Positions 1 to 64,000 of a stretch of DNA of 64,000 nucleotides are shown in pieces (the stretch's first letter is position 1; every line of letters begins with the position of its first letter). Source of the stretch: Corynebacterium testudinoris (GTDB lineage Bacteria; Actinomycetota; Actinomycetes; Mycobacteriales; Mycobacteriaceae); assembly GCF_001021045.1 (NCBI RefSeq), contig NZ_CP011545.1, positions 1,736,001 to 1,800,000 of the forward strand, read 5' to 3'. A program made the translations under genes and the position numbers. The notes beneath the pieces were generated by a model. It was not told where the DNA came from. It did no database searches and saw nothing but the letters and a program-made list of their open reading frames with translations.

Positions 1-239
1 ATGTTCGGGGAGTGGACCGGGAAGGTACGCTCCACGCCGATGCCGAAGGTCACCTTGCGGACGGTGAAGGTCTCGCGGATGCCGGAGCCCTGGCGGCGGA
101 TGACAACGCCCTTGAACAGCTGGGTACGCTCGTTGCTACCTTCGATGACCTTGACGTGAACGTCGAGGGTGTCGCCGGGGCGGAAGGCGGGGATGTCGTC
201 GCGCAGCTGTGCTGCATCAACCTTGTCGAGAATGTTCAT
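1..239 (-). CDS. rplS: 50S ribosomal protein L19 (3' end outside window)
   Basis: The minus-strand reading from the ATG at 239 begins [19 protein letters not shown] and continues through the conserved L19 segments [28 protein letters not shown] and [17 protein letters not shown], so the identity is clear. L19 sits at the 30S-50S interface of the ribosome. About 79 codons are present; the C-terminal third runs off the window edge. A purine-rich Shine-Dalgarno (AAAAAAGGA) lies about 10 bases before the start. In most bacteria this gene directly follows trmD; here trmD is about 15 kb away and the thiamine and iron-transport loci lie between them. Confidence 0.97.
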
Positions 240-445
240 TGAACTGATTCCTTTTTTAGTTCTGGACAGAGGACCCTGGCGGCTCTTTCTTGGTGGAACG
301 CTCGGCCGGTTCGTGCCCGGTGCAAAGTACTGCTACCACTACCCCATCAAAGGTCGCGGTTAACCGGGTTAGTGTGCCACATCGCGGCGGGATCAGGCAA
401 ATCTCCTCCGGGTGGGTGAGAAGTGCGCTAGCGTGGGTCCACGAC
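240..445 (-). promoter_or_regulatory. intergenic region: rplS leader and promoter region
   Basis: About 200 bases lie between rplS (minus) and the thiC riboswitch (plus). The rplS Shine-Dalgarno is visible close to 240-256. This space must hold the rplS promoter and the thi promoter. No -10/-35 pair was convincing enough to place, and the short open frames crossing it lack coding character. Confidence 0.4.
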
Positions 446-4982
<4,537 letters not shown>

Positions 4983-6032
4983 ATGGCCTTGCCGCCCAGC
5001 GAGGCCGAGCGCACCGCCCGCCACCTGCAATTACCCGGCTTCACCGCGGGACACCAGGCCCGCCTGCATGAGGCGCACGTCCTTGTCGTCGGCGCCGGTG
5101 GCCTGGGCTGCCCGGCGCTCCAGTCGTTGGCCGCCGCCGGGGTGGGGCGGATAACGATCATCGACAACGACCTCGTCGCCCTGTCCAACATTCACCGCCA
5201 GATCCTTTTCGGCGCCTCCGACATCAGCCAGCCGAAGGTAGCCGTCGCCGCCGAGCGACTACGTCAGCTGCAGCCGGGAGTCCAGGTCACGGCCCGTCAG
5301 GAGAAACTGACTGTAGGAAACGCCTGCGAGCTCATCGCGGGCGTGGACCTCGTGGTGGATGGGTCCGACACTTTCGCCACCAAATACCTCGTCGCTGACG
5401 CCGCCGAGATCACCGGAACTCCCCTGGTCTGGGGTACGGTCCTGCGCTTCCGCGGCGACGTGTGCCTCTTCGACCGTTTCGTTGGCCTGCGCGACCTCTT
5501 CCCCGAGCAGCCGCACGGCACGGATCTCCCCGATTGCGCCTCCGCCGGAGTCTTGGGCGCCACCACCGCGGTCGTCGGCGCGCTCATGGCCACCGAGGCC
5601 ATCACCTACCTCAGCGGGATCGGCACTGCTCAAGCCGGTCGGCTGCTCAGCTATGACGCGCTCGCCGGCACGACCCGCGCCTTCCAAGTATCGGCGGATC
5701 CCACGCGCCCCCGGGTGCGCACGTTGTCCACCAGCTACGACGGAGGCGTCCAGGCCCTCCTCGACGAGGTTCGCGCTGGCAGCGCCCTCCTGCTGGACAT
5801 CCGTGAGCCGATAGAATGGGCACTCCACGACCCCCTCGCCCCGCTTCATCCCCTCCGCTTGCCGCAGTCCTCCGTCACCGGCCCGGAACAGTTGACAACA
5901 CTGCTTGGCGACGCCCCGCGGGTCATCGTCTATTGCGCCTCCGGGGCGCGCAGCGCCCGCTTCTGCGAGCGCTACGCCGATGTGGGTTACGACTTCGTCG
6001 ACCTGCCTGGCGGGATCGCGGCAGTTAGCTAA
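4983..6032 (+). CDS. thiF: ThiF/MoeB-type adenylyltransferase with C-terminal rhodanese domain
   Basis: 349 residues. The N-terminal two thirds is an E1-like adenylyltransferase: VVGAGGLGCPALQSLAAAGVG is the ATP-binding loop region, followed by NIHRQILF and the conserved DGSDTFATKYLV. The last ~100 residues form a rhodanese domain with the active-site loop VIVYCASGARSARF containing the catalytic cysteine. It activates the C-terminal glycine of ThiS and probably delivers sulfur; the operon context favours thiF over moeB, although MoeB/MoeZ-like proteins have the same layout. The stop overlaps the convergent tex stop by 4 bases, so no terminator separates the two. Confidence 0.9.
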   Translation: MALPPSEAERTARHLQLPGFTAGHQARLHEAHVLVVGAGGLGCPALQSLAAAGVGRITIIDNDLVALSNIHRQILFGASDISQPKVAVAAERLRQLQPGVQVTARQEKLTVGNACELIAGVDLVVDGSDTFATKYLVADAAEITGTPLVWGTVLRFRGDVCLFDRFVGLRDLFPEQPHGTDLPDCASAGVLGATTAVVGALMATEAITYLSGIGTAQAGRLLSYDALAGTTRAFQVSADPTRPRVRTLSTSYDGGVQALLDEVRAGSALLLDIREPIEWALHDPLAPLHPLRLPQSSVTGPEQLTTLLGDAPRVIVYCASGARSARFCERYADVGYDFVDLPGGIAAVS

Positions 6033-8296
6033 CGGCCCAGGCCGGCGCGCTTGAGGGCATCAGCCATGCTGCCACCGGCCGCTGGCTGCTGCTTCTTTGG
6101 CTGTCGCTTCTGCTGGCGATTCTGCTGGCGGGGCGCCTTCTTCGGGGCCTGACCGGGTTCATCGTTAAGCCGCAGCGAGAGGCCGATGCGCTGGCGATCG
6201 ACGTCGACCTCCATGACCTTGACCTTGACCACCTGGCCCGAACGAACGACCTCGTGGGGGTCGGAGACGAACTTCTCGCTCATCGCCGAGACGTGCACGA
6301 GGCCATCCTGATGCACCCCGACGTCGACAAAGGCGCCGAAGGCCGCAACGTTGGTGACGGTGCCCTCGAGGATCATGCCGGGGGTGAGGTCGGAGACCTT
6401 CTCCACGCCTTCTTTGAAGGTCGCGGTCTTGAACTCGGGGCGCGGGTCGCGGCCCGGCTTGTCCAGCTCAGCGATGATGTCGGTGACGGTGGGCACGCCA
6501 AAGGTGTCATCGGCGAAGTCAGCCGGGCGCAGAGTAGAGAGGACGCGGGTGTTGCCGATGAGGTCTTCCACCTTCAGGCCAGTGGCGGCGGCGATGCGGG
6601 CAACGACCGGGTAAGCCTCGGGGTGGACGGCCGAAGAATCGAGCGGATCATTGCCGCCGGTGATGCGCAGGAATCCGGCGCACTGTTCATAGGCCTTAGG
6701 GCCCAGGCGCGGGACCTTGAGCAGGCCCTTGCGGGAGGCAAACGCGCCGTGGTCATCGCGGTGGGCGACGATGTTTTTGGCCAGGGTGCCGGTCACGCCA
6801 GCGACCCGCTCCAGGAGCGGAACGGAGGCGGTATTAAGGTCGACGCCGACGGCGTTGACAGCGGATTCGACGACGCCGTCGAGAGTGCGAGCCAGGGCCG
6901 TCTGGTTAACGTCATGCTGGTACTGGCCGACGCCGATGGCCTTCGGGTCGATCTTGACCAGCTCCGCCAACGGGTCTTGCAGACGACGGGCGATGGACAC
7001 GGCACCCCGGAGGGAGACATCCATGTCCGGGAACTCCTGGGAGGCCAGTTCGGAGGCGGAGTAGACGGAAGCACCCGACTCGGAAACAACCACCGGGGTC
7101 GGACGGGTGCCACCGGCCTGTTTGATGAGGTCGGCGATCTCATTGCTGAGCTTCTCGGTTTCCCGGGAGGCGGTGCCATTGCCCACCGCCAGCAGGTCGA
7201 CCCCATGCGAGGCGCACAGCCCGGCGAGGGTCTGGACGGCATCCGACCAGCGGTTCTGCGGCTGATGCGGGTAAACGATGACGGTGTCGAGGACCTTGCC
7301 GGTCGAGTCGACCACCGCGCATTTCACACCGTTGCGGAAACCCGGGTCCAGGCCGAGGGTGGCGCGCTGGCCGGCGGGCGCGGCGAGGAGGACATCGCGC
7401 AAGTTGGTGGCAAAGACCTGGAGGGCCCCCTCCTCCGCCTTCTCCTTCAACCGCATGCGGACGTCGAGCCCGGAGGACACGGCGAGCTTGGTGCGCCAGC
7501 CGCGACGGACGGCGTCGGAAAGCCACGCGGACGCGTGGGTATCCAGATCGAAACGATCGGCGATCATGCCTTGGTAGATGGTGTCGTCACCGGCATCAAG
7601 ATCGAGGTGGAGGACCCCTTCGCTTTCCCCGCGCAGCAGCGCGAGGATGCGGTGGGACGGGAGCTTGTGGAAGGGCTCGGAAAACTCGAAGTAGTCCTTG
7701 AACTTGGAGCCCTCGTTCTCCTTGCCCGCCACAACTCCGGCCCTCATGGACCCGGTGGAGTACATGCGCTCGCGGACCTCGCCGACGAGGTCCGGATCGA
7801 GGGCAAAGCGGTCGATGAGGATATGGCGAGCGCCTTCCAGGGCCTTGTCCGGGTCGTCGAAGCCGTCGGTGAGGTAACCGGCGGCGAACTCCTGAGGGTC
7901 GGCGGAGGGGTTGGCGATGAGCTGATCGGTGAGCGGCTCCAGGCCCGCCTCCCGCGCGATATCAGCCTTCGTCTTGCGGCGCTTCTTAAACGGTAGGTAC
8001 AGATCTTCCAGGCGCGCCTTCGTCTCGCAGGCGAGGATGAGTGAGCGGAGGTCGTCGGTGAGCTTGCCTTGTTCCTCGATGGCCTCCAGGATTGCCCGCT
8101 TGCGCTCTTCGAGTTCGCGCAGGTAGGTGGCGCGCTCGTCGATAGTGCGCAGTTGCGCATCATCAAGACCCCCGGTCGCCTCCTTGCGATAGCGGGCGAT
8201 GAAGGGGACGGTATTCCCCTCCGCGAGCAAGTCCAGGACGGCGCGGATCTGGTCTTCGCGCACGCCAAGTTCACGGGCAATGGTGGTGACGATCAT
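6029..8296 (-). CDS. tex: Tex family RNA-binding transcription accessory protein
   Basis: 755 residues from the ATG at 8296 (MIVTTIARELGV); a further 52 upstream codons lie inside the neighbouring ATPase gene and are rejected. Tex family features are all present: N-terminal helical region with PFIARYRKEATGGLDD, the YqgF/RNase H-like domain beginning TLGLDPGFRNGVKCAVVD, helix-hairpin-helix region, and a C-terminal S1 domain (GMILEGTVTNVAAFGAFVDVGVHQDGLVHVSAM). It ends in a Lys/Arg/Gln-rich tail. Tex proteins bind nucleic acids and affect transcription and RNA turnover; the precise role here is unknown. Confidence 0.93.
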   Translation of the reverse strand: MIVTTIARELGVREDQIRAVLDLLAEGNTVPFIARYRKEATGGLDDAQLRTIDERATYLRELEERKRAILEAIEEQGKLTDDLRSLILACETKARLEDLYLPFKKRRKTKADIAREAGLEPLTDQLIANPSADPQEFAAGYLTDGFDDPDKALEGARHILIDRFALDPDLVGEVRERMYSTGSMRAGVVAGKENEGSKFKDYFEFSEPFHKLPSHRILALLRGESEGVLHLDLDAGDDTIYQGMIADRFDLDTHASAWLSDAVRRGWRTKLAVSSGLDVRMRLKEKAEEGALQVFATNLRDVLLAAPAGQRATLGLDPGFRNGVKCAVVDSTGKVLDTVIVYPHQPQNRWSDAVQTLAGLCASHGVDLLAVGNGTASRETEKLSNEIADLIKQAGGTRPTPVVVSESGASVYSASELASQEFPDMDVSLRGAVSIARRLQDPLAELVKIDPKAIGVGQYQHDVNQTALARTLDGVVESAVNAVGVDLNTASVPLLERVAGVTGTLAKNIVAHRDDHGAFASRKGLLKVPRLGPKAYEQCAGFLRITGGNDPLDSSAVHPEAYPVVARIAAATGLKVEDLIGNTRVLSTLRPADFADDTFGVPTVTDIIAELDKPGRDPRPEFKTATFKEGVEKVSDLTPGMILEGTVTNVAAFGAFVDVGVHQDGLVHVSAMSEKFVSDPHEVVRSGQVVKVKVMEVDVDRQRIGLSLRLNDEPGQAPKKAPRQQNRQQKRQPKKQQPAAGGSMADALKRAGLGR

Positions 8297-8306
8297 TCGG
8301 GACAGT

Positions 8307-9146
8307 CTAGCGATGCGCTTCCGGCACCCTGGGCACGGTCCCCAACACGCTGATGTCTGGCTCGGCGAGAATCCCGGGAACGATGACCATCTCCGTGCCG
8401 TGGCGAACGACCTCCGCCTCGAGGGCGAAGACCTCGCGGATGAGGGCGGCATCGACGATATCGTGGGGGTTTCCCGTGGCGATGATGGCGCCCTTGTTCA
8501 TGATGATGAGGTGGTCGGCGTAGCGAACGGCCTGCTGCAAATCGTGGAGCACCGCGACGACCGTGCGTTCCTGCTGGCGGCGAAGCGCGCGCACCAATTC
8601 CAGGAGCGCGTATTGGTGACCGATGTCGAGGAAGGTGGTCGGCTCATCGAGCAGCAGGACCTCAGTTTGCTGGGCAAGCACCATGGCGAGCCACACTCGC
8701 TGGCGCTGACCGCCGGACAGTTCCCCCACTCGTCGATAAGCAAGCTCTTCCACCCGGGCGGCCTGCATGGCCGCCGCCACCGCAGTGGCATCGTCCTGGG
8801 ACCACTGACGCAGGAATGTCTGGTGCGGGAAACGCCCGCGCCCAACGAGCTCCTCGACCGTAATGTCCGCCGGTGCCGTCGCACTCTGGGGCAGCATCGC
8901 AAGCTGACGCGCCACTTCCTTCGGCGCCAGGGAATCAATGGGTTGATCGTGGAGGAAAACCTGGCCGGCTTGGGGCGCGAGGATCCGGGCAAAGGACTTC
9001 AGCAACGTCGACTTGCCGCAACCATTGGGGCCGATAATCGCCGTGAACTGTCCACGCGGGACCGACACATCAATACCCTCCAGGATGACGTTGCCTTCCC
9101 AGGCGAGGGTGAGATCGCGGCCTTCCACGGCAGGGTGATTAGTCAT
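8307..9146 (-). CDS. iron-siderophore ABC transporter, ATP-binding protein
   Basis: 279 residues of the FecE/FepC class. The Walker A loop is GPNGCGKST (residues 39-47), the signature is LSGGQRQRVWLAMVLAQ, and Walker B is VLLLDEPTTFLD, followed by the switch histidine in VAVLHDLQQA. FLDIGHQ after Walker B is characteristic of siderophore and vitamin B12 importers. The gene is 17 bases downstream of its permease partner and only 10 bases upstream of tex. It powers uptake of ferric siderophore across the membrane; the specific siderophore cannot be read from sequence. Confidence 0.94.
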   Translation of the reverse strand: MTNHPAVEGRDLTLAWEGNVILEGIDVSVPRGQFTAIIGPNGCGKSTLLKSFARILAPQAGQVFLHDQPIDSLAPKEVARQLAMLPQSATAPADITVEELVGRGRFPHQTFLRQWSQDDATAVAAAMQAARVEELAYRRVGELSGGQRQRVWLAMVLAQQTEVLLLDEPTTFLDIGHQYALLELVRALRRQQERTVVAVLHDLQQAVRYADHLIIMNKGAIIATGNPHDIVDAALIREVFALEAEVVRHGTEMVIVPGILAEPDISVLGTVPRVPEAHR

Positions 9147-9163
9147 GAGTAGTCGTCTCCTGA

Positions 9164-10201
9164 TTAATTCTTAGCGGGACGGGCAATGAGGGTGAGCAGG
9201 TAGATGCCGCCGAGCGTGACGGTGATGAGGCCGACCGGCAGTTGCACGGGAGCGAACAGCCGTTGCGCGAGGATATCCGAGACCACCAGCAACGACGCCC
9301 CGGTGAGAGCTGTCACCGCCAACGGGATGCGGGGCGAACGGGTCAGTCGCGCGGCGATATGCGGTGAGGCGAGCGCGACGAAGGAAATCGGCCCGGCGAC
9401 GGCGGTAGAAATTGCGGTGAGCAAGACTCCGATGCTGAGCATGAGCGCCTTGATGCGGTTGACGCCGAGGCCGAGTCCCGTGGCAGTGTCATCGCCCAGG
9501 GCCAAGATGTTGATCCCACGGAAAGCCACCAACGCGATGGCGACGAGGGCTCCCAGGCACACGGCAGCGGGAATCGCCTGTTCCCACCGCACCCCGTTCA
9601 AGGTTCCCGCACCCCAGCTGGCGGCGGACAGTGCCGTCTCCATGTCACCCCGCAGGATGAGCCAGCGGTTAAACGACGACAACATCATCGAGATTCCCAA
9701 CCCCACGAGGATGAGCCGGATACCACTGATTGTGTGCCCGCGCTGCGCACTGAGGAGGAAAACGGCCACCGCGGTGAGACAGCCACCGATGAGCGCGCCG
9801 AAGGAGATCGCCGCGAAACTGCTCGCCCCCATCAGGAGGGTAAACAGCACTCCGGTATAAGCGCCGGTGTTGAAGCCAATGATGTCGGGGGAACCAAGCG
9901 GGTTGCGGGTCAGCGCCTGGAACAAGGCACCGGCCAGCGCCAATGCGGCGCCGATCACGGCAGCTGCCACGAGCCGCGGCAGGCGCCATTCCATGACCAC
10001 CGTGCGGGCGAAACCAGTCTCCTGGCCGAGAAGAACACCCACCGCCTTCGACGAGCCGATGCCCGCCCCCGGAAGGAGGAGCGTGAGAAAACCCGCGGCA
10101 ACAAGGACGAGCAACATCACGGCACCCACGAGAACGGTGCGGCGGTACACCCGGCGCGAAAAGGCCCACGTCGAGGCCTGTGAACCCCATCGAATCGTCA
10201 T
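9164..10201 (-). CDS. iron-siderophore ABC transporter, permease (FecCD family)
   Basis: 345 residues, with multiple hydrophobic segments typical of the FecCD/BtuC permease family. Family signatures include RLPRLVAAAVIGAALALAGA near the first third and NPLGSPDIIGFNTGA, then a C-terminal GPISFVALASPHIAARL cytoplasmic helix region that contacts the ATPase. The start overlaps the stop of the upstream permease (ATGA), indicating a coupled heteromeric transporter. Confidence 0.93.
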   Translation of the reverse strand: MTIRWGSQASTWAFSRRVYRRTVLVGAVMLLVLVAAGFLTLLLPGAGIGSSKAVGVLLGQETGFARTVVMEWRLPRLVAAAVIGAALALAGALFQALTRNPLGSPDIIGFNTGAYTGVLFTLLMGASSFAAISFGALIGGCLTAVAVFLLSAQRGHTISGIRLILVGLGISMMLSSFNRWLILRGDMETALSAASWGAGTLNGVRWEQAIPAAVCLGALVAIALVAFRGINILALGDDTATGLGLGVNRIKALMLSIGVLLTAISTAVAGPISFVALASPHIAARLTRSPRIPLAVTALTGASLLVVSDILAQRLFAPVQLPVGLITVTLGGIYLLTLIARPAKN

Positions 10202-11190
10202 AGCGTGATCACTCCTCGGCGGCGGGCGAACATGATGAGGAAGGGCGCACCGACGAAGGCCACGACCACACCGGCGGGGAGTTCGCCGGGCAGGATGAGG
10301 CGGCCGATAATGTCCGCGGCCAACAGCACGACGGGCCCGATGATGGCCGAGAGCACGAGGACACTGCGTTGGTCGCTACCGCCCACCCACCGGGCCAGGT
10401 GCGGAACCATGAGACCGAGAAACACCATGACGCCGGCGGCTGCCGTGGCTGAGGCAGCCAAAATCGTGATGGATAGCAGCATGAGCACGCGGGTCCGGCG
10501 AACCGAGACACCCAGCGCGGTGGCCATGTCATCGCCCAGCGCCAAAGAGTTGAGGCTGGTGAGCCCCGGAAGGAGGACAAGGATTCCTACTAACAGTCCA
10601 ATGCTCACCGTCATGATGGGACGGAAACTGCCGACGTCGAGATTGCCCACCATCCAGCTACGCAACCGGTCGAAGGCCTGCGGGTCAACCAGGGCCATGC
10701 CTTCCCCCACTCCTTCCAAGATGGCACTGAGCGCCACGCCAGCCAGGACAAGCCGCAACGGGTCGACCCCGACGCCCCGTCCGCGGCCAATGTAGTAGAC
10801 CAACACTCCGGCGATGAGCGCGCCGAGCATGGCAAAGGCGAGGAAACCGGGCGCGGACGTCACCCCTAAGAGTGAGAAAGCCAGCACGGCGCTGAAAGCA
10901 GCACCGGAGTTGATACCCAACACACCAGTGTCAGCGAGTGGGTTGCGGGTGAGCGCTTGAATGAGGGCACCAGCGATTCCCATCGCGGCACCGGCTACCA
11001 CCGCCAAGATGGTGCGAGGCAGCCGACGATCCCAGATCACTGCCGTCAACGGGTCAGCGGGGTCCGGATGCCATAGTGCTTGAAAGATATCGGGCAATGG
11101 AATGGCCCGGGCACCGAGGAGCAGGCTGACTATCAACAGCCCGAACAACGTCGCCATTAAGGCAGTTGCTCCGAGTATTCTCCTTTTCAC
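10198..11190 (-). CDS. iron-siderophore ABC transporter, permease (FecCD family)
   Basis: 330 residues, FecCD family, first gene of the minus-strand iron-uptake operon. Recognisable segments are RLPRTILAVVAGAAMGIAGA, TRNPLADTGVLGINSGAA and GVMVFLGLMVPHLARWVGG. It is paralogous to the permease that follows it, as expected for a heterodimeric importer. It diverges from the substrate-binding lipoprotein across a 46-base region holding a DtxR-like box, so both arms of the transporter are likely repressed by iron. Confidence 0.93.
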   Translation of the reverse strand: MKRRILGATALMATLFGLLIVSLLLGARAIPLPDIFQALWHPDPADPLTAVIWDRRLPRTILAVVAGAAMGIAGALIQALTRNPLADTGVLGINSGAAFSAVLAFSLLGVTSAPGFLAFAMLGALIAGVLVYYIGRGRGVGVDPLRLVLAGVALSAILEGVGEGMALVDPQAFDRLRSWMVGNLDVGSFRPIMTVSIGLLVGILVLLPGLTSLNSLALGDDMATALGVSVRRTRVLMLLSITILAASATAAAGVMVFLGLMVPHLARWVGGSDQRSVLVLSAIIGPVVLLAADIIGRLILPGELPAGVVVAFVGAPFLIMFARRRGVITL

Positions 11191-11213
11191 GATCCGAAGC
11201 CTAGCATCAACAA

Positions 11214-11232
11214 ATACCTTAGGCTAACCTAC
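11214..11232. promoter_or_regulatory. DtxR-type iron box between divergent iron-uptake genes
   Basis: The stretch ATACCTTAGGCTAACCTAC matches the DtxR consensus TTAGGTTAGGCTAACCTAA at about 14 of 19 positions, including an uninterrupted TTAGGCTAACCTA core. It lies 5 bases before the lipoprotein ATG and about 24 bases before the divergent permease start, a position from which a repressor would block both. The assignment rests on motif reading only. Confidence 0.75.
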
Positions 11233-11236
11233 TTTC

Positions 11237-12262
11237 ATGTCCTTTTTAAAGAAGTCACGCACCGTGACCATCGCACTGACGGCCGCCATTGCCCTCACCC
11301 TCAGTGCCTGTTCTTCCGACTCCTCCACCTCCTCCGAAGGAGCCGGCAACACCGATGTCGCCACTGGCGGCGAGCGTTTCAGCACCGCCGATGCCGAGAC
11401 CGCAAAGCTCGGCAGCGACGCCGAAGCCGGGGTCTTCCCCCGCACCGTCGTCCACGCCGCCGGCACCACCGAAATCACCGCCGAGCCCAAGCGCGTCGTG
11501 GTCCTCGACACCGGAGAGCTTGACGACGTCCTCACACTGGGCATCACCCCCGTCGGCATGGTGACCACGCAGGGCGCCAACCCCGTTCCCTCCTACCTCG
11601 CCGACCAGGTCGCCGACGTCGAATCCGTGGGCAGCATCAACGAACTCAACCTCGAAGCCATCGCCGCCCTCGAGCCCGACCTGATCCTGGGCAGCCAGCT
11701 GCGCGCCGACAAGCTCTACCCCCAGCTCGCCGAGATCGCCCCCACCGTGTTCTCCATCCGCCCGGGCTACCCCTGGAAGGAGAACTTCCTGCTCATCGGT
11801 GATGCCCTGGGCAAGGAAGACGCCGCTGTCGCCGCCCTCAACGACTACGCAGACAAGGTTGCCGTGATCCGCGACTCCGTCGAACCGGACACCACCATCT
11901 CCGCCGTGCGATTCATGCCGGAGCGCCTGCGCCTTTACGGCAACAAGTCCCTGCTCGGCGTCATCCTCCAAGACACAGGCCTCGCCCGCCCGGCCAACCA
12001 AGACATCGACGACCTCGCGGTGGAAATCTCCCCCGAGAACATCGACGAAGCCAACGCGGACTACATCTTCTACTCCAGCTACGGCCAGCCCGATGCCACC
12101 GGCGAAACCGCTGTCGTCGAAGGAAGCGCCTGGAAGGCACTCCCCGCCGTGGCCGACGGCAAAGCATTCCGCGTCGATGATGACGTATGGTTCATGGGCC
12201 TCGGCCCGACAGGTGCCCGCCTCATCGTCGAGCAGCTCGGCGAACACCTCGGCGTTTCCTAA
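11237..12262 (+). CDS. iron-siderophore ABC transporter, substrate-binding lipoprotein
   Basis: 341 residues. The N-terminus (MSFLKKSRTV, hydrophobic stretch, then LSAC with Cys25) is a lipoprotein signal peptide, so the mature protein is lipid-anchored outside the membrane. The body matches FecB/FepB-type binding proteins: PKRVVVLDTGELDDVLTLGI, then ALEPDLILGSQ, and a C-terminal WFMGLGPTGARLIVEQL. There is no Shine-Dalgarno before the ATG at 11237 and the DtxR box sits immediately upstream, so the mRNA may be leaderless; a GTG at 11264 has a purine-rich stretch before it but would remove the positive charges of the signal peptide, so the ATG is preferred. Confidence 0.94.
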   Translation: MSFLKKSRTVTIALTAAIALTLSACSSDSSTSSEGAGNTDVATGGERFSTADAETAKLGSDAEAGVFPRTVVHAAGTTEITAEPKRVVVLDTGELDDVLTLGITPVGMVTTQGANPVPSYLADQVADVESVGSINELNLEAIAALEPDLILGSQLRADKLYPQLAEIAPTVFSIRPGYPWKENFLLIGDALGKEDAAVAALNDYADKVAVIRDSVEPDTTISAVRFMPERLRLYGNKSLLGVILQDTGLARPANQDIDDLAVEISPENIDEANADYIFYSSYGQPDATGETAVVEGSAWKALPAVADGKAFRVDDDVWFMGLGPTGARLIVEQLGEHLGVS

Positions 12263-12275
12263 ATCAATCGATGGT

Positions 12276-12310
12276 AACCCCAGCACTCCTTGGTGAGTTG
12301 CTGGGGTTTT
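12276..12310 (+). terminator. intrinsic terminator after the siderophore-binding lipoprotein gene
   Basis: Inverted repeat AACCCCAGCA / TGCTGGGGTT (10 bp) with a 13-base loop, followed by TTTT. It begins 14 bases after the stop codon. Confidence 0.85.
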
Positions 12311-12601
12311 CGACGTCATTGTAAACAAATGGTGCGGGCAAGTTGCGGGTCCATTACACGGACAACTCAGGTAAGTCCCGATCCCCTTCATCAGCACCTC
12401 AAGGCTCGCAGACCTCATCCCATCGAATCAATGGAGCAGTAGTTGCCGCCCGCTCCTCGCATTGCGATGCAAGCTCGGTACTCCGAAGTTCCGTTCGCGG
12501 CGATGTAGCTCGCAGAGGGCATCAAGAAAGGCTTAAGTCGGCTGACAACGTTGTCGGTGGTTGCAATTCGTTCGAAAGAGCATTCACCCTAGCGACCCAC
12601 T
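12311..12601. other. intergenic stretch with no recognised gene
   Basis: About 290 bases between the terminator and the DUF3320-like gene. A 98-codon open frame (12343-12639, plus) crosses it but has no recognisable domain and no Shine-Dalgarno. No tRNA, riboswitch or clear promoter was found. It could hold decayed 5' sequence of a larger ancestor of the next gene, but no helicase-like residues were recognised. Confidence 0.4.
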
Positions 12602-13369
12602 ATGTCTACCACGCAGGTAATAATTCTCGTTATGAGTGACTGCGGAATTATCGCCGAGGAATATGTTTGCAGCCCCACCGAGATTGTTGGGACGCAGGAT
12701 GAACTGAAAGGGCGACTGACTAGAGATGCGCGTGCCCGACTCGAAGCCGCCATTCAGGAAATTGTGTCGGTTGAGGCGCCGATCGAGCTCGATGCGTTGA
12801 CACGCAAGGTCGGTAAGCGGTTTGGTTATCAGCGGGTAGCCAAGCGTTGGAAACGAACAATCACCTACCGGATTCCGGGAGGCGTGCTTGTCGGCGAGGG
12901 GAGCCGGTCATTCGTATGGCCGGAAGAAGCCTCACCATCGACCTGGCGGCGGTATCGAAAATCGAATGGAGCACGCACTATTGGTGAAATCCCCACTACC
13001 GAGCTGGCCAATGCCATCGTCGCCGCAGTCGCAGATGCTCCTGAGGGGCTTGACCACATTGCCGCCTACCGCGCGGCGATGGCCCTGTTCGGACTCACCC
13101 GACTCACCGAATCCGCCTCAAGTTACTTGGAAGAAGCCCTAACCCTTGCTGTCATTCGCGGCGATCTGCATGACGAAGGCACGACAGTTTCATTGGCCCC
13201 ATCGTTCTTCCCGGCGCTGGATCCACAACGATCCAAGACAGTGCTGCCCGCCCAGGAGAGCACACTGCAGCACCGCTTAAGACCCGCAACGCAGTCGCGC
13301 AGCAATCCATGTCTATCGATGCCGGCCGCGGAATCGTGTTCAAACGATGGATGCTGGAGCAAGGAATGA
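12602..13369 (+). CDS. DUF3320-like protein (resembles C-terminal region of large DUF4011/DUF3320 helicase-like proteins)
   Basis: 255 residues from the ATG at 12602; an in-frame ATG at 12632 is an equally possible start. The segment EIVSVEAPIELDALTRKVGKRFG, then SFVWPEE and GEIPTTELANAIVAAVADAPEGL, resembles the DUF3320 domain and following region that normally sit at the C-terminal end of very large AAA/helicase-like proteins. Here the helicase part is absent, so this is either a remnant or a stand-alone version. The last ~50 residues show no recognisable domain. Its stop overlaps the start of the GIY-YIG gene as ATGA, which argues that it is translated and coupled to that gene. Domain assignment is from memory of the family pattern. 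Confidence 0.6.
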   Translation: MSTTQVIILVMSDCGIIAEEYVCSPTEIVGTQDELKGRLTRDARARLEAAIQEIVSVEAPIELDALTRKVGKRFGYQRVAKRWKRTITYRIPGGVLVGEGSRSFVWPEEASPSTWRRYRKSNGARTIGEIPTTELANAIVAAVADAPEGLDHIAAYRAAMALFGLTRLTESASSYLEEALTLAVIRGDLHDEGTTVSLAPSFFPALDPQRSKTVLPAQESTLQHRLRPATQSRSNPCLSMPAAESCSNDGCWSKE

Positions 13370-14349
13370 GTATCGTCCCGCTGATCCAAAACCATCGCCG
13401 TGGCATCTACGTTCTCGAATTCGAGGATGGCTGCCGCTATGTTGGGCTAAGCGTCAATGTGGTCAATCGGTTTACCAGCCACCTTCATGGTTCCTCCCAC
13501 CATGACGGCTGGAAAGACGTCGTGGCGCTTCGATTCCGAGAAATGCCAGAAGGCAATCTCCGAGAGGCAGAAATCGATGAAATCCTCCGTCAGCAATCCT
13601 TGGGGTACGAACTCCGCAACAAGAGTCTGAACTTTGGGCACCGGCAAAAAGCCAAGCTCGACGAAGATGTATCGGTCGAGGATCAACAACACTGGGCCCT
13701 CGGGGACGGCCAGTACGATCTCGCTGACCTCCACAAACGTCCGTCACTGGGGCCCGGCGAACAGAGCAAATTGTCTTCTCACGTTCCGTCGAAGGTTTCC
13801 AAGGAAGTGTACGACGGGGTTCTCGATGACATCGCGTTTTGTCTGAGCCACATCATTCCGGATGCGGTGGACCTCGAGTCTAAATACTGGACTGTGTCCG
13901 ACTGGCCGGACACCGCGGGGGGCCGCTTTGCAACGCTAAACGTCGGCGCCCTCGAGCTCGCTTATTTCCCCCGTCCTCCGGAACTCGATCCTAGCGGGCT
14001 AACCAATGATACATTCAGCTTCGCGTTCTTCAATTTGCCTCCGGAAGCCCTTGAGGACGGCGATGAAGGATTCGCTTTTACCAACGATGGTGTAAGCGGC
14101 TTCATTGAGCCGGTTTCCTACAAGATGTCTGACGCGGTCCGCCTAGGCTTACCGGTAGGGCATCTTCGAGACTTCTTTGCCAACAAGCAGGAATTACTGA
14201 CCGATGCTCGGCTATTTGCCCTCGATATCATGCGATACCGAGATTCGGGGATCTTCCGTCGCCACCACAGTCCGACTCTGGCCGGTGAGATTTTTGATCA
14301 CCATCAAAGTCTGTTGGATAACTCTGGGAAGCAAAACCAGGCGAATTAA
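13366..14349 (+). CDS. GIY-YIG domain protein of unknown function
   Basis: 327 residues from the ATG at 13366, chosen because it has GGAG six bases upstream and overlaps the preceding stop (ATGA); the open frame itself begins at 13309. Residues ~11-60 carry the GIY-YIG nuclease signature: GIYVLEFEDG, CRYVGLSVNVVNRFTSHL, with GIY and YVG in the right spacing and a following arginine. The C-terminal ~230 residues are not recognised. GIY-YIG domains occur in repair nucleases, homing and restriction enzymes and mobile-element proteins. The stop overlaps the convergent membrane-protein gene by 4 bases. Codon use is less GC-rich than the neighbouring housekeeping genes. Confidence 0.75.
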   Translation: MSIVPLIQNHRRGIYVLEFEDGCRYVGLSVNVVNRFTSHLHGSSHHDGWKDVVALRFREMPEGNLREAEIDEILRQQSLGYELRNKSLNFGHRQKAKLDEDVSVEDQQHWALGDGQYDLADLHKRPSLGPGEQSKLSSHVPSKVSKEVYDGVLDDIAFCLSHIIPDAVDLESKYWTVSDWPDTAGGRFATLNVGALELAYFPRPPELDPSGLTNDTFSFAFFNLPPEALEDGDEGFAFTNDGVSGFIEPVSYKMSDAVRLGLPVGHLRDFFANKQELLTDARLFALDIMRYRDSGIFRRHHSPTLAGEIFDHHQSLLDNSGKQNQAN

Positions 14350-15101
14350 GCCCCGGCGTTCTTCCTCTGCGATTGCCGCCACACCCGGAAGAACACAACT
14401 CCCAATAGTGCGAGCGTGAACCATAGCAGGTAGCGGTTGACGATGGTGACGACGTCGAGGACTTCGTCGCCGTAGCGGAAGCCCAGCCACATCATGATGC
14501 CGTTGATAACGAGGATGCTGGCGACATTGATGGCGAGTACGATCCACAGCCGCACTTTGAACAGACCGGCGACGGCATTAACGATGTTGCCGGGCACCGG
14601 GCCTGGTGCGTATCCGGCGGGAATGAGGGCTAGGGTCAGCGCCGTCGCTTTACCCGACTCGGACGACACGGCCCGTTGGAAGAAGCGATGAGCGCGGGGC
14701 ATGTACTGCAGGGACATGTCGATGAACTCCATTCCCCAGCGCTTGCCCATGAACCAGTAGATGGGGACGAACTTCGCCGCGCCGATGACGGTGCACAGCA
14801 GGTACACCAACCACAGCCCATTGCCCACTGAGGCATTTGCGCCAGAGACCACCGCGCTGGTGTACCCGCCGACGAGCAGCGTGTAGGCCAGGGGGTGGGA
14901 CAGGAGATAGGCGCGCAGGGGGATCAGCGAGAGGGAGAAGACACCCATGGCGAACAGCGCGAACAGCAGCCATATGTCTGCCTTCTCCGGGTGGGAGATG
15001 AAGGAGGGGAAGTCCGAGGAGTCCTTAGGCTCCTCCACAGCCTCCGAAGTCTCCGTGACCTCCAGCTGTTCGTCCCGCTCGTCCTGCGGATTGCTACTCA
15101 T
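14346..15101 (-). CDS. integral membrane protein, VTT/DedA-like candidate
   Basis: 251 residues from the ATG at 15101 (MSSNPQDERDEQ), which is preceded by GGTGA at correct spacing; a 15-codon upstream extension is rejected. The first ~45 residues are acidic and cytoplasmic, followed by about six hydrophobic segments. The segment MGKRWG...ALTLALIPAGYAPGPVPGN and the following helices resemble the VTT (SNARE-associated, DedA-like) layout of a GRRFG-type loop followed by a proline/glycine-rich re-entrant region, but similarity is loose. Function unknown; DedA proteins affect lipid flipping and envelope homeostasis. Confidence 0.6.
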   Translation of the reverse strand: MSSNPQDERDEQLEVTETSEAVEEPKDSSDFPSFISHPEKADIWLLFALFAMGVFSLSLIPLRAYLLSHPLAYTLLVGGYTSAVVSGANASVGNGLWLVYLLCTVIGAAKFVPIYWFMGKRWGMEFIDMSLQYMPRAHRFFQRAVSSESGKATALTLALIPAGYAPGPVPGNIVNAVAGLFKVRLWIVLAINVASILVINGIMMWLGFRYGDEVLDVVTIVNRYLLWFTLALLGVVFFRVWRQSQRKNAGA

Positions 15102-15199
15102 CTGTTCACCAATCGGGCCATGCCAGAGATCGTATGTCGGCAACATGGGATTGTCTCACTGAGGCCGGAGAAACCACCTAAGATCCACAGGTGCATCGT

Positions 15200-15577
15200 T
15201 TAGCTCCCGCCGTGTTGCCACGCGCAGGAAGCAGAGACACCGGGATCGGTGGTGCCTTCGTTGCTGGTGCCATACCAATATGAGTTGGCGGGCAGGGCTG
15301 CCACGACCGCTTTCGTCGCGTCTTTCAGCGATAGATCGGAGGTGCCGTTGACCACGACGCGGTGCAGGGATTCCACCACAGGCTGGTGGCCTTCGATCTG
15401 GGCGTATTGGTTGACCAACATATTGTCGGGCTCGCAGGTGAGGTCGACCAAGTCGGCGTGGATGGTATCCACGTGGTAGCCAAATTCGGCAAGCGTGGCG
15501 GGCATCGTGGGGGCCAGGTGCTCCCAGTCTGAGGTGCGGATGAGCACGTTGAGGTCGGTGGAGATAGGTCGAGTCAT
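15200..15577 (-). CDS. small conserved-looking protein of unknown function downstream of trmD
   Basis: 125 residues from the ATG at 15577 (MTRPISTDLNVLIRTSDW). AAGGAG lies eight bases upstream, inside the 3' end of trmD, and the start codon begins one base after the trmD stop, so it is probably the last gene of the rimM-trmD operon. No signal peptide, membrane segment or known motif was recognised; a single Cys pair (C50 region and the C-terminal SCAW) is present. Confidence 0.65.
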   Translation of the reverse strand: MTRPISTDLNVLIRTSDWEHLAPTMPATLAEFGYHVDTIHADLVDLTCEPDNMLVNQYAQIEGHQPVVESLHRVVVNGTSDLSLKDATKAVVAALPANSYWYGTSNEGTTDPGVSASCAWQHGGS

Positions 15578-15578
15578 G

Positions 15579-16445
15579 TCATTCTCCTTGTTCGTCGAGG
15601 TGTTCGTCGAGGTGCAGGTCGAGGAAGGCTCGGTCGGCGTCGGACAGGTCAGCGTGGGCAAGCAATTCGGGTCGCACGGCCTGGGTTCGAGCTAGGGCCT
15701 GCTCGCGGCGCCACTGGTCCACCAGGGCGTGGTTCCCGGAGAAGAGGACTTCGGGGACGTCGAGTCCGCGCCACGTGCGCGGTTTGGTGTAGCTAGGGCC
15801 TTCGAGGAGCCCATCGGAGAAGCTGTCTTCCTCGTGGCTGCGGCGGTTGCCCAGGACCCCGGGGATGAGGCGAACGATGGCTTCGGTGATAACGAGGACA
15901 GCTACTTCCCCACCGATGAGCACGTAATCGCCGATGGAGACTTCGCGCACGCGGTAGCGCTGGGCGGCGTCGTCGATGACGCGCTGGTCAATGCCTTCGT
16001 AGCGCCCGCAAGCGAAGACGATGTGTTCTTCGTTCGACCACGCCTGCGCGTCTGTCTGGGTGAATGGTGTGCCCGCGGGCGTGGGCACGATGAGCAGGGG
16101 CAGGTCTGATTCCTCGCCACCGTCGTAGGAGTGCTTCTCCACGCCTTCGACGTCGTCGTGACGTGGTTTATCCAGGTGGGGCAGGGAGGACTGCAAGTCG
16201 GAGTTCTGTGCGACGGTGCCGGCGGCGACGCAATCAAGCGCGGGGCCCCACACCTCCGGCTTCATCACCATGCCGGGACCACCGCCGTAGGGCGAATCGT
16301 CGACGGATTTGTGGACATCGGTGGCCCAGTGCCGCAGGTCGTGCACGCCGACGGCCAGGATCCCCTGTTCGATGGCCTTGCCCAAGAGTGCATGGCGCAG
16401 GGGGTCGAGGTACTCGGGGAAGATCGTGACGGCGTCTATTCTCAC
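15579..16445 (-). CDS. trmD: tRNA (guanine-N1-)-methyltransferase TrmD
   Basis: 288 residues. TrmD methylates G37 next to the anticodon using S-adenosylmethionine through a trefoil-knot SPOUT fold. Signatures are [63 protein letters not shown] and [15 protein letters not shown]. Compared with the ~255-residue E. coli enzyme there is an extra hydrophilic segment of roughly 30-35 residues (around [20 protein letters not shown]) between the first motif and the CGRYEG motif. The start overlaps the rimM stop by 4 bases. Confidence 0.96.
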
Positions 16446-17008
16446 AGGTCCAGCAACCCTTCGGGCGGGGTGATCACGATCGCTTCGTTGTCCAGATCCA
16501 CGATCGGGACGATGGCATGGACGAACGGCACCAGTGCCTGGCCACCCTCGTCGAGCGCAACCTCGAGCAGTCGCTGGGCGGGCCCGCGGACGACGCCGGT
16601 CACCTCGCCGATATCCACCGGCTCCGGCTGCGCGCCCTCATAAGCCCGGGCGTTGGCCTCGTCCTCGGAGACATCGCCGACGTTAAGCACCCGCAGCCCC
16701 ACGAGCTCGTGATCGTAATAAGCATCCTCATCGTCATCGACGACCGGAGCGGCGAAAAAGCGTAGACCCCGGAGGGTATCCGCTTCGTTGCGCCCGGGAA
16801 TCTCATCGAACGTGACCAGCAGGCGATTCTGATGCGGCCGCACTGACTTCACGGTCAGCGTCAGTGTCTTGCCCGTCTGCTTGCCGGTGAGCACCTCACC
16901 CACCGCGAAACGTCCCTCCGGATCGTCGGTTGTGGGGTCGACGACGAGTTCGCCTCGCACGCCGTGGGGTTTGATCACTCGGCCGATCTGTACGTCGTTC
17001 TCATTCAC
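16442..17008 (-). CDS. rimM: ribosome maturation factor RimM
   Basis: 188 residues from a GTG start. RimM helps assemble the head of the 30S subunit and binds S19. Visible features are the N-terminal [17 protein letters not shown], the [15 protein letters not shown] segment, and the C-terminal PRC-barrel with VGEVTG-type sequence ([18 protein letters not shown]) and [14 protein letters not shown]. An acidic insert ([13 protein letters not shown]) lies before the barrel. It is coupled to trmD, but rpsP, its usual upstream neighbour, is 10 kb away. Confidence 0.95.
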
Positions 17009-17042
17009 GCCTTAGATCGTAGCCGCTACTACTCTCGGGATC

Positions 17043-17462
17043 ATGGCTGAGCATTCCGTTCCCACCAACTCCCCCGACACCTTCGGCGACGCTTCAGTGC
17101 ACGATTCGACAGGCATGACTGTCCTATCGCTTATCGACGCCGCCCCGTCCCCCAACCCCGCACGGCCCCGCCCTGCGGTGCAGCGCCTCCTTCAAGGAGA
17201 CGGCGCCAACCTCATCGTCTTTAACTTTGCGCCTGGCCAGGATCTCCCCGACCACCAAGCTGCCCATCCCATCACCGTGCAGTGTCTCTCCGGCACCTTG
17301 GACTTCACCACTGGTGGGGAGACTGTGCGGTTAAGTCCGGGCATGGTCGTTCACCTGCGTGATCACATCGTCCACCGCGTCGAATGCCCGCCGGATGCTT
17401 CGGACGAATCCAACATTTTGCTGCTGACGATGCTCACGGGTGAACGACACCTACGTGACTAA
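17043..17462 (+). CDS. cupin domain protein
   Basis: 139 residues. The central part fits a small single-domain cupin: NLIVFNFAPGQDLPDHQAAHPITVQCLSGTL is motif 1 with histidines for metal binding, and LSPGMVVHLRDHIVHRVE is motif 2. The substrate is unknown. It diverges from rimM with only ~34 bases between the starts, so the two promoters overlap or the transcript is nearly leaderless. Confidence 0.85.
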   Translation: MAEHSVPTNSPDTFGDASVHDSTGMTVLSLIDAAPSPNPARPRPAVQRLLQGDGANLIVFNFAPGQDLPDHQAAHPITVQCLSGTLDFTTGGETVRLSPGMVVHLRDHIVHRVECPPDASDESNILLLTMLTGERHLRD

Positions 17463-17617
17463 GCTGGCTCTTCACGTCGTGGAGTGCGCTGATCCGCCCC
17501 TGTAGCTGCCCAGAGTAAATCAAACACCGCAACAAAATGTAGTGGTCCAGGTTGCGAAACCCCAACGCAATTCCTGTGCCCCTAGTATTCTCTGGAGCTA
17601 AATACGAGGATTCCATA

Positions 17618-17944
17618 TCAGGGGCTAATCCCGTATATTGACACCGCAAGCATAAAGGTGAAAATGAAAAGATATCCAACGAGGAAACCACTCCACATTC
17701 CCCACCCCAAAGCAAGAATGAGATACTGCCCACGTCGATAACGATACAAGATAGCACCTGTGGCGACTATTATTCCAAACAGAATTATCTGACTGATGAA
17801 AAAGCCCAGGATCCAACGCATCTCTCGCTCTAGGACAGCTTCAATTGGCAGAAGACTGTAGCGGAGTAGATACCCAAGCACCAAACCGGATAGAAAAAGT
17901 AGGCCGATGCCCACTCTTCTTCTCCATTTGTTAGTTGAGGTCAC
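17618..17944 (-). CDS. small membrane protein overlapping the LGFP/DUF6973 gene; candidate immunity protein
   Basis: 108 residues from a GTG that lies inside the last 14 bases of the upstream LGFP gene, so translation is probably coupled. Three to four hydrophobic segments are visible (VGIGLLFLSGLVLGYLL, ILGFFISQIILFGIIVATG and two merged ones near the C-terminus) separated by short basic loops. No family recognised. A small membrane protein encoded directly after, and overlapping, a secreted protein with a C-terminal toxin-like domain is the usual arrangement of an effector and its immunity protein; that role is inference. Base composition is clearly more AT-rich than in neighbouring core genes. 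Confidence 0.6.
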   Translation of the reverse strand: MTSTNKWRRRVGIGLLFLSGLVLGYLLRYSLLPIEAVLEREMRWILGFFISQIILFGIIVATGAILYRYRRGQYLILALGWGMWSGFLVGYLFIFTFMLAVSIYGISP

Positions 17945-19992
17945 GTTTCAAGACCACCAAATCATTGCCGTAGAGGGGGAGTTCATTTTGGGGAGCTAGA
18001 GTTTCTCGCGCCGACAAGGCGTATCTTATGCAAACATTCTCAATTTCTTCAGGTTTCCCATCCAACCGGATTCCAACTTGGCGCCCAGTGTAATTGTTGT
18101 AGATGTCCATTCCTGCAGTCTGCGCTGGTGTATACACTCCATTTGGATCAGAGATGACATCGCGCTCATGCGCTTGCGCCATTCGTGACGCGAATCCGGC
18201 GTTTGATGCATCGGTAGTCAGACCCTGCCACACGCAGTGTCGGGCAGCATCGCCTTCGTTGTCATGAGGAGGTAAGACCAAACTCTCTCCTACAGCTTTC
18301 GCTTGTTCATGAGCACCTGATCGATAAGCTCGCACGCAGTGGTAAAGTTCATTTTGACAGACAGCCTTTTCGTGATCCCCGGCGTTAATTCCGACGTAGT
18401 TCGAGACCGCATCCCCTACAGCCACGCCACTAACTCGAAGCTCGGCATGCTGGGCCCTCGCATGATTCCGCATCATATTTGCCGATTCGTCGCCCGAAAG
18501 GTGAAACGTGACTTCGTTGCCATTGAGCTGGGTGTCAATGTCGACCCAGTTGTCTGAATGAACAAGGGATGTTGGAGTTACGATAGCAGCAATTTCTTGA
18601 CCCGCAGCGTTTACAACACTGACTCGGCTCGTATACCTGGATTCAAGATGTAAGCCATCGGGGAGGCCCACTAGAATGCGAAAATTGGGGTTTTCGGAAG
18701 GATTTTTGAATGTGATATCATAACCTATATCGAATTTCCCACCTGGGGTCAGTGACACTCGGAAGTCATTATTTTCAAGAACTGCTGATGATCCCTCAAT
18801 GGAAGGTTGGAACGTTTCCGGCGAAAGTACACCAAGAGAGTATCTACCTAAGTCGCCGAATAGGTTTACTGGGACGTGAGGGGAGGATAGGAATCCCCCC
18901 TGGAACTGCTGACTTACTGAAAGCGAGGAGCCCCCTGTTGGATCTTCAACGGGATAGCCAAGCGTTCCCATTTCACTGCCTGCTGTTGCCCACTGGTGAA
19001 GAATTTCACCGAAAACGGGGTGCGCTCCGTGGTGGGGGTGCCAGTAAATGCTGCCGTGTTGGAAGACACTGAAGCGTCCGATACCGTCGGCGGTTTTGGC
19101 TTCATCAGCTATCGGAAATCCGAGTTCACTGTCGGGACCCCCCATAGCCAGCCACTTGTCGAGGATCAGGCCGTTAATGCTAGCGACATGAGCGCCTTGT
19201 GCCAACGGAGTGCGATACATTCTTCCACCCTGGAAGTACTGCACCCAACCATTCAGTTCACCGTCTTGGGGAGTCGTACCTCGCACCGGAACCTCTGCGC
19301 GCGTCGGGTATCCGAGCCATCCCTGTTCCCATCCGTTGCGGTCCCACACCACTGCACTGCGGGTAGTCACGGCGTGGGCGCCGGTGTTCGGGTGCCAGTA
19401 GATGAAGCCGTTGCGGAACCTCTGACGGTAGCCCTGTCCGTCAGGGTTGAGATACATCGGTTCGACCGGGTGCATGAGCCAGCCGAACTGTCCACCCAGG
19501 GATTCGTAGGCCGCCAGGATGGCACCGCACACCTGGTGGGGCGAGAAGAAGAAAGTCCTGCAGTTTGATGCCCGCGCCATCGTCTGATCATCGAGCCTAT
19601 CCAGACTGTTCAGGGAATTGATACTGGGTAGGGCGTCCTGCTCGGTGGCTATAGCGATCTTTGCTGCATCAGCGTCTGCCTTGCTCACGTCTGCGGGTAG
19701 GCCGATAGTATCGGACCACATTTCTCCAGGGGCCAGCGATGTTTCAGGCTCGCCTGCTGCCTGGGTGGCGCGGACGAGATCGTGATAGGCGGCGAGTTCG
19801 GTGTCGCTGACGCCTCCGACACCGTCCACCACGGGGGTGACATGTGGATCTTGCTCATATTCGGCGACGTAGGCGTCGATCTCATCGGGGGTGACGGTAC
19901 GGTCAGCTTGGGCAATGGCTACCGCGGGCACGACCCCCCCCGGTCATAATGAAGGCCGCAGCCACGGCGGCGATCCGTTTCAGTGGTGTCAC
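17931..19992 (-). CDS. secreted LGFP-repeat protein with C-terminal DUF6973-like domain; reading frame broken in signal peptide by an 8-G tract
   Basis: The main frame (GTG at 19931 to 17931, 666 residues) starts in the middle of a signal peptide. The expected start is GTG 19992, with AAGGAG seven bases before it, reading VTPLKRIAAVAAAFIMTGG; this frame joins the main frame only if the G run at 19934-19941 has 7 rather than 8 G. After the signal peptide come ~100 residues of unknown type, about four LGFP repeats (GQFGWLMHPVEP, GWLGYPTRAEV, DSELGFPIADEA, EMGTLGYPVEDP, each with a F-x-x-G-x-I/F-YWHP partner), a beta-rich section, and near residues 535-640 a region resembling DUF6973 (DAARHCVW, AHERDVISDPNGVY, MDIYNNYTGRQVG). 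LGFP repeats are thought to bind the corynebacterial cell wall. Sequence is AT-richer toward the 3' half. Confidence 0.7.
19934..19941 (-). repeat. homopolymeric tract of eight G (minus strand) inside the signal-peptide coding region
   Basis: Eight consecutive C on the plus strand. With seven the signal peptide and the LGFP protein are in one frame; with eight the signal-peptide frame leaves the LGFP frame and reaches a stop within about ten codons (GGT AGC CAT TGC CCA AGC TGA). The tract could be a slippage hotspot giving phase variation, a fixed mutation, or a sequencing error. Confidence 0.85.
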
Positions 19993-20084
19993 CGGGAATC
20001 TCCTTGGCATTTAGTGAGTGTCCCCCGTCACTCTAAACGCAAAGCGCAGGAAATGTGAGAAAGCCCATCTACTGAGGGTGATTA

Positions 20085-20132
20085 TTGGGGGTGCCCCAAT
20101 GTTTGTGTCAAGTGGTCGGGGACACACTTGAC
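20085..20132. repeat. two adjacent palindromes, possible insertion-element scar
   Basis: TTGGGGGTGCCCCAA (near 20086-20100) is followed by GTCAAGTGGTC (20107-20117), a GGG loop and GACACACTTGAC (20121-20132), forming an 11-bp stem with one bulged base. The surrounding 19993-20362 stretch has no recognisable gene. The arrangement resembles the end of an insertion element or a strong RNA hairpin; no transposase remains. Confidence 0.35.
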
Positions 20133-20362
20133 GCGATGTTCCGGGGGTAGTGCACTGCTGACCGTTGGGTTTTGGTAAGTAGCTGACTCCGGGCGTATCA
20201 AACTGTGTGCGCCGGGGGATTTCTTACAGGTACTCCCCAAGGCGGCTCGGGTAGGCCACAGCCATCTGAATAGTGGCCTGCCTCCACCCAGCAACACGCG
20301 CGTCCTCCCCGCAGGCATCAGGGTATTGCACCGACCACTCGGATCTAAGACGCACTCTCTAA

Positions 20363-20542
20363 GTGGAAGAGCCCCTTTTGCGCGACACGGTCACTCCTCG
20401 ATCCGCACTCGTCACCGTGACTCATGACTTGGAGCTAGCAGTGACAGCTGATCGTGTCGTCGTTCTCTTCGATGGGAGAACTGGCGAGGTACTTCAAGCA
20501 CCGTCCGTTGAACGAGTCTTTGAGGCAATGCGAACTTCTTGA
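20363..20542 (+). pseudogene. remnant of an ABC transporter ATPase (C-terminal end only)
   Basis: A 59-codon frame starting at GTG 20363 reads ...ALVTVTHDLELAVTADRVV then VLFDGRTGEVLQAPSVERVF and a stop. TVTHDLELAVTADRVVVL is the H-loop and following strand of an ABC ATPase; Walker A, signature and Walker B are all missing, so it is a 5'-truncated relic. No partner gene is nearby. It supports the view that 17.6-20.6 kb is an accessory region with past rearrangements. Confidence 0.7.
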
Positions 20543-20572
20543 TCCTCGGCACGAACCCCACAACCGCTTGAA

Positions 20573-20602
20573 TGGCCTCCCTCCGAAGCCAGAGGGAGGC
20601 CA
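20573..20602. terminator. hairpin terminator downstream of the phosphomutase gene
   Basis: Perfect 11-bp inverted repeat TGGCCTCCCTC / GAGGGAGGCCA with an 8-base loop, 20 bases beyond the stop of the minus-strand nucleoside operon. The T tail is poor on both strands, so termination strength is uncertain, but position and stem stability suit a transcript end. Confidence 0.65.
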
Positions 20603-20621
20603 ATGTGGGTAAATTGCTCCG

Positions 20622-22208
20622 CTAAACGCCCAGTGCGACAGCCAGTTCGCGCTTGATCTCCTCCAGTCGGGCGCGCCCTTCTTCGGGGGATTCGGCGATG
20701 ACTTCGAGGTAGCACTTGAGCTTCGGCTCGGTGCCTGAGGGCCGTGCGATGACGCGGTCGGCGGCGCCAGTGAGGATTGCTAGGCCGGGCGTTCCGGGCA
20801 GTCCGAGGTAGCCGTCGGCCAGGTCGATGGTGCTGGTCACGGGCGATCCGGCGAACTGCTCCGGCGGGTTGGCAGCCAATCGGCCCAGTGCCGCCGCAAT
20901 GTCCGCGGGGTCTTCCATGCGGATGGTCAGCGGGGCGGTGAGGTACCAGCCGTAGACGGTGCCGATATCGGCGAGGAATTCTCCGAGATCGGTCCGGGCG
21001 GCGAGGTCGGCCACGCGCAGGCAGGCGGTGATGCCGTCCTTGTCGCGGACGAACTCCGGGTCGGTGCAGTAGCCGAGGGCTTCCTCGTAGCCGTAGACCA
21101 GGCCCTCGGTGCGAGCGATCCACTTGAAGCCGGTGAGGGTGGGCTGGAAGTTCAAACCGTGGTTCTCGGCGATGCGGGAGAGCAGTCGCGAGGACACGAT
21201 CGAGCAGGCCAGGGTACCGACGGCGCTTCTGCGGGCGGCATCCTCGCCGAGGAGTCCGCCGACTTGGTCGCCGGTGAGCTGCACCCAGCCATCGCCCTGC
21301 GGGATGGCGACGGAACAGCGGTCAGCATCCGGGTCAAGGGCGAGGATGAGGCGGGCTCCCTCGCGCTCCGCGGTGGCGATCGCCAGGTCCAGGGCGCCTG
21401 CTTCCTCCGGGTTGGGGAAGGCGACGGTGGGGAAGTCGGGGTCCGGGGTGAACTGTTCGGCGACGGGGATGATGTTGATGAACCCGGCCCGCCACAGCGC
21501 GGTGCGGAGGACTTCGCCTCCGACTCCGTGCATGGCGGTGATGACGATGGGCATGTCTCGTTCCATGGTTGGGACCAGGGAGACGGCGCGCTCCAGGTAG
21601 GCGTCGAGGACGTCGACGTTCTGCACGCCCTCGGTGCTCCGCGGAATCTCGTCAGCCCAACCGGCGGCCGCGATCTCGGCGGCGATCTCTTTGTCCGCCG
21701 GGGAGACGAGCTGCACGCCGGCTTCGTTGTCGCTGTTGACAACCCTCCCACCAAGGTAGACCTTGTAGCCATTGTCCTGGGGCGGGTTGTGGGAAGCGGT
21801 GACCATGACACCGGCATCACAGTCGAGGTGACGCACAGCGAAGGCGGTGACCGGGGTCGGGAGCTGCGCGGGAAGGAGGAGCACCTCGCACCCGGCGGCA
21901 GCGAGCACCTCGGCGGTGGCGCGCTGGAAATCGGACGAACGGTGGCGGGCATCGCAACCGACGACGACGCGGGGGCGCGGGGTCTTCGACACCAGCCAGG
22001 CGCCAAGCCCGGCGGAGGCGCGGGTGACGGTGGCGACGTTCATGGCCGATTCGCCACCGGCAATCGGGCCGCGCAGGCCCGCGGTGCCGAACTCCAGCGG
22101 ACCGGCGAAGCGGTCTGCGAGCTCGGGGGACGAGGCGTCGATAAGCTCTTTGATCTCGGCGCGAGTGATCGGGTCGGGATCGTGGGTCATCCAGTCGTTG
22201 GGATTCAC
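20622..22208 (-). CDS. phosphohexose/phosphopentose mutase (PMM/PGM family), probably serving as phosphopentomutase
   Basis: 528 residues of the alpha-D-phosphohexomutase superfamily. The phosphoserine loop is [16 protein letters not shown], the magnesium loop is [13 protein letters not shown], the sugar-specificity loop is [10 protein letters not shown] and the phosphate-binding loop is [12 protein letters not shown]. It overlaps deoC by 4 bases and is the last gene of the deoA-deoC operon. Annotations of this group vary (pmmB, pgcA). Because DeoA releases deoxyribose-1-phosphate and DeoC needs deoxyribose-5-phosphate, and no deoB-type enzyme is present, its likely role here is to interconvert them; that is inferred from context. 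Confidence 0.88.
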
Positions 22209-22852
22209 TTGAGGCCCTCCAGAACGTCAGCGCTGGACGAGCAGCCCAGGCGGGTGGCACCGGCGGCGAGCATGGCCAGCGCGGTGTCGGTATCGCGGAT
22301 GCCGCCGGAGGCCTTGATGCCCAGGCGACCGCCGACAGCAGCATTCATCAGTTCGATGGCGTGGACGGAAGCGCCACCAGCCGGGTGGAATCCGGTGGAG
22401 GTTTTCACGAAGTCGGCTCCCGCACGCTCGGCGGCGAGGCAACACTGGGTGACCTGCTCATCCGAGAGTGCTGCGGTCTCGAGGATGACCTTGAGCACGG
22501 CGGTGGGAATGGCCTCGCGGACGGCGCGGATGTCGGCCTCGACGGCGTCGAAATCATCCTGGACGGCGTTGGCGAGGTTGATCACCATGTCCACCTCATC
22601 GGCACCCTGTTCAACAGACAGGGCAGCCTCCGCGGCCTTGATCTCCGAGTGCACGGCTCCCGAGGGGAAGCCACAGACGGTGGCGACCTTGACGTCGTCT
22701 GGCGTGGTCACCGGCAGCATGGACGGTGATACGCAGATGGAGTAGGTGTGCAGGGCGGCAGCCTCGTCGATGAGTGCGGCGACCTGGGCCGGGGTGGCTT
22801 CCGGCTTGAGCAGAGTGTGGTCGATGGTGTGGGCGAGTTCAGTACGGTTCAT
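22205..22852 (-). CDS. deoC: deoxyribose-phosphate aldolase DeoC
   Basis: 215 residues from the ATG at 22852 ([20 protein letters not shown]), which has AAAGGA upstream; 21 upstream codons are rejected. A class I aldolase splitting deoxyribose-5-phosphate to acetaldehyde and glyceraldehyde-3-phosphate. Family motifs: [38 protein letters not shown] (catalytic lysine), [11 protein letters not shown] (Schiff-base lysine) and [10 protein letters not shown]. Sits 10 bases after deoA. Confidence 0.97.
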
Positions 22853-22862
22853 GGTGTTCCTT

Positions 22863-24149
22863 TTAGATAATGCGGTCATGAATAAGGGTGCGCGGGGCGG
22901 GTGCCTCATCCCCAATGCTCACGCCGTGGTTGATGGACTCGAGGGCGCGCTCGAAGCGTTCCGGGGTTTCGGTGTGGAGGGTGAGGATCTTCTGCCCCTT
23001 GGTCACCTTCTCCCCCAGCCCGGCATGGATCTCGATGCCGGCGCTGAGCTGCACGGGGTCTTCCTTGCGGGCACGCCCGGCGCCGAGGCGCCACGATCCC
23101 ACACCTAAGGCCAGAGCCTCCAACTCGGTGACGTAGCCATCACGCTCGGCGAGGACATCGTGGGTGTGCGGAGCCACCGGCAAGGGGGCATCCGGGTCAC
23201 CGCCTTGGGCGCGGATCATTTTCTTCCACGAATCCATGGCGCGACCATCCTTGAGAGCCTCCTCGACATCCGCGTCTGGGATGCCTGCCAACTCCAGCAT
23301 GTTGCGGGCTAGCTCGCAGGTCAGCTCGATGATGTCGGCGGGGCCGCCACCGGCGAGCACCTCCACCGACTCGCGTACTTCGAGGGAATTTCCGATGCAG
23401 CGGCCGAGCGGGGTGTTCATGTCGGTGAGCAGGGCGCGGGTGTTCACGCCCGCATCCGTGCCGAGGTCGACCATCGTGCGGGCGAGCTCGCGAGCGGAGT
23501 CAAGGTCCTTCATAAACGCGCCGGAGCCGACTTTGACGTCGAGGACCAGCGAGGACGTTCCCTCCGCGATCTTCTTCGACATGATCGAGCTGGCAATGAG
23601 GGGGATCGAATCCACCGTGGACGTGATGTCACGCAGGGCATAGAGCTTCTTATCCGCCGGTGCCAGGCCCGCTCCGGCGGCAGCGACCACGGCCCCAGAA
23701 TCCTCGAGGATCTCCATGAGACGTTCGTTGCTCACGTCCGCCATCCACCCCGGGATGGCTTCCAACTTGTCCAGCGTGCCGCCGGTGTGACCAAGACCTC
23801 GGCCGGACAGCTGCGGGACAGCCACCCCGTAGGAGGAGACGAGCGGGCCGAGCGGGAGGGTGATCTTGTCCCCCACCCCACCGGTCGAGTGCTTGTCCGT
23901 GGTCGGCTTGGACAGAGACGCGAAGCTCATGGTCTCGCCGGAATCAATCATCGCCTGAGTCCACTGCGCGATCTCAGATCGGTTCATTCCCCGCAGGAAG
24001 ATGGCCATATTCAGCGCGGCCATCTGTTCATCACCGACGATGCCGCGGGTGTAGGCGTCGATGATCCAGTTGATTTGTTCGGAGGATAATTCGCCGCCGT
24101 CCCGCTTCGTGCGGATGACGTCTACGGCGTCAAAGGATTCGGTGGTCAC
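22863..24149 (-). CDS. deoA: thymidine phosphorylase DeoA
   Basis: 428 residues. Phosphorolyses thymidine and related pyrimidine nucleosides to base and (deoxy)ribose-1-phosphate. The family signature [20 protein letters not shown] is intact, preceded by [18 protein letters not shown] (phosphate site) and followed by the C-terminal PYNP domain with GVSIGDEAP. First gene of the minus-strand operon deoA-deoC-mutase, divergent from cdd-nupC across ~150 bases. Confidence 0.96.
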
Positions 24150-24209
24150 TGTGTACTCCTCGGTATAGGACGAATTTTGTGACTCTGACTACTTGCGTAG
24201 CCCGGTATG

Positions 24210-24258
24210 ACCCGATTATCATCGTTCCTAGAACAATTGTCAACCGATAATTTCTCTT
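24210..24258. promoter_or_regulatory. candidate operator/promoter between deoA and cdd
   Basis: In the 149-base divergent region, ATTATC (24215-24220) and GATAAT (24246-24251) form an inverted pair around GTTCCTAGAAC (24224-24234), itself a short palindrome. GATAAT also fits a -10 box for cdd. The layout suits binding of the SorC-type regulator encoded at 25984-26925. No biochemical consensus was matched; this is a pattern call. Confidence 0.4.
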
Positions 24259-24298
24259 TTGTTCGCTTCATGGTTGCCCTGCAGAAAGGACCCCGGCC

Positions 24299-24706
24299 AT
24301 GACCCAACTCAGCGATACCGAGCTACTCCAGGCAGCCCGAGACGCCGCCACCCGCGCCTACGCCCCGTACAGCTCCTTCCCCGTCGGAGCCGCCCTGGTC
24401 AGCGCAGACGGCACCCTCTACACCGGCTGCAACGTCGAAAACGCCGCCTACGGCGAAGCGATCTGCGCCGAACGCAATGCCGTCACCACCATGATCGCCG
24501 CAGGTTCGCCACCCCGCTTGTCGGCGGTCGCGGTGGTCGGCCTCAAGGCCGCCCCCTGCTGGCCCTGCGGCGCCTGCCGCCAAGTCTTAAGGGAATTCCA
24601 CTGCGAACGCGTCATCGTCGAGGATCCCGACGGCAACCCCGTCTCCCTCGCATTCGACGACCTCCTGCCGAACTCCTTCGGCCCCGACGCCCTCGAAGGG
24701 AAGTAG
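24299..24706 (+). CDS. cdd: cytidine deaminase
   Basis: 135 residues. Zinc-dependent deamination of cytidine and deoxycytidine to uridine forms. The catalytic CNVENAAYGEAICAERNA (zinc-binding Cys and Glu of the CAE motif) and PCWPCGACRQVL (two further zinc cysteines) are intact, as is the N-terminal AYAPYSSFPVGAAL. AGAAAGG lies at correct spacing before the ATG. It is 6 bases upstream of nupC. Confidence 0.97.
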   Translation: MTQLSDTELLQAARDAATRAYAPYSSFPVGAALVSADGTLYTGCNVENAAYGEAICAERNAVTTMIAAGSPPRLSAVAVVGLKAAPCWPCGACRQVLREFHCERVIVEDPDGNPVSLAFDDLLPNSFGPDALEGK

Positions 24707-24712
24707 TCCACC

Positions 24713-25927
24713 ATGGAACGTTTCCAAGGACTCATTGGCATCGCGCTTATCTTCGCGGTCGTCATTTTGTTGTCGTCCAACCGCAAGAAGATCAACTGGC
24801 GCACCCTCGGCGTCGGCCTCACGATGCAGGTCACCTTCGCCCTCCTCGTGCTCAAATGGGAGCCCGGGTTCGCAGCGCTTAAATGGACCGCCGATGGCAT
24901 CCAAAAACTCATTGACTTCACTGCCGAAGGCACCTCCTTCGTCTTCGGCCCCCTCTTCGGAGAGAGCGTTGGTTTCGTCTTCGCCCTCAACGTCCTCCCC
25001 GTCATCATCTTCCTCGGTGCCATCATCGGAGCGCTGTACTACCTGCGCATCCTCCAATGGTTCGTCGAGATCGTCGGCACAGCCCTCAACAAACTCCTGG
25101 GCACCTCCAAAGTCGAGTCAGTGTGGGCCTCCACCGTCATCTTCCTCGGCCAATCCGAGGCACCTTTGGTCATCCGCCCCTGGCTGCCTAAGCTCACCCG
25201 CTCCGAACTGTTTGCCTGCATGACCGGCGGCTTCGCCTCCGTCGCCGGCTCCACCCTCATCGGCTATTCCCTGCTCGGCGCGCCGCTGCCCTTCCTCCTC
25301 GCGGCCTCCGTTATGAACGCCCCCGGCTCCCTCATCATGGCCAAAGCGCTCATCCCCGAGACCGAAGAGTCCGTCGCCTCCGCCGACGTCCGCACCATCC
25401 GCGACGAAGAGAACAAAAACATTATCGACGCCCTCGGCTCCGGCGCCATGGCCGGTGGCCGCATCGCCGTCACCGTCGGCTGCATGCTCATCGCCTTCGT
25501 CGCCCTCATCGCCATGCTCTCGGCCATGCTCGGCGGCATCGGCAACATCTTCGGCCAAGAAGGTTGGTCCCTCGAAGGCCTCTTCGGCATCATCTTCTCC
25601 CCGCTCGCCTGGGCCCTGGGCGTGCCGTGGGACGAGGCCAGCCTCGTCGGTAACTTCATCGGACAAAAGACGATCATCAACGAATTCGTCGGCTACACGT
25701 CCTTCTCCGAATACGTCGACGTGCTCAGCCCGAAGGCCATCATGATCACCACCTTCGCCCTGGCTGGCTTCGCCAACTTCTCCTCCATCGCCATCCAGAT
25801 CGGCGCCTTCGGAGCACTTGTCCCCGAACGACGATCCGACATCGCCCAACTAGGCCTCAAGGCCCTGTTCGCCGGCTTCTGCACCAACATGCTCAACGCT
25901 GCGATTGTCGGCGTGGTGGCGCTTTAG
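24713..25927 (+). CDS. nupC: concentrative nucleoside transporter, CNT/NupC family
   Basis: 404 residues with about ten hydrophobic segments. CNT family features visible are FVFALNVLPVIIFLGAIIGALYY, WASTVIFLGQSEAPLVIRPWL, FACMTGGFASVAGSTLIGY and the late GQKTIINEFVGY followed by FALAGFANFSSIAIQIGAFG. It imports nucleosides coupled to protons or sodium for degradation by the flanking deo/cdd enzymes. Confidence 0.95.
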   Translation: MERFQGLIGIALIFAVVILLSSNRKKINWRTLGVGLTMQVTFALLVLKWEPGFAALKWTADGIQKLIDFTAEGTSFVFGPLFGESVGFVFALNVLPVIIFLGAIIGALYYLRILQWFVEIVGTALNKLLGTSKVESVWASTVIFLGQSEAPLVIRPWLPKLTRSELFACMTGGFASVAGSTLIGYSLLGAPLPFLLAASVMNAPGSLIMAKALIPETEESVASADVRTIRDEENKNIIDALGSGAMAGGRIAVTVGCMLIAFVALIAMLSAMLGGIGNIFGQEGWSLEGLFGIIFSPLAWALGVPWDEASLVGNFIGQKTIINEFVGYTSFSEYVDVLSPKAIMITTFALAGFANFSSIAIQIGAFGALVPERRSDIAQLGLKALFAGFCTNMLNAAIVGVVAL

Positions 25928-25943
25928 GTACACCCCACGACTG

Positions 25944-25984
25944 AAGCCCTTGACGCCCCTGCGGACGTCAAGGGCTTTTCCTTT
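25944..25984. terminator. bidirectional intrinsic terminator between nupC and deoR
   Basis: AAGCCCTTGACG (25944-25955) pairs with CGTCAAGGGCTT (25966-25977), followed by TTCCTTTT on the plus strand. It lies between the convergent nupC and regulator genes and reaches the stop of the latter. Confidence 0.88.
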
Positions 25985-26925
25985 TAACCCAGGATCTGGG
26001 CTGCAACAACCGAGTCAACGACGAGGTGGGTGGCTAAGCCCATTCGCAGCGCCGTCTCGATGGCCTCTGCCTTTTCCCGCCCTCCGGCAACAAGGATTCG
26101 GGTAGGGCGCGTAGAGAGGTCATCCAACGTGATTCCCACGGTGCGCTCGTCAACGGAGGGCAACGCGATCTCCCCGTCGCGAGTGAAGAAACGAGAGCAG
26201 GCATCCCCTACTGCTCGCTCCACCAGCGTCTCGGTCTCCTTCTCGCTGAGGTAGCCCATGGTGAGCGGCAGCGATTCCTTGGTGGTGGCACCGACGGTGA
26301 AGATCACGACGTCGGTTCGTCGACCCAGCTCCAGCAAGTGTGCGATGTGACGGTCTTGCTCCACGATGCGCTTTGCCTCGACGTTGTCGAAGATCACCGG
26401 CAGGGGCAGCGTACGAGCGAAGGCGTCGAAGGCCTGGCAGAAGAGATTAATGGTTTCAATGTCATTGGTAGACGACTGGGTATAGCTCAGGCCGCCCTTG
26501 AGTTGGACGATCTCAACGCCGCGATGAGCGTGGTGATCCAGGCACTTGGCAACCGAATACATCGTGTTGCCCCAGGAGACGCCGACCAATTGGCCATCTT
26601 GGACGTGCTCGGACAGCACCATTGCGCCCATCCGGCCGAGCTCGCGCAGCAGCTCCTCTTCTCGTTGTCGCGCGGCTTGGACAACCCGCACCTCAACAAG
26701 TCCGGTGTAAGCAAACTTCTCCACGAGTCGCTGCGCGACTTCCCCGCCCATCTCTCGTGGATCGTGCACCTCTACGGTGACGAAACCACGCTGCCGTGCG
26801 TGCTGCAGCAACTTGGCTGCAGTGGGTCGAGAGACCCCAATCTCGGCAGCTACTTCCGCTTGGCTCAATTCCGATTCATAGTAGAGCTTCGCCGCTCTTA
26901 AGGCCTGCTCATCTCTACTATCCAT
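25984..26925 (-). CDS. deoR: SorC/DeoR-type transcriptional regulator of the nucleoside locus
   Basis: 313 residues from the ATG at 26925 (MDSRDEQALRAAKLYYESE); an 8-codon GTG extension is less likely. N-terminal helix-turn-helix LSQAEVAAEIGVSRPTAAKLLQHARQ (residues ~20-45) followed by the SorC sugar-binding domain (VGVSWGNTMYSVA, LKGGL, DVVIFTVGA). SorC-type DeoR proteins repress deoxynucleoside catabolic genes until deoxyribose-5-phosphate binds. Convergent to nupC. No Shine-Dalgarno is seen, and TAGAGT about ten bases before the ATG could be the -10 of a leaderless transcript. Confidence 0.88.
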   Translation of the reverse strand: MDSRDEQALRAAKLYYESELSQAEVAAEIGVSRPTAAKLLQHARQRGFVTVEVHDPREMGGEVAQRLVEKFAYTGLVEVRVVQAARQREEELLRELGRMGAMVLSEHVQDGQLVGVSWGNTMYSVAKCLDHHAHRGVEIVQLKGGLSYTQSSTNDIETINLFCQAFDAFARTLPLPVIFDNVEAKRIVEQDRHIAHLLELGRRTDVVIFTVGATTKESLPLTMGYLSEKETETLVERAVGDACSRFFTRDGEIALPSVDERTVGITLDDLSTRPTRILVAGGREKAEAIETALRMGLATHLVVDSVVAAQILG

Positions 26926-26949
26926 AAGCAAAACTCTAGCAGTGGGCAC

Positions 26950-27169
26950 TGGTGGATTTTTCGATGGGCCACACTGTGGGTGTGGACATGGCGCCGCTGA
27001 TCTAGCGCATCACGCAGTGTTGAAGTTTACCGAGCAGGAGCGCCGGATTAGCGGACATAAGGTGATGGAAATCCAACCTCTGGTCACCTCCTGACCAGAA
27101 TTACCGCCACGAGCACCCTGTCAAGCCCCGACCCGAAGCTCCAGCACACGTTGTCTCAAGAGGAGCCCA
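26950..27169. other. intergenic stretch with no recognised gene
   Basis: About 220 bases upstream of deoR with no coding signature, RNA gene or clear promoter beyond the deoR -10-like TAGAGT. Together with the inverted repeat that follows, the space between deoR and rpsP is unusually long for this genome. Confidence 0.4.
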
Positions 27170-27243
27170 AAACCCGCACTTCCTAACAACTCCGAGGTCA
27201 ATCCCCTTCCCAAACCTGCCAAGTTGTTAGGAAGTGCGGGTTT
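27170..27243. repeat. 22-bp perfect inverted repeat with 30-base loop
   Basis: The arm at 27170-27191 (AAACCCGCACTTCCTAACAA plus CT) is the exact reverse complement of 27222-27243. It lies alone in non-coding DNA between deoR and rpsP. It may be a REP-like or MITE-like element or a very stable RNA hairpin; there is no transposase and no flanking target duplication was recognised. Confidence 0.8.
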
Positions 27244-27341
27244 CCATCGACTCAGAGGGCTTAGCACCCTAAGGGCTACGAGTGATGAACCTCCATCCGC
27301 GCGCGACCTACCCCAGCACCTTCGTGTCCCCCAACCCAAAA

Positions 27342-27366
27342 ATCCCCCTGCCATTGGCAAGGGGAT
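27342..27366 (-). terminator. intrinsic terminator of rpsP
   Basis: On the minus strand ATCCCCTTGCC, loop AAT, GGCAGGGGGAT followed by TTTTGGG; 25 bases after the rpsP stop. One bulged/mismatched pair. Confidence 0.85.
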
Positions 27367-27390
27367 GATCGTGGAAAAGAGGAGGCAGAT

Positions 27391-27921
27391 TTACTCTGCG
27401 GTCTCCTCGGCGACCTCAACGGCGACGTCCTCAGCCTCAACGGCAGCGGCGGCCTCAGCAGCTGCGGCTTCCTCGGCGGCAGCCTTGGCAGCGGCCTCCT
27501 TCTCAGCCTGAGCCTTGGCCTCGGCCTCTTCCTTGGCCTTCTTCTTCTTTTCGGTCACGGCCTCGAGGGACGGACCATCGTTAGCCTCGGAGAGGGCCTG
27601 GTTGAACAGGTCCAGCTTGGAGGGCTTGGGCTCGGCAACGCGGAGGGTACCCTCGGCGCCGCTGATGCCCTTGAACTTCTGCCAGTCACCGGTGACCTTC
27701 AGCAGAGCGAGAACCGGCTCGGTCGGCTGGGCACCGACGGACAGCCAGTGCTGAGCGCGCTCAGAATCGATCTGGATGATGGAGGGGTCCTGCTTGGGCT
27801 CGTAGATACCGATGTTCTCGATGACCTTGCCGTCGCGGCGGGTGCGGGCGTCGGCGATGACCACGCGGTAGTGCGGGGTGCGGATCTTGCCGAGGCGCTG
27901 AAGCTTGATCTTGACAGCCAT
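27391..27921 (-). CDS. rpsP: 30S ribosomal protein S16
   Basis: 176 residues. The first ~85 match S16 ([57 protein letters not shown]). The remaining ~90 include an Ala/Glu/Lys-rich tail (from [20 protein letters not shown] onward) that would be a charged helix; actinobacterial S16 often carries such an extension. GGAGCC precedes the ATG. Here rpsP is monocistronic with its own terminator, separated from rimM-trmD. Confidence 0.97.
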
Positions 27922-28057
27922 GATGGCTCCTTTAAGTCACTGGGCAGTTCAGTCACCCGCCAACTGCCGGCGGGCCGGTTCAACCCTTGGATTCACCTGC
28001 GTGTGACGTGTCCGTTTGACCGTGGTCAAGGGCGGCGCTACGCAGGAACTCGGACAA

Positions 28058-29227
28058 CTATACCGGGTGCATCTCCCGATCAGAAATCCCCCACGCTTTC
28101 GGCGTCCACGAGCAGGTCTCGTCTGAGGCGAGGGGGTTACCTGTCATGGCGTAGGCGGTGGACCGTGACCCTCCGCAGACGGTGGCGAATTCGCATACGG
28201 AGCATTTTCCCTGCCACTGGGCGGAGTCGCGCAGGGCCTGGAAGACCGGGGAGTCGGAGTAGATCTCCGGCAATGGGGTCTGCTTGACGTTTCCGCAGTG
28301 CAGAGGCAGGAAGCCGTTGGGGTAGACGTCTCCGAGGTGATCGATGAACACGAAGCCGCTGCCGGCGTTGATGGCCATGGGTGGGCGAGGGCGGCGTCGA
28401 GAAGCAGCTGGCTGGGGACCCAGCAAGCGGGAGGTTTCCGCAGTGAGGAAGCGGTACAGTTCGCCACCTGCATAGGTGGCGCCGGGCTGGCTGCGCTGAA
28501 TGACCACGCGGCGGTACTGCGGCGCCTCCGTCGTCTTGATGGCGACACGATCGGAGACGTCATGGAGCCAGTGGAGCACGTCCTCGCGCTGCTCAGCCGA
28601 TAGGGCTGCCAGGCTCGAACCTCGGCCGGTGGGGACGAGGAAAAACACGCTCCACAGGCGCGCGCCGAGGTCAATAACCTGGGACAGAAGCGCCGGGGCC
28701 TCACGCACGTTTCCCGCGGTGAGGGTGGAGTTGATTTGAAGCCGGAAGCCGACGTCGGTGACGGTGCGCGCGGCGCTGATCGTTGCGTCGAAGGTGCCGT
28801 CAAAGCCGCGGAAGCTGTCGTGGGTGGCGGCGGTGGCACCGTCGAGGGAGAGGGACAGGGCGGAACCACCGGCGTCGTGAAGCTCTTCCAAGCTCGTGCG
28901 GGTCAGCCGAGGAGTCACCGACGGGGAGAGGGACACATTAAGACCCAGGGAAGTGCCGTAGCGGGTGAGGTCCACCAAGTCGGCGCGCTCGAAGGGGTCT
29001 CCCCCGGTGAGGACGACGAGGGGTGTGGGCTTGTCGTAGCTAGCTAGGGAATCGAGGAGAGCGAAACCCTCCTCGGTGCTGAGCTGGCCGGGCGCGGCGG
29101 AATGCTGGGCGTCCGCACGGCAGTGCTTACACACGAGCTGGCAGGCCCGGGTGACCTCCCAAATCGCGATAAACGGCTTGGCGCCGATGTCATGGTGGAC
29201 CTGCCGAACGAGCGGGGTGCGACTCAT
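28058..29227 (-). CDS. radical SAM/SPASM domain protein of unknown substrate
   Basis: 389 residues. The radical-SAM cluster motif is C29-x3-C33-x2-C36 (CQLVCKHC), with LTGGDPF as the glycine-rich SAM site. The C-terminal part has SPASM-type cysteines (HCGNV, CSVCEFATVCGG, DETC) that would hold auxiliary iron-sulfur clusters. The layout resembles the AhbD/NirJ-like and TIGR04053 groups, which act on heme precursors or peptides. No heme gene or precursor peptide gene lies next to it; neighbours are rpsP and ffh. The exact reaction cannot be stated. Confidence 0.85.
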   Translation of the reverse strand: MSRTPLVRQVHHDIGAKPFIAIWEVTRACQLVCKHCRADAQHSAAPGQLSTEEGFALLDSLASYDKPTPLVVLTGGDPFERADLVDLTRYGTSLGLNVSLSPSVTPRLTRTSLEELHDAGGSALSLSLDGATAATHDSFRGFDGTFDATISAARTVTDVGFRLQINSTLTAGNVREAPALLSQVIDLGARLWSVFFLVPTGRGSSLAALSAEQREDVLHWLHDVSDRVAIKTTEAPQYRRVVIQRSQPGATYAGGELYRFLTAETSRLLGPQPAASRRRPRPPMAINAGSGFVFIDHLGDVYPNGFLPLHCGNVKQTPLPEIYSDSPVFQALRDSAQWQGKCSVCEFATVCGGSRSTAYAMTGNPLASDETCSWTPKAWGISDREMHPV

Positions 29228-29271
29228 GCCTCCAGATTAAACCCGACTGGACTCAGGTTAAAACCGGAGAG

Positions 29272-30903
29272 CTACTTCTTGCCCTGACCAAAATCGAGGT
29301 TATCCAAATCAATACCCTCCATGCCCTTGGGCATCTTCGGCATTCCCGGGAGCTTCGGCATACCAGGCATACCCGACATTCCACCGCCTGCTTCCATCTG
29401 CTTCTGCATTTGCTGCAGCTGAGCCATGTCAGGCATCCCCGGCATTCCACCCGGCATCTGCGGCTGGGTAGGACGGTTCTTCACCGGCTTGCGCTTGCCA
29501 CCCTTACCCTTGCGGCCCTTGGGCTTCTTCTTGGTGGCGGAGCGATTCACACCCGCGCCCGGCAACCCGAATTGGCCGGCCATCTGGCTCATGGCCTTCT
29601 TGGCTTCAAAGAACCGGTCGACGAGCTGATTGACATCGGTGACGGTGACGCCCGAACCAGCGGCAATGCGCTTGCGGCGGGAAGCGTTGAGGATCTTCGG
29701 GTCGGAGCGCTCGCCGGGCGTCATGCCGCGAATGATGGCCTGGATGCGATCAAGCTGCTTCTCATCCACCATGTCAGCCATCTGGTTCATCTGCTTGCCG
29801 CCGGGCAGCATCTTCAACAGGTTGCCGATGGGGCCCATGCGACGGATCATGAGCATCTGATCGAGGAAGTCCTCGAGCGTCAACTCCCCCGCGCCGAGCT
29901 TGGCGGCGGTCTCCTCCGCCTGCTGCTGGTCAAAGACCTGCTCCGCCTGCTCGATGAGGCTGAGCACATCGCCCATACCGAGGATGCGGCTGGCCATGCG
30001 CTCGGGGTGGAAGACATCGAAGTCGTCGAGCTTCTCACCCGTGGAGGCGTACATGATGGGCTTGCCGGTGACCTCGCGGATCGAGAGGGCGGCACCACCG
30101 CGGGCATCGCCATCAAGCTTGGTCAACACAACACCGGTGAAGTCGACGCCATCGCGGAAGGCCTCGGCGGTGCTCACCGCATCCTGGCCGATCATGGCAT
30201 CGATGACGAAGAGCACCTCATCGGGGTTGACGGCGTCGCGGATGTTTCGCGCCTGCGTCATCAAGGTTTCATCGATGCCCAAACGGCCGGCGGTATCGAC
30301 GATGACCACGTCATGCTGGGTACGGCGAGCTTCCTCGATGCCTGCCTGCGCCACGGCCACGGGATCACCGTGGGAGGTCCCCATCTCGTGCTCAAAGGAA
30401 TCGACCGAGGTACCCGGGTCGGGAGCAAAAGTGGGGACTCCGGCTCGCTCACCGACGATCTGCAGCTGCTGGACCGCCCCCGGGCGCTGCAAGTCACAAG
30501 CGACGAGCATCGGGGTGTGGCCCTGCTTGATCAGGTGCTTGGCCAGCTTGCCCGCCAAGGTCGTCTTACCAGCACCTTGCAAACCAGCGAGCATGATGAC
30601 AGTCGGCGGAGTTTTTGCCAGCTGCAGACGACGGGTTTCGCCGCCGAGGATCTCCACGAGCTCCTCGTTGACGATCTTGACCACTTGCTGCGCCGGGTTG
30701 AGCGCCTCGGAGACCTCTGCCCCCGCGGCGCGTTCTTTGATGCGCTTGATAAAGCCACGCACAACCACCAAGGACACGTCGGCTTCGAGGAGCGCGAGGC
30801 GGATTTCGCGGGCAGTGGCATTGATGTCCGCCTCCGTGAGCTTGCCTTTTCCGCGCAGCCCAGTGAGGGCGCTTTGGAGGCGGTCGGACAGAGACTCGAA
30901 CAC
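29272..30903 (-). CDS. ffh: signal recognition particle protein Ffh (SRP54)
   Basis: 543 residues from the GTG at 30903 (MFESLSDRLQSALTGLRG), preceded by GGGAG; the longer open frame upstream lies in glnD. N domain, then G domain with LAGLQGAGKTTLAGKLAKHL (P loop), DVVIVDTAGRLGIDE, and TKLDGDARGGAALS, then the methionine-rich M domain that binds 4.5S RNA and signal peptides. The tail is exceptionally Met/Gly/Pro-rich (MPGGMPGMPDMAQLQQMQ). Ffh works with FtsY, encoded 4 kb upstream in the same orientation. Confidence 0.97.
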   Translation of the reverse strand: MFESLSDRLQSALTGLRGKGKLTEADINATAREIRLALLEADVSLVVVRGFIKRIKERAAGAEVSEALNPAQQVVKIVNEELVEILGGETRRLQLAKTPPTVIMLAGLQGAGKTTLAGKLAKHLIKQGHTPMLVACDLQRPGAVQQLQIVGERAGVPTFAPDPGTSVDSFEHEMGTSHGDPVAVAQAGIEEARRTQHDVVIVDTAGRLGIDETLMTQARNIRDAVNPDEVLFVIDAMIGQDAVSTAEAFRDGVDFTGVVLTKLDGDARGGAALSIREVTGKPIMYASTGEKLDDFDVFHPERMASRILGMGDVLSLIEQAEQVFDQQQAEETAAKLGAGELTLEDFLDQMLMIRRMGPIGNLLKMLPGGKQMNQMADMVDEKQLDRIQAIIRGMTPGERSDPKILNASRRKRIAAGSGVTVTDVNQLVDRFFEAKKAMSQMAGQFGLPGAGVNRSATKKKPKGRKGKGGKRKPVKNRPTQPQMPGGMPGMPDMAQLQQMQKQMEAGGGMSGMPGMPKLPGMPKMPKGMEGIDLDNLDFGQGKK

Positions 30904-30947
30904 TAGGACACTCTCCCTGGATTTTGGGCAGTTACAACTTTCCCATG

Positions 30948-33429
<2,482 letters not shown>

Positions 33430-34857
33430 CTACTCCTGGTTGCTGTCGCGGGCGTCGTCGGCGGAAGTGCTCACCGATCCCGAGTATGGGCGGGCGGGCT
33501 GGTCTCCCGCAACAAATCCTACTGCCCCTCCAGTGAAGGGTCGTGGCTCGCGTCCGACTAGGTCGTCGTAGGCGGATTCGCGGTGCTCGTGGATGTCGAT
33601 GCCCTCGAATTCGGCTTCGTCGTCGATGCGCCAGCCCAGCGTTGCCCGCAGGGCGAGGCCAATGATCGCGGTGATTACTCCGGCGAAGATCATGGTGACC
33701 AAGGCGATGACGATTTGCACGACGAGCAGCTTCAGTCCGTCAATGCCGCCGCCGGTGAAAACACCGCTGTCCGTTGCCACGAACGCCAGCCCGACGGTTC
33801 CCCACAGCCCGGCGACGAGGTGCACACCGACCACGTCGAGGGAGTCGTCGTAGCCAAAGCGGTACTTCAGCCCAACGCCCAGGCAGGCCAGCGCGCCGCC
33901 GATAACGCCCAGAATGATCGAGGTCAGCGGCGTCAGCGCACCCGCCGCCGGGGTGATGGTGACCAGGCCAGCCACCACACCAGAGGCGGCACCCAACGAG
34001 GTGGGATTGCCGTCACGGAGCTTCTCGACGCCCAGCCACCCCAGCATCGCTGCCGCCGTTGCGGCAGTCGTATTCAGCCAGGCCATGCCTGCGGCACCAT
34101 CCGCGGCAAACGCGGATCCACCGTTGAAACCAAACCACCCGAACCACAGGAGAGCGGCACCAAGCATGACGAAGGGGAGGTTGTGGGGGCGCTGCGCGGC
34201 CGTGAGGAAGTCACGGCGACGGCCCACGAGCAGGGCCAACACCAGCGCGGCCGTTCCGGCGGAGATGTGGACGACGGTGCCGCCGGCGAAGTCGATCGGG
34301 GCGATGGTGGCTTCCCCGTCCGTGGTGCCAAACATCCAGGCGGCGAGGCCGTTCTCCGCGTGGGACAGCAGTCCCCCACCCCAGACCATGTGGGCGAGGG
34401 GGAAGTAGACGAAGGTCGACCACAGTCCGGAGAAGACCAGCCAGGTGCCAAATTTCACGCGGCCGGCCAGCGCTCCGGAGATCAATGCGGTGGAGATAAC
34501 AGCGAAGGTGAGCTGGAAGGCGATGTCGATAACGTTGGCGTACCCGGATGCTCCGGCGAGGTAGTTACCGGCGGAGTCGGTGATGGAGTCCCGCAGGCCG
34601 AAGAACTCCAGCGGGTTGGCCACGATGCCCAGCCAGGACTCGGTGCCGTAGGACATTGACCAGCCCCACAGGATGTACACCACGCTGACCACACCCAGGG
34701 TGCCAAACGACATCATCATCATGTTCAGTGCGGAACGGCGACCCGTCATGCCTCCGTAGAACAGTGACAGCGCGGGCGTCATCAGCAGCACCAGCGATGC
34801 TGAGATGAGCATCCAACTGGCGTTTCCCGACGCCATCATGACTTCATCCGCGTTCAT
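33430..34857 (-). CDS. amtB: ammonium transporter AmtB
   Basis: 475 residues with eleven expected membrane helices. Family motifs are MTPALSLFYGGMTGRRSALN, DFAGGTVVHISAGTAALVLAL (signature) and GVHLVAGLWGTVGLAF. The C-terminal tail is ~70 residues, acidic, longer than in E. coli AmtB, and is the part GlnK contacts. First gene of amtB-glnK-glnD, preceded by AmtR-like boxes. Confidence 0.97.
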   Translation of the reverse strand: MNADEVMMASGNASWMLISASLVLLMTPALSLFYGGMTGRRSALNMMMMSFGTLGVVSVVYILWGWSMSYGTESWLGIVANPLEFFGLRDSITDSAGNYLAGASGYANVIDIAFQLTFAVISTALISGALAGRVKFGTWLVFSGLWSTFVYFPLAHMVWGGGLLSHAENGLAAWMFGTTDGEATIAPIDFAGGTVVHISAGTAALVLALLVGRRRDFLTAAQRPHNLPFVMLGAALLWFGWFGFNGGSAFAADGAAGMAWLNTTAATAAAMLGWLGVEKLRDGNPTSLGAASGVVAGLVTITPAAGALTPLTSIILGVIGGALACLGVGLKYRFGYDDSLDVVGVHLVAGLWGTVGLAFVATDSGVFTGGGIDGLKLLVVQIVIALVTMIFAGVITAIIGLALRATLGWRIDDEAEFEGIDIHEHRESAYDDLVGREPRPFTGGAVGFVAGDQPARPYSGSVSTSADDARDSNQE

Positions 34858-34889
34858 GTGCGGACCTCCTCGTTATCGAATTCCCTAAA

Positions 34890-34959
34890 CTATCGTGCGA
34901 CAGGTTTTACTGCCGTGGCTAACTATAGGACGATAGAAAAGGTTTCGATAGCGCTACAG
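34890..34959 (-). promoter_or_regulatory. cluster of three AmtR-like boxes upstream of amtB
   Basis: The AmtR consensus is CTAT-N6-ATAG flanked by T/A runs. An exact half-site pair is CTATAGGACGATAG at 34923-34936, followed by AAA. Weaker copies are CTATCGTGCGACAG at 34890-34903 and CGATAGCGCTACAG at 34946-34959. All lie within 110 bases of the amtB start, suggesting cooperative repression of amtB-glnK-glnD when nitrogen is plentiful. Confidence 0.8.
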
Positions 34960-35003
34960 GTTTAGGCGGGGGTGGAGGCTACCCCCGCGCCTGCTCCCGG
35001 TCT

Positions 35004-36782
35004 CTACCCGAGGAGGGCGTCCACAAACGCCGCGATGTCGAACGGCGCCAAATCATCAGCGCCCTCCCCCAAGCCAACAAGCTTGACCGGAACTCCCAGC
35101 TCCTCCTGCACCTGGAAAACGATGCCGCCCTTCGCAGTACCATCCAGCTTGGTCAGCACAACGCCGGAAATATCCACGACGTCTCGGAACACCCGCGCCT
35201 GCGTCAGACCGTTCTGGCCCACCGTCGCATCCAGAACCAGCAAGACCTCATCGACAACCGCCTTCTTCTCCACCACGCGCTTGACCTTGCCCAGCTGATC
35301 CATCAAACCCGTCGCAGTGTGCAGTCGCCCGGCGGTATCAATAAGCACGACGTCGGCCTGCTGCTCAATGCCCGTGGCCACAGCGTCGAAAGCCACCGAC
35401 GCAGGATCCGCCCCCTCCGAACCCCGCACCGTCGACGCCCCAACTCGGCGCCCCCACGTCTCCAGCTGATCAGCCGCCGCAGCACGGAACGTATCCGCCG
35501 CACCGAGCAACACCGTGTGCCCCATCGACACGAGCACACGCGCCAGCTTGCCCGTCGTTGTCGTCTTGCCAGTGCCATTGACACCCACGACGAGCACGAC
35601 GGCCGGCTTGCCCTCATAAGGCATGGCCTTGATCGATCGATCCAGGTGAGGACCACCCGCCTCGATGAGGGTTTCACGGAGCATCGCGCGCGCCTCCTCC
35701 TCGCTGGACACACCACGCTCGGCGATCTTCAGCCGCAGCGACTCCACCACCTTCGTGGTCACCGCCGTGCCAAGATCCGCCATGATGAGCGTGTCCTCGA
35801 TCTCCTCCCACGCATCCTCATCCAAATCGCCCGCGCTCAGAATGCCCAGGACACCCTGCCCAATGACGTTTTGCGAACGCGACAGCCGCCCACGCAGACG
35901 ACCCAAACGCCCTGATGCGGGAGCAATCTCCTCCACCGCAGCGGGCACCGGTTCCGGCTCGGGCGCAACCTCTGGGACCGGAGTCTGCTCGACAGCCTCC
36001 TCGACGGCATCGACAGTCACCGCCGCCGCAGCGGCAGCCTCCTCAGCTTCCTCCACAACCTCGGGCTCCGGGAGCACTTCTTCTTCCACTGCCGGTTCCT
36101 CAACCGGTTCGACAACCACTGGGTTCGGGTCTAGCCCGGAAGCGGACGACGAAACTTCTTCAACTGTGGCTTCATCGAGAACGACGTCAGTCTCGACGAG
36201 CTCGGGCGCAACCTCGGCAACCTCTTCTTCTTCGGCGATAACCTCAGGCTCTGCCACCTCAACCGGTTCGACAACCACCGGGTTGGGGTCTAGCTCGGAA
36301 GCGGACTGCACATCTCCCTCAACCACGGCTTCATCGAAGACGACGTCAGACTCGACGGACTCTGCCACCTCAACCGGTTCGACAACCACTGGGTTCAGGT
36401 CCAGTTCGGAAGCGGACTGCACATCTTCTTCAACTGTGGCTTCATCGATGACGACGCCAGTCTCGACGGGCTCCGCCACCTCGACCGGTTCAACTGGCTC
36501 CGGTTCGAATACCCTCTCCGGCTCGACGGGAACCACCGGAACGACCGGCACGGGCTCCTTCTCGGCCTGCTTGGCTGGGGCGAAGTTGAAACCACCGGTG
36601 GCTTGGTAGTTGCCGGATTTCTCCTGCTGGGTGAGCTCTTTCGGTTCTTCTTCGTTCTTTTCAAAGCTCACCGTCTTGCTCTTTCGGCGGTTCAATCCGA
36701 TAGCCACGATGGCGATGATGAGGAGAAGGACGACGAGTGCGGCAAGCGCAATGGAGACAATGGTCAAGTTCATAGTGTCCAT
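35004..36782 (-). CDS. ftsY: signal recognition particle receptor FtsY
   Basis: 592 residues from the ATG at 36782 (MDTMNLTIVSIALAALVVLLLIIAIVAIG; an ATG at 36773 is also possible). A real transmembrane helix is followed by ~230 acidic residues containing 37-residue repeats, then the NG domain: VVGVNGTGKTTTTGKLARVL (P loop), VVLIDTAGRLHTATGLMDQL, and LTKLDGTAKGGIVFQVQ. FtsY docks Ffh-ribosome complexes at the membrane. The acidic domain is longer than in E. coli. It follows smc with a 23-base gap. Confidence 0.97.
   Translation of the reverse strand: MDTMNLTIVSIALAALVVLLLIIAIVAIGLNRRKSKTVSFEKNEEEPKELTQQEKSGNYQATGGFNFAPAKQAEKEPVPVVPVVPVEPERVFEPEPVEPVEVAEPVETGVVIDEATVEEDVQSASELDLNPVVVEPVEVAESVESDVVFDEAVVEGDVQSASELDPNPVVVEPVEVAEPEVIAEEEEVAEVAPELVETDVVLDEATVEEVSSSASGLDPNPVVVEPVEEPAVEEEVLPEPEVVEEAEEAAAAAAVTVDAVEEAVEQTPVPEVAPEPEPVPAAVEEIAPASGRLGRLRGRLSRSQNVIGQGVLGILSAGDLDEDAWEEIEDTLIMADLGTAVTTKVVESLRLKIAERGVSSEEEARAMLRETLIEAGGPHLDRSIKAMPYEGKPAVVLVVGVNGTGKTTTTGKLARVLVSMGHTVLLGAADTFRAAAADQLETWGRRVGASTVRGSEGADPASVAFDAVATGIEQQADVVLIDTAGRLHTATGLMDQLGKVKRVVEKKAVVDEVLLVLDATVGQNGLTQARVFRDVVDISGVVLTKLDGTAKGGIVFQVQEELGVPVKLVGLGEGADDLAPFDIAAFVDALLG
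36098..36500 (-). repeat. 111-base tandem repeats in the acidic domain of ftsY
   Basis: Two near-identical units of exactly 111 bases (36253-36363 and 36364-36474), a partial unit from 36475, and a diverged copy from about 36098. Each encodes 37 residues such as DVQSASELDPNPVVVEPVEV within a longer acidic unit. The high identity at DNA level implies recent duplication. Confidence 0.85.
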
Positions 36783-36805
36783 AGTGGCAGGACTGGCCGG
36801 AATTC

Positions 36806-39800
36806 TCACCTAGGTTCGTGCTGAGGGCTCATTCTCTGGCTGAGGACTCGGGTGATGCCATCTCCGCGCATGGTGACGCCGTAGAGGACGTTCGCTACGT
36901 CCATCGTGGGTTTTTGGTGAGTGATCACGATGAGCTGGGAGTCTTTGCGCAGGTCTTCGAAAAGCGCGATGAGGCGGCGAAGGTTGACATCGTCCAGCGC
37001 TGCTTCGACTTCGTCCATGACGTAGAAGGGGCTGGGTCGCGCCTTAAAAATGGCGACGAGCATCGCCAGCGCGGTGAGAGATTTTTCGCCGCCAGAGAGT
37101 AAGGAAAGGCGCTTGACCTTCTTGCCCGGGGGACGGGCTTCGACGTCGATGCCGGTGGTGAGCAGGTCATCGGGGTCGGTGAGGATGAGTCGACCTTCGC
37201 CACCGGGGAAGAGCGTGCCAAAGACGTGCGGGAATTGAGCTTCGACGTCGTGCCAGGCATCGGTGAATAGCTGCAGGATTCGGGCGTCGACGTCGTCGAT
37301 GACGCCGGAGAGGTCTTTGCGGGCCTGGATAACATCGTCGAGCTGGGTGGATAGGAACTCGTAGCGTTCCTCCAGCGCCTTGAATTCTTCGAGCGCCAAG
37401 GGGTTGACTTTGCCCAGGGCGGTGAGGTCCTTTTCGGCCTGCTTGAGGCGCTTTTCTTCCTCCGGCCGGTTGAAGTCCTCGTCGGGGGTGTAGTCGGCCA
37501 TCAAGTCGGCGATGGGTACGCCGAGTTGCTCGACGATCTTCGACTCGGCTTCGTCGATACGCACCTGCGCCTGGGAACGGGCAATGTCGCCGGCGTGCGC
37601 ATTGTCGGTGAGGCGGGAGAGCTGGTTGCGGGCCGCGCTGACCTTATCTTTTGCCCGTGCGAGCTCCGTGGAGATCGCTGTGCGCCGCTGGGTCAGCTCG
37701 TCGCGGTTGGTCACTGCCCGCGCCGTCGCGTCGTTTACTCGCGCCGCGAGGTCACGGGCATGCTTTTCCACGCTCTCCGCGAGCTCAGCTGCTTCTCGAC
37801 GCCGTCGCATGGCTTCATCGTGGCGGGCCTTCGCCTGTCGCTCATGCACAGCCTGGCGGCGTAGGTTCTCCCCCTTGCCCGCGGCCTGGTTGGCGCGCTC
37901 CTCGGCGGTGCGCAGCGCGAGGCTCGCCTCCATTTCCATGGCCTTAATCTGCGCCAACGCTGTCTGCGCTTCGTCTCGGGCAAGCGTCGATGGCTCCTCC
38001 GGCGCATCCGCATCGTCGACTCGGGCCAAGCGATCGCGCACCTGCGTCAACTCATCGCGCAGTCCGGCGAGTCGGGCTTCAGCACCCGTGGCACGCTCGG
38101 CGGCGCGTTGGTGCTCCGCCCGGTTGGCCTCGTATTGCTTCCGCAAACGCGCGGCATCCCTCTCCCACGCGACCACCGACTGGTCGTGTTCGCGCAGCGC
38201 GGCCTTCTTCGCTGCGGCATCGACGCGCGCATCCTCCGCCGCGATGCTGGCACCGGCGAGCGTGCCGGACAATTCTTCCAACTCCGCTCGCGCGCTAACG
38301 AGTTCCTTGTCAGCATCCGCAATCTGCGCGCTGACTTCGACCGGAGTGGTCGCACCATGGCCGACTTGCACCCACCCCTGCCCGCACAGCACGCCGTCGC
38401 GGGTCACGGCCCGCAGCCGCGGGTCGTGTGCCACCGCCTTCCGGGCGGTGGGCAGGTCGGCGGTGAGGACGACGTCGGCAAGCAATCGGTTGATTGCCAC
38501 AAGAATTCGCTTATCGACGTCCACGTGGTCCAGAATCCACGTCACCCCATCCGGCAGCGTGGCGTCCAGCCGCCAGGATTGACCAGAGTCGCTGGCGTCG
38601 ATGAGGACGGTGCGGGTGCTACCGGCGAGTTCGGCGAGCAGACCGTCGCTGAGGTGGCCGGTCAGTGCTTCGGCGTGTGCCCCCAGCGCAGCAGAGACCG
38701 CGCGCGGCTCGGAGCTGCTGATGAGGTCGGCGAGGGCGGTCCACTCCCCTAGTTTCTCGGCGGCGTCGACGGTCGGGGCATTCTGGCGCAGCGTATCGAT
38801 CCGCGCCTGCAGCGAATACACCGCCCGCTCCCGCTGACGCTGCTGCTCCCGCAGCTGGTCAAGGCGCTTCTCGGCGGCTCCGGCCTCGCTCGCCGCCCGC
38901 ACATGCGCCTCGTCCAAGGGCTCCCGCCGTCCACCCAATTCCTGGAGTGTGGCGGCCACCTCCGTCACCTCGGCTTCGGCGGCGGTGGTGCGCGCCAACG
39001 TTTCGGCGAGGGTTTCCTCCTGGCGCGCGATCTCCTCCTCCGCGCCCGCGACCTGGCCAGCGAGGGACTCTTCCGCAGCGATGAGGCGGACCACACCTTC
39101 TCGACGATCCGCGATCGCGCGCACCTGCGCCATGTGCTCGGAGTCGGCTTCCCTCCGCGCCTCTTCCCGGTCCATCACCTCATCGCGAATCGACTCCAGC
39201 CGCTCACGAGCCATGTCCACGGTTTCGGTGAGCAGTTCAAACTCTTCCTCTGCCTCCGCCGCGCGCCGCTCCAGCACCTCCGGATCCTGCCCGGCGTAAG
39301 CGATCTGGGCTCCAGCATTGGCACTGCGTTCCGCCGCGATACGCGAGGTCGCGGAGACCCGCTCCGCCAGCGTGGACAACGAAAACCACAGCTGCTGAGC
39401 CTCCTCCGCCTGCGGAGTGATCCCCTCCAGCTGACCTTCGAGCGTGACCTGCACGTCGCTAGCCTCTTCCAGCCGCTCGGTGAGCTCCTCTACTTCCTCC
39501 GCGAGCAGGCGAGCGCGGCGGTCCGCATCTTCAAACTCTTGCCGGAGACGCTGGACGCGATCGCCGGCCAGCCGCAAGCGGGCGTCGCGAAGCGTGGCCT
39601 GGACCGTCGCCGCCCGCTGCGCCGCCTCTGCCTGCCTGGCCAGCGGCTTGAGCTGGCGCTTAAGCTCCGAAGTGAGATCAGTGAGGCGATCCAGATTCGC
39701 CTGCATGCCAACGAGCTTGCGCTGCGCCTTCTCCTTCCGGCGGCGGTGCTTGAGCACACCCGCCGCCTCCTCGATGAAGGCGCGACGCTCCTCCGGCTTC

Positions 39801-40255
39801 GACTCCAGGATCTGGGCAAGTCGGCCCTGCCCGACGATGACGTGCATCTCGCGGCCAATACCGGAATCCGACAACAGCTCTTGGATATCCATGAGCCGGG
39901 CCTTGGCACCATTGATCTCGTATTCGCTCGCACCATCGCGGAACATCCGGCGCGTGAGCGAGACCTCGCTGTACTCAATGGGCAGCGCACCATCAGAATT
40001 ATCGATGGTCAACGTCACCTCAGCGCGGCCGAGCTGCTGACGATCCCCCGCCCCCGCGAAGATGACATCCTGCATCTTGCCGCCACGCAGGGTCTTTGCG
40101 CCCTGCTCCCCCATGACCCAGGCGAGCGCATCCACCACGTTCGACTTACCCGACCCGTTCGGCCCGACCACCGCGCAGATGCCGGGCTCAAATTTCAGGG
40201 TCGTCGCAGACGCAAAGGACTTAAATCCTTTAAGTGTCAACGACTTCAAATGCAC
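36806..40255 (-). CDS. smc: chromosome segregation protein SMC
   Basis: 1149 residues. Walker A is VVGPNGSGKSNVVDALAW near residue 30, the coiled coils and a hinge near residues 510-650 follow, and the C-terminal ABC signature is LSLLSGGEKSLTALAML with Walker B PFYVMDEVEAALDD. SMC dimers load with ScpAB and organise the chromosome. Gene order acyP-smc-ftsY is standard for the genus. Confidence 0.97.
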   Translation of the reverse strand: MHLKSLTLKGFKSFASATTLKFEPGICAVVGPNGSGKSNVVDALAWVMGEQGAKTLRGGKMQDVIFAGAGDRQQLGRAEVTLTIDNSDGALPIEYSEVSLTRRMFRDGASEYEINGAKARLMDIQELLSDSGIGREMHVIVGQGRLAQILESKPEERRAFIEEAAGVLKHRRRKEKAQRKLVGMQANLDRLTDLTSELKRQLKPLARQAEAAQRAATVQATLRDARLRLAGDRVQRLRQEFEDADRRARLLAEEVEELTERLEEASDVQVTLEGQLEGITPQAEEAQQLWFSLSTLAERVSATSRIAAERSANAGAQIAYAGQDPEVLERRAAEAEEEFELLTETVDMARERLESIRDEVMDREEARREADSEHMAQVRAIADRREGVVRLIAAEESLAGQVAGAEEEIARQEETLAETLARTTAAEAEVTEVAATLQELGGRREPLDEAHVRAASEAGAAEKRLDQLREQQRQRERAVYSLQARIDTLRQNAPTVDAAEKLGEWTALADLISSSEPRAVSAALGAHAEALTGHLSDGLLAELAGSTRTVLIDASDSGQSWRLDATLPDGVTWILDHVDVDKRILVAINRLLADVVLTADLPTARKAVAHDPRLRAVTRDGVLCGQGWVQVGHGATTPVEVSAQIADADKELVSARAELEELSGTLAGASIAAEDARVDAAAKKAALREHDQSVVAWERDAARLRKQYEANRAEHQRAAERATGAEARLAGLRDELTQVRDRLARVDDADAPEEPSTLARDEAQTALAQIKAMEMEASLALRTAEERANQAAGKGENLRRQAVHERQAKARHDEAMRRRREAAELAESVEKHARDLAARVNDATARAVTNRDELTQRRTAISTELARAKDKVSAARNQLSRLTDNAHAGDIARSQAQVRIDEAESKIVEQLGVPIADLMADYTPDEDFNRPEEEKRLKQAEKDLTALGKVNPLALEEFKALEERYEFLSTQLDDVIQARKDLSGVIDDVDARILQLFTDAWHDVEAQFPHVFGTLFPGGEGRLILTDPDDLLTTGIDVEARPPGKKVKRLSLLSGGEKSLTALAMLVAIFKARPSPFYVMDEVEAALDDVNLRRLIALFEDLRKDSQLIVITHQKPTMDVANVLYGVTMRGDGITRVLSQRMSPQHEPR

Positions 40256-40286
40256 CCGGTCAGATTAACACCTGGGCCCGACAGGA

Positions 40287-40568
40287 CTATTCGACACTAA
40301 ACCCGCGCTCGCCCTTGGCCGGGGACCACTTGAAAGCCACTCGGTCCACCCGACCTGGGCGACGATGGGACGTCCGTTTTTCCTGCAGCCGATGGAGCAA
40401 CTCTTCGAGGTGATCACCCGAGCCTTCCGCGACGACGCAGACGCGACCATCGGGAAGATTGGTGGCAGACCCGGTGAGGTCCAGTTCGACGGCCTCACCG
40501 CGCACCCACCAGCGGAAGCCCACGCCCTGCACCAATCCGTGCACGTAAGCAGTTAGACGATCGGCCAT
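40287..40568 (-). CDS. acyP: acylphosphatase
   Basis: 93 residues. VHGLVQGVGFRWWVRGEA carries the phosphate-binding loop and catalytic arginine, and SATNLPDGRVCVVAEG carries the catalytic asparagine. Hydrolyses acyl phosphates. It overlaps the 3' end of the symporter gene upstream by 16 bases and precedes smc by 31 bases. Confidence 0.93.
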   Translation of the reverse strand: MADRLTAYVHGLVQGVGFRWWVRGEAVELDLTGSATNLPDGRVCVVAEGSGDHLEELLHRLQEKRTSHRRPGRVDRVAFKWSPAKGERGFSVE

Positions 40569-42058
40569 TCGCTTCGACCTTCGAGCTTGCGGCGGTCTTC
40601 CTCGCTACGACGAGTGACCGGGTCGGAGCCGTCCCACACCTCGACGTTCTTGAGCTCAGGGAGCATGTCACGGTTAAACACCGGATCGAGCCCCTGCCGC
40701 TTCTGCTCACCGTAGTTCTTGAGCAGCTTGAAGGCCACCCCACCCAACGGGATGATCGCGATGAGGTTGATGAAGACCATCGACGCCGCGAAAGTATCGC
40801 CCAGCGCCCAGACCAGCGGGAGGGAGCCGACAGCACCGAAGAACACGAACCCAACCACAACCACGCGGAACACGTTGAGCCAGGTTGTCGACTTGGTCAG
40901 GTACTCGATGTTGGCCTGAGCCAAGTAGTAATTACCCAGGATGGAGGAGAACGCCAGGAAGAAAAGGATGAAGGTAACGAAGTGCGTACCCCACGCGCCG
41001 ACCTCACTAGACAGTGCCGCCTGAGTTAGGGACGCACCCTGGATGCTCTCGCCGTACACCATGTCCTGGCTACCGAGCAGAATGATGAAAGCGGTGATGG
41101 AACAGACGACCAACGTGTCAAAATATACGCCCAGGGTCTGCACAAGTCCCTGCTTGACGGGGTGCGACACCGTCGCCGTAGCGGCCGCGTTGGGGGCGGA
41201 ACCCTGGCCGGCCTCGTTAGAGAACAAACCTCGACGCATACCGTTCATGAACGCCGCGCCGACCGTCGCGCCGACCACTTCCTTGAAGCCGAGAGCGTGG
41301 CCGACGATGTCAGCGATAACTCCCGGAACTTCCTGGATGCGCAGCGACAACACGATGACAGCGACGATGATGTAGGCCACCGCCATGAACGGAACAATGA
41401 TCTGAGTGGCATGCGCAATGCGGCGCACACCACCGAAGATAATCGACGCCGTGAACAGGGCCAGGACGCCACCGATGATCATCTTGAAGCCCAGCGAATC
41501 ACGCTGCAGGGACTGGCCAACCGCCTCGACGATCGAGTTCGTCTGGATAGCGTTGTAGATGAAGCCATACGTAATCGAGATAAAGATCGCGAACAATATC
41601 GCCAGCCAGCGGGCATTGAGACCCCTGGTCATGTAATACGCCGGGCCACCGTGATAGTTGCCATCCTTATCGCGCGTCTTCCACAGCTGGGCCAACGTCG
41701 ACTCCACAAACGCCGTCGCGCCACCAATGATGGCGATCATCCACATCCAGAAGACCGCACCCGGCCCACCCAGCGTGATAGCGACTGCGACACCAGCCAC
41801 GTTGCCGGTACCCACGCGCGACGCCGCCGAGATGGTGAACGCCTGGAACGCCGAGATTCCGCCATACTCATCATCCTGGTCCTTGCCCTTCCCACCAGGC
41901 TTCTCCATGACGGACCGGAACATATCGGGCACCAGACGGATCTGGACCAGCAGGGTACGGATGCCGAAGTAGAGTCCGGCCGCAATGAGCAACCACGGCA
42001 CGACCGTCCAGAGGTTGTCGTTGATCGTCCCTGTGACGAACGATTCGATGTTTTCCAT
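40553..42058 (-). CDS. alanine/glycine:cation symporter, AGCS family
   Basis: 501 residues from the ATG at 42058 (MENIESFVTGTINDNLWTVV); 83 upstream open codons have no homology and are rejected. AGCS features: AFQAFTISAASRVGTGNVAGVAVAITLGGPGAVFWMW, the family signature YHGGPAYYMTRGL, and GLFSNEAGQGSAPNAAATA. About ten to eleven hydrophobic segments. It imports alanine or glycine with sodium or protons. No strong Shine-Dalgarno; TACATT ten bases before the ATG may be the -10 of a leaderless transcript. Confidence 0.93.
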   Translation of the reverse strand: MENIESFVTGTINDNLWTVVPWLLIAAGLYFGIRTLLVQIRLVPDMFRSVMEKPGGKGKDQDDEYGGISAFQAFTISAASRVGTGNVAGVAVAITLGGPGAVFWMWMIAIIGGATAFVESTLAQLWKTRDKDGNYHGGPAYYMTRGLNARWLAILFAIFISITYGFIYNAIQTNSIVEAVGQSLQRDSLGFKMIIGGVLALFTASIIFGGVRRIAHATQIIVPFMAVAYIIVAVIVLSLRIQEVPGVIADIVGHALGFKEVVGATVGAAFMNGMRRGLFSNEAGQGSAPNAAATATVSHPVKQGLVQTLGVYFDTLVVCSITAFIILLGSQDMVYGESIQGASLTQAALSSEVGAWGTHFVTFILFFLAFSSILGNYYLAQANIEYLTKSTTWLNVFRVVVVGFVFFGAVGSLPLVWALGDTFAASMVFINLIAIIPLGGVAFKLLKNYGEQKRQGLDPVFNRDMLPELKNVEVWDGSDPVTRRSEEDRRKLEGRSEWPIV

Positions 42059-42411
42059 TGCTTTAATGTAGCTCGCCTTGTGGCTGCGGTCACCACTTAG
42101 GCGAATATCGTCATGGTTCACTGGGACGAGTCCGCAATCAACCCCTGCATCGGAGGACATCCGCTCACCCATCCGCCAGAGACAGGCACCTCCCTGGGCC
42201 GCACGGTGCGAACCATCAGACGTGCCACTAGCTGCGTCCAATTCCAGGGACCGAGTACCGCAGGGATGGCAAGTGCTCGACGATGGGCTCCAAGACCCGC
42301 CTTTCAACCGCTAGGGTGACGATGTGATCTCGGAAGGCCGTCAAGTTCACATATAAGTCAACCACTTCCTCCTATGTCGACCTCTCCACCGCGTTGTGCT
42401 ATCATCAACCC
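42059..42411. other. long intergenic region between the symporter and the Abi_2 gene
   Basis: About 350 bases with no recognisable gene. Open frames on both strands here lack domain similarity. I looked for a glycine riboswitch in front of the symporter and did not find its conserved core. Near 42400 the sequence TGCTATCAT looks like an extended -10 for the hairpin RNA/Abi_2 transcript. Confidence 0.4.
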
Positions 42412-42450
42412 ACCATGATCAGCCCGTTGCCAAAAGCGCGGGCTGATTTT
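42412..42450 (+). ncRNA. candidate short hairpin RNA upstream of the Abi_2 gene
   Basis: ATCAGCCCG (42418-42426) pairs perfectly with CGGGCTGAT (42439-42447), loop of 12 bases, followed by TTTCTATT. It looks like an intrinsic terminator placed only 18 bases before the Abi_2 start codon, and an extended -10 (TGCTATCAT, ending at 42405) sits just upstream, so a ~40-nt RNA starting near 42412 is likely. AbiF-type genes are reported to be paired with a small structured antitoxin-like RNA; assignment to that class is inference. Confidence 0.55.
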
Positions 42451-42467
42451 CTATTCCTGCGGGGACC

Positions 42468-43454
42468 ATGGCTAAGTATGAGAAGCCCTGGCTGTCAGTC
42501 GACGAGCAGATTGATCGGCTTTCAAGTCAGGGGGTGACAATCCAGGATCGCGATCGAGCAGCTTCCATCCTGCATGCCGTGGGGTACTACCGACTAACCG
42601 GATACCTATACCCTTACCGCGAGTCCGAGCACTCAACCGACGAACAAGGCCACGCTCGAGTCCAAGTGCTTGCTGCCTATCGTCAGGGAACGACTCTCCA
42701 ACATGCGGAAGACATCATCAATTTCGATCGACGGCTGCGAATGCTCGTGATGGATGGCATCGAGCGTTTCGAGGTCGCAGTCCGTATGCAAGTCGGCTAC
42801 GCACTTGGGAAAAGATCACCATTTGCCTACGAAGACCCAGCCGTCTTCACCACATCGTTTGTTAACCAGCGCACTGACGTTCGAGACCCTGGCCCGAGCA
42901 AGCATGTGGAATGGCTTCAGAAGGTGAACGAGCGAAGATCTCGTTCGGATGAGAGGTTCGTCGAGCACTTCAGGGAGAAGTACGAGGACCGAATGCCAGT
43001 GTGGGCCCTCACTGAAATCCTTGAGTTGGGGCAACTCTCTGGTTTATACCGCGGCATGAATCAACAAGATGCTGAGGAGATTGCGACGGCTTTCGGAGTT
43101 CCAACGAAGAAAATCATGTCGAGTTGGCTGGCCAGCCTAAATTATGTACGCAACGTTGCTGCACACCACTCCCGGCTGTTCAATAGGAAGCTCCAGAACG
43201 CGCCTTCCCGCCCTAAAGTTGGCCAGATCCCGCTCCTCGACCACTTGCGGGGTAGTGAGAATGCAAAAGGTGTCTTTGGCACCTACAACGCCCTTGCCGT
43301 CATCGCGTATGTACTGACGTCAATCGACCCAGAAGCTGACTGGACGCAACGGACGTCCGCACTTCTTCGTGAATTCCCAACTACGCATGCTCTATCGATC
43401 GAGTCAATGGGTGCACCCACGGACTGGGAGTCTCTAAAGCTCTGGAAACCTTAG
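42468..43454 (+). CDS. Abi_2/AbiD-AbiF family abortive-infection-type protein (HEPN)
   Basis: 328 residues. The N-terminal YEKPWLSVDEQIDRLSSQGV and GYYRLTGYLYPYRE are typical Abi_2 segments, as are FDRRLRMLVMDGIERFEVAV and PVWALTEILELGQLSGLYRG. The HEPN ribonuclease motif R-x4-H is present as R228-NVAA-H233 in YVRNVAAHHSRLFNRKL. Such proteins are predicted RNases that cause growth arrest on phage infection. The gene stands alone on the plus strand between minus-strand housekeeping genes and is lower in GC than they are, consistent with acquisition. GGGG precedes the ATG weakly; no promoter after the hairpin is evident. Confidence 0.88.
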   Translation: MAKYEKPWLSVDEQIDRLSSQGVTIQDRDRAASILHAVGYYRLTGYLYPYRESEHSTDEQGHARVQVLAAYRQGTTLQHAEDIINFDRRLRMLVMDGIERFEVAVRMQVGYALGKRSPFAYEDPAVFTTSFVNQRTDVRDPGPSKHVEWLQKVNERRSRSDERFVEHFREKYEDRMPVWALTEILELGQLSGLYRGMNQQDAEEIATAFGVPTKKIMSSWLASLNYVRNVAAHHSRLFNRKLQNAPSRPKVGQIPLLDHLRGSENAKGVFGTYNALAVIAYVLTSIDPEADWTQRTSALLREFPTTHALSIESMGAPTDWESLKLWKP

Positions 43455-43493
43455 ATGGCTAGTGCCTGGCTGCTGGAGTTCACGAACACGAAG

Positions 43494-44342
43494 TCAAAGC
43501 TCAGCAAAGCTCCGCCCCTGACAAGCCGGGCAAAAGTGGCTCGACCGGTTCATAAATTTCTCGCGCCTAATCGGCGTGCCACACCGCACGCACGGCTCCC
43601 CTTCTTGGCCGTAGGCGTTGAGTGACCGGGAGAAGTAGCCCGAAGCGCCGTTGACGTTGACGTAGAGAGAGTCGAAGGAGGTACCGCCTTGTTCGAGGGC
43701 GCGGGCCATGACGTCGGCGGCGGCGTCGAGAAGCTGGGTTACTTCTTCTTGGGTGAGGGAGGATGCTCGGCGGGTGGGGGCGATCTGGGCGGCCCAGAGG
43801 GCTTCGTCGGCGTAGATGTTGCCGATGCCGCTGACTACGGTTTGGTCGAGTAGGACGGCTTTGATCGCGGAGTTTTTCTTGCGGATGCGTCGGGCCACCT
43901 CGGCGGGGTCGAATCCAGGCTCTAAGGGGTCGTGGGCGATGTGGGTGACGGGAAGGGGCACGCCGTCGCGGGTGGAGGTGAAGAGCCAGCGGCCGAAGGT
44001 CCGTTGGTCGACGAAGGCGAGCTCGTGGTCGGCATCATCGCCAACGAGCGTGGCGCGAATGCGCAGGTGCTTGGAGGTGCAGGTGCCTGGCTTGCCGACG
44101 AGCATTTGCCCGCTCATGCCCAAGTGGACGAAGAGGGCTGAGTCGTGGCCGAGGTCGCACCATAGGTATTTGCCGCGCCGACGAACGTCGTGGATGTGAG
44201 CGCCGACGAGGAGATCGTCGAGCGGGGCATCTTGGCCGCGGTTGGCGCGGGGGTGGAGGACCTCGACTGACTCGAATCGAGAGCCCAACAGATGGGACTC
44301 TAGTCCCTGCCGAACGACCTCTACCTCGGGTAGCTCGGGCAC
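43494..44342 (-). CDS. mutM: formamidopyrimidine-DNA glycosylase (Fpg/MutM)
   Basis: 282 residues. The catalytic N-terminus [14 protein letters not shown] (Pro-1 after Met removal, Glu), the helix-two-turn-helix [17 protein letters not shown], and the C-terminal zinc finger [13 protein letters not shown]...HFCPACQ are all intact. It excises 8-oxoguanine and other oxidised purines. The start codon shares one base with the rnc stop, so the genes are coupled. Confidence 0.97.
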
Positions 44343-45100
44343 TACTGCTCCTTCTGGGCCGCCAGGGGCTTATCGCGGAGCAGCCGGTAGGCCTCATGGG
44401 CGGACTTCTGCTCGGCGAACTTCTTGCTGGCGCCGACTCCGTACCCGAGGGGGACATCGTTGACCGTCACGGTGGCGGTGAAGGTGAGGTCGTGATCGGG
44501 GCCGGTAGAGGTGGCGGAGTAGACCGGCATGGGGTATTTCAGCTCAGCTGCCCGTTCCTGCAGGGCGGTCTTCCAGTCGCGGTGGATGTTCGTGGCGGAA
44601 GCAGCATCGATCTTCGCGGCGAACAGGCGCAGGACCACGCCGCGGGCGGTTTCGAAGCCGTGCTCGAGGTAGATCGCTCCGAGGAGCGCCTCGGTGGTGT
44701 CGGCGAGGATGGAATCCTTGTCGCGACCGTCGGTGACCAGCTCTCCCTTGCCCAGCAGGATGTGCGGGCCAAGGTTGATCTCGCGGGCGATGTCGGCGAG
44801 CCCATAGCGGGAGACGATCGATGCCCGCATCTTGGAAATGTCCGACTCGGGGCGCGAGGGATACTGCGTGTACAGCTGATTGGCTACGGACAGGCCGAGG
44901 ACGGCGTCGCCGAGGAATTCCAGCCGCTCATTGTTGGGCAGGGTGCCGTTTTCGTTGGCGAAGCTGCGGTGGGTCAGCGCCAGGCGCAGGCCCTCATCGG
45001 CCAAGGGGATGCCGAGGGCGGCCAGCAGAGGCGCGTGATCGACTGCGCGGAAAGCCGCGTCAAGTGCTTCGTCGCCGGTCAGACGGTTCTTTCGGCTCAC
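44342..45100 (-). CDS. rnc: ribonuclease III
   Basis: 252 residues. The signature [14 protein letters not shown] and the metal-binding [13 protein letters not shown] define the endonuclease domain; the last ~75 residues form the double-stranded RNA binding domain with [20 protein letters not shown]. It processes rRNA precursors and structured RNAs. Overlaps the DUF177 gene by 4 bases. Confidence 0.97.
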
Positions 45101-45609
45101 AGGAACTTCTCCAACCCGGCCCAGCGGGGATCTTGCAGCTTGTCCTCGTCTTCGCCGGACACACCGTCGGGGGCGGGGGTCTCCTCGTCCGAGCAGCCGC
45201 CGTCGCAGGTCGGGTTGAACGGCAGGGTGAGGCCGGCTTCGTCGATGACGGTCTGCAGGAGGTCGAGGGTATCGCCGGTGACCTCGGGAATGTCATCGGT
45301 GAGGCCGTCTTCGTCCTCGTCGCCGGTGACGAAGTCGGGCGAGGTGGAGAAGACCTGGCTGATGTGCATATCCAGCGGGCGGCGGATCTCCGTGAGGCAG
45401 CGAACGCACTGGCCGATGAGCTCGCCGCGCACGTCGGCGTCGACAAGCACTCCCCCACCGAGGTGGGTGAGGGTCGCGTCGACGGTGACCTCCCCGCCTT
45501 CGGGGATTCCGATCATTTCGGGGCCGATGCGGACGGGGGCGGGGCCGGTCTGGGTTCGCTGCTCAAAGTCGCTGAGCCGGGCAATGTTGAACTTGAAAGG
45601 TGAAGTCAT
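45097..45609 (-). CDS. YceD/DUF177 family protein
   Basis: 170 residues. The DUF177 core is recognisable with CVRCLTEIRRPLD and the later NPTCDGGCSDEE, the four cysteines common in actinobacterial members. In E. coli yceD precedes rpmF and affects 23S rRNA; here rpmF is absent and the gene leads into rnc, as in Mycobacterium. An acidic stretch (GDEDEDGLTDD) lies in the middle. Confidence 0.88.
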   Translation of the reverse strand: MTSPFKFNIARLSDFEQRTQTGPAPVRIGPEMIGIPEGGEVTVDATLTHLGGGVLVDADVRGELIGQCVRCLTEIRRPLDMHISQVFSTSPDFVTGDEDEDGLTDDIPEVTGDTLDLLQTVIDEAGLTLPFNPTCDGGCSDEETPAPDGVSGEDEDKLQDPRWAGLEKFL

Positions 45610-45623
45610 ATCGAGACCTGAGC

Positions 45624-46346
45624 TTACTCAGTTCGACGGCGCGGGGCGTAGTCGCTGCCCGCGGCACCAGCGCCGCGTCGCAAAGCTTGACGGTCGCGGG
45701 TGACGGAACGCAGGACCCCGTTGAGGGATTCCTCGAATTCTCCCAGCTTGGAGTCGACGAACTCGTCGCACTCGGTGCGCAGGCGGTTCGAGTCGGCGTG
45801 GGCCGCATCGACGATGCGGTGAGCCTCCTCGTTGGAGCGGCGCACGACCTCCGCCTCGGAAACCAGTCGCTTCTGCTCCGCCATACCATCCTCGACGGCG
45901 CGGCGGTAGGACTCCTTGCCTTCCGCGTTGAGACGATCGGCCTCATCCTGGGCGCGGGCGACGGTGTCTTCTGCTTCCCTGCGGGCGCCGCCCACAATGC
46001 GGTCAGCGTCATCCTCGGCCTGGGAGACAGTCGTGGTGGCACGGTGCTGAGCATCAGCGACCATGGCGTCCGCCTGATCCTGGGAATCTGCGAGGATGCC
46101 CGCAGCCTGGGCCTCAGCGTCCTCTACCATGCCGCGGGCGCGATCTTCGGCGCCACGGAGGATGTTGTCCTGCTTATCCAGGACATCCTGGGCATCATCA
46201 ATCTCGATGGGCAGCGCATTGCGCAGGTCATCGAGCAAAGCCAGCATGTCATTGCGCGGGACCATGCAATTCGACGTCATGGGAACGCCATACGCCTGCT
46301 CCACAGTCTGGACGAGTTCATCTAGGGCCTCGAAAACGCGATACAT
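45624..46346 (-). CDS. sepIVA: DivIVA-like coiled-coil protein, SepIVA homolog
   Basis: 240 residues from the ATG at 46346 (MYRVFEALDELVQTVEQAYG); 37 upstream codons are rejected. After a globular N-terminus with PMTSNCMVPRNDMLALLDDL, most of the protein is a charged Ala/Glu/Asp/Arg coiled coil, with a basic C-terminus. The position fpg-rnc-DUF177-this gene matches mycobacterial SepIVA, a septation and cell-elongation factor. The function in corynebacteria is transferred by synteny. Confidence 0.85.
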   Translation of the reverse strand: MYRVFEALDELVQTVEQAYGVPMTSNCMVPRNDMLALLDDLRNALPIEIDDAQDVLDKQDNILRGAEDRARGMVEDAEAQAAGILADSQDQADAMVADAQHRATTTVSQAEDDADRIVGGARREAEDTVARAQDEADRLNAEGKESYRRAVEDGMAEQKRLVSEAEVVRRSNEEAHRIVDAAHADSNRLRTECDEFVDSKLGEFEESLNGVLRSVTRDRQALRRGAGAAGSDYAPRRRTE

Positions 46347-46472
46347 AAATGTCAGCGTACCGGCAGGACAGCGATATGGGCGCTCGCCGGTCAGGTGTGT
46401 CTCCCAGACGAATCCTCTAGGTTGGCAAGAAGAGCACACCGCTAGACCTTCCAGCACGAGAAAGGCTTTCCC

Positions 46473-48322
<1,850 letters not shown>

Positions 48323-48389
48323 TCACGTGCGAGCCGTCTCATGCAAGTTGACGGGCAGTAACCTCGGTCACCCCTCTATGCTGAATCCC

Positions 48390-49490
48390 ATGGTTTCCGT
48401 CATCATCGCCCCGGACTCGTTCAAAGGCACGGCCACCGCTCAGGAGGCCGCCCGCTACTTAGGAGAGGGCGTGCGTTCGGTCATTCGGGATGCGCAGATC
48501 ACCCTCGCCCCCATGGCTGATGGTGGGGAAGGTACGGCCGCTACCTTCGCCGGTCAGCAGATCACCCTCCCAACGGTTGATGCCGCCGGTCGCCTCACCG
48601 ATGCGACCTATACCTTCGATGCGGAGGCCAGCACCGCTTACATCGACGTGGCTGCCGCGTCCGGTTTGCCCGCCGTTGCGGACGATCCCGTGCCCCTGAC
48701 CGGCGACACTTACGGAACCGGCGTCCTCATTGCGGATGCCCAGACTCGCGGCGCCGAGCGCATCGTCTTAGGCCTCGGCGGGTCCGCCACCGTCGACGCG
48801 GGCACGGGCATCCTCGTCGCCCTCGGCGCCACGCCCCTCAACTCGCAGGGCTATGCCCTCCCCAAGGGAGGCGGTCAGCTCGGCGAGCTCGCCAGCGTGG
48901 ATACCGCGCAACTCAACATCCCCGCAGCGGCCGTCGAATGGGTCTTGCTTACCGACGTCACCGCCCCCGTCGTCGGCCCGGACGGCGCCGCCGCAGTCTT
49001 CGGCCCGCAAAAGGGGGCTACCCCCGATGAGGTCATGCTTCTCGACGCCGCCCTCACCCACGCCTGCGACATCTTCAACGTCGACCCACTCACGCCGGGA
49101 TATGGCGCCGCCGGCGCCATCCCCGTCGCCATCCACTGGCTCTCCACCCTGCTGCACGGCAACCCCAGCAAGGTTCACGTCCTGCCCGGCGCGCAGGTGG
49201 TTGCCGACGCCCTAGGCCTGCCGGAGTCGATCCAGCAGGCCGGGCTCGTCATCACCGGCGAAGGCGCCTTCGACGATCAGTCCCTCACGGGCAAAGTCGT
49301 GGGCACCATCGCTGAGCTCGTTGAGGGCACCGATGCCACCCTCGCGATCGCCGCCGGGCGCATGGACCTCGACCCCGGTGACGGGGTGATTGCAGCGGAG
49401 TTGGGTGACGGGGACGTCGATAAGCAGCTTTTCCAAGCAGGAGCGGCGATAGCCGCCGACTACCTGCGGATCTCCACCGCCCAGGGATAA
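48390..49490 (+). CDS. glxK: glycerate kinase (GK-1 family)
   Basis: 366 residues from the ATG at 48390 (MVSVIIAPDSFKGTATAQEAA). Further family motifs are LAPMADGGEGTA, VLGLGGSATVDAGTGI and LVITGEGAFDDQSLTGK. It phosphorylates D-glycerate. TATGCT about ten bases before this ATG fits a -10, so the message is probably leaderless; an ATG at 48378 is the alternative. Confidence 0.93.
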   Translation: MVSVIIAPDSFKGTATAQEAARYLGEGVRSVIRDAQITLAPMADGGEGTAATFAGQQITLPTVDAAGRLTDATYTFDAEASTAYIDVAAASGLPAVADDPVPLTGDTYGTGVLIADAQTRGAERIVLGLGGSATVDAGTGILVALGATPLNSQGYALPKGGGQLGELASVDTAQLNIPAAAVEWVLLTDVTAPVVGPDGAAAVFGPQKGATPDEVMLLDAALTHACDIFNVDPLTPGYGAAGAIPVAIHWLSTLLHGNPSKVHVLPGAQVVADALGLPESIQQAGLVITGEGAFDDQSLTGKVVGTIAELVEGTDATLAIAAGRMDLDPGDGVIAAELGDGDVDKQLFQAGAAIAADYLRISTAQG

Positions 49491-49858
49491 ATGGCGGGGA
49501 CCTCCAACGACGACTGGTTCTCCAACAAGACCGCATCGGCGGGGAGATTCGCCTGCGGGGTCATAAACCTCGAGAGCACCATCGCCAACTGATTGATCGA
49601 CCCCGTCGCCCCCTCCACGGTGATGACATAACGGACAACGCTGGCATCGGCGAGCTCGGCGTCCTCATGCTCATCGCGATACGACTGCCGCAACGCCTCC
49701 TCCACCCCATCAACCAGCGGCGGATGCGGATCAAGCGTCACCGACCCGCCAGTGAGCTTCTCAGCGGCGATCAGCTTATTCACGGCACCCTCGAAAGAAC
49801 GAAGCAGCTGAGCGGCCGGTTCAGCGGGGAGCAAGACATCAAAGAGGATTGCAGGCAT
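49460..49858 (-). CDS. conserved hypothetical protein
   Basis: 132 residues (MPAILFDVLLPAEPAAQLLRSF). No signal peptide, membrane segment or motif recognised; mixed alpha/beta character. Its 3' end overlaps that of glxK by 31 bases (convergent), and it diverges from the DUF4921 gene with only ~30 bases between. Confidence 0.7.
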   Translation of the reverse strand: MPAILFDVLLPAEPAAQLLRSFEGAVNKLIAAEKLTGGSVTLDPHPPLVDGVEEALRQSYRDEHEDAELADASVVRYVITVEGATGSINQLAMVLSRFMTPQANLPADAVLLENQSSLEVPAIYPWAVEIRR

Positions 49859-49888
49859 GGCGCCAGCCTAGCTAATAGTGTTTAAGTC

Positions 49889-51226
49889 ATGAGCATCCCC
49901 GCCCACGCCCCCCGCGACCCACTGATCACCATGGCCGACGGGACGGTGAAGCAGGTCAACCCCTTTTCCGGCACCGAAGTGTGGACCGTTCCCGGGCGGG
50001 GCAACCGGCCACTGGCCACCCCAGCGAAAGACCCCCAACCCCTGCCCGACGGCGACAAAACCCACGCCTGCTCCTTCTGCGCCGACACTCCCCTGGCCAC
50101 CCCGCCAGAAAAAGCACGAATGGTGCGCGATGCCGACGGCGGCTGGTCCATCGTCCGCGGCCTCCTCCCCGAGCAGCTCAACGACACCGAAGCACAGTTC
50201 CGCCGAGTGCCCAACCTCTTCGAGATCGTCGCCTACGACTACTGGGTGAAAAACTACGGCTTCCTCATGGACACCGACACCATCGAGCGCAAAGCCGCCT
50301 ACCTCGCCGATCCCATCGGCCGACAACACGTACTCGACATCGTGCGCACCCGACTGCGCGCCGGCGGCCGCGACGCAGACCTCGCCGACCTCACCGACGA
50401 CGCCCTCCTCGACCTGTCCGACGGCTACTTCGCCGGAGGCCACGACGTCATCATCGGCCGCCGCCACTTCATCGACGGCGCCGGGTATGACAACCAACTC
50501 GCCTCCTCCGGCACCCTCACCCCCGAGGAGCACTACGGCTTCATCGCCTTCACCATCGACGCCATCGAAGACCTCTACCGACGCAACCGCTACGCCCCCT
50601 ACGTCGTCGCCTTCCAAAACTGGCTCGCCCCCGCCGGAGCCTCCTTCGACCACCTGCACAAACAACTCGTCGCCATCGACGAACGCTCCGTCCAAGCGGA
50701 AATGGAAATCTCCCGCCTCCGCAATAACGCCAACATGTACAACGAATGGGGTGTCGACTTCGCCGGCTACCGCAACCTCATCATCGCCGAAAACGACCAC
50801 GCCGTGGTCACCGCCGGCATCGGCCACCGCTACCCCACCCTCACCGTCTACTCCCGCTCCGCCGCCCCCGAACCGTGGTTACAAACTCCGTCGGAAGTGC
50901 GTTGCATGAGCGACCTCATCCACGCCTGCCACGCCGCCGTCGGACCCGACGTCGCCTGCAACGAAGAATGGCACCACAAACCCATCGACCTCGACATCCC
51001 CATGCCCTGGCGAGTCAACATCAAATGGCGCATGTCCACCGTCGCCGGCTTCGAAGGCGTCTCCAAAATCTACGTCAACACCCTCTCCCCCACCGACGTC
51101 CGCGACCGCGTCGTCCCCGCCCTCTACCGCCTGCGCGACGAGGGCTCCATCGCACCCGACATCAAGATCGCCACCGAATGCTCGGCGGAGCGGAACTCGC
51201 TGTTGTACAACCCGTTGCTGCGGTAG
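49889..51226 (+). CDS. DUF4921 family protein (galactose-1-phosphate uridylyltransferase-like)
   Basis: 445 residues. It resembles the HIT-superfamily GalT fold: a CSFC pair near residue 60 suggests a structural metal, and SFDHLHKQLVAI gives the H-x-H active-site type motif. NLFEIVAYDYWVKNYGF and PWRVNIKWRMSTVAGFEG are well-ordered segments. The group is common in actinobacteria and annotated DUF4921; nucleotidyltransferase or phosphorylase activity is plausible but untested by this sequence. Very high GC at wobble positions. Confidence 0.85.
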   Translation: MSIPAHAPRDPLITMADGTVKQVNPFSGTEVWTVPGRGNRPLATPAKDPQPLPDGDKTHACSFCADTPLATPPEKARMVRDADGGWSIVRGLLPEQLNDTEAQFRRVPNLFEIVAYDYWVKNYGFLMDTDTIERKAAYLADPIGRQHVLDIVRTRLRAGGRDADLADLTDDALLDLSDGYFAGGHDVIIGRRHFIDGAGYDNQLASSGTLTPEEHYGFIAFTIDAIEDLYRRNRYAPYVVAFQNWLAPAGASFDHLHKQLVAIDERSVQAEMEISRLRNNANMYNEWGVDFAGYRNLIIAENDHAVVTAGIGHRYPTLTVYSRSAAPEPWLQTPSEVRCMSDLIHACHAAVGPDVACNEEWHHKPIDLDIPMPWRVNIKWRMSTVAGFEGVSKIYVNTLSPTDVRDRVVPALYRLRDEGSIAPDIKIATECSAERNSLLYNPLLR

Positions 51227-51275
51227 TCGGATGGGTGGTCAAGGAAAAAGTGGCGAAACAAGAGGAGGAAATGTT

Positions 51276-51992
51276 GTGACTGTATCGGAGCAAGAACTGT
51301 CGCTGGCTCTCGAGGTCCTTGGCCCGGCCAAACAGCACGCTTGCCTCAAAGACGTGCGGGAGCAGACGTCGGTGTTTTATCTCGATCATTGGAAGAAACG
51401 GTGGCCCGCAGTGCTCGAGCTTCCGGCCATCCTCAACAGGCCAGAGCCAAAGCTGTCGGTATCCCGAGACAACCTTTTTACACTCGGTGAGTCCATCGAG
51501 ACGGAAGACGATGCGGTGAGGTTCTACGTCGCAGTCTGTGCCTGGGGCGCTGGTAGTAGCGCCCAACAAGTGGACCGATGTTTAAGGCCACTTGGAGAAA
51601 TCGACGCACCACAACGTCTCCTGACAGGTCTGAGGTTGGCCAAGACAGAAACAGCCGACGAGGGATACCGAGCATTCAATAACTACAACCGGAATAGGAT
51701 CAAATTCTTAGGCCCAGCTTTCTTTACCAAGCTGCTCTATTTCGCTGCCGGTTCTCCCAAGGAGACGGATACCCGACACCCGCTCATCCTGGACATGAAA
51801 GTCGCCAGATCTCTGGGTTGGAAGAAAACCTCTGGATGGTCCACCGACGAATACACTCACTACCTTGATGTGGTTGAGGAACTCCAACGACGCTGGCGCC
51901 CAGAGCTTCCTACCGACGTCATTGAGTACACCCTGTTTTACGGTGGAGCGATTGCGCCTTGTCCCAACATCCTCTCGACTCCTGGGCACTGA
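51276..51992 (+). CDS. OGG-fold DNA glycosylase-like protein
   Basis: 238 residues from the GTG at 51276, chosen for GAGGAGG seven bases upstream; the open frame begins at 51231. IKFLGPAFFTKLLYFAAGSP, HPLILDMKVARSLGW and DVIEYTLFYGG match the small OGG-fold group often found near restriction or defence genes. The usual Asp/Lys pair of active OGG enzymes could not be placed with confidence. Lower GC than its neighbours and isolated between metabolic genes, so probably acquired. Confidence 0.6.
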   Translation: MTVSEQELSLALEVLGPAKQHACLKDVREQTSVFYLDHWKKRWPAVLELPAILNRPEPKLSVSRDNLFTLGESIETEDDAVRFYVAVCAWGAGSSAQQVDRCLRPLGEIDAPQRLLTGLRLAKTETADEGYRAFNNYNRNRIKFLGPAFFTKLLYFAAGSPKETDTRHPLILDMKVARSLGWKKTSGWSTDEYTHYLDVVEELQRRWRPELPTDVIEYTLFYGGAIAPCPNILSTPGH

Positions 51993-52067
51993 GAATGCCT
52001 TCCACTAGAGTTGTCCGCAAGCCGTGTATCAGGCACTCAACCCACTAAGGAGCTTCCGAACACCCCC

Positions 52068-53333
52068 ATGAGTGACATTTCCCGTCTCCTCTCCCAGCAT
52101 TCCGCCGACCTTTCTTGGCAGCAGGCCTTCTACGAAGACTTGCACGAGCGGCCCGAGCTATCCGGCCACGAGAGCGAGACGGCGGAGAAGATCGCGGCCA
52201 AGTTGGCGGGCTTCGACTGTGAGGTGATTACTCACATCGGGGGATACGGGGTCGTCGGAATCTTCCGTAATGGTGAGGGTCCGACGGCGCTATTCCGCGC
52301 GGACTTTGATGCGCTGCCTGTCAAGGAAGAAACGGGCGTTGCGTTTGCCTCCACGCGGCTGCGCCCTGCGGCCGATGGCACACAGACCGGTGTCATGCAT
52401 GCCTGTGGGCACGACATGCACACCACAGCGTTGATGGGTGCCTGTGCGCTTCTCGACGCCCACCGTGAGGCATGGTCAGGCACCTTCATCGCCCTTTTCC
52501 AGCCTTCGGAGGAAAATGCCGTCGGTGCGAATGCCATGATCGCCGACGGGCTGCTCACCCGTGTTCCTCGCCCGGATGTGTGCCTGGGCCAGCACGTCAT
52601 GCCTGGCCGCGCGGGCGAGGTGCAAACGATGGCCGGCCCTCAGTTCGCGGCCTGCGATTCGATCCGCATCCACATCCCCGGGCGCAGCGCCCATGGCTCG
52701 ATGCCTCACAATTCGATTGATCCGACGTACACCGCCGCCATGGTGGTTATCCGTTTGCAAGGCATCGTCGGCCGGGAGGTTGACCCCAACGATTTCGCCG
52801 TGGTGTCCGTGGGCACGTTGAAGTCCGGCACAACCAACAACATCATCCCGGACTCGGCAGACTTGGTGCTCAACTGTCGCTTCTATGACGACCAGGTTAA
52901 ACGTCGTGTGTACGCCGCCATCAAACGAGTGGTCATCGCCGAATGCCAAGCCTCTGGTATCGAGGAGGAGCCGACGTTTGAATTCTTCGCTCATGGCGAG
53001 CTCATCGATAACCATCAGACCGTTTTTGAACAGGTCCGTCCCACTTTCGACGCCGTCTTCGGCGAGGAGTCCGTCGACGCCCGGCGCACGACAGTGTCGG
53101 AGGATTTTGCCAACATCCCCCGCGCCTTTGGTGTTCCGTATTTGTTCTGGGTCGTCGGATGTACACCCCGGGAGCTGTGGGATAAGGCTGTCGCCGAGAA
53201 CCGGGTCAAAGATGATGTCCCTGTCAACCATATGAGTACCTTTCTTCCCGAGTACGAACCCACTGTTGACGCCACCACCAAGGCCGCGGCGGCTGCCGTG
53301 CTGGCATATGTGGGTAAGAACACGCCGAAATAG
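52068..53333 (+). CDS. M20 family amidohydrolase (N-acyl-amino-acid or aminoacylase type)
   Basis: 421 residues from the ATG at 52068. M20D metallopeptidase features: RADFDALPVKEETG, MHACGHDMHTTALMGA (metal and catalytic residues), LFQPSEENAVGA, GRSAHGSMPHNSIDP in the dimerisation domain, and TVSEDFANIPR near the end. Typical substrates are N-acyl amino acids or hippurate-like amides. AAGGAG lies 15 bases upstream, further than usual. Confidence 0.92.
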   Translation: MSDISRLLSQHSADLSWQQAFYEDLHERPELSGHESETAEKIAAKLAGFDCEVITHIGGYGVVGIFRNGEGPTALFRADFDALPVKEETGVAFASTRLRPAADGTQTGVMHACGHDMHTTALMGACALLDAHREAWSGTFIALFQPSEENAVGANAMIADGLLTRVPRPDVCLGQHVMPGRAGEVQTMAGPQFAACDSIRIHIPGRSAHGSMPHNSIDPTYTAAMVVIRLQGIVGREVDPNDFAVVSVGTLKSGTTNNIIPDSADLVLNCRFYDDQVKRRVYAAIKRVVIAECQASGIEEEPTFEFFAHGELIDNHQTVFEQVRPTFDAVFGEESVDARRTTVSEDFANIPRAFGVPYLFWVVGCTPRELWDKAVAENRVKDDVPVNHMSTFLPEYEPTVDATTKAAAAAVLAYVGKNTPK

Positions 53334-53437
53334 GCGGTAGCTGGGCAATAGCGCTAGCCGGAAGAGAGGAATTGGGCTAGCCCCGATATGCTGACTGAGT
53401 ACCCGATTTGTCATCAACATTTCCAGGAGCGAGTTTC

Positions 53438-55822
53438 ATGAGCGAATCTGCCCCCGCGCTGAGCCAGACCGTCGGCGGACATGTCCGTGCCGCATCAGGC
53501 TCCACCCCCCAGTCGGCCAGTGACCGGAAGTTCTGGTTCGGCCTCTCCGCCAGCATCATGGAGCAGATCGCCGACAACTGGCAGGCCACAGCCGAGGCGT
53601 ATGCGGCTACCCGCCAGCAGCACTACTTCTCCGCCGAGTTCCTCATGGGCCGTGCCCTCCTGAACAACACGACCAACCTCGGCCTCACCGAGGAAGCTGC
53701 CGCTGAGGTGGAGAAGCTCGGTCAGAACTTCACCGACATCCTTGAGGCAGAGAATGACGCTGCCCTGGGCAATGGTGGCCTCGGCCGCCTCGCAGCGTGT
53801 TTCCTCGATTCCTGCGCCACCCAGGATCTTCCGGTCACCGGTTACGGCATCCTCTACCGCTACGGCCTGTTCAAGCAGACCTTTGAAAATGGCTTCCAAA
53901 CCGAGCACCCGGATGCGTGGAAGGAAGACGGTTACCCCTTCTACATCCGCCGTGAGACCGAGGCCCGCATCGTCAACTTCGACGACATGACCGTCTCCGC
54001 CGTGCCCTATGACATGCCGATCACTGGCTACGGCACGGACAACGTGGGCACCCTGCGCCTGTGGAAGGCCGAGCCGCTGGAGGAGTTCGACTATGACGCC
54101 TTCAACTCTCAGCGCTTCACCGACGCCATCGTCGAGCGCGAGGCCGTCATGGACTTGTGCCGCGTCCTCTACCCGAACGACACCACCTACGCCGGCAAGG
54201 TCCTGCGTGTGCGTCAGCAGTACTTCTTCGTCTCTGCTTCCCTGCAGTCGATGATTGATTCGCACCTGGCCAACCACGGCTCACTGGATACCTTCGCCGA
54301 GTACAACTGCATCCAGCTCAATGACACCCACCCGGTGTTGGCCATCCCCGAGCTCATGCGGTTGTTCCTCGATGAGCATGGGATGGGTTGGGAAGAGGCC
54401 TGGGATATCGTCACCAAGACCTTCGCCTACACCAACCACACTGTTCTGGCTGAGGCTCTCGAGCAGTGGAACGTCTCCATCTTCCAGCAGCTGTTCGGCC
54501 GAGTGCTGGAGATCATCCTCGAAATCGATCGTCGCTTCCGGGTGGATATGCGCGAGCGCGGCCTGGATGAGCAGCTCATCAACTACATGGCACCCGTCCA
54601 AGACGGCCAGGTGCACATGGCGTGGATCGCTTGCTACGCCTCTTACTCCATCAACGGTGTTGCGGCCCTGCACACCGAAATCATCAAGCGTGACACTCTG
54701 GGCGAATGGCACGCGATTTGGCCGGAGAAGTTCAACAACAAGACCAACGGTGTCACCCCGCGTCGCTGGTTGAAGATGTGTAACCCGCGCTTGTCCGACC
54801 TGCTGGACCGTCTCGTCGGCTCCGATGCTTGGGTTACCGACATGGACGTGCTGAAGAAGCTGCTCCCCTTCACCCACGACGATGCCGTCATGGATGAGCT
54901 CATGGACATCAAGGCTGCTAACAAGGTTGACTTCGCCGAGTGGATTGAAGCTCGCCAGGGTGTTTCGGTTGATCCGAACTCCATTTTTGATACCCAGATC
55001 AAGCGCCTCCACGAGTACAAGCGTCAGCTGCTCAACGCGCTCTACATCCTCGATCTCTACTTGCGGATCAAGCAGGATGGCCTCAAGGATGTCCCGCCGC
55101 GCACCTTCATCTTCGGTGCCAAGGCTGCACCGGGGTACGTCCGCGCCAAGGCGATTATCAAGCTCATCAATGCCATCGCGGACGTTGTCAACAATGACGA
55201 GGACGTCAACGATGTCCTGCGCGTCGTGTTCGTGGAGAACTACAACGTCTCCCCCGCCGAGCACATCATCCCGGCCACCGATATCTCCGAGCAGATTTCC
55301 ACCGCCGGCAAGGAAGCTTCCGGCACCGGCAACATGAAGTTCATGATGAATGGCGCCCTCACCCTGGGCACCATGGACGGCGCCAACGTCGAGATCCACG
55401 ATTCGGTCGGCGACGACAACGCCTACATTTTCGGCGCTCGCGAGGAAGATCTGCCCGAACTGCGTGCCACCTACCAGCCGTGGCAGGCCTACGAGACCGT
55501 CCCCGGTCTCAAGCGCACCATCGACGCACTGGTCGACGGCACCCTCGACGACAACCACACCGGCATGTTCCACGACCTTCGGTCGTCGCTTCTCGACGGC
55601 GGCGGTTACGAAACCCCGGACGTCTACTACGTCCTCGGCGATTTCGCCGACTACCGCGAGACCCGCGACCGCATGGCCGGCGACTACGTCGCCGACCGCC
55701 GTGCGTGGGCCCGGATGTGCTGGGTCAACATCTGCGAGTCGGGTCGCTTCTCCTCCGACCGCACGATCAACGACTACGCCACCGAGGTGTGGAAGATCAA
55801 CCCGGTCTCCATCACCGAGTAA
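53438..55822 (+). CDS. glgP: glycogen/maltodextrin phosphorylase
   Basis: 794 residues from the ATG at 53438, preceded by AGGAG at 8 bases; a 10-codon extension is rejected. Family features: QQHYFSAEFLMGRALLNN, LGNGGLGRLAACFLDS, NGVTPRRWL, RLHEYKRQLLNALYIL, and the pyridoxal-phosphate lysine in KEASGTGNMKFMMNGALTLG. Releases glucose-1-phosphate from alpha-glucans. Located beside pyk, as in C. glutamicum. Confidence 0.97.
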   Translation: MSESAPALSQTVGGHVRAASGSTPQSASDRKFWFGLSASIMEQIADNWQATAEAYAATRQQHYFSAEFLMGRALLNNTTNLGLTEEAAAEVEKLGQNFTDILEAENDAALGNGGLGRLAACFLDSCATQDLPVTGYGILYRYGLFKQTFENGFQTEHPDAWKEDGYPFYIRRETEARIVNFDDMTVSAVPYDMPITGYGTDNVGTLRLWKAEPLEEFDYDAFNSQRFTDAIVEREAVMDLCRVLYPNDTTYAGKVLRVRQQYFFVSASLQSMIDSHLANHGSLDTFAEYNCIQLNDTHPVLAIPELMRLFLDEHGMGWEEAWDIVTKTFAYTNHTVLAEALEQWNVSIFQQLFGRVLEIILEIDRRFRVDMRERGLDEQLINYMAPVQDGQVHMAWIACYASYSINGVAALHTEIIKRDTLGEWHAIWPEKFNNKTNGVTPRRWLKMCNPRLSDLLDRLVGSDAWVTDMDVLKKLLPFTHDDAVMDELMDIKAANKVDFAEWIEARQGVSVDPNSIFDTQIKRLHEYKRQLLNALYILDLYLRIKQDGLKDVPPRTFIFGAKAAPGYVRAKAIIKLINAIADVVNNDEDVNDVLRVVFVENYNVSPAEHIIPATDISEQISTAGKEASGTGNMKFMMNGALTLGTMDGANVEIHDSVGDDNAYIFGAREEDLPELRATYQPWQAYETVPGLKRTIDALVDGTLDDNHTGMFHDLRSSLLDGGGYETPDVYYVLGDFADYRETRDRMAGDYVADRRAWARMCWVNICESGRFSSDRTINDYATEVWKINPVSITE

Positions 55823-55829
55823 CAGCACG

Positions 55830-55922
55830 GCCTACATAGATTCTCTAGAATGCGACAAGCCATTTCCCGCGACCAGCGGAAACGCTTGGTAGCACCTTAG
55901 ATCCTAGAGAATCTATGTAGGC
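55830..55922. repeat. 19-bp perfect inverted repeat with 55-base loop
   Basis: GCCTACATAGATTCTCTAG (55830-55848) is the exact reverse complement of 55904-55922. It starts 7 bases after the glgP stop. Distinct in sequence from the repeat at 27170. No open frame of note in the loop. Confidence 0.8.
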
Positions 55923-55954
55923 AACCCACCTCGGCAACGCGCGCACCCACGACA

Positions 55955-55983
55955 AAGGCACCCTCCACAACGGAGGGTGCCTT
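55955..55983. terminator. terminator between convergent glgP and pyk
   Basis: AAGGCACCCTCC / GGAGGGTGCCTT with a 5-base loop; on the minus strand it follows the pyk stop by 15 bases. Confidence 0.88.
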
Positions 55984-55997
55984 CGACGTCAGTCAGC

Positions 55998-57431
55998 CTA
56001 TGGGAGAAGCTGCGGCTCCTGGGTGTCCTCGCCCAAGAGGTGGACGTGGATCATGTTGGTGTTGCCGGAGACTCCCGGAGGTGTACCGGCGACAACGACC
56101 ATCATGTCGTCGCGGTCGTAGTCATCCATGGACAGCAGGGCCTCGTCCAGCTCGCGCATCATGTCGTCGGTGGTGAACACCGGCGGGGAGAGGAACGTCT
56201 CGGCGCCCCACGTCAGTGCCAGCTGGGAGCGGACGGACTGGTTCGGGGTGAACACCAGCAGCGGCAGGTGCGAGTGCAGGCGGGCGACTCGGCGGGCGGT
56301 GTCACCGGAGGTGGTGAAGCACACGAGGGCTCGGGCGTTGAGGCGCTCGGCGATGTCGCGGGCAGAGTAGGAGATCACGCCGCGCTTGGTGCGCGGGACG
56401 TGGCTCAGTGCCGGGACGCGGCCGTCGGTCTCGGCTTGGGTGACAATGCGGGCCATGGTGCGCACGACATTGTGCGGGTCAACGCCGACGGAGGTCTCGC
56501 CGGAGAGCATGACGGCGTCGGCGCCATCGAGGACGGCGTTGGCAACGTCGGAGGCCTCGGCGCGGGTGGGGCGCGAGTTCTCGATCATGGAGTCAAGCAT
56601 CTGGGTGGCCACGATGACGGGCTTGGCGTTCTCGCGGGCGATCTGGATGGCGCGCTTTTGCACGAGCGGCACCTGCTCGAGGGGAACCTCGACGCCGAGG
56701 TCACCGCGGGCGACCATGATGGCATCGAAGGCGAGGACGATGGATTCGAGGGCGTCGACGGCTTCGGGCTTTTCCAGCTTGGCAATGACGGGGACGCGGC
56801 GGCCCACTTCGTCCATGACTTCGTGGACCAGGTCGACGTCGGCTGGGGAGCGGACGAAGGAGAGGGCGATGAAGTCGACGCCGAGGTTGAGTGCGAAGCG
56901 GAGATCGGCGATGTCCTTTTCGGACAGGGCGGGAACGGAGATGTCCATGCCGGGCAGGGAAACGCCCTTGTTGTTGGAGACGGGGCCACCCTCGGTGACC
57001 TTACAAATGACGTCGTTTCCTTCGACGCCGATGCATTCGAGGCCGACCTTGCCGTCGTCGACGAGCAGGCGGTCGCCGGGTTTGGCGTCCTTGGCTAGGT
57101 TCTTGTAGGTCGTGGATACGCGATCGTGGGTGCCGTCGACGTCGTCGACGGTTATGCGGATGATCTCGCCCGTCTCCCAGACGGTGGCGCCATCGATGAA
57201 GCGTCCGAGGCGGATCTTCGGGCCCTGGAGGTCGGCGAGGATGCCGACGGCGCGGCCGCTGACGTCAGTCGCGTTGCGGACCCAGTTGTAGTTTTGCTCG
57301 TGGTCGGCGTGATCGCCGTGGGAGAAGTTAAGGCGGGCGACATCCATGCCGTCTTCAACGAGTCGCAAAATGGCGTCCTGGCTGGCGACAGCCGGACCGA
57401 GGGTGCACACAATCTTGGTTCTTCTAAACAC
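55998..57431 (-). CDS. pyk: pyruvate kinase
   Basis: 477 residues from a GTG, with AGAAGG about nine bases upstream. RRTKIVCTLGPAVAS, the catalytic VPVIAKLEKPEAVDALE (LEKPE lysine-glutamate motif), DAIMVARGDLGVEVPLEQV and TQMLDSMIENSRPTRAEASD are canonical. Transfers phosphate from PEP to ADP. Downstream of lgt in the same direction. Confidence 0.97.
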   Translation of the reverse strand: MFRRTKIVCTLGPAVASQDAILRLVEDGMDVARLNFSHGDHADHEQNYNWVRNATDVSGRAVGILADLQGPKIRLGRFIDGATVWETGEIIRITVDDVDGTHDRVSTTYKNLAKDAKPGDRLLVDDGKVGLECIGVEGNDVICKVTEGGPVSNNKGVSLPGMDISVPALSEKDIADLRFALNLGVDFIALSFVRSPADVDLVHEVMDEVGRRVPVIAKLEKPEAVDALESIVLAFDAIMVARGDLGVEVPLEQVPLVQKRAIQIARENAKPVIVATQMLDSMIENSRPTRAEASDVANAVLDGADAVMLSGETSVGVDPHNVVRTMARIVTQAETDGRVPALSHVPRTKRGVISYSARDIAERLNARALVCFTTSGDTARRVARLHSHLPLLVFTPNQSVRSQLALTWGAETFLSPPVFTTDDMMRELDEALLSMDDYDRDDMMVVVAGTPPGVSGNTNMIHVHLLGEDTQEPQLLP

Positions 57432-57507
57432 GGGTTACTACCTTCTCCGTTTCGCTAAGTGGCGTTGAGTTACTAGACCCCAACCTACCTGCACGGCGCG
57501 GAACTCG

Positions 57508-58491
57508 CTAAGGAGAAGACGTCCGATCAGACTGTCCGATCGGGCCTTGACCGTGGTTTTCTGCGGTTTTGGCGTGTGCAACGCCATCTTCTGACTCAAA
57601 GTCGTCTGATGTCACGTTGGACACACGGTGGGGATCGACCTCGTCCGGCGTCTCCCGGCCCTTCTTCAATAGGAAGAAGACGATGACCGCGCCGATGAAG
57701 AAGATCAAAGACACCCAGGTGTTGACCCGCTGGCCGAGGATCATGGTGGCGGAGTCGTCGCGCATGAGCTCGATCCAGAAGCGACCCAAGGTGTACCCAG
57801 CGACGTAGAGGGCAAATACCCGGCCGTGGCCGAGGCGGAATCGGCGGTCAGCCCAGATGAGCAGGCCGCAGATGAGCAGGTTCCACAGCACCTCATAGAG
57901 GAAGGTGGGGTGAACAGAGGCGATGACTTCGCCGGTGGAGCGCCCGGTCAGGGGAGCAAAGTTTCCGTTGGCATCCACGCGGTAGTAGATGTCCAGCGCC
58001 CACGGCACGTCGGTGGGGCGGCCGTAGATTTCTTGGTTGAACCAGTTGCCCAGGCGCCCGATGGCCTGTCCGAGGATGATGCCGGGCGCGACGGCGTCTG
58101 CGAACGGGCCGAGGGGGACTTTCCGCCAGCGAAAGAGCAGCCACACGCCTACCGAGGCGAGAATGACGCCTCCCCAGATGCCCAGCCCGCCGTTGGTAAT
58201 TTTCAGGGCGTCGACCGGGTTGCACGAGGAGCAGAAGTATTTATCGTAATCGGTGATGACGTGGTAGATCCTCGCCCCGATGATGCCGGAGGGAATGGCC
58301 ACGAGGGCGGCGTCCCACACCAGGTCCGGGTTGCCGCCGCGGGCGACATAGCGCCGATGAGTTAGCCATAGACCAGCGAGAATGCCGGCCATGATGCAAA
58401 GCGCGTAGGCGCGAATGGGGATGGGGCCGAAGTCCCACACCCCTTGGGGAGGGGAAGGAAGGTTCGCGAGGATCGTCGTGTGCACCCCCAC
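57508..58491 (-). CDS. lgt: prolipoprotein diacylglyceryl transferase
   Basis: 327 residues from a GTG (a second GTG six bases later is also possible). About seven membrane helices; the signature [22 protein letters not shown] and [13 protein letters not shown] are intact. It lipidates the lipobox cysteine of lipoproteins such as the siderophore-binding protein at 11237. A ~60-residue hydrophilic tail follows the last helix. Starts 15 bases after the trpC-like stop. Confidence 0.96.
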
Positions 58492-58506
58492 AGTGTGCCA
58501 GAGACG

Positions 58507-59328
58507 CTAGCGGGACGGGCAGGATGGGTGCTGCCCCGCCGCGACGAGCGTGCGGGTGAGGCGGGCGGGGTCGTCGGCAGTCATGAGCTCCTCGCCGACG
58601 ACGACGGCGTCGGCTCCCGAGGAGGCGTAGCTGAGTAAATCGCGGGCGCTGTGCACGCCCGAGAGGGCGATGCGGAGGGTCGCCTCCGGCAGTCCGGGAA
58701 CAATGCTGGCAAAAAGATGCTTATCGACGTCCCCGCCCGTCAACGGGCGCGCATTCACCGCCACGACGCGTGCCCCGGCGTTCATGGCGCGGTCTGCTTC
58801 CTCGGGTGTGCGGACTTCGGCGACGGCGGTCATGCCAAGGGATTCGATGCGATCGATGAGGGATTCCAACCGGGCCTGGTCGACGAGTTCCACCTGGAGG
58901 GGGACGAGGTCGGCGCCGAAGAGGCGGGCCTCGTGGATTTGGTAGGGGTCGATGATGATGTCGCGGCAAAACATCGGGAGATCAACTGCCCGACGGGCCT
59001 CCTGCATGTCCGAGAGAGACCCTTGGAAGCGCAGCCGCTCCGTTTGGCAGGCGATGAGGTGGGCCCCACCGGCTTCGAAGTCGCGGGCTAGGTTGGCGAT
59101 GGAATCGGGCGTCGCGTCAGAAAAGAAAGGGGCCCGACCGGGCATCACCCGCTTGATCTCAGCGATGACGCTGCATCCGCTTCTCAGCAGGGCGGCGAAG
59201 CCGTCGCGGGTGTCGGAGGTGGCGCGGGAGCGGACTTTGATTTCCTGGAAGGGCAGCAGGGCTTCGCGGGCGGCGACGTCGGCTAGGACCTCGGACACAA
59301 TGCGTTCCGCATACGTAGGTGTGCTCAT
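58507..59328 (-). CDS. indole-3-glycerol phosphate synthase-like protein (trpC paralog) with altered active site
   Basis: 273 residues from the ATG at 59328, preceded by GGGGAGG. The whole TrpC barrel is recognisable: SVIAEIKR (E57, K59), GSLSDM, DIIIDPYQIHEARLFGAD, AVAEVRTPEE (E171), VNARPL (N192) and GADAVVVGEELM. Two catalytic positions differ from the family: the LRKDF lysine is R122 (MFCRDI) and the ESG glutamate is L222 (ALSG). The usual INNRDL and SVLTE segments are also changed. No other trp biosynthetic gene (trpE, trpB, trpA) is adjacent. It may have weak activity or a different role. Confidence 0.85.
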   Translation of the reverse strand: MSTPTYAERIVSEVLADVAAREALLPFQEIKVRSRATSDTRDGFAALLRSGCSVIAEIKRVMPGRAPFFSDATPDSIANLARDFEAGGAHLIACQTERLRFQGSLSDMQEARRAVDLPMFCRDIIIDPYQIHEARLFGADLVPLQVELVDQARLESLIDRIESLGMTAVAEVRTPEEADRAMNAGARVVAVNARPLTGGDVDKHLFASIVPGLPEATLRIALSGVHSARDLLSYASSGADAVVVGEELMTADDPARLTRTLVAAGQHPSCPSR

Positions 59329-59403
59329 CGACACCTCCCCTCTGCTGGGCTGGTTGCCTTGTTTCAGCGTTAAGGCTAACCCGTGGCCCTTCAGTCCAGG
59401 AAA

Positions 59404-60051
59404 TCACCTGCGGGGGGTATTGGGGCCGTCATTCTCCGTCGGATCGATATCTGCGTCGAGGGCGTCCCACATGACTCGGCCGGAATCTGGGGTGGTTTCC
59501 AAGTCGTCGACGATCTTGGCTTCGCGGTCCTGCTTGCGCTCGTATTTATTCAGCTTGGCGGTGTCCACGCCGGGGCGCATGGCCAAAATAATGCCACCGA
59601 ACAGGGCAATCGCGCAGCCCACCATGGTGATGATGACGCCGGTGGGGTGCACCGTGAGGTTGGTAACCTCCGCCCATTCGGAAATGAGGATGGTCGTGTC
59701 CGCCCGCTGGCTCGCGGCACCGGAGGTGAGGATCGTGCGGGCACGCTCACCGTCGGGTGAGCCCGCCAGCAGCGTCAACGGCGTCCAACTGCCGCCGATG
59801 GCGGCAATGGCGGCAATGATGCCGACGATGCGGCGACCGAGGCGTCGTAAAGCAAAGCCGGCGAGGCAGGCGGCGGCGAGCAACAGCGCGACAGCAGTGG
59901 TCTCATTCGACCACGCGGCGCCGGGAATACCGAGGGTGGCGGCACCGGATTTGTCATCAAACGTGTCAGCGGTGATCCAGGTAAAGCGCGAGCCGATCCA
60001 CAGGAATATGGCGCCGAGACCCAGCAGTAGGGAGGCCATGCGTGATCTCAC
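59404..60051 (-). CDS. TIGR02234-type membrane protein of the his/trp region
   Basis: 215 residues from the GTG at 60051, chosen because it overlaps the hisI stop (GTGA) and has GGGGGAG upstream; an ATG at 60039 is the alternative. Four hydrophobic segments ([64 protein letters not shown]) and an acidic C-terminal tail. This family of unknown function is habitually found between hisI and trp genes in actinobacteria. Confidence 0.82.
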
Positions 60052-60398
60052 AGGAGCTCCCCCGCATCGAAACAAGTCCGGTCGCCGGTGTGGCAGGCCC
60101 CGCCGGTCTGGCGGACCGTCAGGAGGATGGTGTCACCGTCGCAGTCGAGGCGCACGCCCGTGACGTCCTGGGTATGCCCCGAGGTGAGGCCCTTGATCCA
60201 ATACTCATCGCGCGAGCGGGAGTAGTAAGTGCCTTGGCGGGTCTCCAACGTATGGGCCAGCGCGTGGGTGTCCATCCAGGCCATCATGAGGACCTCACCG
60301 GTCCCATCGGCTTGGACGATCGCGGGGATGAGGCCCGCATCATTGAGTTTCAGTCGCTCGGCGATCGCGGGGTCGAGCTCGTAGTCGGCGGGGTTCAT
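60048..60398 (-). CDS. hisI: phosphoribosyl-AMP cyclohydrolase
   Basis: 116 residues, the single-domain form without His[41 protein letters not shown] and the zinc cysteines in [10 protein letters not shown] and [12 protein letters not shown] are present. Third step of histidine synthesis. Overlaps hisF by 4 bases. Confidence 0.96.
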
Positions 60399-61171
60399 CG
60401 GCGCACCTCGTGACCGGTATCGGCCAAGGCATCCTTGACCTCGGGGATGGATACTTCACCAAAGTGGAAGATGGTGGCGGCGAGGACGGCATCAGCACCC
60501 GCATCAACAGCGGGCGGGAAATGCTCGGCCACACCAGCACCGCCAGAGGCGATGACCGGCACGGACACGGCCTCGCGCACGAGGCGAAGAAGCTCCAGAT
60601 CGAAGCCATCCTTCGTGCCATCCCCATCCATGGAATTGAGCAGGATCTCACCGACGCCGAGCTCCTCCCCCTGCTTGGCCCAGGCGATGGCATCCAGTCC
60701 GGCGGACTTCGAGCCGCCGTGGGTGGTCACCTCGAACCCGGAAGGCTGGGGCTGGCCGCCCTCGGGGACGCGGCGGGCGTCGACCGATAACACAATGCAC
60801 TGCGAACCGAATCGATCCGCCAGTTCGCGCAGCAACTCCGGACGAGAGATAGCGGCGGTGTTGACGGAAACCTTGTCAGCCCCGGCACGCAGCAGCTGGT
60901 CCACGTCGTCGACGCTGCGCACGCCGCCACCCACGGTGAGCGGAATGAACACCTGGTCGGCGGTGCGGCGGACAACCTCGAGCATAGTGCCGCGCCCGTC
61001 CTTGGAGGCGGAAACATCGAGGAAGGTTAGCTCGTCGGCGCCCTCGTGGTTGTAGCGGGCGGCGAGCTCCACCGGATCGCCGGCATCGCGCAAGTTCTCA
61101 AAGTTGACCCCCTTGACCACGCGCCCATTATCGACGTCAAGGCAGGGAATGACACGGACAGCGACGGCCAT
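60395..61171 (-). CDS. hisF: imidazole glycerol phosphate synthase cyclase subunit
   Basis: 258 residues. TIM barrel with [17 protein letters not shown] (catalytic Asp), [41 protein letters not shown] (catalytic Asp) and PVIASGGAG. Works with HisH encoded 1.6 kb upstream in the same cluster. Confidence 0.97.
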
Positions 61172-61201
61172 CGAATCCGCCCCTTTCAGTACAAGTGTGA
61201 G

Positions 61202-61990
61202 TCAGGAATTGAGGATCGCGTCCATGGTACTCATGATCGCTTCATGCGCCCGACTAGTCCCCGCCACGACCCCGATGGACTCTGGCGTCCAGTCATTGCC
61301 TTCGGTATCGGTGACCACTCCCCCGGCCGCCTTGACCAGCATGACGCCGGCGGCGTTGTCCCACACGTAAGGGGAAAAACTCACGGCACCGCCGAAGATG
61401 CCCTGGGCGGTGAAGGCGAGGTCAACGCCGACGGACCCGGTGATCCGCGGCCGCAGGTAGGTCGCGGCCAGCTCGGCCAAGAGCCCCTGGCGCAGCAGCG
61501 AAGGGAAGGTGGAACTGACCTGGGATGCCACGGAGGAAAAGCCGACTTGGGCGACCATTTCCCGCGATTCCGCCAGCGGGGTGGAGGGGCGCCCGTTGAT
61601 GATGAGCGGCGAGCCCTCGAAAGCCGTCACCCGCTGGCCCAGCAGCGGCATGCTCGTCAGCGCCACGACGGGCTGGTAGTCCACGAGCAGGGAAATAAGG
61701 ATGGAGCACATGGGGTTGCCGGCGGCATAGTTCGAGGTGCCGTCGATGGGGTCGACCACCCACACGGGGTCGGCGGTGAGCAACCCACCGGCCTCCTCCC
61801 CCAGCACGGGTATGCCGGTGAATTGGGTGAGCATCTGCCGCAGCATTGCCTCGATGGCCAGGTCGACCTCGGTGGCGAACTCCCCGGGTTGCTTCCAATG
61901 CGCAGGGTCCGCCCCCAGGCCGGCGATGAACATCGCCTCCGCGTCATCGACGACGGCCTCGGCAACGACCAGCAGCTCCCGCGCATCCAT
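61202..61990 (-). CDS. impA: inositol monophosphatase family protein ImpA
   Basis: 262 residues. The lithium-sensitive phosphatase signature is WVVDPIDGTSNYAAG, with GEEAGG upstream and SPYVWDNAAGVMLVKAAGG near the C-terminus for metal binding. Located between hisA and hisF, as impA is in C. glutamicum and M. tuberculosis. Either inositol phosphatase or a histidinol-phosphatase-like role is possible; dedicated HisN proteins in corynebacteria are usually encoded elsewhere. Confidence 0.9.
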   Translation of the reverse strand: MDARELLVVAEAVVDDAEAMFIAGLGADPAHWKQPGEFATEVDLAIEAMLRQMLTQFTGIPVLGEEAGGLLTADPVWVVDPIDGTSNYAAGNPMCSILISLLVDYQPVVALTSMPLLGQRVTAFEGSPLIINGRPSTPLAESREMVAQVGFSSVASQVSSTFPSLLRQGLLAELAATYLRPRITGSVGVDLAFTAQGIFGGAVSFSPYVWDNAAGVMLVKAAGGVVTDTEGNDWTPESIGVVAGTSRAHEAIMSTMDAILNS

Positions 61991-61999
61991 ATGTCGTTC

Positions 62000-62740
62000 C
62001 TAGAGCTTTTCGACGGCCGCGAGGGCCTCACTCAGGCTAATTCGTCCCTCGTAGAGGGCCTTACCGATGATGGCTGAATCGATGCCCTCGTCGGTGTACT
62101 TGGCCAACTCAATGACATCGTCGAGGGCGGAGATACCACCGGAAGCGACGATGCGGGCGTCGGTGGCGGCCGCGACCTCGCGCAGCAGCTCGACGTTGGG
62201 CCCGGCGAGGGTCCCGTCTTTGGAAACATCGGTGACGACGAAGCGGCGGCAACCGGCGGCGTCGAGACGCTCCAGAACCTCCCACAGGTCCCCACCATCA
62301 GAGACCCATCCGTTGCCACGGGTGCGCCATTCGCCGTCGATCTCGCGGACCGCGATGTCGACGGCCACGGTCTCAGGGTGAGCGGCAAGCACCTTCGCGA
62401 TCCATTCCGGGTTCTCCAGCGCGGCGGTGCCGATGTTGACGCGGGTCGCGCCGGTGGCCAGCGCCCGTTCGAGGGACGCATCATCGCGGATGCCGCCCGT
62501 TAGCTCCACCTTGATGTCGAGCTGACCGGTGATCTCGGCCATGAGCTCGTGGTTGGAACCACGGTTGAACGCGGCATCGAGGTCGACGAAGTGCAGCCAC
62601 TGCGCGCCCTGCTCCTGCCACTCCAACGCAGCCTCGAGCGGGGAGCCGTAAGACTTCTCCGTCCCGGCCTCGCCCTGATCAAGTCGCACGGCCTGGCCAT
62701 TAACCACATCAACGGCCGGAAGAAGGGTGAAATCGCTCAT
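62000..62740 (-). CDS. hisA: phosphoribosylformimino-AICAR-P isomerase HisA
   Basis: 246 residues. [19 protein letters not shown] (catalytic Asp), [36 protein letters not shown] (catalytic Asp) and [12 protein letters not shown] are present. In corynebacteria, which often lack a separate trpF, related HisA proteins can act in tryptophan synthesis as PriA; the sequence does not settle that here. Confidence 0.94.
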
Positions 62741-62758
62741 GGTGTCCGATCCTATCTG

Positions 62759-63394
62759 TCAGAGAGTCGCGAGCCAGTTTTCCAACAACACGGCACCGGT
62801 GTCACCGGACTTTTCGGGGTGGAACTGCGTCGCCCACAACGGGCCATTTTCCACGGCGGCCACAAAGGAGTCGCCCCCGTGCTCAGCCCACGTCACCAAC
62901 GGCGGTGCGGTCAGCTCATCGGTGACGAGGGTCCAGTCGCGGACGCCATAGGAATGGACGAAGTAGAAGCGCTCCTCATCGGAGATGCCCGCGAACATCT
63001 GCGAGCCCTCCGGCGCGGCGACGGTGTTCCACCCCATGTGCGGCAGCACGTCAGCCTGCAGGCGCTCGACAGTGCCCGGCCATTCGCCACACCCCCGCGA
63101 GTGGACTCCATGCTCGTGGCCCTCGTCGAACAGGATCTGCATGCCCACGCAGATACCCATGACCGGGCGGCCACCGGCAAGGCGCGAGCCGATGAGGCGG
63201 GCACCGTGGACCTTGTTCAGGCCTTCCATGCAGGCGGCGAAAGCACCGACCCCGGGGACCAACAGACCGTCGGCATTGAGGGCGACCTGCGGGTCGGAGG
63301 TAACAGTGACATCGGCGCCGACCCGCTCCACCGCGCGCTGGGCGGAACGGAGATTGCCGGATCCATAATCAAGGAGGGCGACAGTTTTTGCCAT
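62759..63394 (-). CDS. hisH: imidazole glycerol phosphate synthase glutamine amidotransferase subunit
   Basis: 211 residues. The glutaminase nucleophile sits in [11 protein letters not shown], and the His-Glu pair in [11 protein letters not shown]; the oxyanion-region GVGAFAACM is also present. It supplies ammonia to HisF. Starts the hisH-hisA-impA-hisF-hisI run seen here. Confidence 0.96.
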
Positions 63395-63404
63395 GGCGGA
63401 AAGT

Positions 63405-63791
63405 CTACGCCCCGGGCGTGGTCTCCCAGTCCTCGACCGGAGTTCTACGGGCTCCCCAGATTTTGAAACGTGGCCACGTTCTCGCTTCCGCTTCCCACGT
63501 GGCCAAATCCACCTTGGGCTCCCGCGGCACCTTGTCCTTGTACTCGTCTATCGGCATGAGTTCTTCGTGCACCCTCTGCTCGGGGATCCAGGTGAAGGCG
63601 CCAAATTCGAAGTAGTGGCGGAATTGTCGGGCCATCGAGTGGTAGTCGGTAAAGAAATACAGGGAGCGCAGTTCCTCCAGGGTGTATTCACCAAAGAAAT
63701 CTTCCCCGGTCAGCCGCAGGCGAACGATCATGTCGGGATTCGGGTACGCAATGGTGTCGATCTCCCACAGTGGAACCGGGCTGACGATCAT
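63405..63791 (-). CDS. conserved hypothetical protein upstream of hisH
   Basis: 128 residues ([20 protein letters not shown]), rich in aromatic residues ([34 protein letters not shown]). No signal peptide, membrane segment or known motif. It lies 10 bases before hisH in the same direction, inside the his cluster, which suggests co-transcription but not function. Confidence 0.7.
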
Positions 63792-63816
63792 TCGAGCTCC
63801 TCGGGTAGGCCCCGCG

Positions 63817-64000
63817 TCAGTCCTTCCGGGGGCGACGAATAGGCAGGCGTCGAAGGCGAGCGCGGGTGTTGTGGTGCTCGGCGATGCGGTGCGCGCCGAC
63901 GAACTGATCAGCGAGGGTAAAGATAATTCCTACGGCCACGATACCGGCTCCGACACCGTAGGCGCCGGAGTAGGCTGCCTGGGCGGCGACGGCTCCGAGG
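63817..64000 (-). CDS. C-terminal end of a membrane protein (probably an MFS-type transporter), truncated by window edge
   Basis: The last 60 codons of a minus-strand frame read GAVAAQAAYSGAYGVGAGIV, then VGIIFTLADQFVGAHRIAEH and a basic tail RARLRRLPIRRPRKD before the stop at 63817-63819. One hydrophobic helix followed by an Arg-rich cytoplasmic tail fits the end of a polytopic transporter; the position before hisH matches an MFS permease gene in related genomes. Family call is tentative. Confidence 0.6.
   Translation of the reverse strand, partial: LGAVAAQAAYSGAYGVGAGIVAVGIIFTLADQFVGAHRIAEHHNTRARLRRLPIRRPRKD

Follow-up and report, generated by a model that had tools for sequence, protein, structure and literature searches.

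We describe a lone Abi_2 gene of Corynebacterium testudinoris that follows a promoter-like element and one highly conserved hairpin. It is likely, in our judgement, that this locus is a minimal AbiF-type RNA-protein toxin-antitoxin (TA) module in which the single hairpin would act as both terminator and antitoxin. AbiF-like HEPN toxins restrained by a small RNA are the presumed ancestors of Cas13. The locus was analysed within a 64,000-nt stretch of contig NZ_CP011545.1 (positions 1,736,001 to 1,800,000), hereafter called the window, and was compared with its relatives in 201 genomes of the genus, in other actinomycetes, on plasmids and in phage collections.

The Abi_2 gene and its genomic setting

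Between fpg and a Na/Ala-symporter gene lies a gap of 1.4 kb, in which abi_2 is the sole gene. The abi_2 reading frame is intact and starts at the ATG at 42468.

42468..43454, + strand: abi_2 gene, 328 aa, Abi_2/AbiD-F HEPN protein (PF07751, PADLOC AbiD, PDB 8vz6_A)
43149..43166, + strand: codons of the HEPN motif R228-N-V-A-A-H233 (motif search, alignment of homologues)
42096..43493, no strand: putative insertion flanked by the symporter gene and fpg, ends approximate (31-93 nt spacing in eight same-genus relatives)

The window protein matched the PF07751 Abi_2 profile (173.2 bits vs 25.6, E 9e-51) and the PADLOC model AbiD (E 2e-61). In the PDB, one chain matched, 8vz6_A, named 'Abi family protein' (E 4.6e-31, residues 4-327), and the NCBIfam search gave no match. 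Residues 228-233 read RNVAAH, i.e. the R-N-x3-H layout, and R228, N229 and H233 are invariant across 38 aligned homologues. Judged by its sequence, the protein is a plain Abi_2 member and probably an RNA-cutting defence toxin. GC content is 0.54-0.56 in windows across abi_2 and 0.58-0.70 in the flanking DNA. An earlier note, made from the letters of this stretch, had described a lone, lower-GC Abi_2 gene with an R228-x4-H233 HEPN motif; the profile matches, the motif at residue 228, the GC windows and the isolation of the gene in its 1.4-kb gap bear out this description.

In eight same-genus relatives (L193, L195, L196, L199-L202, L208), fpg and the symporter gene lie 31-93 nt apart, measured between aligned gene ends, with no abi_2 between them. 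As the two genes adjoin in these relatives, the 1.4-kb segment carrying abi_2 would most simply be an insertion. The two genes are 0.7-0.9 kb apart in L194 and L198, the symporter gene was not seen in L192, and it was absent near fpg in the eight genomes retrieved from other families (L197, L203-L207, L209, L210).

Promoter, hairpin and predicted RNA

Three further features lie between the start of the gap and the ATG.

42397..42405, + strand: extended -10 element TG-C-TATCAT (sequence, promoter scan, TAnnnT spacing and extended TG in 28/28 B1 loci)
42412..42453, + strand: predicted small RNA of ~42 nt with 5' tail ACCAUG, hairpin and U-rich tail (promoter spacing, fold z -5.3, match to covariance model R1; ends predicted)
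42417..42448, + strand: hairpin with 9 perfect pairs plus a G-U, an inner 2-bp stem and a U bulge; likely terminator and antitoxin element (sequence, folding, B1 conservation)

The stem arms AUCAGCCCG (42418-42426) and CGGGCUGAU (42439-42447) form nine perfect pairs, extended by a wobble between G42417 and U42448 and followed by UUC. Folding of the 44-nt predicted RNA gave -20.2 kcal/mol, compared with -8.2 for shuffled sequences (z -5.3, 0/200 as good). The terminator scan, whose loop limit is 8 nt, did not list this hairpin, whose apical region is longer than that limit. The -10 site scored 9/12 in the promoter scan; since 0.7 such sites are expected by chance in the region, it carries little weight on its own. 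From its position, a transcript start near A42412 is expected. The perfect 9-bp hairpin with a T-rich tail that the earlier note had proposed was thus recovered, as was its extended -10 element placing the start of a ~40-nt RNA just before the hairpin. The distance of 18 bases that it gave between hairpin and ATG was corrected to 20 nt, counted from the end of the 9-bp arm to 42468.

Conservation of the hairpin

The window hairpin belongs to a sequence class that we call B1. A scan of genome contigs yielded 18 loci. The hairpin, on whose conservation before homologues the earlier note had staked its reading, was present in 17/17 of the upstream regions read, a count that leaves out L049 (C-terminal match) and in which L047 repeats L005. 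The class is spread over many actinomycete families; among its hosts are Micrococcaceae, Brevibacterium, Mycobacterium montefiorense, Prauserella, Sanguibacter, Mycetocola and Enemella. The hairpin was also present in 4/4 fetched plasmid homologues (two from Rhodococcus, one each from Cellulosimicrobium and Microbacterium), out of eight with more than 50 % identity.

Pairwise comparison was carried out on 18 B1 loci (153 pairs), i.e. the window, 14 contigs and 3 plasmids, without the divergent L002, L004-L008 and L214 and without L044, L047 and L048. Mean identity of the 39-nt RNA core was 94.4 % (lowest 84.6 %), against 71.6 % for the gene and 51.9 % for the 70 nt upstream of the promoter, and RNA identity exceeded gene identity in all 153 pairs. 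The lower stem, the 5' tail and the UUUUC tail are nearly fixed among genes that drift to ~72 %, which suggests that the stem is read by the protein.

The covariance model R1, built from 18 B1 RNAs, recovered 42410-42455 at 63.8 bits, the window row belonging to the model, and the runner-up in the window scored 16.4. Run with strict filters on the 201 genus genomes, the search that the earlier note had called for, it gave seven matches of at least 48 bits, each directly 5' of an Abi_2 gene; each of these either served in training the model or is identical to a row that did, so the new information is only that nothing else scores as high. The next matches, in G013, G018, G175, G077 and G123, scored 31-42 bits (G123 at 31), followed by nine weaker ones. 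Those of G013 and G077 show a B1-type RNA retained before an abi_2 remnant of ~53 residues (L178, L181), and those of G018 and G175 had no Abi_2 match in the fetched flanks and are unlinked. Among 396 genomes of the phylum, R1 matched in nine, own genome included, the others at no more than 37 bits; an Abi_2 search around four of the eight matches in other genomes (L182, L184, L185, L187) found no match.

Two Abi_2 proteins inside the B1 clade (L009 and L010, in G040 and G116, just upstream of 1501) lack the hairpin. Roughly at the place where the RNA would start, they have an ATG (CATCATGAATGCC), as though their transcript had turned leaderless.

Survey of RNAs upstream of Abi_2 genes

Relatives of the window protein were found at 122 places in 89/201 genus genomes. 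The survey covered 112 of these, nine internal or C-terminal matches and one 54-residue fragment being dropped. About ten RNA sequence classes precede the genus Abi_2 genes, and a recognised hairpin was found before 104/112 loci by class patterns with hand corrections; none was recognised at L009, L010, L014, L019, L140, L152, L169 and L171. The class patterns were derived from these very sequences (L011, L141, L128, L130 and L170 were corrected by eye, and L151 is doubtful as class A), so that class counts are not independent. The class-free tests are a hairpin count and a promoter test against background hairpins. A U-tailed hairpin of -15 kcal/mol or lower within 150 nt was present before 86/111 genus Abi_2 genes (L171 left out, with too little upstream DNA). 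By the same criterion, it was present in 57/400 random window stretches and 3/39 upstream regions of long ORFs.

In the loci matching the anchors of seven classes, a TAnnnT element ends 10-14 nt 5' of the stem in 104/106 cases (misses L146, L156), and in 28/28 B1 loci it is found at such spacing together with an extended TG. Among 131 background U-tailed hairpins from both window strands, three had a -10 at such spacing; the stems of this background were placed by folding instead of class anchors, and one of the three may be the hairpin of the abi_2 locus itself. With this fixed spacing, transcription would begin some six nt 5' of the stem.

The host genome carries two further Abi_2 genes. One (L002, G000:C1:1400024-1400974) encodes a protein 50 % identical to the window protein and has a B1 hairpin, and the other (L003, G000:C1:52720-53652) encodes a protein 33 % identical with a B3x hairpin, which brings the host total to two B1 RNA-toxin pairs and one B3x pair. 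At other actinomycete Abi_2 loci, 17/27 have a U-tailed hairpin of -14 kcal/mol or lower ending 95-124 nt before the domain match; these hairpins are of further sequence types, e.g. ACCCGCCAUGCCUCUC...GCAAACUUUGGCGGGU (L062-L089).

Covariation and co-inheritance with the toxin clade

Covariation was tested on structures predicted from the same alignments. In class B3 (22 rows), 97.1 % of cells are paired, and the 42 both-side changes and the covariation score of 0.379 were both above all 500 shuffles; the six pairs with a both-side change and the 20 pair types were reached by 71/500 and 69/500 shuffles, respectively. In class B2 (16 rows), 98.6 % are paired, and the nine both-side cells and the score of 0.171 were above all 500 shuffles; pairs with a both-side change (3) were reached by 36/500 and pair types (9) by 2/500. 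In both classes the lower stem hardly varies and the upper stem drifts with compensation. In B1, two cells changed on both sides and 18 to 46 of 500 shuffles were as high, depending on the measure; the signal being weak, covariation is not used here as evidence for the B1 structure.

RNA classes were then placed on a quick IQ-TREE tree of 121 toxin proteins (seven short ones dropped from 128), whose deep long-branch nodes are unsure. The class labels required 17 changes (minimum 11), compared with a shuffled mean of 79.0 (0/200 as low). B1 is one clade, apart from the hairpin-less L009 and L010 inside it; A, B3 and B2 need 3, 3 and 2 changes, respectively, and B4 (3 rows) is unclustered. The RNA class therefore largely follows the toxin clade. 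The tree mislabels L106 (G014) as B2 because of an extra B2-type RNA 5' of its own B3 hairpin; this additional RNA is perhaps the relic of a lost toxin gene.

Comparison with the abiF RNA family

Like RF03085 (abiF RNA), the window hairpin lies directly upstream of an Abi_2 gene on the same strand. RF03085, however, has a 6-bp outer stem, a 3-bp inner stem and a 3' CAAAUC loop, whereas the window RNA has an outer stem of 9-10 bp and no such loop, and the 3' CAAAU internal loop is absent from the B1 alignment. RF03085 gave no match at E ≤10 in 42200-43600 and none in the host genome at E ≤1 with stricter filters. A known Rfam family for the window RNA was accordingly rejected: in the window, only a TPP riboswitch (RF00059, 442-555, 57.6 bits) passes the gathering score, and no abiF lies near the gene.

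In the genus, RF03085 matched at 18 places in 17/201 genomes at E ≤1, of which two places in one genome were above the gathering score (strict filters). By coordinates, the matches coincide with six of the 112 genus loci (L126, L128, L130, L139, L150, L168), so that annotation misses most of these RNAs. No match was found at E ≤5 in 20 further genus loci, nor at E ≤10 in L002, L003, L011, L016 and L020. We think that the Abi_2 RNAs form one fast-changing superfamily including RF03085, homology between classes being putative. The search with the window protein had missed a divergent Abi_2 protein (65 bits) at L053, on the reverse strand beside 1501; before it lies an RF03085-like RNA that scores 33 bits, under the cut-off.

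The RF03085 RNA has been called of unknown function in a report that groups AbiD/F with Cas13an HEPN domains (PMC12165695, as far as the accessible part goes). The results listed for the open literature included no account of actinomycete Abi_2 RNAs; part of what is described here may already be covered by the AbiF-Cas13 and original abiF-motif work. A term search of the accessible main text of a C. glutamicum sRNA catalogue (PMC4046766) returned neither 'Abi' nor 'abortive'.

Comparison with other known systems

By analogy, the window pair is best placed with the type III-like, RNA-guarded toxins of the AbiF kind, of which it would be a smaller form; C. difficile and PbAbiF provide the known examples. 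AbiF toxins with RNA antitoxins have been published (PMC12373285; review PMC12737573; both cited here from the accessible parts). In C. difficile, AbiFCd is reported to be toxic, with R202 and H207 required, and RCd22 to bind and neutralise it in cis and in trans; RCd22 also ends most transcription before abiFCd, lowering transcription of the gene (PMC12373285). The window locus shares with this pair an Abi_2 HEPN protein with the R-N-x3-H layout and, as predicted, a small RNA from a promoter directly upstream with termination before the gene. The phiC2 AbiF copy is 31 % identical to the window protein over residues 10-243. RCd22, however, is described as a 132-nt RNA that contains two RF03085 motifs and has a terminator hairpin apart from these, whereas the window RNA would be ~42 nt with one hairpin and has no RF03085 match.

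The structure 8VZ6 is described as PbAbiF with its RNA AbiFr (PMC12737573). The PbAbiF protein is homologous to the window protein over residues 4-327, and 8VZ6 holds one RNA per protein. The inhibitory nucleotides of AbiFr are said to sit in a bulge (PMC12737573), whereas the B1 alignment has no such bulge; another contact must do this work, if B1 inhibits at all. The lactococcal AbiD1 system has in common with the window an AbiD/F protein, and a short, prematurely ended upstream transcript has been reported for it. AbiD1 is, however, activated by a phage protein acting on the 5'UTR (PMC12373285), and no such protein is known for the window locus.

Taken from sequence, the features that set the window pair apart from known AbiF systems are its one hairpin, the lack of space for a separate terminator, the lack of a CAAAU bulge and the lack of an Rfam match. 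The ToxN toxin has a fold unrelated to Abi_2. The order promoter, RNA, termination and toxin gene is nevertheless that of type III TA systems (ToxIN), which are described with RNA repeats and a separate terminator (PMC12373285). At the window, the RNA gene is directly 5' of the toxin gene and co-oriented with it, but it is a single unit that leaves no room for a second terminator. One copy instead of tandem repeats was found in 28/28 B1 loci, and the gap from stem to start codon is 7-30 nt (26 B1 loci with a start found); with one hairpin and so short a gap, the hairpin itself must be the terminator, if any.

Proposed mechanism and alternatives

From homology and conservation, we infer that the window RNA acts as an antitoxin. 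A single promoter would yield mostly a ~42-nt RNA, in which one hairpin follows a 5' tail of 6 nt and precedes a U-rich 3' tail. Together with its U tract, this hairpin would work in vivo as a Rho-independent terminator, toxin mRNA arising from read-through only. The released hairpin, in excess, would be bound by the Abi_2 HEPN protein and silence its RNase site. A disturbance of transcription or of the RNA, e.g. by a phage, would free the toxin, which would then cut RNA and stop growth. By analogy, the module is probably anti-phage. The earlier note had suggested an AbiF-type TA pair with an unusually small RNA, a suggestion to which the conserved hairpin, the fixed promoter distance and the published AbiF precedents lend support. 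The note had missed that the hairpin is the sole candidate terminator, that RF03085 fails to find it and that about ten such classes exist.

Several observations count against the module: the promoter consensus is weak, B1 shows little covariation and no AbiFr-type bulge, and L009 and L010 lie in the B1 clade without a hairpin. Moreover, a compensated stem swap is reported to be tolerated in the C. difficile RNA (PMC12373285), which leaves the fixed sequence of the B1 stem unexplained. The missing bulge would also suit an attenuator, i.e. a hairpin that only terminates transcription to keep a dangerous gene low, its RNA having no role in trans; so would the U-tailed stem 20 nt before the ATG and the lowering of gene transcription reported for the C. 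difficile RNA region (PMC12373285). We regard attenuation alone as unlikely. Termination alone would put no constraint on the sequence, but in B1 the lower stem hardly varies, nor do the 5' tail and the UUUUC tail, and the RNA class follows the toxin clade. Furthermore, a leader of 6 nt is too short to hold an antiterminator or a leader peptide; such a peptide from the ATG at 42415 was rejected, this codon being ACG in 5/18 B1 rows.

Two other explanations seem very improbable. The inverted repeat, just 3' of the predicted start, might be a DNA operator bound by a repressor, possibly Abi_2 itself, but U-G wobble pairs are retained in 15 to 16 of the 16 B2 rows, the length of B3 RNAs ranges from 46 to 65 nt and their upper-stem changes are compensated, and both the U tails and the start spacing are in keeping with a transcript; the wobbles and the variable length together disfavour an operator. 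The single-stranded tails might also guide the HEPN protein to a target, as in a forerunner of Cas13, and a guiding ability has been suggested for the AbiD/F group with Cas13an HEPN domains (PMC12165695). The 5' tail and the UUUUC tail are indeed conserved, but this constancy is unlike the variability of guides, and we give an RNA-guided nuclease hardly any credence.

Returning to the module, we see roughly even chances that it is general, i.e. that actinomycete Abi_2 toxins are guarded by one-hairpin antitoxin-terminators of at least ten classes, mostly inherited with the clade and mostly unseen by Rfam, B1 having to rely for inhibition on different contacts, at the 5' tail, the bulged U and the UUUUC tail. 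If so, these matched RNA-HEPN pairs would form a natural collection that shows how recognition of RNA became diverse in the lineage ancestral to Cas13. The clade-matched classes would make RNA-protein specificity, cross-talk and the step toward guide RNAs directly testable. Should a ~42-nt hairpin suffice to regulate and inhibit, such an RNA antitoxin would be very small, and the reading of RNA by HEPN enzymes could be studied in a simple system.

Occurrence on plasmids and in phage collections

Among the 12 plasmid homologues read, four carry B1, those of Rhizobium, Microvirga, Scytonema and Paraburkholderia have CCCUCU-type hairpins (by eye), and no hairpin was seen in that of Methylomonas. 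An abiF RNA has been reported in a cyanophage (PMC9964418, accessible part). Two exact patterns gave 0 and 0 matches in IMG/VR. The phage collection held 68 records with an Abi_2 relative; the two actinobacterial-looking ones among the matches listed were fetched, and one has the B1 hairpin. On the phage-labelled MT835574 (L060), an unverified faecal scaffold, a B1 system is found at 4001-4978, with a protein 75 % identical to that of the window.
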